From the NCBI RefSeq assembly GCF_041260155.1, contig NC_091936.1, positions 43,932,930 through 43,996,929 of the forward strand: 64,000 nucleotides of DNA, given 5' to 3'. Below, in pieces: positions 1 through 64,000 of this stretch. Position numbers and translations under genes: made by a program. The stretch comes from Ptychodera flava (Eukaryota > Hemichordata > Enteropneusta > Ptychoderidae). Position 1 is the stretch's first letter. Every line of letters begins with the position of its first letter. The notes beneath the pieces were generated by a model that saw only the letters and a program-made list of their open reading frames with translations, made no database searches and was not told where the DNA came from.

Positions 1-40
1 GCAAAATTTTCATTTTGTGAGTGTATAATATCCGTTGGTG

Positions 41-46
<6 letters not shown>

Positions 47-118
<72 letters not shown>
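47..118. repeat. (AT)n microsatellite
   Basis: An essentially pure AT dinucleotide tract of about 70 bases, running directly into a short GT/TACA transition and then a tetranucleotide array. Open frames through it are repeat artefacts. Confidence 0.98.
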
Positions 119-130
<12 letters not shown>

Positions 131-163
131 ATACACATGTGTGTACATACGTACGTACTTATG

Positions 164-362
164 TACGTACATACATACATACATAGATACATACATACAT
201 ACATACATACATACATACATACATACATACATACATACATACATACATACATACATACATACATACACACACACATACACACATACACACACACATACAT
301 ACATACATACATACATACATACATACATACATACATACATACATACATACATACATACATAA
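164..362. repeat. (ATAC)n tetranucleotide microsatellite with internal CA-rich block
   Basis: About 200 bases of ATAC units, interrupted near 265-294 by a CA/CACATA block. Long frames on both strands (Tyr-Val-Cys or Ile-His-Thr patterns) are translations of the repeat and not proteins. Confidence 0.98.
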
Positions 363-379
363 ATAAATACAACATAACA

Positions 380-1490
380 GATTTTCGGACTCTCCATCTT
401 TAGTGATACTTCTTTGATCTACCTCTTGAGATAGCTCGTTAGAACTCATGGAGTAAATGAAGTTTTCTTAATGAAAATCGAAAATTAATTTTTCCCCATA
501 GATTTATCACATGGACGGCGGCCATGTTGAATTCCAAGTCTGTCAGTATTAGGCAGTTTTTCTTTACAACCAAGGTTTGCACGATGACTACTGATTTTTA
601 TCGTTAATTTAGAAAGGGAATGGTTTAGAGTTCCCTAACGGAAACTCTAAGCAAACTTTAAGTCTTTCAATTTCCAGGCGCGTGCTACCATGGTAGACTT
701 ATCCAGTAAAGGCGTTAGGAGAATTTCAAGCACCAGTAATGCTAACCTTTGATGTGTTTTCGCTAGTTTTGTTTTTAATGTCGACCATAAATTCTTGTTC
801 CACTTCCCCAAAGCATGTTGAGATAAACAGTATTCTACCAGTATCAACCCAGCCTGTACATGTGTAAGCTGCGATGTTATTGTTGACAAGTGAATTCTGG
901 TCCGGCCTAGAATTCATTTAATGTAAATAATAACAATATGTTTTACACATCTAGACGCTATGTTGATAAGCTTAATAGTGAGTGTTTCAACGTTCGTCTC
1001 GGAGTAGAATAAGGTCTTGCAATTGACATACAAAATAAAAATCATGAAAAAATCATGAAATCACCTTTACTGGTCCTTCAGAGACCACTTTGCTTTCAGT
1101 TCCCTTTAAGGCCAAAGAAAGGCACATAACTGTGTTTCTGGTAACCCGACCTAACCTCGTTAAAACCCTCTGTCCCTGAACTTGTCTAAAAAAACATTTT
1201 GAAAAAATGTGCATTATTTTGTCAAACTTTGATTTTTTTGTTTTGGTTGTAGATAATCATGAAATAAAAATGACAAAAATTCCTGACCGACCGACCAACC
1301 TACCCTACTTCATGAAAGTCATGTTATAAATGGAAACACAATTTTGCACTATGGCAGTTCAGCCACTGAAAACAGCCTGGTTTCCACAGTAATTACTGAC
1401 TGACAAACACACAGAGGACGCCGGAGATCAGTAAAATGTATTTCTTTGAAACAGAGTTATGTGAGTGTGCAATACAGGGACACTGTCTCT
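380..1490. other. Non-genic; holds copies of two interspersed repeat families
   Basis: No coding exon is supported. Bases about 470-640 resemble segments at 14.81-15.06 kb and 34.60-34.77 kb (shared blocks: CCCATAGA, ACTTTGCAC, then TTGGTAAGAGAAT in the longer copies). Bases about 800-1020 resemble 21.89-22.09 kb and 36.01-36.20 kb (shared blocks: GCATGTTGA, ATTCATTT, TTTACACAT). Confidence 0.5.
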
Positions 1491-1494
1491 GGAG

Positions 1495-1705
1495 GCACCA
1501 TAGGGGCAGTGGTTAGGGTACCACCAGTCTCACAGTTAGAGGATGGAGAGTTCGAGATTCTTACACGGCGTAGAGCAAGCTAACTTTACTCCTCATTGCT
1601 CCATTGGGTTGTGTTATGGGCACCTCATCCTGTAATTGGGCGTTCGCTTGTTGGATTGAATAAAAAAATTGAAAAACAAACAATAAAAGACAAAAAACAA
1701 AAAAC
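1495..1705 (+). mobile_element. Candidate tRNA-derived SINE
   Basis: Bases 1503-1570 resemble a degenerate tRNA gene: an A-box-like GGCAGTGGTTAGGGTACC is followed about 35 bases later by a B-box-like GAGTTCGAGATTC. A non-tRNA body of about 90 bases follows, then an A-rich tail at about 1660-1705. That order (tRNA-like head, body, A-rich 3' end) is typical of SINEs. The head is too degenerate for a working tRNA. Other family members were not located in this window, so the call rests on architecture. Confidence 0.45.
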
Positions 1706-2306
1706 CTGCACGCTTCACTGTGTGTCCAATCTCTGATGTATAGGTAAAAAATTTGAAAGATCACCTCTTAACTGAACATTGCAACACAATGAATACTCTT
1801 CAATGCTGTCTGTATTGCGTCTGGTTTCAAAACTGTCATTCAAATTTATTTTCGCTTCGTAAGTTTGAACAAACACAAAATCTTTCAAAAATTTCATCAA
1901 TAATCATAAATAGTAATCACAAAGAAACACAAACAATTTATAAAGAAAACAAGGGGTAAGCCACAACAGTATAGGTTATATTCACAAACTTTCAGAATGT
2001 ATCTGTAAGAATATTCAAAAATATACACTTCGTCATTAACCTTGAAATATCCGTGTTGACCTATCCCTACGATGCTTTGACATCTTCCAGATAAATATTT
2101 CAAAAGAAGTCCTTGATCAAAACGTGTAGATAAGCGATGATCTTTTATTCTTTTGAAAAAAATCGCTTTAGACTTTGTAAATATCTTTTCAATTTTTATT
2201 CAGTAGGTTTTGAGGTCAAGTTTAATTACTATATCAAAACGTATTTATATCATAGACGCGAGATGAACGCTCACAACATATAAATATAATTCACACACAT
2301 TTTAAG
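1706..2306. other. No recognisable feature
   Basis: AT-rich DNA with only short chance frames; no splice-flanked exon or repeat was recognised. Confidence 0.5.
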
Positions 2307-2337
<31 letters not shown>

Positions 2338-2417
2338 TGTATGTATGTATGTATGTATGTATTATGTATGTATTATGTATGTATGTATGTATGTATGTAT
2401 GTATGTATGTATGTATG
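2307..2417. repeat. (ATGT)n microsatellite
   Basis: A tetranucleotide tract of about 110 bases with two imperfect units near 2360-2375. It is the complement of the motif in the array at 164-362. Confidence 0.97.
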
Positions 2418-2493
2418 GTAGTAGGTAGGAAACTACGTATACAAACTATATATGAGTGTATATATGACATACATATTATATTTATATACACAC

Positions 2494-2508
2494 ATATATA
2501 TATATTAT

Positions 2509-2576
<68 letters not shown>
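2494..2576. repeat. (TA)n microsatellite
   Basis: A TA dinucleotide tract of about 80 bases with a few TT/AA interruptions near its start. Confidence 0.97.
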
Positions 2577-2579
<3 letters not shown>

Positions 2580-2879
2580 AACGAAATTGATGTCGCGCCA
2601 AGAAAAATCGAACGACTTGACTTTTTTCTTCTCACAAATGCCGATGTTTCTGATTGTAAAATTTAATGTTTCTAATTATGAAAAAATATAACCATAGTTC
2701 TTTATTTGATAACAAATGAAATGCAATTTTTGGCTTTCGGTCGTTAGTTTCGATTTGAAAACTGAAATCAGAAACTGAATTAAAATCGACGAACCAGAAA
2801 GTCTTATTTATAGTGGGTATATCATGAAGTTTTCTAGATATGAAACGAACAACAGCACGGCATGTACCCACTTACAGAA

Positions 2880-3138
2880 CATAAATTTGAGCAGGTCAGA
2901 TCACGGTACGGTACTTGGCACGATCGAACTTTGCACGGATATACCATCTCGCTAAAATCATTCTCTTCAATCGGCTTGCCCAGTGACGCCGCTGAAGCAC
3001 TTGAAACAGTGTGTTCTGAACATCTGAAAGACGTTTCGTGTGTGTCTTCTGATCGCTGGTATAGCATACATCCAAATGATAGGATCGAGGGCCGCTGGAA
3101 TATACGCCAGTACCATGGCCAAGACCCGCAGTTCAGAA
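2880..3138 (+). CDS. Possible internal exon of an unrecognised gene
   Basis: An open frame of about 86 codons lies between a plausible acceptor (CACTTACAG) and a plausible donor (AGAAG then GTATTC). The conceptual peptide is compositionally balanced, with 2 Cys and 4 Trp-containing segments such as RYGTWHD and DRWYSIHPNDRIEGRW. That is unlike the low-complexity or stop-rich shadows around it. No family is recognised; a distant hemopexin-like repeat is conceivable but unsupported. No partner exon was found, so this may be chance or a gene remnant. Confidence 0.25.
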
Positions 3139-3423
3139 GGTATTCCTGGAAAAATAAAAATATAAAGTCAAGATAGTAGGATTTTTATGAACGTAAATGT
3201 TTATTAGCAAAAAAATATGAAATAGTTGAATTGACGAGAATTTATATGAGAAATACCGTTTTAGTTTGTTCAGGGAGACGACGGTACTAGAGACCGGGGT
3301 AGGACAGGCACTTGACGAGCCGGTAGACAACAGGGACTAACTTCTGAAGGCATCACTCAAAAGTACTGATTGTGATTGAATAGTTTGCGTACATACCGTA
3401 CATCGCTTCATACAAATACGTCT

Positions 3424-3540
3424 GTACCTTCATGAGCCCCCAACCCACCCTGATACCTTCATGAGCCCCCCACCCACCCCGATACCTTCATGAGCCCCCA
3501 CCCCACCCCGATACCTTCATGAGCGCCCACCCACACCCCG
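3424..3540. repeat. Minisatellite, about 29 bp x 4
   Basis: Four head-to-tail units of about 29 bp, each with the core TACCTTCATGAGC followed by a C-rich ACCC segment. Units differ mainly in C-run length. Confidence 0.95.
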
Positions 3541-6500
3541 TCAGATGAGCACACGTTGTTGCTGAGCTCTGTAAATTTACAAATTTCTAACTCGGTTTTT
3601 CGTTGTTGTGTCCGTATTAAGTTCTAGAGACTGTTCCTGAACGATCTACAGCATGTGTAAGTACGTTTTTTGTGAGCTCAGTAGCTGGGTTTTCCCGTTT
3701 TTAGGCTACGGCCAGGTCGGATACTCTGAACGTGGTCACCATCAACAGGTGTTACTCTGTATAAACTGAACAGACAAATTCTCCATGAGGGATAAGATCA
3801 GTGAAAATGATATTTAAGAGATTTAAGAACATTACTGATAATAATCTTAGTCAGATAAATATTCCGGTTCAGGCTTTGTTGTGTAGGAATCCCAACTGTG
3901 ATAATCAACATAATCAAGAATGTATCAAAACATTTTATGCTCTATAATATGTTTCTTTTTTCTTAAGTGTGCTTTTAATATGAAAGGATGAATTCCATGC
4001 CAACGGTCCCTGGGTGGAACGTCTGTGTGGAAGATTTTCCACGCCCATGGCAGGGCAGGGATTCTTTCAAATCATGCTGTAGCTTTGGAAGACCTTGCAA
4101 TGGTCCCATTTATAACATGAGTGTTGCGCCTGCAAATTCAAACACGCTCTCCGAGTTTGTAAGAGCAGTGAAAATAATTCCCGGACGGATGGGTATGCAG
4201 TTTCACTTCGATGCAAGGACACTAAAAGTTTCTTGAAATCTGTTCATTCAATTAATAGCATTCCGTCTACTCTGTCGTCGTCTCTTTGAGGTTGCTCTGG
4301 ACAGATTGCAAAATTAAAATTACTGAAATCATTACGCTGCCTTACTACATTCTGTAAAAATTAACAGTCATGTCATGGCTTTCTTCGCAGAACAATCTGG
4401 AAAATGACTACATCGCTAATGTTTCGGAAATTGCGCATAACAAGTAAGGAAAAAAGTTACATTGAAAATAAACTCACACTGACTGATGTTGAAACTTGTC
4501 TGAATATCTATTGTAGAAGGATTAGCCAATTTGATGGCAGATTTTTAAAACCAGTCTTAGTAAGAATACAAAATCTGTGCCTGGATTTGATTTAATTTAG
4601 CTTCGTAATGGGACATCTTAAAAGTCACAATGCTCCATGGCTAGACTGCGCAATCTCATAAAGTACCGGCGTACTTATAATGTTTAATATGTGGTCGCAG
4701 TTACTCTTAGCGCATCAGTGTCATAAAAATATTTTAAAGACATTATTATAAATTGACGTGAACATGAAGGGTTTCCGAGAGAATAAGTAAGCTTATAGGT
4801 GATGTAGTTTCAGCGTAATATAAGTAGAAATCCCATCGAACACATAGATTTATTTATTTTTCTTTCATATATACTGAAATATACAAATACACTTTTCCGT
4901 TCTTCTCCCTAAAGTGTGGCAAAGCAAACTATCCTAGTCAGCACACCACATTGCTTTTCGTATTTGATGTTATCGTCGGACATGAATTGTATTCCAGACT
5001 GAAAATCTTCCTTCCCCTTCCAACGGAAGTCGGTAACTCAGGTCACGGGATCGACTCGTCAAGGAATAGCTATTTCACGGTACAATTTTGGTTCAGAATG
5101 GCCGTATACGGCCTGATAGGGAATTTTATAGTGATTTGGATCATTTTCAGGCTTATCACCATTGTGGAAAGAAAACCTATAGTTTGGTACTGGTCGAGAA
5201 ATGTGTTGACTCCTTCACGCATGGAATCCAATTTTAAGTAGATTATTCAAGGTGAAACATATCAGGTGTATTTATCAAGCAAACTGAAAGCACACTGTAC
5301 GTACTGTGCATTGCGTTTTCATTGCAAATCCGATTCCATTCCATTACGGCATGTCAGTTGGTATAATTCTGCAGCCTGGGGAGTTTTTTATCGAATTGCT
5401 GCCATCGCCTTTCATGTTCAATGCAAATCCAGTCTATCATTAAATTTGCAATATCAAGGTTTAGGTGCAAAGTCAGAGTCAATGTGGCCATTCACGTGAC
5501 TACAAGGTTGATGAAATTTCGAAAAAATTTAAAAGTGTTGTAGACAAATGAAGAAGATGTGATATCATGAGAAAGCAGCCCGATTGACGGGCATGATACG
5601 ATGGACTACAGTCCTTCCACCCACCTGACATACCGACCAAAAGACATGCAAACAGTTACGAAGAGAGAAGAAGGCTGACAGGTAGACAGACAGACGGAGC
5701 AACGAAAAGGAAGGCAGAACAAGAAGAGATCGGCAAACAGATAGCCTCAATAGATTGATCGTGACAAACGACGTACTGAGGAAGGTAGACAATTCTACCG
5801 CGAGGCAGACAGATGACATTTTCAAATAATGGCAATATAATTGGAGTGGATACGAATAGCAGCAGGAATTGTACCTGATTGTAACTAGCGTTTATGACGT
5901 TTGTTTTTTAAACTTTTATACTTTAAAGCATCCTCGAGCCTCTGATTTAAAGTTTTCAAAAATTTTCTTTCAAAATAATTGCATGTCCTAAATAATTCAT
6001 ATAATACTGATTATAGGTTGCATTTGTTGCTCCGCGATGGTGCCATTAAATCGAATGTTTACTCGTTCAAAAAGCACGATCATCAGACACTTTAGGATAT
6101 AACCGCTCATATCTTGAAACTTTTGAACTTTTTTCCTTGGGATGTGTCAGAACAGATCTACTGCTCATGAGCTTCAAGTAGGTTTTGAAGAAATTCACCG
6201 CAAGGTGTCGCGCACTACCGTCACGAACAGAAATTTTGAAGCCAGGGGGGACGTGCGAGTAAATTCCTCATCCTTTCACGGGAACGGATTTAAAAGGAAA
6301 TAAAGCCTACACTATTTGTCGGTTTGAGTCACACAATTTATGTGCGTGCTTCTTCAAACAATACCGCGTTTTTTGTCGGTCGCATACCTCAGACACGCAC
6401 GAAGGCCAAAGTAAATCTGACTGTTCTCGTGCAGTTGAAGGTTAATTTCTCTACAACCGATATTTCTGTGTTCAATTCCGCATGTAAATTTTTCTATCCA

Positions 6501-7490
6501 CTCTTCCAGAGTATGAAGCAACGATTTGGATTTTTCAAGTTTGAAAATATGCAAAACTAACCCTTCCAAAAAGGTATCTCATATTGCTCTCGTCTTCCAT
6601 GTTTTTGTTTCTCCTGCAAGACCTAGCACGTGGCCAGAGCGGCCGATAAAATAAATGAAAATCTTGATTTCGCGTTTTGATTAGGTAACTAAATATTGCT
6701 TTAAAGAGAAACATAAAAGGGATGGCATAAAAGTTACGAAGCAAATGGCATGGTTTTATTAATCCTTTCTGTGTGTTGTAAACTGTCATCTCAAGAGCCG
6801 ACGCTATTCTTGAAAAATGTATGGGAAGGATGGGCAAATGCATACACTAGCCGTTGAAAGTGGAAAACAATTTTGCATGTTGAGGTTTAAAGTCATAAGT
6901 AAAGGAGCATTCGCTTTCAAACAGAACCTTTTTCCAAATTTAATACCAACGAATCGTATGGCTTGGTTAAACCTAATTATATTCCTAATGATAGACTTGA
7001 AGCTACGCTCCTCATTAATCGGAAATTGTCTTACAAGTACAATTTCGTCGGCGCCGCAGAGATTTTAGATAAGAAGAAAATCAAAACAACTCTATTAAAT
7101 AGAAAGCTTATAGAGTTCTGTAAAAGTCGTTGCTTTTGTTCGTGCATTTGAGCCATACAAATTACTTCAAGTCCTCAAGAACAAAGATCACGATTTGAAC
7201 TAATTTGGGATAATTGGATTTTCATATTTTTCAAATATCTCAAAAGTGTTTGGTGCCGTATAGCTAAATGTTGCGATATTACTAATAACTTATAAAATAC
7301 AAGTCTATCACTTAAAGAAAAAAGCAGATGAGCCTACATTTGCAGATTAAACCGACATAAATTCACCATCCAATTATCCCACATTATTTCCAATCATGTT
7401 AAAGTAATAATATCTGTTATAATTAGTAATAATATCATAAGAAGAAACTTAAGTAACAGATATTATTACTTTGTACTTGAAGTGATTTGT
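3541..7490. other. Long non-genic stretch with one dispersed repeat copy
   Basis: Only short open frames (up to about 100 codons) without convincing splice context or family resemblance. Bases about 5235-5380 resemble 9395-9530 (shared order: TTCAAGGTGAA, TATCAAGC, TTGCAAATCC), marking a dispersed repeat. Nothing else was recognised. Confidence 0.45.
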
Positions 7491-7491
7491 G

Positions 7492-7546
7492 ACACACACA
7501 CACACACATACATACACACACACACACACATACATACACACACACA
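7492..7546. repeat. (CA)n microsatellite with CATA interruptions
   Basis: A CA dinucleotide tract of about 55 bases broken twice by CATACATA units. A G-run lies about 110 bases downstream, near 7658-7675. Confidence 0.95.
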
Positions 7547-8566
7547 GTATTCGGACATGATGTATACGAGTTGAAGTAGCAGTCAAACCCCTTAGGATTT
7601 TGCAGCAACTGTTTGTGAAAATTCTATCCGGTTATACTGACAAGACGCATAAAGAACGGGGGGGGGGGGAGGGGGTGAACAGTCAATCGTCAAAATAATG
7701 AAAGAAAGACGTCTCCGAAATAAGGTATCGATAGTATGAAACTCAATCTTTTGGGGAAGCTCAAGATACTTTTGACCTGTACTCGATTATAGCAGATGAA
7801 AGTCTTCCTATGTGTCGCCATGTTTTGCGATAAAATCATCAAGATTACGTTAGGAGCTGAGCTGATTCCCAGTTGAAACATGGTTTGATCATCATTCCTG
7901 GTACACTGATTCTAGAATCCCTTGAGGCTGATGAGCAAATGACCTAACCTTGCTAATGCTAGTCTATATCTACGAAAGTCACGCTGCTGCACAGGTGAAT
8001 ATGAGTGAGGCCTGCAACAGCGACGCTAGAACAATTGTATCTAGCTCGGTCTGCACAAGCATCTTTACACTAGTTGATGTTTTCAAAAGCAGAGCGCAGG
8101 GGGTATTCGCTAAGAGAAGAGGATTATATACTCCTCGACTAAACAAGCGAGATAGCGTGCAAGCTACAGCATTGATGTTGCTTTACAATGACGAACAGAT
8201 AACAATAGCATCCCTACAGAATTAAACGTGAAAATAGAAGTAACCAGACCGGTGATACCAGAGAATTAGCGAATGACATCAAGTTTTCCAATATTTGAAA
8301 ATCAAATTGATGCATGACTCATGATATTTCGTGGAGAAAGCTAATATTCAGAAGAACAAAGACGCTAAACGTTGCAAAAATGGTTCTCGTGCAATCTGCC
8401 GTTCATTTGAGATGTGTATGATTATCACTGCCGCATGTTGGGCACTTAATAATTCAACAATGGCCATCATGAGATAGACCTTGCAATACACGGCAAATGT
8501 ATAGCTCGGAGGTATAGTCAGGTGCCGCCAACGAAGCTGTTCGTACAAAAAGTTGTTCGTGCGAAG

Positions 8567-8995
8567 TTTTTCAGCGGGTTGGCAAATTTCAAAACTAATC
8601 AGCGGGCGGGGAGAAAATATCGATATTTACAGCGGGCGGGGAAGAAATTTCATAACTTTCAGCGGGCGGGGAGAAAATTTTTGATAGTGGGCATCGGAAA
8701 ATACGTAGCGGGAGGGAAAAGCGGCGTGCTTAAAGAACTTGAGGAGAAATTGTTAGAGGGGAGCAATGTTCCAAGGTATACTGCTAACTGCTCGCATGGT
8801 TTTGTGTTGATCTGGGTTGCCTAGTGGGCATCTAGTTGGCAATGGGGAATTTCAGTAGTGGGGAGAGGGCAGTGGGGAGCTTGAATTGTTGTGGGCAGTG
8901 GGGAGCGAGCAGACTGTAGATACCGGAGGGCAGTGGGCGTCAAAATTCAGTGGGAGGGCACATTTTCAGTGTATACCAGTGGGAGGGCAGTTACG
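8567..8995. repeat. G-rich degenerate minisatellite
   Basis: Bases 8607-8690 hold three units of about 34 bp built on CAGCGGGCGGGGA(A)GAAAT. They are followed to about 8995 by diverged AGTGGGGAG/AGTGGGAGGGCAG units. The G-rich strand is plus. The open frame running through the first part translates the repeat (recurrent QRAGRK) and is not counted as a gene. Confidence 0.8.
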
Positions 8996-8999
8996 AACA

Positions 9000-10595
9000 G
9001 CTCTCACTTTCCCCTCCAAATTTTTGGTCAGGGTCAAAAATAAGAAAAATCAGTATATCAGCCTTCAAAACATGTTTTGTGATGATTTTGAGAAATTCAT
9101 GAAATTTACCAGTTGGCGATACCTGTATAGTTTGGGGCACGGTCAGTATGTGCCGTTACAGAGCGTAATTTCCGACTTTCCCCAAATGATGATACACCGG
9201 TCTATGTTAGCGATATTCTCAGCTGTTCAACTTTGACCTGTGTAGTTCCCCATCGGATTGAATTTCCAAAGATACCAGCGTGCTTCAGCTCACTAGAAGG
9301 GATTCACATCAGTCGGATAATAATTAAGTCATTTATCGTCTTTCAGAAACAGTTGGTTGCTGGCTGAATGACTGTTCATCCATTCATGAATGAAGTCCAA
9401 CTTTAGGTAGGATGTTCAAGGTGAATCTTTTCAGCCGTATTATCAAGCGAATTGAGAGCATATTGTAACGTGCGTCGCGTTGCATTGCAAATCCATTTTC
9501 CCTTTACCATGCGTCACATGGCAAGACTCTATTGTCATTTTAGGTCTTTATTACATGTCCGCCCCATCTTTGACTGAATTTGCATTGCTCGCATGCCAGG
9601 CTAATATTCAAAGAGGGTGTGTGTTGGGGGGGAGGGTAGGGGTATTTGATAGACTGGAGACTGTGGGTATTATACTCCTTGGTAGAACCAGTAATGCTTA
9701 TTTCGGACCTTTCGTCTTCTTAGTCGCTATGTCCATGATTTTCAAAATATTAGAAAGATATCTCCCTTGCATACGCATGGGATGGCAACCTGTTAATACC
9801 AAATTGATAAAAGAGCAAACATTCATGGAAATAAAACATCAGAAGACAAGAAATAAGATATACTGACATCCCAGGGATTGGAATCTGTCAAATTTTTGCT
9901 CCATATCATCGAGAAACCGAAGCCCACGATGGTGTCCTTTATTAAAAAGATTCAATCAGCGTTATTTCTAAACATCTCAGTGGGAGAGACCGTTGCGAGC
10001 TAGGTAAAGCCTGATCAACGCAATTCGCTATTATTGAAAGACACAAAGTTAATTATAAATTAACCGCGTGACATTTAAAGCGAGTTCATAGTGATCTCAT
10101 CATATCCTTCAGTGATTCAACGCAAACACTGTCGAAAGGATCTGCAGGCCATACAGGCGCGAAATTCTGTCAACATCTGCCTCAAAGATCACACAGATAA
10201 GCATGGAAAAAACCTCTTTGTAAAATGTAACATTTGCACTGGCAAATGAGGTTCATAACACATAACAGTATTGTTTCAAACACATGTACACTGAACGAGA
10301 TGGGTTGTTAACTGCCATTGACGGTGTGGTAAGCATGAAAACTGCACGTATTTACATATAATATTAAATGACACCGCATTTGAAAGCCAGTCCTCGAGCC
10401 CTGGCTCTTGTTGATACTGTCACGTGACGGTCTCAGTCCTTTGTTCTCAAAAGCATGTCCGGTTAATCACTTTGATACAAGAAGACACTGGTCAATATCG
10501 AGTAATGTGGGATATGATTAAAGTTAGATGGGACACATTGGTATTAACGTATAAACGTAACGCAAATATATAGGGCAACACCTTCTGTACATCAG
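9000..10595. other. Non-genic stretch; dispersed repeat copy at 9395-9530
   Basis: Contains the second copy of the repeat seen at 5235-5380 and a 128-codon chance frame at 9480-9866 that overlaps it. No exon signal was recognised. Confidence 0.4.
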
Positions 10596-10599
10596 CGAT

Positions 10600-10757
10600 T
10601 TAAAGGTAGGGGATTCGATCCCAGGGATCGAGTTTGTTCTAGTCTGTAAGAGGATTATGAAGGTATCATAGCCTTTTGTTTTCCATTGAAATTTTGATCT
10701 AGTGAGTAAATTTCCTGGCAGGACAATCTGACGCCTTAACCATGCCATTACCCGGTC
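10600..10757 (-). mobile_element. Possible tRNA-related SINE fragment
   Basis: On the minus strand an A-box-like segment (GGCATGGTTAAGGCGTCAGA, near 10745-10725) is followed by a perfect B-box-like GGGATCGAATCCCC near 10625-10610. The boxes are about 110 bases apart, longer than in a tRNA. If this is Pol III-derived, it is an insertion-bearing or rearranged copy. Confidence 0.3.
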
Positions 10758-10759
10758 CG

Positions 10760-11470
10760 ATGTGTTTGAAAGAACTTTTTTCTTATCAAAGTGTCAAGAC
10801 GTTGTAGTTAAAGACTTCAAGCAAGATATTTCATCATACAATTCAGATCAGGAGGTTCCTCACAACTTCTGAATTCCCGAATTCTTCATGTGTATGAGTC
10901 ACAATAATTAGGTTTTTTTATTTTTTTTTATTTTGTATTATTATGAATTACAGCGCAGGGTGAAATCATTTTATGCATTCGCTCATCATTCCAATAGAAA
11001 AACAAAACAAAACAAAACAAAGTATAACTAAACACGACAACAGGATGCAATAATAAAGGGTTTGACGAATGATTCTGCCGTGCGTCAGCGGTTTATGTCA
11101 AGTCTATCAACTTGGCCAAATAACCTTGGTTGCGCAGACTCGACACAAATCCGATATGCAGATCTGTTGGTACAATAGCCAAGACTAATCCGATTAGCTA
11201 TCCTCCTCCCTTCCACAGATCAAATCACATTGTGCCAGTTGCATTTAAAAAACACGGGCGATAAATTAAGAACTTATTGCATCAGTCAGTTAATAATGGA
11301 TTAATTGCACCGAATAATTGTATTGTGAAACTTTTTGTCAACAGTTATTAAAATGCATTTTCCTTTTAACGACAGGTGTTCATTTAACATCGCAACTGCA
11401 CAGCATCGTTTTTAGTTCCCAAGGACACCGTCCGGGGGGACTTATAGGTTTGGTCATGTCCGTGCGTCCG
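10760..11470. other. No recognisable gene
   Basis: AT-rich DNA with a short (AAAAC)n stretch near 10999-11020. Near 11440-11480 it passes into a CCGT-rich leader of the satellite that follows. Confidence 0.45.
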
Positions 11471-11474
11471 TCCG

Positions 11475-12475
11475 TCCGTTCACGCAGATATCTTAGAGAT
11501 GCCTGGAGCGATTTCATTCAAACCTGGTACAAGGATTACTTCATATGTCATACAGATGCAAGTCGATTTATTTTCTGATACGATCCAATATGGTCGACAG
11601 GCGGCCATTTTGTAACGATTTTTTCATGTACAGAGCCCTAACTCAGCCACTTCTCAACCGATTTTATTCAAACTTAGTACAAGGACATTGAGCTATGTCA
11701 TACATATGCACGTCGATTTGTTTTGTGATACGATTCAATATGGCCGCCAAGCGGCCATTTTCTTACGATTTTTTCATGTACAGAGCAATAACTCAGGCAT
11801 GTTTCCATCGATTTTATTCAAAGTTGGTACAAGGACATTGAACAATGTCATACATATGCACATCAATTTGTTTTGTGATACGATCTAATATGGCCGCCAG
11901 GCGGCCATTTTGTCACGATTTTTTCATGTACAGAGCCATAACTCAGGCATATCTCAACCGATTTTTTCAAAGTTGGTACAAGGACATTGACCTATGTCAT
12001 ACATATGCATATTGATTTGTTTTGTGATACGATCCAAAATGGCCGCCGTGTGGCCATTTTTTTACGATTTTCCATGTCCTGAACCATAACTCAGACATCC
12101 ACAAGCAAATTTATTCAAAGTTGGTACAAGGACATTGACTAATAGTATACATATGTACGTCGATTTGTTTCTCGATATGGTCTGATATGGTCACATGGTG
12201 GCAATTTTGTTATGGTTTTTTTCATGTCGAGGGCCACAACTCTGGCAAGTCTAAACTGATTTTATTCAAAGTTTGTACCTGGACATTGACTTATGTCATA
12301 CATATACGTGTTGATTTTTTAAACAGTAAGATCAAATATCGCTGCGTGGCGGCGATTTTGTTACGATTTTCTCATGTACTGAGCCATAACTCAGACATAT
12401 TTCCACCAGTATCATTCAAAGTTGGTACAAGGACATTGACCTATTTCATACATGCTCGTCAATTTGTTTCACGTC
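11475..12475. repeat. Tandem satellite, about 150-bp units, each with a hairpin
   Basis: About seven diverged tandem units. The landmark TTTTTTCATGTACAGAGC recurs near 11620, 11770 and 11920 (period 150), then in decayed form near 12068, 12217 and 12368. Each well-kept unit also carries GGTACAAGGACATTGA and an inverted repeat ATGGCCGC-n3-GCGGCCAT. Frames of 66-109 codons inside it repeat the same peptide and are artefacts. Confidence 0.92.
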
Positions 12476-13092
12476 ATGTAGCAGTATCATGTCAATTATT
12501 GAAGTTTCATAATTAGGCTGATATGTCAAGAAATACTGCATCAAATTTCATGAAACTTTGTACAGATGTTAAGCTCACATTGCTTTAACAGTGAAAAAGA
12601 CATTTATCAGTGTCATTTTAATTATTGTAATTGCATATGTAATTAACTTTCCTAATTAGAGTGATATATCCACAAATACAACGTCAAATTTGATGAAACT
12701 TGATACAGATGTTGATCTCATAGTGTTGTAAATTTCTGCATTAAACTTTATAAAATATGGTACCGGTGATAATCTATTAGTGTTAGGATAGTATGAAAAA
12801 ATGTTTTGCAACATCCTGTCAACTAATTCCCAGTTGACTCATTTAATGACCTTAAGGATAGTGGCCTAAATTGGTTTTATGTTTTCATCACCATGGAACT
12901 CATTCTTGGCCATTGAGTGCCATCTGTATCAAAGTATTTTTATCACAGACCTAATAAAAATGACTCTTTCCTCTCAGTGAGGACCTGTAATCAAAGTACC
13001 CATTAACAAGTGGGGACTGTGTCATCAACGATGACTTGTTGTAATGTAGCTTTAGTTTCGTTCTGCAGTCTTCGCACTACAGCGTGAAAATT
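12476..13092. other. Diverged tail of the satellite and non-genic DNA
   Basis: Two partial units about 135 bp apart (12520-12590 and 12655-12730) share TTTGATGAAACTT/GTACAGATGTT-type blocks. No gene signal was seen. Confidence 0.5.
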
Positions 13093-13370
13093 GTTCACAC
13101 TTCCTCCATACGGACTATGCTTTGTCGGATTAAAAACGCTGTATTTTTCGCATTCGTTATAAATTTTGAACTGATTAATATTTGTTCTAAAACTGTTCCG
13201 AGGCATGATGGAGGCTAGTGACGTCATTGTACCATTCTACAAAAAAAAGGACTTGATATTGATGTCAGACAAATCAGCGTGACAGCATGGTTATGGAATT
13301 ACATAAGCATTTTGCATAACACAGCGTTTTTAATCTGACCGAGCACAGTCCGTATGGAGGAAGTGTGAAC
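13093..13370. mobile_element. Small foldback/MITE-like element with ~50-bp inverted repeats
   Basis: Bases 13093-13143 and 13321-13370 are inverted copies of each other (outer end GTTCACACTTCCTCCATACG) with about four mismatches, separated by about 180 bases without coding capacity. The structure fits a non-autonomous DNA element. No target duplication was established. Confidence 0.75.
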
Positions 13371-16300
13371 TAATGATATGTATCAATGTGCTCTGTAATT
13401 AAAGGGCCATTATTTGTAACTTTTGACCATTTTTTACCTCGGAAATTCCATTTTGGAGGCTCATATTTGTTGCAAAATGTTGTTTTGCGGAGAAACAAAC
13501 ATGATTAGTGATGTTATAGCCACATAAAACTGCTAATTTTGTTCAAACGTGTTGCCCTACCGAGCTCGTTTGTTGACGTCTGGCATGCTCAGGCGTGCTG
13601 GGGAGAACAAAGATAATGTTGACGCCGCGATCACGCGATATGTACAAGTTCACGTTTATTGCGGGATCAAAACAACATTGCGTCGTGGATTGCCAGACAT
13701 CTGGCTACGCAACGTGCTCGGACAATGGACTACGACGTAAGTACCGCGAGCATAAGTAATGAATATTTATTTTGAAATTGCTGTAAATGGCTCGCGCAGG
13801 TGCAGAAGAATGCCTGTGTTGCAATCCGCGTGTCAACAGAGTTTGTATTTCTGTCCGGACAAAAATTGAAATTTTCGTTGTAAAATCACATGTTATTTAG
13901 TTGTAGGGCATGTAATGTTTCCGAACAATATGCGATTCTGTGTTATTTGACAGGCTATTCAACATAAGCCAGTGATCATTTCAATCAAAACTAACGGAAA
14001 AATCTCCAGAAGATACAGCTGATGGAACTTTAATTAGCTTTCTGCGTAATATGTCTTTTCCCTCACTTGTCCACTCAAACGTAATAAAACAAACATGCCA
14101 AGATCCATAAACTGAATTAACCGTAATTAAAAGAAATGCCGCCATTAAATGGCAATGACTTTCAGTTGAACAAACCGTGAGATTACCACAAATATTAGAA
14201 TAAATTCCCTAAATTATCACTTTTTACTGCATTTAGAAAAGCTTTACAATCGGAACATTCTGAAAATGATGGTAATGGAGCAATAAATTAGTTTATGAAG
14301 TTGTTGACTATCTGTTTTGCTCATTTGGATGTAGTCATTCATCAAATTTTGTTCACAAAAACATGTAGAGTACGAAATATTCAGCAAACATTGAAGTCAA
14401 AAGCTGAGTAGTGTCTGAATGATGAATTTTTACTCATTTCATGATAATTTTGCTCGTGCATTTCTGTACAGTTTGATTTAAATTATCTCAAATTTGCATC
14501 AAAACATGAATATTGCTACAAAGTTTCGAATTCCTAGGGCCAGCAGTTTATGACTTTGCAGTGTTTGACCATTTTCCAACTTTGATTAGAAAAGACATGC
14601 ATGGCTCATTTACTCCTTTTCTTGGAGGGTTCCGCGAAAGGACTGATCGCCCCCCCCCCCAAAAAAAATACGTTCATGTATGTTAACTGCAAGTTACACA
14701 TTTCGTTTGAATCAATTTTAGATAGAGTTAAGTAGAATGCACCTCGATGACAGATTTAGGACTGTCAATTTTTTCAATACTTTTCTCTTCTACCGCTTGT
14801 TGGGACTCATTTTGAAGCTCTCGGAATAAGAAAACATTCTCGGCCTAAGTTTTTCGAAAATCGAAAATTCATATTTTACCCCATAGAGTTGGTTCAGGGA
14901 TGTTGGCCATTTTGAATTTCAAATATGGGTAAAGTCAGGTAATTTGTTTTCCTACTACCAAACTTTGCACGGTGCCCCCTAATTTGTTATTCTTGATTTG
15001 GTAAGAGAATTGGTGAGAGTTTCATTCAGGAAAGTTTGAACAAAAGTTCTCTTTCATTTTTCTGTTGTTCATGGGAAATCTAGGTAATGTAAACATTAGT
15101 GTGGCCAGGGGGGGGGGGGTCGAAGGGACAGGTTCATAGTAATATTGAGAGTCTCCCATTTTACTCAACAAATCAATCTTCCTAACAGAAGATTTTGGAA
15201 TTGGATTTTTTCCCCAGTCTACTTTCACAACATCCCTCAATTTTGTCAGATCACGCATGAGCTAATATTATCACGCGAGAGCTAATGCATGATCAACAAC
15301 TGGACTGGAACCGTCGCCAAGGTCAAAGACTTGATAACGCGTGACATTCGTCATTCCGATTGCGAACGAACAGGAAAACCTACCGGCAGTAATTTGTAGT
15401 TCTATGCTCCAGATGAGAACAACACTTGCCCAGGCAGGGTTTTACGATATGACACCAATGTGATATCCTTATCGTAAACACGGTCACGGTCTGGACCGTG
15501 ACGTTAATAATAAGTGCTTATTACTCTTGATGTAATTTGCCAGGTAATCAAACAGCGTAATTATCATAAATACACATTTATTAGCTTATCTACTTTTTGA
15601 TTTATGAGCATATTTTTTAATTGCCTCTTTGTTGTGCTTCGCGTTTCTAGGTCTTTGTTGTTACTGCTAAGGGCAAATGCATAATGTCACAACATTTATA
15701 CAGTACCCGGTTAAAGCCCCAACTCCCGTATAAAAGCGCGAGAACCTACGAGAGTGGTCATAATGGTGGGATATTCAAACGTACTCGGTACGCTCTGGAC
15801 GTCGTCAATAAAAACCGTTATTTAGAAATCTACCGATTAATTTTTTTCTTGGAAATTGAGGATATGTGTATAAGTATTTGGAGCACAATATACTTGGTTT
15901 CTGACGAAATTAAATTTGAAATGACGTCTGGAACCAGGAAAAGGATAAAATATTTGCCGGTAATATCGCCGGTATAACGTTCGATGTTCAGTTTGAATCT
16001 GCATGATTGACATGATATGCAAATTGCAAATGAGTCATTAGCGATACGTTGTTTACTTTTTACGTACGTAGCGTTGATTGTTCAACGCGGGGAAAAACAC
16101 CAAATACTCGGAGCGTACCGAAAGATACAAATGCACACACACTGTGTATAATAAATACATGCAAACACATTTGATTAGGTTGTTCTCTTTTTGGAAAATT
16201 TGTTGGTCCTGAAAAGGACCGTTTTCATTTATGTTTGCCTACCTGAGCCGTACATTTTACAGACAGGAAGGCCTATACTGTCATTTATGCCCGACATAAA

Positions 16301-18188
16301 GTACGTCTGGTATGTTCGGGTTGAGACCACGGACAAGTACCAGCACAAATTCTGGCATGATCTCTCACTTTGTCTACACTGTCTGTATATCTTCTGTCTT
16401 CTTTCAAATTTCAAGTTTTCCCTCGAGTCAACGTACTGTTGAAAGCGCAATCATCGCAATGCGATATGCGTAACTATCGCTTACGCTTAGCTGTTTCCAA
16501 AAGTGATATACATTTTCTTTCCCGATCTAAAGCCGTGCATGCCTATGTAACACAAAACAAGTAGCCTCCGGAATCCAATGTGCTGACAAAACCGGGATTT
16601 TTTTTGACGCCTGCTATCGCCTTCGGCATATTCGGTCGTCACTGCTGGGTCACTTATGCTGATCAGACGTCGAGTTGACAAACGTCGCGCCGGCGGCAGC
16701 TGAGGTCACGGTACCAATCAGTCCCATAAGTTGCACTCAAATGTCCATGCTCGATCCCCATCACAGCTAGCTCCAATTCATTCCTGGCAAAGAAAATTCC
16801 CGAAGCTACCTCTAGTGCTCATCAGTGACCGCTATCTTCATAAAGCCAGTTGACATAGTGTGATTAGCAGTCTGACTCTGACTACCACGCGTTTGTAATG
16901 AACTAGTATCGCGACTGCGTGGAGAGTGTAGAAGTGCAAGTGCACTCGATTTTGGCGGGATCGTTCAAAGTAGCGAAATACTAGAACTCACCATTTTATA
17001 GGGAGGGATGAACATTAAATGAATACTCCGAGAGATCATGCGATCACTTTATTCTGATTTTATTTTAGGTGATTAAATATTAACAGGTTTGATTTCTAAA
17101 ATAAGTATTTTTCAGAAGCTTTTTGAAATAATCATAAGACAACAAATCGACACCACATTTCATTTCGGTCACCATAAAACTTGTAATCGAAGCCGGGGGA
17201 ATAGTCGTCGGTACCCTCCCATCCGCGACAGCGCCGAGTTCATGAGACAACGAAATTTTGAAAAGGAAACTACAACTACCATCCAAGAACTGTGGAAAAC
17301 TACGTTTTATAATGGAGACACAGCCCTGCCTCGCTAACTAAGGTCGAATAAGGAAAGGATTGTTTGTAAGACAAAAGCTCTACAAAATTTGGTAGACGAC
17401 TCGGCCGTTGAGCATTGTGGTAAATGTCCAACGTCGTCCATTGAAATCACCACACTCGATAAATTTGGACATCTAGTAGGCGGATTTGCTGTTTTTCAGA
17501 ACTGTTTTGATTTTTTTCCCGTTCTTTCCTGAAATGCGGCATTTCTAGGACGGTGTTTGGACAAAACGGTGCTTCATTTATATCAAGGCAAATACGACTC
17601 TGCAATCAAGACTCCCTGCAAGAGTGATGTACACTATGACTGACTGAGCCGAGGAAAACTCCGATAGGCCTAATAGATCCGTGGCAGAAAAACTACTCGT
17701 TGGATTTCTGCATCGTTTACCTGTATACAAAGATGCGGATAGCTATTGCCACTGCCATGATATGCATTATGTTGAATCATTCAAAAACGTGCAGAATACA
17801 ATGACAAACGCTTCGTTTTCGGACGAGAAACATATAAATACCATGACGCATGAGATCTAAGGAGTGTCGATCGATCGCCTGGCAACGTCATCACGGTTTG
17901 TACAAATCAGAGGCGACGCCGCGCCGAACCTCTGCTCCAGTAAGACTTCGAAAAAGTCTATGTTCAAGACAAACCTATGGGGGAATGAGTGGATGTATCG
18001 TATGGAAAGTAAACCGTAAAATTGGGTGAAAATAGTATACGTAAAGTCACCGTACAGTCATTGTTTACATTATGTGGTGAGCACGTTCTATTTTTGGAGG
18101 TGTTCAACCAGCTGTTTTAATTTGCTACTTTTTGTTCACAAAGATACCATATTAGTTATGTTTTGCTCCGCCCATTTTTATCGATTTT
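13371..18188. other. Long non-genic stretch with a repeat copy at 14.81-15.06 kb
   Basis: No exon was recognised. Bases about 14810-15060 belong to the family also seen near 0.5 kb and 34.7 kb. C/A and G homopolymers occur at about 14650 and 15110. A lone TATAAAAG occurs at 15729 but no gene could be placed behind it. Confidence 0.4.
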
Positions 18189-18210
18189 TCTCGGTAGGGC
18201 CCTACCGAGA
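18189..18210. other. Perfect 22-bp palindrome
   Basis: The core CTCGGTAGGGCCCTACCGAG, with matching T/A outside it, is exactly self-complementary with no spacer. Function is unknown. Confidence 0.9.
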
Positions 18211-19051
18211 GTTGCCGGTTTAATCGAGTCAAAATCCATCAATCACCGAATTTGCCAGTTTAAGTCTTCATCGATATCAATGGAATATCCATTCATTGAA
18301 GCCTAAATATGCTTTAAGTAATATATCATAGTACAGAACTACAAAAGGAATTTAAACTCTCACGGTGCCTTTGAAGTGAGTGAAAAAGTCGTTGAAGAGT
18401 TTCTGACATTCTCCGTCATGCACACAAGGTGTGTCGCCAAAGTTACCGCGCACACGTTTCATCTTGCGTATCATGATTTCGATATATTTGATCCCTATCG
18501 ATATACTTCACATTGTATGTTTGAACATAGGGTCTATGGTTTGATCATCAGCTGACGTTTTACTACACTGACAATATCGCGTTGGATTATATCGCTAAAA
18601 TAAATATTTCACAGTTATATACTCCTTTTGCGTTTTAACTCTGAGAATATCGGCGATTTGTTGAAACGACTACACAATATATGTCCGTTTTCATCTGATG
18701 CAAATTATATAAATAAACGTATATAAATGAAAGAAATGTTTAACGTTGAATGTTTAATGCCAGGAAGGATCTCGATTACAAATTGTTGAATGACGTCCCT
18801 TATCGAACCATTGAATGACGTGCATCTTCATCCTTATCTTTATGTACTTACGCATGTGCAGTGGAAACAATCGCCAATCTTTTACTCCTCATCACGCTTT
18901 TACTTACAGCCATTCCCTCAAAAAAATTAAATGGTGTCATTGCTTGCTTGGGGATAAAAGGATCAAACTCGGAACCATGCAAACAAATACACATATCTAC
19001 TATCAGTTGATATCAATGGTAGAGAAATTAGTCCGTGAAATAAACGAGTAG

Positions 19052-19056
<5 letters not shown>

Positions 19057-19140
<84 letters not shown>
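19057..19140. repeat. (GA)n microsatellite
   Basis: A pure GA tract of 84 bases. Ser-Leu-rich minus-strand frames here are repeat translations. Confidence 0.98.
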
Positions 19141-19144
<4 letters not shown>

Positions 19145-19207
19145 CTGAAGCGTGCGGTAAGAGTATATTTATAACCTTCAACGTTTTGCAAACAAATGTA
19201 ATATGCT

Positions 19208-20840
19208 TTATTTATTTATTTATTTATTTTATTTAGTTATTATATCTTCATTTAAGATTATAAAAATCCTTAGCAAAACAACAATACATTTTAAAATATA
19301 CGCTTACTCCAAATCCTCCACAGTCCACTCTGTGATAACACTGATAAAGATAAAACACTCACCACAAGCGGGTTACTTGAAAGATGGAGTCTACTCAGAA
19401 AACTAAATTATTTTTTCCGAAGGATTTCATCAAAAGTTAAAATCGAAAGACTTACAAACATTGAACTGTTAATCTGAATAAAAGAATGTTTAAAAACATG
19501 GGAGTAAGCTCGTCTAACGGCATTAAACGTACATAAAGAAAACGTACTCCACAAGTAAGAACAATAAGGAATATCACAAAAGACAGAAAATAAGTGACAT
19601 TTTACAGAAAGAGGCGCGAATTTAAAATCACGAATTATAGCATTGCCACGAACATAAAATTGCCGAGTCTGAGCCTGAATGTCCTCATTATCCCTACGGT
19701 CACAAGTGATTAAGTGACCAAGGTATTTATAAACACTAACATAATTAAGCATTTTACCATTAAGATAAATTGGAATTTGTCTATTAAGCTTACGAATATT
19801 TGGTTGAATTAGCATACAAACTGTCTTTTGCTCATTTAAAAATATTGAATGATTGAAACCATAATGACCACGCATATCAACAAGCATCTGCTGGCCATAG
19901 ACTCCAGTAGAAATAATAACTAAATCGTCAGCATAAATCAAAAGATTCACCTTATAGTCACCAATAAGGCATCCATAGGGAAGTGTGGAGAGATTCTTAC
20001 TGATATCATCCAAATAGACGGTGAAACAGAAAGGTGACGTAATGCCCCCCTGTTTTACCCCATTCTTTGAATGAAAAGGTTCTGACAGTAACCCATTCCA
20101 TCTCTCAACAAAGTCTTGATACCTATCGGTATACATGACAAAATATATGAGGCTTAACACCGCTATGCAATAGCTTAACATACAGAATATCATGATGAAC
20201 ATAGTCAAATGCTTTGGATGCATCCATAATGGTGATGAAAACAGGAGTATTGCAACGTTTGTAGTAATTCAAAATTTCTTTCAAAACAAAAATTGACATA
20301 TCAGTACCATGGTCTGGTTTTTAAACCCAAACTGGTGATCAGTGGTTGTTAAACATTCCATACAGCGATTTAACCAAACCCTTACGAACAGTTTGGATAT
20401 TGTTGTTGCAACAGCAACTTGACGATAGTTGGATTTGTCACAAATGTTGCCACCGGGATTTTTAGGAATAGGAACTAAAACAGTGGTCATCAATTGTCTA
20501 GGAACAGTTCCATGAATCAAAATGGCCGAAAACAAAGGGACAAAAGAACATTGACTCTATATGGAGCATACTTCAAATGCTCAGGTGATATACCATCAAT
20601 ACCCGATGATGCACCTGTCTTGAGGTTTTTATGCTAATTCACAAATTTCTTCGTGGTGCACAGTCATGTCATTACAGTATTTAATGTTCGAAAATACAGG
20701 TGTCGAATCGTTACCAGTTTTGGTCAAAATTGTTTCATAATGGCATTTCCACATATTTACTACTTCATCGTCACCAGCGTGACCATCAACTGATGATGGA
20801 GCTATTGCTCTACCTTTAGGTTTATTTATGGAAGTCTAAA
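19208..20840 (-). mobile_element. 5'-truncated LINE (non-LTR retrotransposon) with reverse transcriptase
   Basis: Read on the minus strand, 20840 to 19408 encodes a non-LTR reverse transcriptase, broken by about three frameshifts or stops. In order it shows a TGASSGIDG/EHLKYA segment (about 20570-20620), LVPIPKNPGG with NYRQVAV (about 20410-20480), a MDASKAF segment (about 20205-20225), GVKQGGITSP (about 20040) and the catalytic YADD at 19924-19935. No endonuclease is present, so the 5' part is missing, as usual for LINE insertions. After the stop at 19408 a short 3' region ends near an (AAAT)n-like run at 19208-19236, a plausible 3' tail. The superfamily (CR1/L2/jockey-like) was not resolved. 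Confidence 0.85.
19408..20223 (-). pseudogene. LINE reverse transcriptase, palm/thumb part
   Basis: The longest uninterrupted part of the LINE, 271 codons. It includes GVKQGGITSP, a VYLDDISK segment and the catalytic YADD box followed by LVIIS. The coding sequence upstream (20281-20535 and about 20560-20840) is in other frames, so this is a fragment of a degenerate ORF2-type protein that cannot be translated as a whole. Confidence 0.85.
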
Positions 20841-20886
20841 GCTTGTATATTTTATCTTAGTGTGAAAGCTTGTATATTTTATCTTT
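20838..20886. repeat. Short direct duplication, 28-bp period
   Basis: The sequence AAGCTTGTATATTTTATCTT occurs twice, starting near 20839 and 20867, at the 5' truncation border of the LINE. Confidence 0.9.
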
Positions 20887-22537
20887 CTGCACTTTAATAA
20901 TTCATGTAATCAAGATAATGTTCCAAAGCGCTACGCCTCGAAGATTGCCATTGTCTGGGAGTTTCTTTGTCGTGACTGGTTGCCGCTCATCTGAAGCAAC
21001 TACTTTCACACTCACTCAGTGTGTATTTAAACATTCAATTTATTTTCACATTTTTACCGCATTTGATCATTACAATATATAATTTGTGACCAATAGATTG
21101 TTTCAAAAACATCGTATAATTATGTATTTCAAAATAAGATGATTTACTCTTCATAGTTTTGTACTTGTCACTGACATTATGACTGTATCGGTATTAGCAT
21201 TTACACATCAAGTATCTTATGTAGTCAATGAATATTTGTATGAAGGCTACAGTATTTTTGTACTTTGTATAATAATACAGACTCGCCACACTGACTTGGC
21301 AAATTTAACTTTTTAAACTTAAAGCGTCAGTTCCTGCACCTTTGATAGTTGTTGCGTTTTAGTGTCAACTACAGGTTCTTGTTCTATTCTCCACAGCATG
21401 TTGAAACACCTACTATTTAAAGCCCGGCGCGAAATGGACCGGGATCCGGATTAATGCCAAGTTTGGGTGGGCGTTTTGGGGCATGGCTCTGCATAATGAG
21501 TCTGTTGGTAACGGTTGCTATCGTTTGCATTATCTGCGTAATCTGTTTGCTCTCAAATCACGCTCGGACTATAGGTACAGCCTTCGGAATACGCGAAAGA
21601 AAAAAAGGAAAAAATGTCAATTTCATCAAACAGGAGCTTGCTGAGTTGATCTACTGAAGTTTTTGCTGAGTTGATTTACTGAAGTTTCGGAGTCATGTCA
21701 TCGTTCGAGAATGATTCGGCTACTGACCGCCATATCTACATACGGAAGTGGCGCCGTGCGTAGTGGAAATAATCATCGAGAAAGTAATAAACATAAACAT
21801 TAAAAATAATCCGAAGCTGCCAATTTCGTATGTTGAAATCATGAATTACTGATCTGAACATTGACTGAGAAACACGGTCAGGAAAATGGTAGTAAATAGG
21901 TGAACGACGCGATGTCAACACAGCTTCCAAGTACTTAAATGCACTGTTATTGTTTACATTTGAATTCAAGTCTGGGTCATGATTCATTTGTCAATAGTAA
22001 CGATATTGTTTACACATGTTGACTATCGTGTATCTCAACATGCTATGTTGGGGTCCGGAGTAGAACAAGAAACTTTCGTTGACATTACAAACAAAAAGGG
22101 TGAAACAATCATCAAAATATACAGCTATACTGGCTCTTCAATTCAACTGACCTGACAGCATCTTCCGTTTTAGCGGTCTGCGACTGTGGTACGTAATGTT
22201 TTAATCAATAATACGCACTTGTATACCCTGCTCGTGAACCTTCGACATCACTTTAAATAGTCTGATCACAGGACACAATGAAGACTAGCGATGCCGTATA
22301 ACAGTTAAATTTGGAGTATCTTCCCTTCCTATCTTTGCAATAGGCACCTACCTATGGGTGTTACACAATATAAACAGTCCAATTCCCGCCAAATCCTCAC
22401 TCCTGATGATTGCTTAGCGCATGAAACAGCCTGTAGAGTGACAACTACAAGTTCCTAGATTCTCAGTATTACCGCCCTGCAGAAATGCATTAAGCACTAT
22501 GTTTTGCTTGCATTGACAAGCAAATAACTTTTCGTGC

Positions 22538-22539
<2 letters not shown>
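20887..22539. other. Non-genic stretch with dispersed repeat copy
   Basis: Bases about 21890-22090 belong to the family also at 0.8-1.0 kb and 36.0-36.2 kb (shared blocks AACACAGC, TAAATGCACT, GTTTACATTTGAATT, TTCATTTGTCAA). No exon was recognised. Confidence 0.45.

Positions 22540-22619
<80 letters not shown>
22540..22619. repeat. (TA)n tract, left half of the LTR insertion site
   Basis: 80 bases of TA repeat ending exactly where the retrotransposon begins. The same tract resumes at 28781, so one microsatellite was split by the insertion. Confidence 0.97.
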
Positions 22620-22623
<4 letters not shown>

Positions 22624-23185
22624 ATGTAGGTCATTTACCCCACACTCATCATGACCTGAGTTCAATTAGTCTAGAACATTCTCAAGGTCACTGCCCTTGA
22701 TGACCTAACAACCTTGAATTCAATTAGTCATGTTTGGAATGTTCTGGAAAGTTGATTAGTTGTGTAAGGGAGATAATTTTAGAACAGTAATTAGCATGTC
22801 AATAAAAGTTCTAGATTGTTCTTATATGCCTTTATAAAAGGGACGTGCTCAGCTTCCAGTCAGACTTTTGGGATCGTGTCTCTTGTGTGTTACTAAACTC
22901 CAGCAGTAGTCATCTCAAGACTTTTCAAGACCTTCACTGTCAACGCTGGATTTATACTGTGGACTTTATGCAGCTTCAAGCCTGCAAGGACTGTTCATTC
23001 ATCCGACTGACTGTTACAACTCTGAGACTGGAGCTTTGCCGTCCCAGCTGAGATAAGTAATCTGTACACTTTTAAAGCTTGTACTCTATCCCTGACTTAG
23101 CAATTAGTTTTATTTTTGTAATAAATTTTGTTTAAACGTTAACTGCTGAGTTCACCCTTTTGTTCGTTTTCTCTAGCACGTAACA
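22620..23185 (+). repeat. 5' LTR
   Basis: 566 bp, starting TGTTATG and ending CGTAACA (TG...CA). A TATA box (TTTATAAAAG, 22831-22840) and a polyadenylation signal (AATAAA, 23120-23125) place U3, R and U5 in the usual order, with transcription expected to begin near 22860-22870. Confidence 0.95.
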
Positions 23186-23188
23186 AAT

Positions 23189-23206
23189 TGGGGGCTTGTC
23201 CGGGAT
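23189..23206 (+). promoter_or_regulatory. Primer-binding site, tRNA-Pro type
   Basis: TGGGGGCTTGTCCGGGAT, three bases after the 5' LTR. From memory it differs at one base from the tRNA-Pro primer site used by murine gammaretroviruses, so tRNA-Pro is the likely primer. Confidence 0.8.
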
Positions 23207-23286
23207 ACGAATATTTTGAGCAGTTTGACAACATTTGACAGCCTTTTCAAAACTACTGTATACTGTGAACTCAGCGAAATTCAATC

Positions 23287-24497
23287 ATGGCGGAATTCAA
23301 GCCAGACGAATTTATGGATGACCTTGATCAGGACACATTTAATTCCCTCAGAAAGACAACCTCATAGCACTGGCAAATTTCCTTAAAGTAGATGTCAAAA
23401 GATCTATGCGCAAGCGAGAAATTCAGTTCAAGATTGCAAAACATTTAGTTAATTCTGGCCATTTTGAAGAGTCTGCCTTAAAAGATTATGAGCCTGAGTC
23501 TTCCTTCGAACTCAAAAAATTAGAATTAGAAATACAGGCAGATTTGGAGCTTAAGAAATTGGAATTAAAAGGAAAAATTGCAAATGGAAGAAAGGGAAAG
23601 GCAGGAAAAATTACAAATGGAAGACAAAGAATTACAAATGGAAGAAAGACAGAGAGAAAAAGAGAGAGAATTGGAAGAACATCGACTACAGTTAGAAATG
23701 AGACGTTTAGAGCTTGGACAGTCAGGAAAATTCTTCCCTTCAGACAAGTTTGACATCACTAAGCATTTCAGGTTAGTTCCCCCTTTCCAAGAAAAGGATG
23801 TTGATAAATATTTCCTCCATTTTGAGAAAATTGCTCAGAGTCTGAATTGGCCTAAGGAGTCCTGGTCTATGCTTTTGCAGAGTGCTTTGGTGGGTAAAGC
23901 CAGAGAAATTTACATTCAGTTGTCAGTAGAGCAGGCTTCAGATTATGATTCTGTGAAGGAATTAATTCTCAAGGGCTATGAGTTGGTGCCTGAAGCTTAC
24001 CGTCAGAAATTTAGGGATTGTGAGAAGGTGAAGGATCAAACTTATGTTGAATTTGCTCGAACAAAAGAACAACTGTTTGATCGTTGGTGTCTTCGGAAAA
24101 GGTCAGTCAGAATTATGACAAATTACGACAGCTTGTTTTGATTGAGGAATTTAAAAGGTGCATCCGGGTGACATCAAGACATTTATCAATGAACAAAAGG
24201 CAGATACATTGGAGGTTGCTGCACGTTTGGCCGATGATTATTCATTGACCCACAAATCTTCCTTTCTCAGCAAACCATCCCAGTCCTTTTCATACAGAAA
24301 CAATGCAGGTAAATTTAACTCCTCCTTTTCATCCAAGAATTTCTCAAGGACAGTAGAAAATCAAATGACGACAGTCCACAAAATTCAAGTAACACTCCCA
24401 CATCATCAGATCCCAAGTCTCAATCTCCTTCTGACAAACATTCGGTACACTTTCTTGTAATTATTGTAAGAAAGACGGCCATTTAATGTCAGATTGT
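23287..24497 (+). pseudogene. gag: gag (capsid-like protein with CCHC zinc knuckle), frameshifted
   Basis: Begins at the first ATG after the primer site (23287), with an acidic N-terminus. A charged Glu/Lys/Arg-rich, probably coiled-coil stretch follows (about 23490-23710). Then comes a capsid-like segment (about 23740-24100) with FPPFQEKDVDKYF-like and W-P-K-E-S-W blocks resembling the Gmr1-type Gag from which vertebrate SCAN domains derive. A CX2CX4HX4C knuckle lies at 24456-24497. Single-base shifts near 23350, 23570, 24090, 24150, 24365 and 24454 break the frame, so no complete protein is made from this copy as written. Confidence 0.85.
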
Positions 24498-25018
24498 TTC
24501 AAATTGAAAAGAAAACGTGAAGGTCAAAGTAGTCAAAGTGGATCTAAGCCCACCGGCTTTATTTCTTCATCAACTCGATTAGAGTCTAATAATGTGTGCA
24601 ACACATTTTCTGAGGTTAAATCCCTCTCATCCCCAATTAGTGAGGTCAAGGTCAATTCTTCTCAAGATAGCATTATGGGTATTTTCGAACCATTTATTCA
24701 CGATGGTTTTATATCACTTTCTAGTGATTTTTCTTCCGCTACCCCTGTCAAAATTTTAAGAGATACCGGGGCTTCCCAGTCTCTTTTGTTGGCAGATACC
24801 CTGCCGTTTTCTGAAAAGTCATTTTCAGGTTCTAAAGTTCTTATTAAGGGGGTAGATTGCAATGACTACATTCCTGTTCCTCTCCATAATGTCTATTTGT
24901 CTTCGGACTTTGTTTCTGGACCTGTGACTTTAGGTATTAGGCCTTTTTTGCCTTTCGAAGGGATTCACCTTCTTCTTGGAAACGACCTTGCTGGGACAAG
25001 GTCATCACTAATCCACTT
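24498..25018 (+). pseudogene. pol: pol: retroviral-type aspartic protease
   Basis: Open from the knuckle to 25022. The catalytic DTGA motif starts at 24762 (context LRDTGASQS) and the second conserved motif LLLGND lies near 24975. This is the aspartyl protease that would cleave the Gag-Pol polyprotein. A one-base loss near 24990 moves the continuing frame to the one starting at 25019. Confidence 0.85.
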
Positions 25019-26640
25019 GTGACTGATAATCCTAGTTTAGATCAGGATCCAGAGCCAATTGAACAAGAGATACCCGATTTATTTCCTTCATGTGCTATTA
25101 CTCGAGCCATGTCAAAGAAAACTTCCGAGAATCAAAATACTCTCAAAAATAATGTCACAGATGTTGACTTAAATGACACCTTTCTCAGTCAGGTGTTTGA
25201 CACGGATCATTCCGTTATCCCTCGTGGATTTGAAACTTCCAGTAAAACTTCTGCTGACCAAAGTCAGACATTTTCTAGATCAAATCTCATTGCAGAACAA
25301 CACAAAGACCCAGATATTTTGTCTTTGTTTGACAGGGTAGATGATGAAGGTAAAACTTCAGATAGCTCTGTTTCCTATTATACAAAATCTGGTATTCTCA
25401 TGCGTAAATGGAGACCTCCAGATGTTTTGGTTGATGACGATTGGGCTATAAAACATCAAATTGTGGTTCCAAAGCCCTATCGTGCTGAAATATTGCGCCT
25501 GGCCCATGAAACCCCCTGGGCTGGTCACTTAGGAGTCAGGAAAAACTTATCATAAAATTCTCAGTCACTTTTATTGGCCTAATCTCAGGCAGGATGTAGC
25601 ACATTTCTGTAAAACTTGTCACACATGTCAAATGGTAGGAAAGCCAAATCAGACCATTCCAAAGGCCCCTTTACAGCCAATTCCTGCATTTCAAGAACCA
25701 TTTAGTAGGATACTAATAGACTGTGTTGGGCCCCTACCAAAAACAAGATCAGGAAATGAGTACATGTTGACAATTATGTGTACATCAACTCGGTTCCCCG
25801 AAGCCATACCACTGAGAAATATAAAGACAAAGACTATAGTGAGAGCTTTAGTCAAATTTTCACTTTATTCGGCCTCCCTAAATGTGTCCAGTCCGATCAA
25901 GGCTCCAACTTTATGTCTGGAATTTTTCAACAAGTAATGGATCAGCTAGGCATTAAACAGTATAGGTCATCCGCCTATCATCCAGAAAGTCAGGGTGCTC
26001 TTGAGCGATTTCATCAAACTTTGAAAAACATGATTAGGCCTACTGTTTTGACACAGAGAAGCAGTGGGATGAAGGAATTCATTTTTGCTCTTTGCTGTTA
26101 GAGAGTCAATTCAAGAGTCTCTTGGTTTTAGCCCATTTGAGCTTGTATTTGGACATACAGTCCGTGGCCCACTTAAGCTCGTTAAAGAGAAATTCCTATC
26201 AGACGATGATGATTGTCTGAATATTTTGCAATATGTGTCAGATTTTCGTACAAAACTCTCAAAAGCATGTGAATTAGCCAGAGAAAATCTTGAGTCATCT
26301 CAGCAGTCAATGAAAATCAAATACGATAAAAACACCTCAAAACGGAAGTTTGAACCAGGTCAAAAAGTTCTTGTTCTACTTCCAATTCCTGGCAAACCAC
26401 TCCATGCTCGTTACTTTGGGCCATACCTAATTGATAAGAAATTGAGTGATTTAAATTACATCATAATAACACCTGACAGGCGAAAACAAAAACAGCTATG
26501 TCACATAAATATGCTTAAGCCATATTTGGATAGGGATAATCCTACTATAACTCAGCCTGTCAGTGCAGTCAGTTCAAGCCATTATGAAGATAGTGATACT
26601 GAAACTGACTTGAGTGAAAATACTCTAAACTCAAAGCTGG
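25019..26640 (+). pseudogene. pol: pol: integrase, placed upstream of reverse transcriptase
   Basis: The HHCC zinc-binding region spans about 25500-25630 (H...H, then CKTCHTC). The catalytic core follows with D in LIDCVGPLP (about 25719), D in QSDQGSNF (about 25898) and E in GALERFH, 36 residues after the second D, i.e. the D,D-35-E triad. A GPY/F-type C-terminal module (FGPYLIDKK) lies near 26417. Frameshifts occur near 25550 (extra A in an A-run), 25857 (T-run) and 26075. Its place before the reverse transcriptase is the diagnostic Gmr1 trait. Confidence 0.92.
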
Positions 26641-28074
26641 GCTCGGTCAAGCTTCAGAACTCAGAAATCCTGGAGAAGCTGGAGTCTACAAAGTTGGCAC
26701 ACCTCCAGCCAGAACAACAACAACAGGTGAAAGAACTGCTCCACGAATATAACACCTGTTTCAAGATGTTCCAACGAGGACGAACGTCATCTATCACGAC
26801 GTTGATGTTGGGGACAGTAAGCCTGTAAAACAACATCCATACAGACTGAATCCAACAAAAGCGAAATATCTCCAGGAAGAAGTCAAATACCTGCTGGACA
26901 ATGACTTTATTGAACCCAGTAAAAGTAACTGGAGTTCGCCGTGCATACTTGTTCCCAAATCAGATCACAGTTATCGTATGTGCACGGACTTTAGGAAGGT
27001 CAACACTTTAACAAAGACAGACACTTTCCCAATCCCGAGGATTGATGACTGCATCGACCGAGTGGGAAAAGCCAAGTATGTGACAAAATTTGACCTACTG
27101 AAGGGATTTTGGCAAGTCCCTCTGACGGATCGTGCTCGTGAAATATCCGCCTTTGTTACACCAGACGGATTGTTTCAGTACAAGGTGATGCCATTCGGAA
27201 TGAAGAACTCTCCGGCAATGTTCCAACGGATGATCAACGACGTCATATCCGGGCTAGACGGTGTGCAGCTTACGTTGACGACGTCGTCCTGTATAGTGAC
27301 ACCTGGGAGGAACACATCAAGCTCATGCGGAAGTTCTTTGAGAGACTGAGTAAAGCAATGTTGACTGTCAACCTTGCCAAATCTGAGTTTGGTTGGGCGA
27401 GGGTAACTTACCTCGGACATACTGTAGGACAGGGTGAGGTAAAACCTGTTGATGCCAAAATCAGTGCCATTTCAAGTTTTCCCATACCAAACTGCAAACG
27501 ACAACTGATGCGCTTTCTCGGTATGGCTGGTTACTACAGAAAATTCTGTCCAAATTTCTCCACAATTACTGAGCCTTTGACTAACTTACTTAAAAAGAAA
27601 GTAAAGTTTGTTTGGTCAGAGCAATGCCAACAGGCATTTGATACACTTAAAGCCATACTGCAAAGTGCTCCAGTGTTGTCTGCACCAGATTTCACTTTGC
27701 CATTCAAATTAGCTGTGGATGCTAGTGATACGGCTGCTGGTGCTGTTTTATTGCAAGAGGATAGTCATGGTGTAGATCATCCTGTTTGCTATTTTTCACG
27801 CAAATTTAACAAATCCCAGAGAAACTACTCTACAATTGAAAAAGAGTGTTTATCTTTGATATTAGCTTTACAGCATTTTGAAGTTTATGTTACTTCTTCA
27901 AATCAGCCAATAGTGGTTTATATTGATCACAACCCTCTTGTTTTTCTGCAGAAATTTAAAGGCAAAAATCAGAGATTGCTAAGATGGAGTTTAATGTTAC
28001 AGGAGTTTAATCTTGATATTAGACATATCAAAGGCAGAGACAATTTAATTGCAGACTGTCTCTCTCGTATTTAG
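26641..28074 (+). pseudogene. pol: pol: reverse transcriptase and RNase H
   Basis: Reverse transcriptase motifs in order: WSSPCILVPK (about 26930), FDLLKGFW with the motif A Asp at 27092, MPFGMKNSP at 27188, and YVDD at 27271-27282. The connection and RNase H follow with Asp in LAVDASD at 27718, Glu in STIEKECL, and Asp in VVYIDHNPL. The frame ends at the stop at 28072-28074. Frameshifts lie near 26800 and 27270, the latter just before YVDD. Unlike in most Ty3/gypsy elements, nothing coding follows RNase H. Confidence 0.93.
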
Positions 28075-28194
28075 AGTTTATTGTTGTTCACTTTCAAGAA
28101 ATTTTACTTTAGAGTAAAAAAATTTGAGTACTTAAATCTTTTTCAAGATTACATTTGTAAAAGAAAGATTTTTCTTTGAAAATTTTCTTTTTTT

Positions 28195-28204
28195 GAAGAG
28201 GGGG
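28195..28204 (+). promoter_or_regulatory. Polypurine tract
   Basis: GAAGAGGGGG, two bases before the 3' LTR. It is the expected primer for plus-strand synthesis. Confidence 0.8.
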
Positions 28205-28206
28205 TG

Positions 28207-28776
28207 TGTTATGTAGGTCATTTACCCCACACTCATCATGACCTGAGTTCAATTAGTCTAGAACATTCTCAAGGTCACTGCCCTTGATGACCTAACAACC
28301 TTGAATTCAATTAGTCATGTTTGGAATGTTCTGGAAAGTTGATTAGTTGTGTAAGGGAGATAATTTTAGAACAGTAATTAGCATGTCAATAAAAGTTCTA
28401 GATTGTTCTTATATGCCTTTATAAAAGGGACGTGCTCAGCTTCCAGTCAGACTTTTGGGATCGTGTCTCTTGTGTGTTACTAAACTCCAGCAGTAGTCAT
28501 TCTCAAGACTTTTCAAGACCTTCACTGTCAACGCTGGATTTATACTGTGGGGACTTTATGCAGCTTCAAGCCTGCAAGCCAAAGGACTGTTCATTCATCC
28601 GACTGACTGTTACAACTCTGAGACTGGAGCTTTGCCGTCCCAGCTGAGATAAGTAATCTGTACACTTTTAAAGCTTGTACTCTATCCCTGACTTAGCAAT
28701 TAGTTTTATTTTGTAATAAATTTTGTTTAAACGTTAACTGCTGAGTTCACCCTTTTGTTCGTTTTCTCTAGCACGT

Positions 28777-28780
<4 letters not shown>
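28207..28780 (+). repeat. 3' LTR
   Basis: 574 bp. Compared by eye with the 5' LTR it shows no substitutions, only +1 T, +2 G, +6 (CCAAAG region) and -1 T. Confidence 0.95.

Positions 28781-28858
<78 letters not shown>
28781..28858. repeat. (TA)n tract, right half of the LTR insertion site
   Basis: Continuation of the TA tract at 22540-22619 on the other side of the element. Confidence 0.97.
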
Positions 28859-28860
<2 letters not shown>

Positions 28861-28863
28861 CAT

Positions 28864-29260
28864 AACCCTCGTGAGCAAAAGATAGTGTTACATCATGACT
28901 AATTAAACATTATTTTAATTGTATCGTAGTTTATAAGCACCATGATACATACAGAGAAAAAGTACAGAGTTATGGTAAAAAGTGTTACGAAGATTGAGTA
29001 TTTACTGTCACGATTTACAGTCACTGTCAGGAAAAACGTTAACTATTTTGTGCTCACGAGAACCTTCACATGCTCACAAGAAGTTATCTTTTGCTCATGA
29101 GAAACTTTCTCGTGAGCACAATGTAGTTTCTCGTGAGCACAAGAGAGTTTAATAGTGTTCTATTATGACTAATTAAACATTCTTTTAATTGTATTATAGT
29201 TAATTGGTACTATGACACACGCAAAGAAAAAGTACGGAGCTATCATTTTAGGAGGTACAA
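28864..29260. repeat. Direct duplication with CTCGTGAGCA palindromic cores
   Basis: Bases about 28868-28985 and 29140-29250 are parallel copies (shared CATGACTAATTAAACATT and AGAAAAAGTAC). Between them, several inverted TTTCTCGTGAGCAC/GTGCTCACGAGAA units occur. A related cluster lies at about 30870-30950. Confidence 0.8.
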
Positions 29261-31380
29261 AGAATTAGTATGTACTCTGTCTTTCACAATGTACAGAATC
29301 GCCAGACAATGCATATTTGTCTGTGCGAATGATGTCCGATCCAAATCCTACTGCAGGCGGTATACCATTGTATAGAGTGGCGATCATTGATATGATCATC
29401 ATTGAAACACTGACTGTTAACGGATTTTTAGAGTTCAACAATAACTGACATCTTAGCACGGTACTGTGCAAGATGCATGATTGTCCTACCACCATCCATT
29501 GCTTGGAGATTTGAATTTGAATACAAGGCCAAGTTCAAACATTGCTTCAAATTTTTGTACATCGGTGTATCAAATAGTAATGAAAATGTTCTTGCTGTTC
29601 TGGAATCAGGATTAAGGGGAACTTCAGACCACAGTACGCGTAGATGGAGTAAATATATAGATCAGGCGACACAGGAATTAACGTTGCGCTCGAAACTTTA
29701 TTTCCCCAGGTCAGCCTGATGGCTGCCTGGGGCAACCCTTAGCTCCGAGAGCCTGGAGATATGCTCACTCCAAGGCTCCCAAAGTCTGACTCTCAAATTT
29801 ACAATACTTTGTCGACAAGAAAACTTGCCAACGCTAGTTTCACAATGATTAATACGTAGTACGCATGAGACATGTCACAACACCATTGTTTTAAATCCAA
29901 GCTGTGAAAATATGAAAAGCGATACTTAACAGCTACAGTTCTGATAAAAGTTCGACTACATTGTCTTTCTATTGTCCAACCTTGCGTGAGACATTTCATG
30001 CATAATCATAGGAATTCACGAGACATGCGGGTGCCTGGAATGGCGCTGCCATTGAATTTAAACAGAAGAGACTTGAAAAATGTAATTTGCCGCCAATTTT
30101 GAAGAATTACACCTCCGGTAAATCGTGGGAATTCAAGCCCAAGTGGCGAAATGTTGAAATTTGGCGAATTACTAGAATGAAGATTTACGGTAACCGTACA
30201 AATTATAGAAACATGACAGGTGAATGTGTGAGTCTACATTTATGTTCATGTTGTGTAAAATTCGAGACGAGTGCAGAAGCACGATGTGGTTTTCATTGAA
30301 ATACTGTCTGCAGGTTTATGGAAGTCTACAACAACAGACATCGTAGCATAGCACTGCGCCAGGATAGAGGATTGATATCTTTACATCCATGGTTTGGAGA
30401 GTTGAATTCGAAACTGTTTCGAGTATATAGGGTGTCGGCGAATGTGTGAGTGTTCACACTCAATTTGCTGTACCCATTTGTGTACAATTCCAGACGAGTG
30501 TAAGACTCAAAGCGCGTAGTGGCAAAAGCATATCGAATTGATGAAGTGACTGTTAGCAGCGCCCTTTGAGGCAAGAATTGGTACAGTTTGAGCATAAATG
30601 AATCGTATAACGCAGGCGACCCTGCTCTATGCAACGGCAGTAGTCAGGGTGTATAAACAAAGTTATCTTGAGTTACATCAGTAAGTCAAGATTGCCATTA
30701 ATTCATTATCACGACTAAAATGTTACATTTGCCCTAAAATTCAACATTTATTGTCATTTTTATGGTGTACTGAGCTGAAAATACATAAAGTATTTGGCCG
30801 CAAAAGCCCCGCCTTGATCAAAGTAGAATTTGACTCCCTAGTAACAAAACAATAACGCAAAAAATTATCTCGTGCGCGCGAGAAAGTTTCTCGTGCTCAT
30901 GAGAAACTATCTCCTGCTGCATAGAAGTTTCTTATGCTCACGACATAGTTTTTTAGCTGCACAAAATGTCCCTTACACGCTTTCATAGATAACTTCCTTT
31001 TTTCAAAAAATGTTATTTTAGCGACGCAGTCACAGACAAGCGACTATTGAACACCCAACTTAATTGTGTCGTAATAACAAATTTTCTTCCGCTACGCTTT
31101 GACGCTGGTCGGATTTTAAGCGAGGTCTGGCTGGTGTCTGTCTGCCGGATCAAACATGTCCACAGCTATCTCGTGACGTCTTTGCCGCATGGAACTGACT
31201 CCTTAAAAATTAACGTTCAATCCCTGTGAAATTGAAACCCAAGCAGGGACATCGCGTTTATATCTTCCTTGCTTTAAATTGCGCCCAGAGATGTGTGGAT
31301 TATCATATTGAATGTTCCGCGATTAAAAGATTGTGCAAGAGCAAAAGGATCACACAAATCACCATCACGTATACATAATT
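29261..31380. other. Non-genic stretch; may contain the missing 3' exon of the receptor
   Basis: No seventh-helix exon could be recognised here by eye on the minus strand, although one is expected downstream of 31506. Frames of 60-100 codons here lack support. Confidence 0.4.
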
Positions 31381-31505
31381 CATTCATTTTCTCATGATTT
31401 CAGTTGACCCTTCATACATAGTGTAATTAATAATACTCTCTACCGCATTATCATGACTCTCTGTGTCTCCCGATTTACAGTGTATAATAATATGTGAGGA
31501 CTCAC

Positions 31506-32832
31506 CTGCCGGAAAATCCAGGGCGACCAGAAGATTAACAATTAACCACTGAAAAAGAAAAGCGAACGTCGTGAAGATTATAATAAATGATGTCTTCATA
31601 ACTTTTCTGTGCATTCGATCACGGTCGGGTTTTGTCTCGAACAAGCTGTTTCGCATAGACGCTTGCGATTCTCCTGTCGTCGCATCCGATTCCGTCTGAT
31701 CCCGTCCACTTGTACTCGGTCCGGCCGTTGCAGCAGGCAGGCTCTCACCGTTTGCTGGAAAACACAACCGCACAGGCTTTCCGTTGAGCGGACCGGCCTT
31801 GACCACATTACCCGTAAACGTCGACTCGTTCGTGTCGCTGAAACTCGATCGTGGCATTCGGGATACGTTGCAATCTACAGAGGGAACAACTTTATTAGAG
31901 TTCATCTCTGATCTTCCATATTTTCGGGGACCGTTGTTGCCCAGGGTCGACCGTGTTTGCTCCACGTGCTCGACGGTCCTTTTAAAGATGTCGTAGTAAC
32001 AAAGACACACGGTGACAAGTGATAGAAATGTAACTACACCGACACAGTACGCTAGATACCAAATAAAACTGTCGACACGATTCGTCCACAGGTGACAGCC
32101 ATGGCTATCGTCGCCCTGACTGGCTGTGTGACTGATAGTTGGCCCAACGCTCAGTGAAACAGACAAAATGCCACACAAAGCCGACACTAACAACACTTTC
32201 TTCGAATTAAGCCATCGTCTTGGATATCTTTTCACGAGGTCGTGTCTGTCGACGCTAATGAGAGTAGTGACGAATATCGTCAATAGCAGGGTCGAAAAAG
32301 ATAAAACTTCATGTACTAGACAGAATTCAAACATCACAATGTTAGGGTTCAGAATTCCGGCTAAGGCCATTGGTACACATACGGTACACGTCACCAGATA
32401 CGCAACTGAAAGAATGGTTGTCAGATACTTTCCTGTTGGTTGTTTCCTTTGATAATTGATTGACGTGATGACCAGAACATTGTCCATTGTACCAACCACA
32501 AACACGGCCATTAGAATAACAACGCAAGACACCGTCAGCCATGAACTAAACTCACGTATGATACAGTGGTCATGTCCATCTTCAACGTCGTGGTCGCTAT
32601 GATGGCCAGGCTCCTCGCAACCATGAGCCATTTCCAACCACTTTGACGAGTTCGCACTGCAGTTGTGATGGTCCATGTCGACAGTGAAGGACTTGCCAAT
32701 CATCTCATATAATAGCTGCCACTGTCGAAAAAACTCCAGCCGTTCAGTCAACACAAGCGATTGTAACAGTGCGACAGTGCGTTGGGCAAACAGAATTTCG
32801 ACAGTTCTGTGAGCATGTACTGTTCGCAGCAA
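31506..32832 (-). CDS. Orphan rhodopsin-like 7TM receptor, first large exon (partial)
   Basis: A 442-codon exon encoding helices 1-6 of a G-protein-coupled receptor. Approximate spans: TM1 98-124, TM2 136-160, TM3 168-194, TM4 212-232, TM5 254-282, TM6 412-440. TM3 ends in DRH (195-197) in place of DRY; Cys171 and Cys246 are placed to form the usual TM3-ECL2 disulfide. TM1 has GTMDN where GN is usual, and TM6 lacks the CWxP motif (FLFQW). The third intracellular loop is long (about 130 residues). The N-terminal 97 residues have NCS and NSS sequons and a His/Asp-rich patch at about 76-89. A consensus donor (GGCAG then GTGAGT) ends the exon in phase 1; TM7 must lie on a further exon, not identified. 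Ligand and subfamily are unknown. The start is the first ATG after a TATA box; later in-frame ATGs are possible. Confidence 0.82.
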
Positions 32833-32880
32833 ACCAATAGAATCGTTTTAGGTGAGCTCATCCCACTGTTACACAACGAG

Positions 32881-32888
32881 CTATATAT
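32881..32888 (-). promoter_or_regulatory. TATA box of the receptor gene
   Basis: TATATATA on the minus strand, about 50 bases upstream of the ATG at 32832. It predicts a short 5' leader of about 20 bases. Confidence 0.5.
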
Positions 32889-33429
32889 ACAGGCAACACG
32901 AAACGATCCCCCTGTTTTTTCACGCATAACGATATCCCGTAATAGGCTCAATCTCCATGGCAACGATGCCAGTTGTTTCGAATGATACGAGAGTTATCTT
33001 CCTGATGTGCACGGCCGTGTCTACTCTTCCATTCACACTTAAACCTGATGACGTTTCCAAGGCTCAAACTTTCATTCTCTGGCCCTTTGCGATTTCGGTA
33101 AAAAGATGTCATGTAGAAAGACTGTGAATTGAAACTGATGAATACGAACCTGATCAGATCGCAGTCTTTACTGGGCAAATTAGCATATTACAAGTACGTA
33201 ATTTTATAGGTTGCTCGCCCAATTTTTTAATATCGGCTGCTCTCAATTGGAACCACTTGCTGAGTTGATTATTTTCTAGGTGTACTGTACATCAAATTAC
33301 AGTCCCTTCATCATGGAAGGACTGTGATCAGATAAGTACTTTGAACATTTCATTAATATTGGCATTTCGTGAGATACCACATAGTGTCCTTTCCTTAAAA
33401 GGGCAGTTTTTATCAGCTTTGTCTCTGAG

Positions 33430-33504
33430 CAAATTGACTAATGTGGACAACTTACAAATTGACTAATGTGGACAACTTACAAATGACTAATGTGGACAAC
33501 TTAC
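33430..33504. repeat. Minisatellite, 25 bp x 3
   Basis: Three tandem copies (25, 25 and 24 bases) of a unit containing GACTAATGTGGACAACTTAC. Confidence 0.95.
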
Positions 33505-36500
33505 AAATGAGAACAAAGGACTAAAATCACATAAACAGTCAATGTCAACAACCACTAATCTTGAGAACCATGGATGAGGACCGTCCCTTTAATTTCTTCC
33601 TTCCTTTGGAACCTATGTTGATTTCGCTTCAGAAAGCCCCGACTTCCATTTTTGATGCGTAGGAGCTCTCAAGTCGACAACAATTAATGTCAAGAATGTT
33701 TTTCTACTGTGTTGAGATTTAGTTGTAATTTGCAGTTACGCTCGTTCTAAACCTACAGTACACCTTCATGTTCTGCATATACATTTAGAGCAGCTGTTTT
33801 AACTTAAAGGGAGGGTGTCATCGGAGATCTGCTCAAAGGTTGCCAGGGTAAACACTATATCCAAGGTAAGTTGGGGGTTGATGAAAGTTTGTTAACATTG
33901 AATATCGTAAAACTTAAATATTGCAGCTATGTTGGAGTGATGCATCTAGATATCATGCATTAAATACATTGTTTGTAAACAAGAAAGTCGCACACACGCA
34001 GTTCCGACAACACTCCCTTTAACTACCTAATATAGAGTCAACCATTAAATTGTGGAAGTGTGGTTAAAATGCAAATAATTTGGAAACTATTGGCAGAAAA
34101 ATTGACCTTACGAATAAAACGTACCTGCCATGCAAAATCTTAAAATATTTGTGAATTTTTAAACCGCAAAAATATACATTTGCATGTTACCATTCTGACA
34201 AACCCAACTGACGAAATGATCCATCTCTTATTTACGAGTGACACCTTTGTGGCGTTATAGGCAATCGTATTCGTGCCACCGTCGGACGACGCACATTTAG
34301 ATCAACTCTGTGCGTTCACGGGCTTCGGCAGATTGCTGTCCGGTTGCCTATCCTCTTGATATAAAAGAAACGCGCTTTTCAAAATTCCGAGTCTGGATTC
34401 ACCCACGCCTTTTAATTTATTATCGCTGAAGACACATCAAGGAAATTACTCTGTCTTCTGATCGTCTATTCACCCGAGTCCCAGTTCTTTCTGTTCCATC
34501 TCTCTTTTCGCTCGGTTTACGCTTAAAGTAGACTGCGCCTCGGGAAGGACTCTCAATTTTTACGATAATTTTCTGGTCTCCTGCTTGTGATGGCTCATTC
34601 TCAAACTCTTGGAATCGGTAAAAGTTTCAATTTTATCAGTTTTGTGAAAATCGAAATTTTGATTTTGCCGCTGAGAGCCAAACTTTGCACCACGGCCCTT
34701 GATTTTTATTCCAAATTTGGTAAGAGAATATTTGAAAGTTTCATTAAGGGGAAAGTTTGAGCAAAAGTTTGTCTTTTATTTTCGAGGCGAGTGTTCACAA
34801 CGAGGTTAGAGGATAAGGACACGTCCCGTTGCTATCGTAACAGGTGCACATATCACGAATAATACCGACCAATAACAAATGCAAATATTTGCACAAATGA
34901 TGCAACATTATCGTTGAGTATGGAAATATTAAAGCAATACCGCGTACACACTAAGGACACAAATGCATTGGTAGTTTACGTACACAAAGATAACACAATT
35001 TATAATACAGTTGCAAGTCTATATTTTACCGTCTCACTCAGGTACGTTGAAATAAATACTGCCAGTCATACCGCCATAACGCACTCTGTACAACATGCAG
35101 CATTATTGTTGACAGATGAAGACTAGTCTAAGCTAAAATTCAGTTGTACGAGTGAACAATAGTGTTGTACATTATACACATACAGGATGTGTTGACAAGT
35201 TGATTTCATGGCGTTTAAGTGTTTTAAGTGGAGCCAGAAAGTGAAATTTACAATACACAAGTAATATATTGGACAATTATCAAAAGTCCGAACAGCCATT
35301 GTGAAATCTAGCTATAGATAAGGATTACTCGTGAAACTCCGAAACATGAAACACAAGTCAAGTTTTATTTCAATAAGACGCTTATCTACAAATCGACTCC
35401 AAATCAACATTGAAACGAGTAACCACTGAAAAGTTACAGAAATTCCAGAGCGCACTCGGAGTTGACAAGCGCCACCGCATGTCGGTAAAACGTAGAAAGC
35501 GGAAATAGCAGAACGGTACATTAAAATATTAATATTTCAAAAACATTGGCATACAGAAGAAATATCAATATTTTATAAAAGCTTTCAAACTGTAGGGAGT
35601 TTTACATGATTATTTTCTGATTAATCAGCAAATTGCAAATAGTAAATTACACATGTTACATATCCTCTATGTAAAAGTATGGACGGGACGAGTCTTGCAT
35701 TAAGGCATGTCATCCTCGGGCGAAGGATGTTCTGTGTGCAGATACCCTTCAAATGTTCATCTCACTTCGTTCAATGCGTAGACTTGCAATTTCAAGCAAG
35801 GTGAGGACAGCCAGTCAGTGTGGTACTATGTAAGTATTGTAAAAAGACTAGTTTTATCAAGCTTGAGTGCTCGGAGTTCCGTTATTTACAGCAATCGCCA
35901 GGGAGGGTTGTCAAGTCGTATAATAAAGTGTAAATCCATAAAGGGCCGTCAACAGTAACAGTTGACGATTTTTTCATTATATTTATTTCGTATGTCAATC
36001 CCAACTTCGTGTCCTATTCTCGAAAGCATGTTGAAACACCCACTATTCAGTTTGTCAACTCAGCCTCAATGCGTTTAAATGCACTAAAGTTTACATTTGA
36101 ATTAAAGTCCGGACACGAATTCATTTGTCAACAGTAACAATGTAGTTTACACATGGACAGGCTGAGTTGGCAAGTTGAAACCACATGTTTTGGGGATCAG
36201 AACAAAAATATATGGGAAGAAAATCTGATTAGTGTGTTGTGTACTCACTCTATCTCCTGTGTTTTATCTGTCAATCTGACTTCGCTCTCGCTAAACAGTC
36301 CTTTCTTTGATAAAACCATCCAAGTCTAGATAAGATGTATGGCATTTTAAAGTTTATACTTGTGTTAAAATAATAAAATTAACAAATACGGATTTCTTGA
36401 AAGCTGGACAACCCATACCTAAAAAGACGTACAAAATGATCTTCCTTTCAATAGATTGAGACTTTGAGATCTTCCGTAATAAATGAGAAAACATGCCACA

Positions 36501-36898
36501 AGGATTTTCGCAATCTATGTCATAATTTTCTCTCTGTCTTCCCAGACTTAGTGTTCAAATAACGGTTCATACCATCTCTTTAGGCATCTAATGTTTTGCT
36601 CAAATGGTATTTGAACAAATTTCATAGTTCATTTGATCCCCAGAACACTTGTACATACATGGACAATCCACTGCTTTTGTAGTAAATGTACACCTATGTA
36701 AATTTGGTTGTTTTTTAAGAAATGTTTTTCATTGTTTCATTTTTAATTCAAATTGTTGTATATTTTACGTCACCTTTTTCTTTTGCTTGTTGTGTATTGT
36801 GTTATGGGGGACTGACTTTGTATATATAGGTGTTTTGCACCTGTTTTTGTCACCAGATCCTATGTAGACCCTCTGTTTTAGTTTACGTTGGATAAATC

Positions 36899-36945
36899 TT
36901 AATAAATAAATAAATAAATAGATAAATAGATAACAAATAAATAAA
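36899..36945. repeat. (AAAT)n microsatellite
   Basis: AAAT/AGAT units of about 47 bases. It could be the 3' tail of an eroded plus-strand retroelement, but no coding part was seen upstream. Confidence 0.9.
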
Positions 36946-37444
36946 CTCTGACTTGAATCAAATTTTGTAAAAAGGAAATCACTTTACTTATGCATAAAAA
37001 GTGATACCCGAACACTGTCATGACATGAAGACAGCTTTAACTTTAATGGTATGGAAAATGATGGAAAAACTTAACCTTCCATCTCAACACAGCAGGGTTT
37101 TTTGTCACTGAAATTTCCAGTAGCAGTACTACAACTTTCATCAGAAGATTAACCCGATCCCAATTTATATCGTGACCTTCCGTACACGTGACATCAAAAT
37201 CGGCTCATAGACTTTCGGTAATTTATACGTATCCAGGATTACCAACCGTTCAACGTTAGCAGCCACGACAAACTTGTCGAGAGTGATCATGAACGAAGTC
37301 GTCTTATAAAGGAGAATGCCTTTTGGAATTACACACGCGTTTTTGATTTACATATTTTGTCTGATGTTCACAATTATGTCATGAAAACTGGAACTGAACA
37401 GCTCCTTTTATTCCCTCGTCGTATACTTCAAATGAAGTCATGAT

Positions 37445-37453
37445 TATAAATAG
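37445..37453 (+). promoter_or_regulatory. TATA box of the tyrosinase gene
   Basis: TATAAATAG, 67 bases upstream of the tyrosinase ATG. Transcription would begin near 37475. Confidence 0.6.
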
Positions 37454-37519
37454 AAACGTATGCAATGAGGTTACGTGACCCCGAGAGCTGAACTTTTCTA
37501 TCAATGCTGAAAGTTAAAG

Positions 37520-38230
37520 ATGGCGGCGTATCTGGTTATGGCGATCCGTGGGTGTCTGTCTGCTGCATTGCCGTTAACCGTGTTCATAGCATTTCTTTGC
37601 AGCCAGTGCACCGGACAGTTCCCGAAAGACTGCCTATCACCTCATGCTCTGTCGAGCAAGGAATGCTGCCCCGTCCCTGAAGGGCACCGGGCGAAATGTG
37701 GAGGTGCTGGAAGAGGCACATGCGAAGATCTGTCAGTGGAGAGTGCAGATTGGTCTGATTATGTAGGCGATCGGGACAGATTTCAATGGCCATATGTATT
37801 CTTTCACCGGGCATGCAAGTGCGAAGGAAATTATGACGGACCGGACTGTGGCACCTGCAAATTTGGCTTCTACGGCGGACTATGTGCTGATAGGGTAATG
37901 CTGGTTCGGAAAAATATTTTGAAAATGCCGAGGGCAGAGGTAGAGAAGGTAAAAGCATACATTTTAGAGGCTAAAAATACAGTCAGCAAAGTTCAAGTGG
38001 CGACTAGTCTGTACGTGGACATGGAAGACGGAAGGAATCCGTTTTTCAACGATATCAACGAATATGACTTATTCACATGGTTGCACTACTATGCTACAAG
38101 GCCAAATATTCAAAGACCCGCCGGTTGTCAAGGCGACGGTGCCACCAGAGTTGACTTTGCTCATGCCGGGCCGGCATTTTTCTCGTGGAACCGCCTACAT
38201 TTACTATTGTTCGAACGAATGCTTCAACGA
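37520..38230 (+). CDS. Tyrosinase exon 1: signal peptide, Cys-rich region, CuA
   Basis: 237 codons, ending phase 0 at CAACGA then GTAAGT. It carries the secretion signal, paired cysteines of the EGF-like region (CKCEGNYDGPDCGTCKFGF), and CuA. In CuA the segment reads WNRLHLL, where TYR and TYRP1 have WHRxxLL. Confidence 0.95.
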
Positions 38231-41200
38231 GTAAGTGTATGTCACAAGTTAGTCACTTGATGTATATAGAGCGTGTACATAGCTCTCCGTGAAAATCACA
38301 GTGTTCATAGAGATACGTATATCATTAGAATTACTGTTCAGTCTCATTCATGCTTTGTACACATGTTTGGCCGGCCAGACTTCGAACCTGTGCTTGCATT
38401 CCGTGCGGAAAGAGTCATGAACGCTGAAGGCGCGAACAGCTCGTCATGGGTGCAAGCGCGGGTTCGAGGTCCAGGTACTAGGTCTGTCTGGCAAGACTAA
38501 TATGGTCACATCTCTTATCTGTTGCTATGTTTGGCGTACATACTGAAATAGGAATGATAAATGACCTACACTGTCGTAATTAATAACGTCTCCATCATCT
38601 ATAGGTCTGTTCCATTGTGACCCAATGACCAACTCACACCATTCAATTACTTTCCTGTAAATTTGATGATGTTGTACAGAACTGGATTTTTTTATTTTAA
38701 AAGCGAGGAAATTTTATTCTTGGCAAGGTTTCTCCCATGCAGGAGATATGCTTTGAGTCTGGGAAGATACCTACATTAAGGTGTGGCGAGGGTGTGTTTA
38801 GGTACGATTTCTGCAGTTGGGCAGGTATCCAAAATTCACCATAGCAATCCCTAAAAGATAAGAGAAATGTTCACCTTTGTACAACTTGAGCTTTCTATTT
38901 ATAGGACCAGAAGCCGCCTATTGATTTCAGAAATGAAAATGCCTCTCCAAAATGAGAAACAAGAGAAAGCAAGAGAAGATATGATAAGAAATTATTCATA
39001 CCCTTAAAGAATACGAAATGATTCTTTTTTTGATTAAAAAGGGAAACGTTTCTCTCAGTCATGAATCTGTCTTTGCGATGTGTATTAACCTGAACACATT
39101 CTGCTGATTGTGAAAATACGAGTATCCAATGAAATGAGAATGCTGGCCAAGCGGTCTCGGCATTGGTACGTCTATTGTCTCGGGAACGCTTGTTTTATGA
39201 ACATCAGTGTTGATAGGAAAACCAACTAGATTCGTCGACCATTTTCAAACCATCTTGACCATTGCTCGGATTAAGCATAATGCTGTAAAATTGTTATGCA
39301 ACAACATTTGAATTTAAAATCATAGCCCCAGTTTACGAGTATGAAACTGCTAAGTGCTGAGTCGGTGCACTAATTTTATATTAAATAGTTAAATCGCTGA
39401 TTGAAAGAAATTAAGAAGGTTACTTCTGTATACACCCAACAAATGCCTGCTGTTATTGTTGGTCAGTTCTGCCTCATTTGCTTCATGTTCACAGGTAAAT
39501 AACGATTATACATTCGCACTACCGTACTGGGACTTTTCAGAAGCGACACACTGTGATGTCTGCAATGACATCTACATGGGAGACAGTTCGGCAACTTCTC
39601 CTCACCGTGTACTCGGACAATTTGGAAAGTTCAAAACTTTATGCGCAGACGCCGAGCGGTTTCATGGCCTTGGTCTGGTCTGCAGCAACATCGATACCTC
39701 GCAGTCAACTTTTATCACTCGACATCCGGGACACGCCGTCAATCCTTCAACGGAACCGGCCGGACTGCCCGCCGGACTGCCGTCGAAGGACTCTGCCCTG
39801 TATAGCCTAAGCATGACTGCGTTTGATCGACCACCTCAAGCGAGCGAGCCTCGCTTCAGTCAGTGGCTGACATCTCCTTGTAGTTTCAGAAACGTCTTGG
39901 AAGGTAAGCAGTGGCACAGCTACTCTTGGTGACGTCATTATTATTAGTTCAGTTGAGAAGATTCTCCTTCTCAAAGACTATTGCATATTTTATAATACTT
40001 ATTATGGTCTGAGTTGTACGTTTGCAAATCGCCATCTCCACATAAATTGGATTCCATTTAGGAATATCTATATTCAAAGGAGAGGGCAATTCGGGGACAG
40101 ATATACACTTTATTCGGACATTATAATAATTTTCTTGTTTATTACTTATGTATCTGATTTTGAAGTTATTTGAATAAGTGAAGTTTTCATCGTGTTGTTT
40201 GTGTAAAAATCGAAAGTTTAAAGTGAAAGTAATATGCAAAAATCTTTGAGGAGTGAATAACTATACGTATTGTGATGTGTGACCACTCCATCCTAAGATC
40301 TGGTAGTGGCACCCCCAGTCACTTGGTTATTTGAAATCTGCCTTATTATGATTATTATGATTATGATTATGCTAAGCCGCTTTCAGCTCGCTTACAGCAC
40401 AGGCTATTGCAGACAATATTCATCCAGAAGTTATGATTCATAAACGTCATGTATTACAATTTTTATTATACAAGCCTTACCATTGTGTGAGTGTGCCTAT
40501 TACTTTACCCTAGCTATCTCCATATAGTGCAAGGAAAACAGTCCATAACAGTTAATTACCCTCCCCAATCTCCTTCATTGGTATGTTCTACCAGTCACCA
40601 ACGCGTTGGGGAGGGGGGTTATCACCCTGACTAAACAACTCGTTAGCAGCTCATATGGTAACAGACGGATTACCTTATAACTGCATTGGCGATAGGTAAG
40701 GAAAAAAACATGAAAAAACTAATGCAGGAAAGATCGGTAGAAAAAAACTAATGCATGGGATTAGTAAGGGTCATTAACAGATATTTTATGAATACTATAC
40801 AGAGATAGCGAAGGTAAAGTGATAGGTACACACGACACCGGTAAGACTTGTATAATAAAAATATTTAATACCTGACGTTTATTTATCATAACTTCTAGAC
40901 GAATACTGTCTGCAATACGATGTGAAACAGCGTACGGCAGTAAAATCTTGAGTTGCAAACTCGTGCCCTGATGTCAATTTTGTTTGTCCAGGGTCAATGA
41001 TTGAGTCAGCCGAATGATTGAAGCCAGTAGCAAGTATTGACAGTTTGATGAAGTCATAGATGTACAATACGAATGCAAATTTTCAATGATGAGTGCTTAC
41101 AAATACTTAGATGCCAGAACTCTTATGGTAGTATAATTATCCAAACAAGCACACGTCCAATCCAAATGTTGCTTTTTCGTGCAAGACTGTTTCTTGATAT

Positions 41201-44200
41201 TGTACCACCGGCAGGGCATTACGCACATGTTGTTCGCACTTCTGCAGAATAAGACAAACCATTAAATGTGTACAAAGAACGAATAAACTGGCCTCCATTT
41301 TCAAACAGGGTTTGCAGATTCGGAGAAACAGACAGGAAGATTTCCGCCAATAAGGAGTAATTTACATAATCAACTTCATAATCTCGTCCACTCTTACATG
41401 AATGGCACGCTTAGTCACGTGATGTCTTCACCAAGTGACCCGCTCTTCTACTTGATCCACACAAATGTTGATAGAATTGCAGAAAAATGGATTCGGCGGT
41501 ACGTTGTTAAATTTGTTGTTCGAAGCTGTTTTTACGACTAAAAGCGTATCTTCGATGAAAAATTTAGAGAAGAGTTTAAAAGGTGTCAGTGTATTTACTT
41601 TTAGCCACAGACGTTTTTATTTGGAGGCCGTCTCATAATGAAATGTGACTGTCAAAATGAAATTTAAGATTCAAATACAAAGCAACCATCTTCAACAAAT
41701 TCAACATTCACCGGATTTATCATAAAACCGCCATTGTATAAACACAAACAAACTAAGAAATAACTTCATGGACTAGTAAGGGATATTCTTACTAATCAAC
41801 TTAATTTAATTATCTAATCATATTTAGGTCACCTTGATATGAGTAGTTATTTATGCTATTGGCTGTATTTCCTCATAGACATAGAGTTTCCATGGACGAC
41901 TATCCACAAAGCAATACTCCTATTGGACAATCCAAACATTCCTCCATGGTACCTTTCTTTCCAATAAAGACCAATGGTGAATTTTTGAGCCAGTCTCAAT
42001 CTTTTGGATACACCTATGACGATATTGACAATTCTGGTAAGTTGATAGTCTGTAAGGAAAATATCATATAACATACGCATGCGTAGACACAGTGTTTGCA
42101 CAAACCGCTAAGAGAAGATTATCTTTGTATCGTTCAGAATTGATTTAGACAAACTGAGGCGTTCGTTGAGTTCATAATAACGGAATATGTACGCAATAAG
42201 GATAACTTTCTGTGATCTATAGCTACGTGAACGATATAGTCAGTTGAGGAAGACATTTTATGTTCACATAATGCAAAGGACAAAGTTGGAATGGAAAGTT
42301 GACGAGCGGCCAAGCGGGCGGAATGTTCCAATAGAAGTGAAACAGGCAGACAGGACAGATATACAAGAAATCGTCGAGTAATGCTGAGTTTCTCGAAGTG
42401 ACGTAATTAAATAATATCTCGAGATGACGTCAATGCACGTAATTTCTCATATGCAGGGCGACCTTTAGATGAACTTGAAAAAGAAAAGGAAGATAGCGCA
42501 ATCGAAGAAATGAAGAAATGCATGGTTCATGTACATGTAGACGATCAGAGTGGTAGGGACGATGTCTCAAAGAATTTATCAAGTGAAAAAAGTGTGTTAA
42601 AATAGCTACAAGACTTAAATATTATACATTCTATATTTTTATATTTTAATTTGCTATGTCACGTGTCTGCATCAATTTTTGGTGATAATAGACGCTATTT
42701 TGGTGATTTATAGTCCATTTGATTGAAACCCAATTGGTCCCAACTCCATCTCGTCCCAAAGTCACCCCGTTCCGCATCCTGTCGTCCATTCCTGTGTGGA
42801 AAACAACGGAATACGCAACAATGACGTCATCCGTCCTCTCACAAAACATCTCCGAAACCACTTGACTTCTTACGGCATCGCCTTCAACATGTTTGATGGG
42901 CGATGGCAAATATGAAAAAGAATATTTGCTTTTAGATCGTCAAACTCTCTTGACATTGAAGAGACCGATGTTTTTTCAGACTGTGCGTTACAACGATAAA
43001 TTGACGCCTATCTGCTATACACTACAGCAAGCTCAGTATAAATGCATACCTTCATGTTTTATGTCATGTCAGATCACCATTTGAGGTAAAACAAGCAGCA
43101 GGAACTTTAATGCAGATGCATAACAGGCTGATTTTTTATTCTGCTGAGACGACAGGGTGTAGGATGAAAAGGTATCTTTTACTTGGAGTTTGAAATTGTT
43201 TTATGACAAATTTGTTAGGGTCGAAGTGATGTGTCTCATCTCTGACCTTAAACTTGGCAAACTTTGCCGACCAACAAGCCAATGAATCACTATTTGCATT
43301 CATATTAGGCAAATTATGCTGTGTTTTGAGTTATCGTACAAACCGCGTGTCAGCCAATAATTGAATTGCTGTTTTGTCTACTAACCTAGACCTCTACTAT
43401 TACAGAATTCTCAAAGAACCCGGATGTTAAGGAGCAACAGATTATAGCTTTACTTACAAGAGATCAATTCAAGCTTTCCGAGCTACAGAATATTGACGGT
43501 AAAAATATCGTTTGATTTTTCTGTATGATATCTTATATATTTCACATTAAGTTGGAATAATCCATAATCCATTCTTTAGTATGTTTTTACGCATTTTTGT
43601 CGTCGTCAGAAATTGCGTTGGAAAAGATGGATTTGAAAGTTCATTGTTCACGAAAGGAGAAGTTTTAGGGATTGCATAAATTGACGCCACGAGCGTGATT
43701 ATTATGAAGCTGTTGTCTTGAAAAGCAAATTTAAACCCAAACACTACAACTATTTACATTGAAGCCCCGTTAGCTTTATATACATTTTGCTTATAAAAAT
43801 GTCGTCAAATCTTCGGAGAGATGTTTTTGATTCTCGTTATTAAGCCATCGTCTTTGGAAATGCCACTTTTTTAATCCTTGAACTTGGTCTATTGTTCATA
43901 GTTTTTGTGTACTCGCTCGCAGGGGTCATATTTGATTTTAGAATCGAAAATTATTTATCTGTTAAAATATATGTAGTTGAATTTGATTTCAAACCATGTC
44001 CAAAAATGCAAAAAAGATACAGCTGACGAGGGCTTTAAGTCTCTTGAATGCTTATACTATCTTTCGGATGCAGCTGACCTTATATTTTCATTATTTTCCT
44101 CTTATTCCGTTTTATCAATTCGTCACTGATATTTCAGCGCTGAAGTTCAAATATCACCGAATCACGTGGTGTCGAGGGGTCGGGGTCATCGCAGAGGAAT

Positions 44201-44907
44201 TGTACATTTTTTTTAAATGAATTACATGAAGAATTACATGCTGTTGTGGTCATAAATGCGCCTTTAACTATTTACCTTTGGCAGAGTATGACATCAATGA
44301 ATGCGGACAAGATGTTGCTGAATTGGCGACAAATAAGTACCCCTCGGACATGAATGATTTACCACGAGTAAGAGAGTCCAACGGTGAGTACTGTGCAAAG
44401 CTACCAAGTATTACTGTAGAAATTTGAAACCACTGAAATACACGAATTGATGTTTCACTGTGTCGTGTGAGAATATACTCAATGTGTATCAGGGTATTAA
44501 GCTAAATCTTATCATAATCCACCCATTTAATAGAATGGGATTAGCCATGATAATTATTATGTTCTCCAAGGCAGTAGCTTAATGCAAGCCAATCTCTGTC
44601 GCTTCGAGCTTGGCCCTCCAGCAGAACGCGTCACTGATCAGTTAGACGCCATTGAGATAACATGCTATGTCAGACAACGCTATCCAAGCTAAACCTAGAA
44701 AATCAGTCGATTTCTGACAACATCGTTTAATTTTTAATTACAGGCATAGGAAGCAGTCTCGTCGTTGCGATAATTGCCATGTCCGTGATCGGAATCATCT
44801 TATTCCTGGTTGGGAATCTCCTGATAAAAAGGGGTCTCCATGGATACTACAGGAGACGAGCTTACCAACAGATCAGCGGGCAGGATTTCGTGTCCTCAAG
44901 AACTTAA
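37520..44907 (+). CDS. Tyrosinase-family protein, type I membrane, eight exons (639 aa)
   Basis: Binuclear copper oxidase of the vertebrate TYR/TYRP type, expected to oxidise tyrosine/DOPA in melanin synthesis. Exons: 37520-38230, 39495-39903, 41309-41498, 41879-42036, 42457-42552, 43406-43498, 44285-44383, 44744-44907. All junctions are GT-AG and phases agree (0,1,2,1,1,1,1). Order: signal peptide to about residue 32; Cys-rich EGF-like part (38-122); CuA (H189, H215, then N224 where the third ligand His is expected); CuB (H397, H401, H424 all present); acidic stalk 490-586; one transmembrane helix about 590-612; basic stop-transfer and a tail with YQQI, a YxxPhi sorting signal suggesting an endosomal/melanosomal route. 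Length is typical for the family apart from the longer stalk. A first Met at 37520 has a good ATGGCG context; Met at 37538 is the alternative. The Asn at CuA may reduce oxidase activity. Confidence 0.93.
39495..39903 (+). CDS. Tyrosinase exon 2: central catalytic domain
   Basis: Acceptor TTCACAG, donor GAAG then GTAAGC; phase 0 to phase 1. Encodes LPYWDF and CDVCND, matching the PYWDW/CDIC segment of vertebrate tyrosinase, and ends in FRNVLE, equivalent to the family's FRNTLEG exon border. Confidence 0.95.
41309..41498 (+). CDS. Tyrosinase exon 3: CuB
   Basis: Acceptor CAAACAG, donor CGGCG then GTACGT; phase 1 to phase 2. Encodes LHNLVHSYMNGT and LFYLIHTNVD, giving the three CuB histidines. 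It is found only by splice-aware reading because its open frame has no Met near its start. Confidence 0.93.
41879..42036 (+). CDS. Tyrosinase exon 4: C-terminal part of catalytic domain
   Basis: Acceptor CCTCATAG, donor TTCTG then GTAAGT; phase 2 to phase 1. Joining to exon 3 restores an RRHR junction as in vertebrate tyrosinase. Encodes TPIGQSKHSSMVPFFP and FGYTYDD, matching the APIGHN...MVPFIP and LGYDY blocks. Confidence 0.94.
42457..42552 (+). CDS. Tyrosinase exon 5: acidic stalk, symmetric exon with weak donor
   Basis: Acceptor ATATGCAG, donor GTG then GTAGGG (weak); phase 1 in and out, 96 bp. Encodes a charged segment starting RPLDELEKEKED. If the weak donor is not used, the frame continues to a stop at 42603-42605, which would give a form without the membrane anchor. 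Confidence 0.7.
43406..43498 (+). CDS. Tyrosinase exon 6: stalk, symmetric exon
   Basis: Acceptor TATTACAG, donor GACG then GTAAAA; phase 1 in and out, 93 bp. Encodes an EF...LSELQNID-type charged segment with no family match. Confidence 0.75.
44285..44383 (+). CDS. Tyrosinase exon 7: stalk, symmetric exon
   Basis: Acceptor TTGGCAG, donor AACG then GTGAGT; phase 1 in and out, 99 bp. Encodes an acidic segment beginning EYDINECGQD. Confidence 0.8.
44744..44907 (+). CDS. Tyrosinase exon 8: transmembrane helix and cytoplasmic tail
   Basis: Acceptor AATTACAG, phase 1, ending in TAA at 44905-44907. Encodes a hydrophobic helix of about 23 residues (SLVVAIIAMSVIGIILFLVG), a basic HGYYRRR segment and a tail with AYQQI. 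Possible polyadenylation signals ATTAAA follow near 45002 and 45160. Confidence 0.88.
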
Positions 44908-46324
44908 CGACCATCTAGTTTTTCAAGGATGCGTTGGTTTTTTTTTAGCAATGTGCATAGTTACAAAAACACATTGGTTGCCATGTGCAATATATTTACA
45001 AATTAAACCGTGACTATCAAATCATGTTGACCCAGACTGCGTGCTTCACGAAATCAACCAAGGCATCTTCATCTAAAATCAAAACGTTTCCATTTTGTAA
45101 ATATTTTTACATGATTTTGTTTACGTTGAGTTCACTTATTCTTTGCTTTTTACCTGCATGATTAAAGCTGCATTACAATGAAGGAACGGATCTGGTATTT
45201 ATTTAAAATATGTAAGTAAAATTTCAAGATAGGGTGTAGATGGAAAGAAACACTTGTAGACGTCTATATCATCAGGATGTTCATATTTGATTCACTGCGT
45301 ACATCGAGACTTATCTCGACACTCATTGACGTTCCATATTCCAAACAAAGACTATACCTTCAAGTTTGCGTGATCTTCTGGCAAAATGATGTCATGAAAA
45401 CTATGTATTGGGCATGCGCATTCAAATTCTTCTCTCAGTGGCCTCACAATCAGAGAAAAATACCCTCCCGAAAGCTGGTAGCAGCTCATATTTATATCAA
45501 CGAGGAGCACAAGTACAATATTTTGCAAGAATGTCGGACGATCATGCAAAATAAATAAAGAAATGAATAGACATAGAAATAAATGAATACTTTCTTTCCT
45601 CATTCCCCACCTGGCTTGACTATGTTTCTTCTCTGCATCTGTACATCACATCCAGTGCTTGTTCGATCGCCAGTCGATCATTAGGAAGTTCTGTCATAAA
45701 TGTAATTTATATTGTCCACACTTATCCAATGTATTTATGAATTTTGAACATACAAGTATTCCATTGTTGAAAACTTCATTTTCTGTTTTGTACATTCTAT
45801 GAAAAACAAGGCTTGAAATATGCAGTAATATACAAATTGTTTTCACCATTTATCTCTAAGTTTCTTCATTTAGACAAATATGATTTGTAATATTTTACAA
45901 ACGTAAGTAAAAATATAGCTCTTCCGACAACTTGCCTGTGATCTGAGATAGTTCAGAGTTCAGAGACAATCACTTTAATCTTGTAATGATGTTTTGTTTG
46001 GCTTTGTACACATAACGTAGACTTGCTCCAAGTCTGTGGGCATATTAGATATCAAAACAGAATAAATTGAAGGACTAAACTTCAGCAGACTGTCAAAAAA
46101 TATAGGAGGCTGTTGCGTAGATCGTTGGATGAACGCTTCGGACCACAGCTCGTAACTCAGTTGCCGAGAAAAGTCAGGTGACTGGGGCCAATCTACACAT
46201 TACGTCTTTACTGAGCCTTAATTCCAACGAATTGTCTGGAAATAGATTTTCAGAAAGAGTCGTTTGCTATAAATGTTAACACTGCACACAGAAAGTATAC
46301 AAAACAAATAAATTTTGTTCTTCT

Positions 46325-46422
46325 CAGAGTATGTTGAAATGGGGTGTTTGCGTTGCAGGACAATCAAACTGTGTTCAAAATGTAATGCTATTGTTGAAAA
46401 ATGGATATGAAATGAGAAATGA

Positions 46423-46478
<56 letters not shown>

Positions 46479-46800
46479 CTTGCAATAGTACCGCCTAGTA
46501 CTTCACTCAACATACTATTTCGATGTTCTTAAGTCGCTTGTCTTGCCGTATTCATATTCAGTCAAGATGATGATGCCCTAAGGCGTTTGACATAAATGTC
46601 AACGAGATACTATTCATGTACCATTCATAACCAGATCAACAGAAACGACTTCCTTTCAGCCTCGAGTCATTCATTAGTGTGTGACCGTCGTCTGTAAAAT
46701 TAATGATTTTGTACCGAAAACGTCACAAACCCCAGGCAAAGGAAGATGGATCATTCATTGATCCCCAAATCATAATTTGAGAGAGACACAGAGATGTATT
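46325..46800. repeat. Dispersed/segmental repeat, copy 1 (partner at 62.89-63.27 kb)
   Basis: Shares a colinear series of blocks with 62890-63270 in the same orientation: TTATTGTTGA..., a (GA)n tract, GCCCTAAGGCGTT/CCCTAAGGCGTT, CAGCCTCGAGTCATT and AATTTGAGAG. The two copies bracket the expansin gene. Confidence 0.75.
46427..46475. repeat. (GA)n microsatellite
   Basis: A GA tract of about 49 bases inside the repeat copy at 46325-46800. Confidence 0.97.
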
Positions 46801-47499
46801 ACGGAAGCATTTATATTGAGCCAAAACTCGTGTATTTAAAATCATTGTCACCTGAGATGTGTGTGATGGATTTCATCTTCATCAACGGATTCAGATAGGA
46901 TTCAAGACACATGCTCCCCAGCTTGATTGATTTCTGATGGAACTATCACGGGTGTATGATTGTGTTGTTTAAAACACACCAGTGATGACCGTAGCTGGAA
47001 GGGAGGTTGATAGCATTGCCTGAGACTTTTCCACCTGATTATATTTTGACAAAATGGGAAGTTCAACAAAAAGAAAAGTAGAACGAAATGTGAAGTTCAA
47101 CAAACAGAGAACGAAATCGATGAAGCGTAACAAATGTTTACTACGATATAATGCTCAGTGCATCGGCCCATTGTTGCGTCCTTCCGTAATAACACTTCTC
47201 CATTCATCGAGTCGCTGTGTACCTATTGAGTGAAATGCTTTAATTTCCTGAAATCTATTCGTCCGGAAAGACTCGGAAAAGAAATCAAACATCAATTTCA
47301 AGAAAACGCGCGTGATAATGATGAGCCATCTGTCCGAATAAGTTTATAGCGAAGGTGTTCTGCAGGATTTTTTCTTGGCTGGGCAGAAATAAATCATCTT
47401 GTTCGCCGAAGCGACATGAAGTTCGTGAAATTCTTTTCACATTCAGACAATAAAATGTCCCTTCATCATGAAAAATGTACATTCTTTCATGAAGGTAGT

Positions 47500-47720
47500 A
47501 TGCACCTTGTGAAAGTGAAGGACTTTAACTTTTGCTCGAAATTTCTAAATCAAACTTTTGATCACTATTTTACCAAATCTACAATAAAATCGGGGATCAC
47601 CGTCAAAAGTTTGGAAGTGGGAAACAAATTACCCAACATCAGCGATATTTAAAATTCAAGATGCGACCGCCATCCCTGTGTTAACTATATGGGAAAACAA
47701 AAAATTCGGATTTTTTAAAA
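47500..47720 (-). repeat. Inverted copy of the dispersed repeat seen at 0.5, 14.9 and 34.7 kb
   Basis: On the minus strand this resembles the ACTTTGCAC/TTTGGTAAGAGAAT family: the plus strand shows TCAAACTTTTG, TTACCAAAT and CAAAAGTTTGG blocks in reverse order. Confidence 0.5.
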
Positions 47721-47742
47721 AAGAAAGGCAATGAATTTTTAG

Positions 47743-47865
47743 CTTCTATAGACTATAGTCCATAGAAGCTATTTAGATGGGTATCCATCCGGCGTCCGTC
47801 GTCAGTCTGTAAAATTCGGACGAACCATTCTATTTGTTGGTGGTGTTAAAATTCGTCAGTCTGTA

Positions 47866-47936
<71 letters not shown>

Positions 47937-48075
47937 ATGTATGTATGTATGTATGTATGTATGTATGTATGTATGTATGTATGTATGTATGTATGTATGT
48001 ATGTATGTATGTATGTATGTATGTATGTATGTATGTATGTATGTATGTATGTATGTATGTATGTATGTATGTCCG
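47743..48075. repeat. Palindrome followed by (CTGT)n and (ATGT)n arrays
   Basis: A near-perfect 30-bp palindrome (arm AGCTTCTATAGACTA) at about 47741-47770. After it come about 75 bases of CTGT units (47860-47935) and about 140 bases of ATGT units (47936-48073), then CGTCCGTCC. Confidence 0.95.
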
Positions 48076-48079
48076 TTTG

Positions 48080-48900
48080 TGAGGCGTCCGTCCACTCAAA
48101 TATCTTGAGAACCGCAGTACTTACTGATTTGATATTTGTTGTGTAGATGAAAAATATGATTATGAGAAAGTGTTTTTTTTAATTTTTTGATATTGTTGAA
48201 AATATTCAAATTAGCTCAAAAATGGCATTTTTGGTCAAAATTTTATTTCATCAAAACCGCTCGTCTTACAGCTTTGATATTTGGTATACAGGTTTCTACA
48301 GATGAACTCAATATGATATATTGAATATATGATGAAATCAGCAATTTTGAATTTTTGGTACAATTTTTGCCATTTTTGGTCAAAAAATGTGTTTCTCAAA
48401 ACCTACTTGTCTGATGCCTTTAATATTTGGTAAAAAGGTTCCTAGGGGTTGTCTTAGTGTGATATATTGAAATTTGATGAAATCTTCAATTTTTGTATTT
48501 TTTGGTCATTTTTTGCCATTTTTGGTCAAAATATTTGTTTCTCGAAAGTTACTCATCTGATAGCTTTGGTATTTGGTATACAGGTTCCTAGGCTTTATCT
48601 TAATGTAATATATTGAAATTATGATGAAATCTTCAATTTTGTATTTTTGCAGCTAATTTAGCCATTTTTGGTCAGGCCGTCCTGAAATGAGCTATCAAAG
48701 ATATCCATCTTCTTCATCAATACATGTGTCACAAAAAGTTATTCTCTACCGGTACATAACACAGCAGATCTAGAGCTCTGTCGACTGTTGGGTCGCTTGT
48801 TTTTCAAAACCGCTGGTTAGACAGCTTTAATATTTGGTTTACAGGTCCCTAGGATGACCTTAGTGAGATAATTTCATACAGTCAGGAAATACTCAATTTT
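48080..48900. repeat. Second tandem satellite, about 145-bp diverged units
   Basis: A unit landmark of the form TCAAAACC...CT(T/G)...AGCTTTGATATTTGGTATACAGGTT recurs near 48252, 48394, 48541 and 48802, together with GCCATTTTTGGTCAAAA and GATATATTGAA. Its CCGTCC leader and overall plan resemble the satellite at 11.5 kb. Related fragments occur at 52.9-53.1 kb. Confidence 0.85.
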
Positions 48901-49654
48901 GTATCCATGTCTATAGTAGCTTCAGGGACTTTGGCTCTATGTTTTTCTTATTCCAAGAGCTTTAAAATGAGCCCCCACAAGTAGTAGATCAGAAAAGAAT
49001 TGTAAAAATTTGAGAGACCAGATATTTCTCCGAGACGCGTTCTACCTTTCAGTCCGAACATTTTGTATAATCCCAGACATTCCCTGCTTTACAATGACAA
49101 GACTGTTCACTATCATTCATTTAGAACACGTTTGTGTATGATACATGAAAATGATGACCGTCCTTCATTTCGCATTTACAAAGTTAAGTTTGTAATTGTT
49201 ACTACTATTTACACTTTTTTGGATAATTCTTTCTCTGGTAAATTAATATACTTCTTCATGAATACTGCACACCGAAAATCCAAGAACAACAATATCTGAT
49301 ACAATGGGTATCTCCTTGCAGCTGTGGAGAAGTCGCATTGGTGTGTTTTCTCAGCCAACATCCTGGCGATGTGTTGATCCTTGGCTAAATGGCACTAAGG
49401 AATATGGCGACTGGCCACCTGGTCTTGATCTTTTGTATAGGACTGTGGCCACCATGTTTGTCATAAGTTTGACACTGGCACTGAGTTACGAGCTTCTAAA
49501 CGTGAATTTAATGAATCTAGACACAGTCAAGTGAAGTGTTTGACACAACTGATGGAGTTGGCGATTGTCTCATACTTACTCATTTCATTGGTTTTTCAAA
49601 GACCATTTTGACAATTTCTAACTTGAAAATGTAATAGTAAACATCTATTTCCTG

Positions 49655-49803
49655 GTCATGAGGGCTATAGCGCCCGTCTATTACCCAGATACACATCACT
49701 ATTCCCCGAGGCCGTAGGCCGAGGGGTATAGCGATTTGTTACTGGTAACACACGGCCACGAGGGGTAATAAACGGGTGCTATAGCCCGAATAAAGACCAG
49801 GAT
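49655..49803. mobile_element. Foldback hairpin element, about 150 bp
   Basis: Outer arms CCTGGTC...GGGCTATAGCGCCCGT and ACGGGTGCTATAGCCC...GACCAGG are inverted copies. The centre is itself palindromic (CTATTCCCC-GAGGCCGTAGGCCGA-GGGGTATAG). A MITE or foldback element without coding capacity. Confidence 0.85.
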
Positions 49804-50866
49804 ATAGGTGTTTTATAACACACCACACGTTCATGTTGTATTATGTTATATAGTCTTTAATGTGTTTTGATATTTTGCACTGCAACAAGTTTACTTGGCG
49901 ATATTTCCACCGCGTTTACAGTAGTACATGGTACCACTTTCTTCCAAAAACCATTCTAAGCATAACTAGCAACATCCTTGGTTGCACTTGAATCTTTTTC
50001 GTCGATTAGCTGTTCAAGTTCTTACGCTGTTGGAATGGAAAACATATCTGTTTCGGAGAGAGAAGCTCGTCGCTCATCCCGGGCGAATATCACGTTCTAG
50101 TCACCCGCCATTGTTTCAAAGCTGCAGAAGACACTACGGTCACGTGACCGGGCACTTTTCCAAATTTGGTCAAAACTATTTCCCTAGGGAAAGTTTTTTC
50201 AAAAAATACCCTCTGACGTCACTTTTGTCGATTAAGCGAGGACTAGACGTATCTATTTTTCTCGTCACGTGACGTACTCTGGCGAATCGCGACATGGAAT
50301 GAGCATGTGGCGTGTTCGAAGATAGATTATAAACAAACACTACTGCTAATACTCGTTTGTATAAAAGAGTGATATATATTCCTCTTAAAGAGATGTCCTT
50401 AGGTTTTGACCATCTGATTGATAAACTCTTCAAAAGTAGAGAACAATTTACGTTTCCGTACGGCAGAAACAGACTCGATGGCTGATGCAGTATTCTTGGG
50501 TCATATGTCAGCATACGCATTTTTCACCCTGACATAAGCTTATATATCAAAGTTATTGAAATCCATTGGTCAGCTCCAATTGATTCTATATAAAATAACG
50601 AAAGTTGCTAATACATATGAATGAAATTCAAAGAGTAAACGATTATTTTATCGCTTACAGTAGAATGCGTCTCAAGGCAGATATTCATATTTTCAACTTT
50701 CAAAAAAACTTTCCTGCTTTTATCATTACATTTTGTAGCTTGTGGAATAATGAAGTTATCGCCATCTTTAGCTTGGGAAGATAGAAATTGTACATTTTCC
50801 CTGCAATATTAACACATCGAATGTCGGCCTATTTTAATTTCACATATATTGGTGAATGTTTGTTAA

Positions 50867-50872
50867 TTTATT
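50867..50872 (-). terminator. Polyadenylation signal for the expansin gene
   Basis: AATAAA on the minus strand, about 140 bases past the stop codon at 51009. Confidence 0.55.
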
Positions 50873-51008
50873 TCTCTGTAGTAACGAAATTCGCACGGTG
50901 ACGTCTGATTCGTATTCGTAATTCGGTAAGACAATGTGTTGAGGTTTCCTTTGAAAAAAAAAACTGAACTCTGAGTTTCAAAAGCGCACTAGTTTTGTAA
51001 AAGAAAGA

Positions 51009-51566
51009 TTACAATTGCCGTAGACGAGCTAAGAGGAGTTCTAATCTTGATGTTCTATCCATTTCTCTACGAGTCGCGGCTTGGCAGGAAGTGGAAAACT
51101 GCACTGTGCCGTCGTGAAGGTCAGAAGGGTCTGACGGGAAATATGTGATTCTGTCCTCAACTACCTCGCCAGTTGTTGACGTAATGCGTACTGCGAAGGG
51201 CACATCCATTACTCCTTGTTCGTTGACGAAGAAATTGTACGGTTTCCTGGGTAGGTCGATCCAGGAATCTTGGTTGTCTAGTTTGACGGCGAGAGATTCA
51301 ACTGGAACTCGGTGGTTCACAACCTGGATACCAAACCACCATCGCGTGCTGCCGCTTTTGAATTTGTACTTGAAGTTGCCCAATACTGGGCACTCGATTA
51401 GTCGCCAGCTTATGTCGATTCTGCCTTCTTGGCGTTCGGCTAGCTTGAGAAACGCTTCTTCGCTGAGATCAATGTCTCCCGCCGCGCACTCCGGACACTG
51501 GTCGACGATCTGTATCTGAATGACGTCACCATAAGGTCCAGTGACCTCAACACATTCGCCACACAC
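51009..51566 (-). CDS. Expansin exon 7: barrel and CBM63-like domain of module 3
   Basis: Acceptor TTTTACAG, phase 0; 185 codons and a stop. Starts VCGECVEVTGPYG, then VDQCPEC and GDIDLSEEAF, TRWWFGIQV and KPYNFF. It ends in a basic, leucine-rich tail of about 25 residues not present in the other modules. Confidence 0.94.
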   Translation of the reverse strand: MCGECVEVTGPYGDVIQIQIVDQCPECAAGDIDLSEEAFLKLAERQEGRIDISWRLIECPVLGNFKYKFKSGSTRWWFGIQVVNHRVPVESLAVKLDNQDSWIDLPRKPYNFFVNEQGVMDVPFAVRITSTTGEVVEDRITYFPSDPSDLHDGTVQFSTSCQAATRREMDRTSRLELLLARLRQL

Positions 51567-54500
51567 CTGTAAAATAATTTATAAATACCAAATATGAATT
51601 GTTCCACTCTTCCTTAATACCTTTGTCGTGTATCAATGGTTTTAAAAAAGTAGAAATCGCATCTTGGATTTTTCCAGGTCTTCTCTTGAGAAGCCCATAG
51701 GATAAAATTTTCATCATTCTAAGCGATACAGCAACTAAGGAACCGTTCAGTTTTTACGGCCGGGGGGGGGGGGGGTTGGCAAAATCGTGTCACCGGTGTT
51801 CAAAATAATATAGACCCTCCCCCTGCATTTTTCGTGAAAAAAAGATGATCCCCCTTTGTAAGACGAAAATATTTGATGACACCCCCCCCCCCCCCCCCCC
51901 GCTGAAAAATAACCAAAACCCATATGTCAAATTTACCCGCACGGTTTGGATTTGATCTCCGGTACGCGGCGCACTTTATTCGTGTAGCAGAGATGTCAGT
52001 GCACAAACTTCTTAGATCTTGGAAGGGGGGTGGTCACAATGAAATTGTGAATTTTTTTTTTACTATTGTAAATTTCTAAAAAAACTTTTTCCAATTGAGA
52101 TTAGCAGTGCAAATTTTTTTTTAGACTAAATTTTCAGATTTATAATTGTTTTAGTTCGTCGCTGTCTGAGGATAAAGAGGGCAAATATGTGGTGCAAAGC
52201 TCCACAAGCAACTGCGCAAGCGGTCACGGGGGAGGTCAGGAGGGGATGTCCCCCTCCTTTCATTGAGCTTTTGAAAAATAGAGATTAAAATGGTGTTATT
52301 TGGTGGCACTTTGGGAGTATTTTTGCGGTGGGAGGTCAGGAGGGGGGTGTCCCCCTCCTTCCATTGGAGCTTTTGAAAAATAGAGATTAAAATGGTGTTA
52401 TTTGGTGGCACTTGGGGAGTATTTTTGCGGTGGGAGGTCAGGAGGGGGTGTCCCCTAAAATGGTGTTATTCGGTGGCACTTGGGGAGTATTTCTGTGGGG
52501 GAGTTTAGGAGGGGGGTGTCCCCCCTCCTGCCGTTGGAGCTTTTGCAAAATAGAGATTAAAATGGTGTTATTTGGTGGCACTTGGGGAGTATTTCTGTGG
52601 GGGAGGTTAGGAGGGGGGTGTCCCCCTTCTGCCGTTGGAGCTTTTGAAAAATAGAGATTAAAATGATGTTATCTGGTGGCACTTGGGGAGCATTTTATTC
52701 AGATTACACATCTTCCGCTGAAACATGGTCTTCTTGCTCCTCAGTAGCTTCCTGTAGTTTTGAAAATTGACTATTTTGGTTTCCTGGCTTCACTTTCTAC
52801 TGCGGGGTGAAATGCCTACATTCACCCCACCAAACATCATGCATATCTCATAATTGACAATTGATTTTGACAAGCTTAGAAGCTGTTTGCAAAATATAGT
52901 GAAATTTGCATATTTGTGTTTTTAGACCAATTGTTCCCCTTTTATGATCAAAACATCTATTTCTCTGTATCAGCATGTCCAAATTGATTGGATGTGTATA
53001 GATGTGGTGAAATTTCAATATTTGTCTTTTTAGGCCAATTTATGCAATCTATGGTCAAAAAATCTGTATTCTCTGAAAGGGCTTGTCCAATTTCTTTGAA
53101 ATTTGCTACATAAGTCCCTTAAGATTTGTTTAAATCATGCTCTTTTTTGTGGTGGAAAAATTCTTCAGATAATTGTCATTCAGCATTGCTACACACAAAC
53201 GATTTATTCAGTATTTGCTATCGAGAAACTTTCAAAGTGCAACCCTTTTGTGTGTTTTTGTGTTGGGATTTGTTGGATAGATGGCATTCTACGTAGTGTA
53301 TTGTTGAATGTTAAAAATGTATTGCTGTTGTTTTTTAGGCTGTTTTTTGTGAAAAAAGAATTGAAAATACCTTTTTAAAAGTAAAATAATACATAATGAC
53401 TTGGTATGTTGTTTTATCATTATTGACGTGTTTCTGCTTCTCTTGTGTTCATCATTGCAATAAAATGCTGTGAAAAAATGAACCTGATGTGGCCTGCATC
53501 TGTTTACCTTGATCTTAAAAGGCAAATATAACTTTCTGTCTTGACAACCATACCAGAGTTTCAATGTTTTACCTTGTGTACCTGCTTGGTTTGTACACAG
53601 GAAACAGGTAGAAAACTGGCTCTATAATGTTATAATTTTCAAGTGATCAGAATACAAAAGTCCTGAAAAGATAAGATAATCACAACTTCCAGTATAAGGG
53701 ATACAGTCACTCGAAATGTATAAATTAAAATTAAAAATGTGTCTGGAGGATGTACTAAAAAATACAGAAAGTCGCTTCCTGTGGGTAAAATCTAAAAAAA
53801 ATTCAAGATTTTAAAGACTTTTGCAGATTTTTTTTACGCATTTGTCTTCTTATTTATTTTTTTTTATTTTGCAAACTAGTTTGAAGATTTTTTTTCCTAA
53901 CTTTCTGCTCAGAAAGTTTTTTTTTCTGTTTTTGACCATCCCCCTCCCTAGATCTAATGGTCCCTCCCTAAGTAAACCTAATTGGAGTGGGCCGCCAAAG
54001 GCGTCTGCCCGTTAAGAGGGCCATGGGTAATACATAATGTATATTTATTGTGGTGGGCCGCCCAAGGCGGCCCGCCGGTAAAGAGGGTCGATCATGGCCA
54101 TGGCATAAAGTGAACTTTATTGTTGGTATTATGTTTTTGAAAATGTGGTGACCCCCCCCTTTCCTACCAGTGAAAAAGCGATGACCCCCCCCCCCTTTCG
54201 CGGATTCCAAAATTACGATCACCCCCCCTGGATTTTGCCGGCCCCGCGGCCGTAAAAACTGAACGGTCCCTAACTAGTCGGAGACTAGCAAATATGGCCG
54301 AAGAGACATATTTTAAAAACTATGCTCGTTCATTATGATATACTTATCACTCATTCATGGTGTAGTCACTGTCATGATGTAATTTATTTCTATGGTGTGC
54401 CCACCTTTGCGTTGTCATAAAACGGTTTAGCCATCGCTCCGACCATAAGATCACCGCCAGTGTCGATCATACAATTTCCCCCGCCGGCAGCGGCGCCTGA

Positions 54501-56926
54501 CGCACCGTAGAATGTTCCTTCACCGTGATGGACGTTTTCCTCCACAATACATACACCACCAACGTTGGGATCCTCGTCGCCTTTCTCTGGTGGTGCAGAT
54601 GGTACAGCCGTATCTGATACCACAGGGAAATACAAGAGTTATAAGGGATAAACTCGACAGTTAGTGGTTTTCTGTTGTTTTTTTTGCATTCTTGAAGTTA
54701 AGATTTCATGACAGAAGCCGTGAGCCTCTGACCTTGTATTTAAATTGGGAGCTTTAAATAAAATTCTTTGTTTGCCGTCTTGCTTGCTGGTAGGTGTTCA
54801 GAGAAAATTAATGATTCCAAAAGAAACCAAATAAAAAATAAGCTTATTGTAATACACTTGTGCTTTTTAATCTGTGTTTCTTTTTTTCCCTGGCTGGCAG
54901 GTACGTTTTTTTCAAAATTAGAGGATGCCAAACAAAGAATTTTAAATTAAATTAAATTTTATGGTAGATTTTGGCATTTTGAGAGTGATTTCTTTCTCTA
55001 CTGAAATTTTCTTTTTGAGCGAATTTCATGTCTGTATTGTCATCAGCTTTGTCAGCAGATTCCAATATTCTGCACATCACATGTGACTTCTCAGATCATA
55101 CAAAACTGGCAAAATATTATGCCTGGAGCGATTTGATTTCCGATAAGTGTTTTCGGTAGATCACAACAAACTATTTACGTAAACTTGTGACAATATTAGC
55201 TTGAGCTTCGTGGCAAAAGAGAGCGATGCAAAGCCAATACCGTAAGGACAGGTGTTGTGTGATGGTAATACCAGTCTCAGTATTTCTATGTCCTTTGATA
55301 GTGTCTTACCTGGCTCTTCGTCCCCGTCTTCCTCGTCACCTTCCTTTTCATCGTCTTTTTCATCTCCACCATCATCAACCACGCCACCACACGGCGGAAA
55401 CTGCACAGTCCCATCCACCAGCTGTGATTCACTGCCAAGAATCGCATGTATCGTGTCTCGCACTGCAACTCCCGTGGTGGATGTAACTTTAATATCAAAA
55501 GGTGCCTCGATAACCCCTGCCGAATTGGGCTTCAGGAAGAAATTATAACCGGTCCTCTCCAAGTCGATCCAGTTGCTTTGTTCAGATTTCTTGAGTTGAA
55601 TACGGCTGACAGGATAACGATGGTTGTTCACTTGGATACCGAACCACCACTGGGTACTTCCGTCCTTGAACTTGTATTTGAAGTTACCAACGACGGGACA
55701 CTCCACCACTCGCCAGCTGATGTCGATTCTGCCCTCGACAAGTTCGGCAATCTGTTGGAAAGCGTCTGGACTGAGATCAATATCTCCAGCGGCGCACGAT
55801 GGACACTGGTCCACAATTTTGACATGGGTTTTGTCACCGGAAGGACCAGTTACTTCGACACATTCGCCACATACCTGAGATGAAATACAGAAAAAACGTT
55901 CGTGTTAAATATCTAGCCATAGTTGATGTCTGAAACAATATATGAGCTGAATTATACGCTTGTCAAAGATAACTTCACTTGAAAACGTCAACTCCAGTTG
56001 CAAAAAATCTGAGAATGCAATAATTGTGAAGTGGTGAATTATGAACGGTATGTCTGATTTTAACATTTTATAAGAATGCCACCATTAGTGATTACCACTT
56101 CAATTGTATTTATCAACTTACTTGATGTTCTGCTTTCACTGATTTTGACTAAATGATGAGTTCTGTTATGTCATGCTATGCAGTCAGTGTTTAAAATGAC
56201 AAATTGAATCAAAATTTTTAATGAACTCACAAGCGTTTAAAAGAGTAACTCGAAACTTTTAATGTTATTGTAAGTATCAGAACATCGCTCTGGTTGAAGA
56301 AAGAGAGTCGATCGTTACAATCTTGTTTTTGACAAAATGTTTAAAAATTATGCAATATATGCAATATAAGCGTCAACACTGTAAAACAATGGAATTGTTG
56401 TTAGATCTACTTCACCTGAGAGTTTTCCCATGATCCAACTGCCATAGCCCCAATCATGAGGTCTCCCCCAGTATTCAACATACATGTACCGGATCCAGCA
56501 GCAGCTTGTGGGGCTCCAGTATAGTAGGTTCCTTCTCCGTGATGTACCTGGTTGTCAAGCGCACAGCCAGCTCCTGGTTCGTCTTCGTTATCTGTCAAAG
56601 AAATGTCGACACAAAAATGTTTATTTAATGCTATGTGTCCCCTTAGCACGTTTTAATCGGTATTTAAAGATAACAGTTTTCGAAAAATGTCCGTGAAATG
56701 CAATGCGACTTTTGACCGAAGGTAATTAAACCCCAGAAGACTGTTGACGAACCGTAAACTTTGACCCGAGATATTAAAAAGTACAGTTTGATTCGTGGGT
56801 CAAACATACTCACTCTCTTCAGTGTTTTCATCGACTTCGTCGTCGTCGTCCCCCTCCTCCTCCTCCTCCTCCTCTTCTTCTTCTTCCTGTTCTTCATCTT
56901 CGTCATCACCATCACCACCGTTATTG

Positions 56927-56980
<54 letters not shown>

Positions 56981-59900
56981 CCACCGTCATCTTCATCACC
57001 ATCATCACCACCGTCATTGTCATCATCATCACCGCCGCCATCGTCGTCTCCGTTGTCTTCATCCTCATTATCATCTGCATCATCTTCCTCCTCTTTGTCG
57101 TCATCTTCTCCATTCTCATCTTCCTCATCTTCCTCTCCCTCATCCGGTGGGCTGGGGGTGACCTCGTCAACTTCATCTTCACACGATGCAAACTGGGAAG
57201 ATCCTTCAATGATCCTTGATTGGCTGCCATAGATGACGTCAATCGTCTGCTCTACCTCTTGCCCGTTGGTTGATATCACTTTTAACTTAAATGGAGCTTG
57301 TATAGGACCTCCGGCCTGCGGTTTCAAGAAGTAGTTGTATTCGGTTCTCCTGAGATTAATCCATCGATTACGATTTGGTTTCTGCAGTTGTACTCTACTG
57401 ATCGGGTATCGATGGTTCAACACTTGAATTCCAAACCACCACTTTGAACTTCCTTCCTTGAACTAAGAATAGATATATTATTTCAACTTTAGAAGTTGCA
57501 AATTTTTTTTCCTCTAGCGCATGTCTAGCATGTTTTAGAAAAGTGAACGTGCAGGAACGATCACTATATGCCAATCAGTAATATGTATCTATAGGAGATT
57601 GCCACTAGACGACTTTTTGACTCTCCTTTTACTTTCAGCTTAAGTATAATAATTGCCAGGCTTGGAATGATTTTGGCCAAGTTTTTGTCTAATGTATATA
57701 ATAAATCATAGCTCTGTCAATACAAGTGTTTGTGACGTCATATCTGCAAATTATAATTACTGATAATGTATCCGATTATCCAACATTGTGGCCCGAGAAG
57801 TTTGCTACATCTACAAAATCGCAGGCATCGCCAAAACTATAAAATGATAGAAATAAAGTAACCCCTCCCATGGACTCAAGCAAACTTTGCACTCATACAT
57901 GTACTCGGCCTTCCATCATGGGTCGGTGGGTGTACATTATAACCCAGTGAAAAATATCGCTGCAACTGATTTGAGATCATGTACGTAGTAAGCAAGGCTT
58001 AACAATTAGGGCACACAAATGTCATTTACTGCATGATTATAATGTCGGCGTGTGTATTGATAAATTTGTTGTTGTCATGTAGAATACAATTACCTTGAAA
58101 CTTAGATTTTCTGAAACGTGGCAGGGCACAATACTCCATGATACTTCGATAATACCAACGGCTAGGTTACTCTGCAGGACTTTGAAAGCTTCCTCGCTGA
58201 GAAGCACTCCCTCTTTGTCACACCCATCACATTTTTCAATCACCTTGACAACGACTGACCTGCCATTCGGTCCTGTCACTTGTAAACACTCGCCACAGGC
58301 CTGTAACATAACGAGAGAGCGTTTTGATGTGTAATTACGCAGATTGCGCCCACGTGAGTGCTTTTCTAAATCCATAGCATCATGGGCATCAGAAAGTGTC
58401 GGTTATACTATTTGTACCACTTGCTATTGGCTAAAATAATAACCATGTCAAAAAAGACGACCCTTTCTCCAGTTATGAGTGGTCACGTGATCTTTCACTT
58501 TGTAGAAGACCTATCGAAATTGTCAATTGCTGTCACAGTTCGCAAACTTTGTTGTCAAATGATGTCAATCCGGTATGTAGCTTCTATCTTATATGTCTAA
58601 AATTGTGAATCTTCTTCACATAGAACCTATTCAAATCACGGGCCTTCTTTGAATGTCAAGATCTTTATCCCTTCATTTCCCATTCCGATTTTTTTCTACT
58701 TTAATTTTAACCTAAGCTGTTCATTTAGTTAACTAGCAAAGAGGAGGGGAGGGGAGAAGGCGTCTCTGGCTTTAAAATTCATCACCAAACTTGCAGAAAC
58801 ACAGATTTTCTCAGTATTAAAAGCGGTTTGGGATTTGTATATCATGTTGTGTAATATTTTGGGAATTTCTCAGTTGCATTTGTCCTCGATAAACTCCAGG
58901 CATCAAGCGCAAAGTGTGATTTATAGCATCTGCATTATCACCCGTTTACTTAAACCCGTTAACGCCTGGAAAGACCCGAATCGCGGTCTGGGCTTTGCGT
59001 TCAGCGAAATGCTGCCGTATTAGAGTTTCAGAACCCATGATATAGCTGTTCAGCGGAGATGAAGGCCTTATGTCGCAAGTCCTCCACCTGTTAAGACATG
59101 CAAATGTGGTACTCTGGAGAGACAAACGTATACGCGATGTTTGGTGATGATTACCACAGACCACTGTTACCATAGACAGTAGAGGTGTCTCTCGTCTATG
59201 CTGTTACCAAAGAGAATTGCGTACCTCATGCATGCAATGTAAAGCTTGGATATCATGGGACACTCTTTACTGATCTCTAACATAATAACGACAATTCAAG
59301 TCTGCTGCGAAATTTATTTGATTAAATACCAGTCGCTAGCGAATAGCGTTAATTACTGTCTAGAGTGAAAACAACAATTTTGTTAAGAATAGAGTTTGCT
59401 TGTGATCTCTCCATTGCGTAAGACGACAAGCTAATTACAGTAAGAGGCGAACTGAAATCCCTCAATTAGTGAAGGTGTTGTGAGCGCTAGCTAACAAAGT
59501 TTCAGTCGACCCTGCAAGTTTTTTAAAGAGTGTTGGTAAGATTAGCTTGGGTGAACTAGCCTTTCACCAAATTTTCTCTGAGGAAGAAAGTCGAATGTGA
59601 TAGCTTTGTTCGCCGATGGACGGTGTATGAAGATGAACAAATAATACCATGACGAAATATGAATAGCAGAAATCACTCTAGGTAGTGACACGTCACTCTA
59701 GACAAGTCTCTTATGCACCTGCAAATGTTAACTTAGACGAGATACTTGCCAAAATAGCTGTGCAGAGAGACACTTTCTGTGGCAAGTCACTTTTCTGGTC
59801 ACTTTTCTGACAAAGTTAACTACTGCGTACGCCCGAGAAACGCCAAGCGTCTATGACCAGTCTAGGGTGACTATATACATATAAAGCACGTACATTTATG

Positions 59901-61059
59901 GTCGTTGAAATGTAGGGCCTACATTGATGTAAGTGTGTTTCTTTCAGACAGGTGTTACTGCGTTAAAATGTACACTGATGTAAATGTGTTTCTATCAGAC
60001 AGGTGTTACTGCGTTGAAATGTACACTGATGTAAGTGTGTTTCTGTCAGACAGGTGTTTCTGCGTCCTAGAACCATGAAGGTACAAGTAAACTTTGCATT
60101 CCATATTGAACTCGGCTTCGCCTCGTACATTATGTCATGCAAAATTTTCTTTCGTCCATTATCGACCAGGAGGGGGTACATTGTTGCTTAATTATACCAC
60201 ATTTTCAATATTTCCACAGGTATTCGTCAACATGTGACAGAAAGCACGGCTTATTAGTGCCGCCCCCGTTTTATGTGACGAAAGCGAACAAGTAGTATGT
60301 GAACTTACGGCTGTGGATAACAAACCGTTAGGTGTAATTGTAAATAGGACGTTCAAAGAAACACCGAGAGACAAAACTGTGTTCAACCCTCTTTCTACCA
60401 AACCGTATCGGTGGCCATGGATTCGAAGGGCTAAATTTGGTAATTTCTTCATTGCTTTCTGGCGATGGATTAAAGACTGGCGCTGATGTGACTTAAATGT
60501 GCATTTAAATATCACGCTAGATGATCTCATCTGTATCAAGGAAACTTGGTGAACGAGTGTCAACAATTTAAACTCATGTCACTTAGTATGTCACTTCGCC
60601 TGTTCTAATTATATCTTCCTCTGATGATACAAGATTGTAAAGGCAGCGCGAAATAAAGAAAACCAGATAACTATAAAGTCTGAGGAGAGGATTATTATCA
60701 GTGGACAGTTGTGTAAAAACTAAAACCAGCTACTTTTGGAGAAACAATCATGTGAATTGAAAATGAAACGGGTGTGGAACTTTTAGACGCTCTTTAAAGT
60801 GTTTAATTCTAACATTGTGTTATTTTAGTTATGTGTGAAACGACTCGCTCACCTTTGCTTTTCTAAAACTTCTTCGTCCGATGCCAGCCACCATCATGTC
60901 ATCTGACGTCAGCATACATGCTCCGTTGCCGGCAACTGAACTTGTTGCGTCGAAATATCTTGCTTTGCTCTGCACGACATCCCCGAGGGATTCGCACGAA
61001 GCCGACGCGCCGGTCACAGCAGCAAGATACGACAAGAGACGCAGAATGGAGACCTTCAT
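51009..61059 (-). CDS. Secreted triple-expansin protein, seven exons (856 aa)
   Basis: Three consecutive expansin modules, each a double-psi beta-barrel (expansin domain 1) plus a CBM63-like cellulose-binding domain. Exons, 5' to 3': 61059-60853, 58300-58094, 57462-56814, 56591-56416, 55874-55310, 54613-54405, 51566-51009. All introns are GT-AG with phases 0,0,1,0,1,0. Residues about: signal 1-20; module 1 21-231; acidic linker 232-362; module 2 363-574; acidic linker 575-617; module 3 618-840. Modules 2 and 3 keep VDQC and GDIDLS (equivalents of the conserved EXLX1 Asp pair); module 1 has IEKC and GVLLS. All modules keep WWFGIQV and the Tyr of YNFF/YNYF. Sequence is closest in my judgement to bacterial EXLX1 (YoaJ), which loosens cellulose without hydrolysis. 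Inferred role: extracellular, disrupting plant or algal cellulose, perhaps in digestion. Confidence 0.92.
51738..54271. mobile_element. Non-autonomous DNA element (2.5 kb) inside expansin intron 6
   Basis: Bounded by inverted repeats AGGRACCGTTCAGTTTTTAC (51738 on plus, 54271 on minus; one mismatch over about 24 bases, extending with gaps into C/G-rich inner arms) and flanked by a 5-bp direct repeat AACTA (51733-51737 and 54272-54276). No transposase frame is present. The interior is a 102-bp tandem array plus AT-rich DNA. The host intron's splice sites are untouched. Confidence 0.85.
52225..52695. repeat. Tandem array, about 102-bp units, inside the intronic element
   Basis: Landmark ATTAAAATGGTGTTATTTGG recurs near 52286, 52388, 52557 and 52658 with a shortened unit at about 52456. 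Units also carry GGAGGTCAGGAGGGG-type and GTCCCCCTCC segments, so each can fold back. Confidence 0.92.
54405..54613 (-). CDS. Expansin exon 6: start of module 3
   Basis: Acceptor GTATCAG, donor GCAAAG then GTGGGC; phase 1 to 0. Encodes a short linker (SAPPEKGDED), then HHGEGTFYG and GGGNCMIDTGGDLMVGA. Confidence 0.92.
55310..55874 (-). CDS. Expansin exon 5: barrel and CBM63-like domain of module 2
   Basis: Acceptor ATCTCAG, donor GCCAG then GTAAGA; phase 0 to 1. Starts VCGECVEVTGPSG, then VDQCPSC and GDIDLSPDAF (the conserved Asp pair), RIDISWRVVECPVVGNF, TQWWFGIQV, RTGYNFF and DGTVQF. It ends in a short acidic linker. The best-preserved module. Confidence 0.94.
56416..56591 (-). CDS. Expansin exon 4: start of module 2
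   Basis: Acceptor CTTTGACAG, donor TCTCAG then GTGAAG; phase 1 to 0. Encodes HHGEGTYYTG and GSGTCMLNTGG, the N-terminal strands of an expansin barrel, including the small-hydroxyl motif before the tyrosines. Confidence 0.92.
56814..57462 (-). CDS. Expansin exon 3: CBM63-like domain 1 and long acidic linker
   Basis: Acceptor TTCTTAG, donor GAAGAGA then GTGAGT; phase 0 to 1. The first 90 or so codons encode the binding domain with SKWWFGIQV and TEYNYF. About 120 codons of Asp/Glu-rich linker follow, including 18 consecutive Asp (GAT repeat, 56926-56979) and a run of about 11 Glu. The linker is encoded by trinucleotide microsatellites. Confidence 0.92.
58094..58300 (-). CDS. Expansin exon 2: barrel of module 1 (degenerate)
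   Basis: Acceptor TGTTACAG, donor TTTCAAG then GTAATT; phase 0 in and out, 69 codons. It starts ACGECLQVTGPNG and contains IEKCDGC and GVLLSEEAF. The two Asp found in VDQC and IDLS of the other modules are Glu and Leu here, so this barrel may bind but probably lacks normal loosening activity. Confidence 0.92.
59905..60068. repeat. Minisatellite, about 52 bp x 3
   Basis: Three units sharing CTGATGTAAGTGTGTTTC and TCAGACAGGTGTTACTGCGT. Confidence 0.93.
60238..60486 (+). CDS. Weak candidate exon nested in expansin intron 1
   Basis: A plus-strand stretch of about 83 codons without Met at its start, bounded upstream by a TGA overlapping a possible acceptor (ATGTGACAG) and ending in TGA at 60484-60486. 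The peptide is compositionally protein-like, with a C-terminal WPWIRR...FWRWIKDWR segment. No family is recognised, and chance cannot be excluded. Confidence 0.2.
   Translation, partial: QKARLISAAPVLCDESEQVVCELTAVDNKPLGVIVNRTFKETPRDKTVFNPLSTKPYRWPWIRRAKFGNFFIAFWRWIKDWR
60853..61059 (-). CDS. Expansin exon 1: signal peptide and start of module 1
   Basis: 69 codons, donor AAAG then GTGAGC, phase 0. The signal peptide is about residues 1-20 (hydrophobic LRLLSYLAAVTGASA). It then encodes the first strands of barrel 1 with ARYFDA and GNGACML, the counterpart of GTYYTG and GSGTCML in module 2. Confidence 0.9.
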
Positions 61060-61182
61060 ATTTAGCTGTCAAGTTTCTTTCGAGATCATCGGGTGTCACA
61101 GAACGTAAACTTATACATGAAAAGTATCTACGGTATTGGCTCGGGGCATACGACTGTCACACGCATGGCTAGGGCGTCAACC

Positions 61183-61189
61183 TTTTATA
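61183..61189 (-). promoter_or_regulatory. TATA box of the expansin gene
   Basis: On the minus strand GCTATAAAAGG, about 125 bases upstream of the ATG at 61059, predicting a leader of about 95 bases. Confidence 0.6.
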
Positions 61190-62208
61190 GCAAATTCGTA
61201 GCTAAAACTTTGCAAGAAACAATAGGATTAGCATTCAACAATGCATGTTTTCTTCGTCTCGGAGTGGATTGCAGCTCTTTGTCAGCAAATTTATGGTGGC
61301 CTATTCAATGACAAACAGTAGTGGGGAACTGTCTTTTATCCAATCGTCCAGGCCGAATTCTGGATATCGACAACAATTCACAAAATTTATCAAAGATTTA
61401 CCGCATCAAAGTTCGTTAGTTATCATGTCCACAAGTTGTCATTCGGCGGTGCTGCAATTGTAGGTGAAACCATAGACAGTTCCCCCGTCTACTGTCTATG
61501 ATGAAACTCATGCATTGAGAAACGCTGCAAATGACCGTGACGTACTTAATTCAAGTTCATTCACCTGTTGACACAAAATGATGTCGCGCCATCACTTATG
61601 TAACAGTAGATGACGCATAAGCTTACTGATGACGTGTTCCAGTGAATTTAACTTTGGATGTATTTACCATCATTTTTTCTGTTTCCTTGTGCCATGTCAA
61701 AGTCATGCCCAAATGCGTATATAAATATTTTCAATAGTTGACAAAAGGAATTCTTGCCTGGACTGGCCCTCATACCAGTGCTTATTGTACACCATGTGTA
61801 GTGTTTAAAAGACTTATTCTTGACATTTTAACACGGTTTTGAGGAGATCGAGGAACGTGTACTTGTTTTCCAGAGCAAAAATAACAAAAGCTGTTTCCCC
61901 GTTTAGAAAATACTAGTATATCTGCTAAAATGTAGGTTCGGATTTATGAGGTTCTTTTTGCTTTCCACGGTCCCTCTGTGATGAAGGGACTGTGCTTGGT
62001 CCTAGAAGATGCCAATTTTGAAAGAAATACACAATTGCACGCATTTTCTCTGATTATCGTGTTTATGTTTTACTGCGTCGGTATGACGTACATTATGAAA
62101 CTTTAAACACATTGCTCTAGACGTGATCACGTGATTTAGAAAGGAAAAATGCTCATTGGTCCTGCGTTACATTTGTCTTCGTCTTACAGATCAGCGTCTC
62201 GTCGCAAG

Positions 62209-62279
62209 TATATAAAGATCAACAAAACAAAGTGAATGGCAAGACAAAACATCAGCAGACTATGGCGTCAGTAGCAAGG
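62209..62279 (+). promoter_or_regulatory. Possible promoter and tiny first exon of a rightward gene
   Basis: TATATAAAG at 62209-62217 is followed 40-50 bases later by an ATG at 62263 and, after five codons, by AAG then GTGATT, a possible donor. No downstream exon was identified before the window ends, so this is only a candidate. Confidence 0.25.
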
Positions 62280-62889
62280 TGATTGCGAAATGAAACAATA
62301 TACTTTGCAGACTCACAAGTAGATCGTGGGAATGATCACGATGGTCCACTTCATCTCTTAGCCAGCCAGTAAGTGTTGCGAAGGCCTGATAAAAGTTGTC
62401 TGTCACACGTCTTAATCATGTCCTGGATGTCGGGCAGGGATGACTGAAAGTACATAATCGAGTCCCTAAGATAGGGATACTTAGAACCCTTTCAGTGGTT
62501 CACACAATATGTAAATATCGAAGGGAACGTCTTCAATGCCCAGGTTTTCGAGAAAGAAATTGTAAGTTTTTCGAGAGATCAGTCCAGAAGGCTTCACCGG
62601 CATTATTTTCATGGCGACAGAGTGAACGACAAAGCCTTGGACTGACACAACTTAGATGCTGCCGAAACACCACTTCGAACATATCGTTCTTATGTCATTC
62701 TGACAAAATACTCCGATATACCGAGATTCTTCATGAATGGTTCACTGTAAATGTTTACACTGCACTCGCTACCATAAGTTATCTATAACAGTGAGCTTAC
62801 AGGACCCTATTAAAGAACGAACAGCGGTAACTGTTGATATTTAGTTCTCAAAGGCAATTGCAGTAAATACATTTTCTTATTCTTTTCCC

Positions 62890-62949
62890 TGTAGTATGCT
62901 GAACTGAAATGATAGCTTTGCAATACAAAACGCAGCGTTATTGTTGAAG

Positions 62950-63008
<59 letters not shown>

Positions 63009-63270
63009 CACAGTTCTTTCACACGTCACTCTCACAAAAGACGGCCATACCCTAAGGCGTTCATTTTGATGCAAGCGTGATAACTGGTCATCTTTCATCC
63101 ATAACTTCGTCGACAAAAACTTGACCCCGTGCAGCCTCGAGTCATTTTTCGCCACCTCTGAAGACAGTGATTAAGTGCGAAGGATACAGCACAAACTTTG
63201 GTACAGAAGGATATAGATCATTGTGTCTGTCACAAATCGCAATTTGAGAGCAAGATAAAGGTTATACGGA
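62890..63270. repeat. Dispersed/segmental repeat, copy 2
   Basis: Colinear with 46325-46800 in the same orientation (see that entry), including its own GA tract at 62953-63004. Confidence 0.75.
62953..63004. repeat. (GA)n microsatellite
   Basis: A GA tract of about 52 bases. Confidence 0.97.
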
Positions 63271-63915
63271 AATATTTTAGGGTAGTTTTCCACCTCCGCG
63301 ACGACCTACTTTTCAAATGTGACTTTTGCAATCACGTTTGGTATTTGTACCCAAGAAATATATATCGGCTGAAAGCTATTTTTAAATTTTTTTACTATGA
63401 AATCAATAAAATGTATGAGCGATGAATGCTTTGATGATATTAGTGAAAGATTTACGGATTTACTTAAATCGACGTACACTGGGTAAGTCAGACAGGAAAG
63501 GTGAAAAAGTCTGGGTGTTAAACATACTGGCTATAAAAACGTGTCGGAAAAGGTAATATTTTTCCACAGCAAATCATCAAAGTTTAGCACCCGATTATTC
63601 TCACAATGTTGCCTAATTATTCGGCGATAACTCGTCTTTGGAAACTTGTCAAAACTGAGGCAAGTTTTAGAAATCACCTTTTTCACAAGCAGCTGTGAAA
63701 ATGTGTTTATTTGTCAACACGCCTTCCAATATTCCACTCTTTTGAATATAATGCAAAGTGACAGAACGTCTAATTGAAAAAAACACGACTTTTTTTTCTC
63801 ATAGTTTATCTCTCGACTAAATGACCATAAAATTGTACAGGAGTAGAGTGTATTACAAAGTGATATTGATATCGATTCAGACGGGTTTGTTGTCTTAACA
63901 CAAAATTTTTATCAT
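63271..63915. other. No recognisable feature
   Basis: AT-rich DNA without supported exons. Confidence 0.5.
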
Positions 63916-63963
63916 GGCTTCAGAATTATCCTTCGTTGCTGGCTTCAGAATTATCCTTCGTTG
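63916..63963. repeat. Tandem duplication, about 25 bp x 2
   Basis: GGCTTCAGAATTATCCTTCG occurs twice, 25 bases apart. Confidence 0.95.
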
Positions 63964-64000
63964 TCGACTCTAATTGGCTGTCGAGTAAAAGTATTCCAGT

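Follow-up and report, generated by a model that had tools for sequence, protein, structure and literature searches.

A predicted secreted protein of three EXLX1-type expansin modules from a probable acorn worm, the first module lacking Asp82

Expansins loosen cellulose without cutting it. Earlier reports of them in animals cover whitefly, an anemone, a sponge that we take to be Spongilla, and nematodes, the plant-parasitic ones having expansins that are mostly barrel-only or fused to CBM2. Those of plant-parasitic nematodes are reported as parasitism effectors of probably bacterial origin, and the whitefly expansin-related protein Bta15239 is described as another animal gene gained by transfer, in its case from a plant donor (PMC11800479). 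In the sponge an expansin (yoaJ) is named (PMC10176882), and in Exaiptasia an Expansin-YoaJ, to which a single domain each of barwin-like, chitin-binding and pollen-allergen-like type is assigned, is among the genes upregulated in the pedal disc (PMC6626399). Set beside these by description, the protein presented here is likewise animal and adds a deuterostome case; it differs from Bta15239, for which a single barrel and no CBM63 are described (PMC11800479). In the titles and abstract openings searched, which left most subscription journals outside, we found no hemichordate expansin, no tandem or multi-module expansin and no further animal case of the EXLX1 type. The family is known, but a three-module animal chain with an Asp82-less first module is apparently undescribed, as far as this limited literature goes.

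The bacterial EXLX1 proteins (Bacillus subtilis YoaJ, PDB 2bh0; PDB 9ms5; NF041144) consist of a double-psi barrel followed by a CBM63-like domain, with one such module per chain in the genomes examined here. The mode of action of expansins on cellulose is described as still unsettled (PMC5072189). For YoaJ, the same source gives Asp82 as required for loosening, the D82N form being inactive, has W125, W126 and Y157 touching the bound glucan, and lists Thr14 and Tyr73 as important for creep (PMC5072189). It also describes a Stigmatella expansin of putative activity that retains its electronegative patch with Leu at position 82 (PMC5072189), so a missing Asp82 does not by itself imply that function is lost.

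In the 64,000-nt stretch of DNA analysed here (the window), seven exons on the minus strand, running from 61059 to 51009, join into an open frame of 856 residues. All six introns, of 2552, 631, 222, 541, 696 and 2838 bases, start with GT and end with AG as read from the sequence, and their phases (0, 0, 1, 0, 1 and 0) match across the exon joins. Exon 1 (60853..61059) holds the start codon, a putative signal peptide judged by eye, with putative cleavage near ASA/S, and the first part of the module 1 double-psi barrel, including the equivalent of Thr12 (R); it aligns with the start of module 1 in the Glandiceps relative described below (CMLTSDD.MVAG). Exon 2 (58094..58300) completes this barrel, with Asp71 replaced by E and Asp82 by L, and exon 3 (56814..57462) encodes the CBM63-like domain of module 1, with K119, W125, W126 and Y157 kept, followed by an acidic linker of about 125 residues. 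Part of the coding sequence for that linker is an ATC/GAT microsatellite. Exon 4 (56416..56591; phase 1 in, 0 out) begins the module 2 barrel, and exon 5 (55310..55874; phase 0 in, 1 out) supplies the remainder of the module, with Asp71, Asp82 and the CBM63 aromatic patch, and a further acidic linker. Exon 6 (54405..54613; phase 1 in, 0 out) ends that linker and begins the module 3 barrel; exon 7 (51009..51566) encodes the remainder of module 3, again with Asp71, Asp82 and the CBM63 patch, then a C-terminal tail and the stop codon. An AATAAA polyadenylation-like signal lies on the same strand at 50867..50872, 137 nt 3′ of the stop. The layout of the protein is thus a putative signal peptide and three EXLX1-type modules with acidic linkers; all 24 cysteines fall inside the modules, eight in each.

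The exons could in principle belong to two or three adjacent genes and have been joined wrongly, and a second, decayed copy does lie upstream of the gene: on the minus strand at 62420..62678 (62678-62508 and 62488-62420), a relic of a module-3-type CBM63 domain, with an in-frame stop and a frame change, matches Glandiceps module 2 with an E-value of 7e-7 in the 7.9 kb searched. The relic suggests that another expansin copy formerly adjoined the gene. Against misjoining, neither exon 4 nor exon 6 has an in-frame ATG upstream as far as the first stop (200 bases, by eye), so that both depend on the exons upstream; the phases match; and two acorn-worm database proteins, which may be predictions themselves, also join two modules. 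We regard misjoining as very improbable.

Each of the three modules is assigned to the EXLX1 family. Scores against NF041144 (expansin_EXLX1, NCBIfam; cut-off 100 bits) are 168.5, 199.6 and 205.4 bits for modules 1, 2 and 3, and the best E-values against expansin structures in the PDB are 1.8e-28, 4.6e-41 and 2.1e-46, with alignments that span the barrel and the CBM63-like domain in each module, starting at residue 40 or later in module 1. The preliminary description of this DNA, which had proposed a metazoan gene of seven exons with consistent phases, encoding 856 residues and three complete barrel plus CBM63-like units, is borne out. In Pfam, DPBB_1 is above its cut-off in modules 2 and 3 and below it in module 1, whereas Expansin_C exceeds its cut-off in none of the three, being below it in module 1 and unlisted for the other two; no GH45 family is among the Pfam matches of the modules up to an E-value of 0.01. 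Module 3 aligns with 9ms5 at 161 bits and with Phl p 1 (1n10), presumably a grass expansin, at 26 bits. These scores (the trees took in no plant sequence) support the modules being nearer to bacterial than to plant expansins. The bacterial EXLX1 motifs noted earlier are distributed unevenly: WWFGIQV occurs in all three modules, but VCGEC, VDQC, GDIDLS, GNFKYKFK and YNFF are confined to modules 2 and 3, with module 1 carrying the altered forms ACGEC, IEKC, EGVLLS, ENLSFKFK and YNYF.

Modules 2 and 3, used as the query, retrieved four proteins among the best 8000 candidates by shared words. Two, the sole relatives with more than one module that emerged, are two-module proteins from Enteropneusta, Glandiceps talaboti LOC144434331 (P0048) and Ptychodera flava P0049, with identities over the aligned part of 50% and 40%, respectively; the other two look bacterial and have one expansin unit each. 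NF041144 matches two stretches in P0048 and two in P0049, and P0049 has an acidic linker, which supports the modules of the window protein being joined in one chain. From these two relatives the host of the window gene is an animal and probably an acorn worm, closer to Glandiceps. Both proteins, each annotated 'uncharacterized protein', resemble the window protein in having an N-type module without Asp82 followed by a C-type module with Asp82, and differ from it in having two modules rather than three. A structure predicted for P0048 with AlphaFold (26 rows; mean pLDDT 75.2, pTM 0.48) is mostly beta strands, with a predicted C-terminal helix at residues 460-490 that is hydrophobic by eye. Searches by shared short words returned no recognisable sponge or anemone relative.

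The residue numbering of YoaJ, verified on its own chain, was applied to the aligned modules. Modules 2 and 3 of the window protein keep Thr12, Asp71, Asp82, Lys119, Trp125, Trp126 and Tyr157 of YoaJ, and positions 12, 71 and 82 read TDD in all four C-type modules (window 2 and 3, Glandiceps 2 and Ptychodera 2). In the N-type modules the same positions read R/E/L (window 1), T/D/N (Glandiceps 1) and R/G/K (Ptychodera 1), Asp82 being gone from all three. The three window modules were first presented as alike; they are alike in being EXLX1, but module 1 is without the loosening residues Thr12, Asp71 and Asp82. The glucan-binding positions 119, 125, 126 and 157 follow another pattern: every window module has KWWY, Glandiceps 1 has KYWY and Ptychodera 1 has KRNA. 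Where YoaJ has Thr14 and Tyr73, modules 2 and 3 carry Ala and Cys (and module 1 Ser and Cys), which speaks against full activity, although bacterial relatives share this: all 204 of them have Cys73 and only 7 have Thr14, so that these two positions are no test of the EXLX1 family overall. Among the same relatives, D71 and D82 are present in 204/204 and T12 in 197/197 with a letter there, in a sample that leans to Asp because 80 of its 204 rows came from scan patterns holding these motifs.

Module 1 might accordingly be read as a degenerate remnant, leaving modules 2 and 3 as the working protein; D82 is lost from every N-type module, and in Ptychodera the binding aromatics have gone as well. 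Yet the N-type modules are still 38-46% identical pairwise, they keep the seven cysteines that are invariant across all seven hemichordate modules, and K119, W125, W126 and Y157 are intact in module 1 of the window protein. We consider a remnant unlikely, while giving it real weight. Between modules 2 and 3, 163 aligned codons differ at 45, 41 and 104 first, second and third positions, from which it follows that selection has kept the protein; the absence of a computed rate at synonymous sites is read as saturation.

Several trees bear on the history of the modules: a 70-row tree (left from 214 rows after removal of near-copies, with ten reference rows kept regardless, the short P0047 dropped earlier and the bootstrap unsettled), a 68-row quick tree, a smaller tree with all seven hemichordate modules, a tree with the myxobacterial ORFs discussed below (6 of 22 ORFs, L091 and L094-L098, left out by choice) and a smaller tree without Ptychodera 1, which is a long row. 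The seven hemichordate modules form one clade, with support of 96/81 in the 70-row tree, 99 (SH-aLRT) in the 68-row tree and 100/100 in two smaller sets, as do the six without Ptychodera 1 (100/100). The N-type modules group together at 100/99 in both the 70-row and the smaller seven-module tree, and window 1 groups with Glandiceps 1 at 100/98 when Ptychodera 1 is omitted. Window 3 pairs with Glandiceps 2 at 99/96 (70-row), 96/94 (smaller), 98/96 (with myxobacterial ORFs) and 96/95 (without Ptychodera 1). In the same four trees, in the same order, window 2 falls beside the N-type modules at 97/88, 93/87, 92/88 and 93/83, a placement that we regard as moderately supported. The trees, which are unrooted, show no close sister of the hemichordate clade among the bacterial groups sampled.

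Constrained groupings were chosen after the first tree had been seen, so that the p-values flatter the rejections: modules 2 and 3 as sisters were rejected with p 0.0037 in the smaller tree and 0.0063 without Ptychodera 1, and modules 1, 2 and 3 as a clade with 2e-68 and 0.0024, respectively, but the latter grouping survived the test in the 68-row quick tree (p 0.0845). A clade of the four C-type modules was not rejected in any of the three (p 0.784, 68-row; 0.062, smaller; 0.082, without Ptychodera 1) and was better than the free tree in the 68-row quick tree. By the supported groups of the trees, the first module duplication is older than the split between Ptychoderidae and the other acorn worms sampled, which disfavours a single triplication in this lineage, and neither duplication looks recent. 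The second is most simply read as older than the split from Glandiceps, whose middle module would then have been lost or left unannotated.

Intron positions are consistent with the duplication of an already interrupted unit. An intron lies just before (A/V)CGEC at the identical site and in the same phase in all three modules, which fits intron gain before duplication, and module 2 is flanked by phase-1 introns while module 3 has one at its 5′ end, which makes two exons with phase-1 borders the probable unit of copying. Module 1 has one additional intron, which separates its two domains. The sequence of events in the preliminary description (transfer from bacteria, gain of introns, then internal duplication) thus survives in part: the shared intron agrees with the order of the last two, whereas the trees speak against one triplication within this lineage, and a bacterial source remains likely, by a transfer that may have reached hemichordates directly or indirectly, YoaJ-like proteins being named in a sponge and an anemone too.

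Bacterial relatives are numerous and differ from the window protein in having neither its three modules per chain nor its introns and acidic linkers. A single-module search returned 47 proteins and an alignment search 131; among the 47 and the best 120 of the 131, those with an organism name, a minority, are bacterial. A scan of GTDB genomes gave 242 relatives, from which 80 loci were kept, 50 of them myxobacterial or deltaproteobacterial by title and the rest from Ignavibacteria/Chlorobi, Chloroflexi, Pseudomonadota, Bacteroidota, Actinomycetota and others; 9ms5 groups with a Streptomyces row in the 70-row tree. No viral relatives were confirmed. Judged by coordinates, two-module chains were absent both from 22 genomes (33 matches; the genomes of 23 of the 80 loci) and from 195 genomes of the phylum to which the genome of a Myxococcus locus belongs (G005; hence taken to be Myxococcota), 80 of which have an EXLX1 match, above cut-off in 70. 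Five close bacterial gene pairs were seen, with members in separate frames.

Neighbouring expansin gene pairs occur in 4 of these 195 genomes (L081-L084). The upstream copy has Asp82 in all four; position 82 of the downstream copies is G, A, G or A, and these keep K119, W126 and Y157 but have lost Thr12 in three of the four and Asp71 in one. More broadly, 22 matching ORFs in 18 chosen stretches divide into 12 with Asp82 and 10 without (A, G, L or V). The myxobacterial pairs thus resemble the window protein in setting an Asp82 copy beside an Asp82-less copy, and differ from it in being separate genes in the other order. A bacterial paralogue without Asp82 as the source of the N-type module was rejected (AU p 0.000376), indicating that Asp82 was lost independently. 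It is conceivable, though we hold it only tentatively, that a binding-only module without Asp82, covalently linked to two active ones, was invented in acorn worms and that myxobacteria independently evolved the same division of labour between adjacent, unlinked genes. If so, Asp82-less expansins would be a recurrent class of partner proteins rather than dead copies. Two acorn-worm families retain the linkage of N-type and C-type modules, to which the myxobacterial gene pairs form a parallel, and an Asp82-less module tied to Asp82 modules would make binding and loosening separable within one molecule.

The explanation that we favour, with about an even chance of being right, is a secreted three-module EXLX1 protein that combines a cellulose-binding anchor, module 1, with two loosening modules. 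The protein would be secreted, probably into gut or mucus, as a single chain whose three modules are joined by flexible acidic linkers, and three CBM63 faces would hold cellulose, the presumed substrate, or a related glucan. Contacts between glucans would be loosened without hydrolysis by modules 2 and 3, which carry Asp71 and Asp82, and module 1, its loosening residues gone, would anchor these two on the fibril. The loss of W125, W126 and Y157 (R, N and A) from the Ptychodera N-type module means that such an anchoring role cannot be general. Historically, one bacterial-type module is likely to have entered the lineage, acquired an intron and given rise by duplication to N-type and C-type modules ahead of the divergence of the acorn-worm families, the C-type module probably being duplicated again before the split from Glandiceps.

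A likely use of this activity would be to open algal or plant detritus for cellulases, and digestion of such detritus is our first choice of role, with adhesion as its main rival. An adhesive or matrix protein of mucus, burrow lining or body surface would bind polysaccharide rather than loosen walls for digestion; multivalency and long acidic linkers would suit it, the anemone Expansin-YoaJ is reported from the pedal disc (PMC6626399), and the helix predicted in P0048 could anchor that protein. Pure adhesion, however, would not need Asp71 and Asp82, which are kept in four of four C-type modules, and the window contains no exon matching the Glandiceps C-terminal tail (best E 0.92). We judge a matrix role possible but distinctly less probable than an anchored loosener. 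Less probable again is an immune or microbiota-control protein that binds bacterial cellulose or peptidoglycan: the family is bacterial in type, secretion is likely, and double-psi barrels are common to expansins and lytic transglycosylases (PMC5072189), but the cellulose-holding residues of YoaJ are intact and neither a lytic site nor lytic activity has been shown.

The surroundings of the gene bear on whether it could be bacterial contamination of the assembly, a thought raised by its named single-module relatives being bacterial. We give it next to no weight: the gene has six introns with splice signals, the contigs that carry its two animal relatives reach 29 and 40 Mb, and the same sequence holds the gene and retroelement matches given next. 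The window has 76 open frames of 95 residues or more; a Pfam scan took in 10 of them, and 3 of these 10 had no match. It identified a rhodopsin-type GPCR at 31387-32847, pieces of reverse transcriptase, RNase H and integrase from retroelements, and tyrosinase-like exons, above the Pfam cut-off at 37511-38257 and just below it at 39405-39929.

Much of the poly-Asp linker that joins modules 1 and 2 of the triple-expansin gene is encoded by an ATC/GAT microsatellite (56894–57031), a 3-base unit repeated 46 times within coding sequence, and linker length may therefore differ among individuals.

The introns of the gene carry further repeats. Intron 1 holds 2.9 copies of a 51-base tandem unit (59920–60065), and within intron 6 lies an element with inverted ends (51738–54271), the ends being 30 bases long and 93% complementary. 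By eye, the 5-base repeat AACTA flanks this element on either border. Together, the inverted ends and the AACTA at both borders lead us to read the element as a likely insertion of DNA transposon or MITE-like type. Its end sequence has two matches within the window, and its interior includes partly G-rich tandem repeats with a unit of about 101 bases (52230–52695).

Outside the gene, a decayed fragment of a CBM63-type expansin domain, with an in-frame stop and a frame change, occupies 62420–62678 on the minus strand and is probably the remnant of a second expansin copy. The fragment lies 5′ of the triple-expansin gene, in identical orientation. Elsewhere in the window, retroelement pieces lie on the plus strand (25533–28071) and on the minus strand (19411–20268); spread over several frames, they match an integrase zinc-binding domain, RNase H and reverse transcriptase, the last of these twice. 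The window also holds an open frame for a rhodopsin-type GPCR (31387–32847, minus strand) and exons of a tyrosinase-like gene (37511–39929, plus strand).

Among bacteria, adjoining expansin genes occur in four myxobacterial stretches (L081–L084), in which the downstream member lacks Asp82, a loosening-site residue of YoaJ; these downstream genes possibly represent a class of partner expansins so far unrecognised. Two adjoining expansin genes in a Chlorobi genome (L016, 1372–3043) both have the Asp82 motif (IDLS). Finally, the locus L005, from genome G004, is titled Comamonas in its record, a title that may be wrong because G004 falls in the same phylum-level group as the Myxococcus genome G005.
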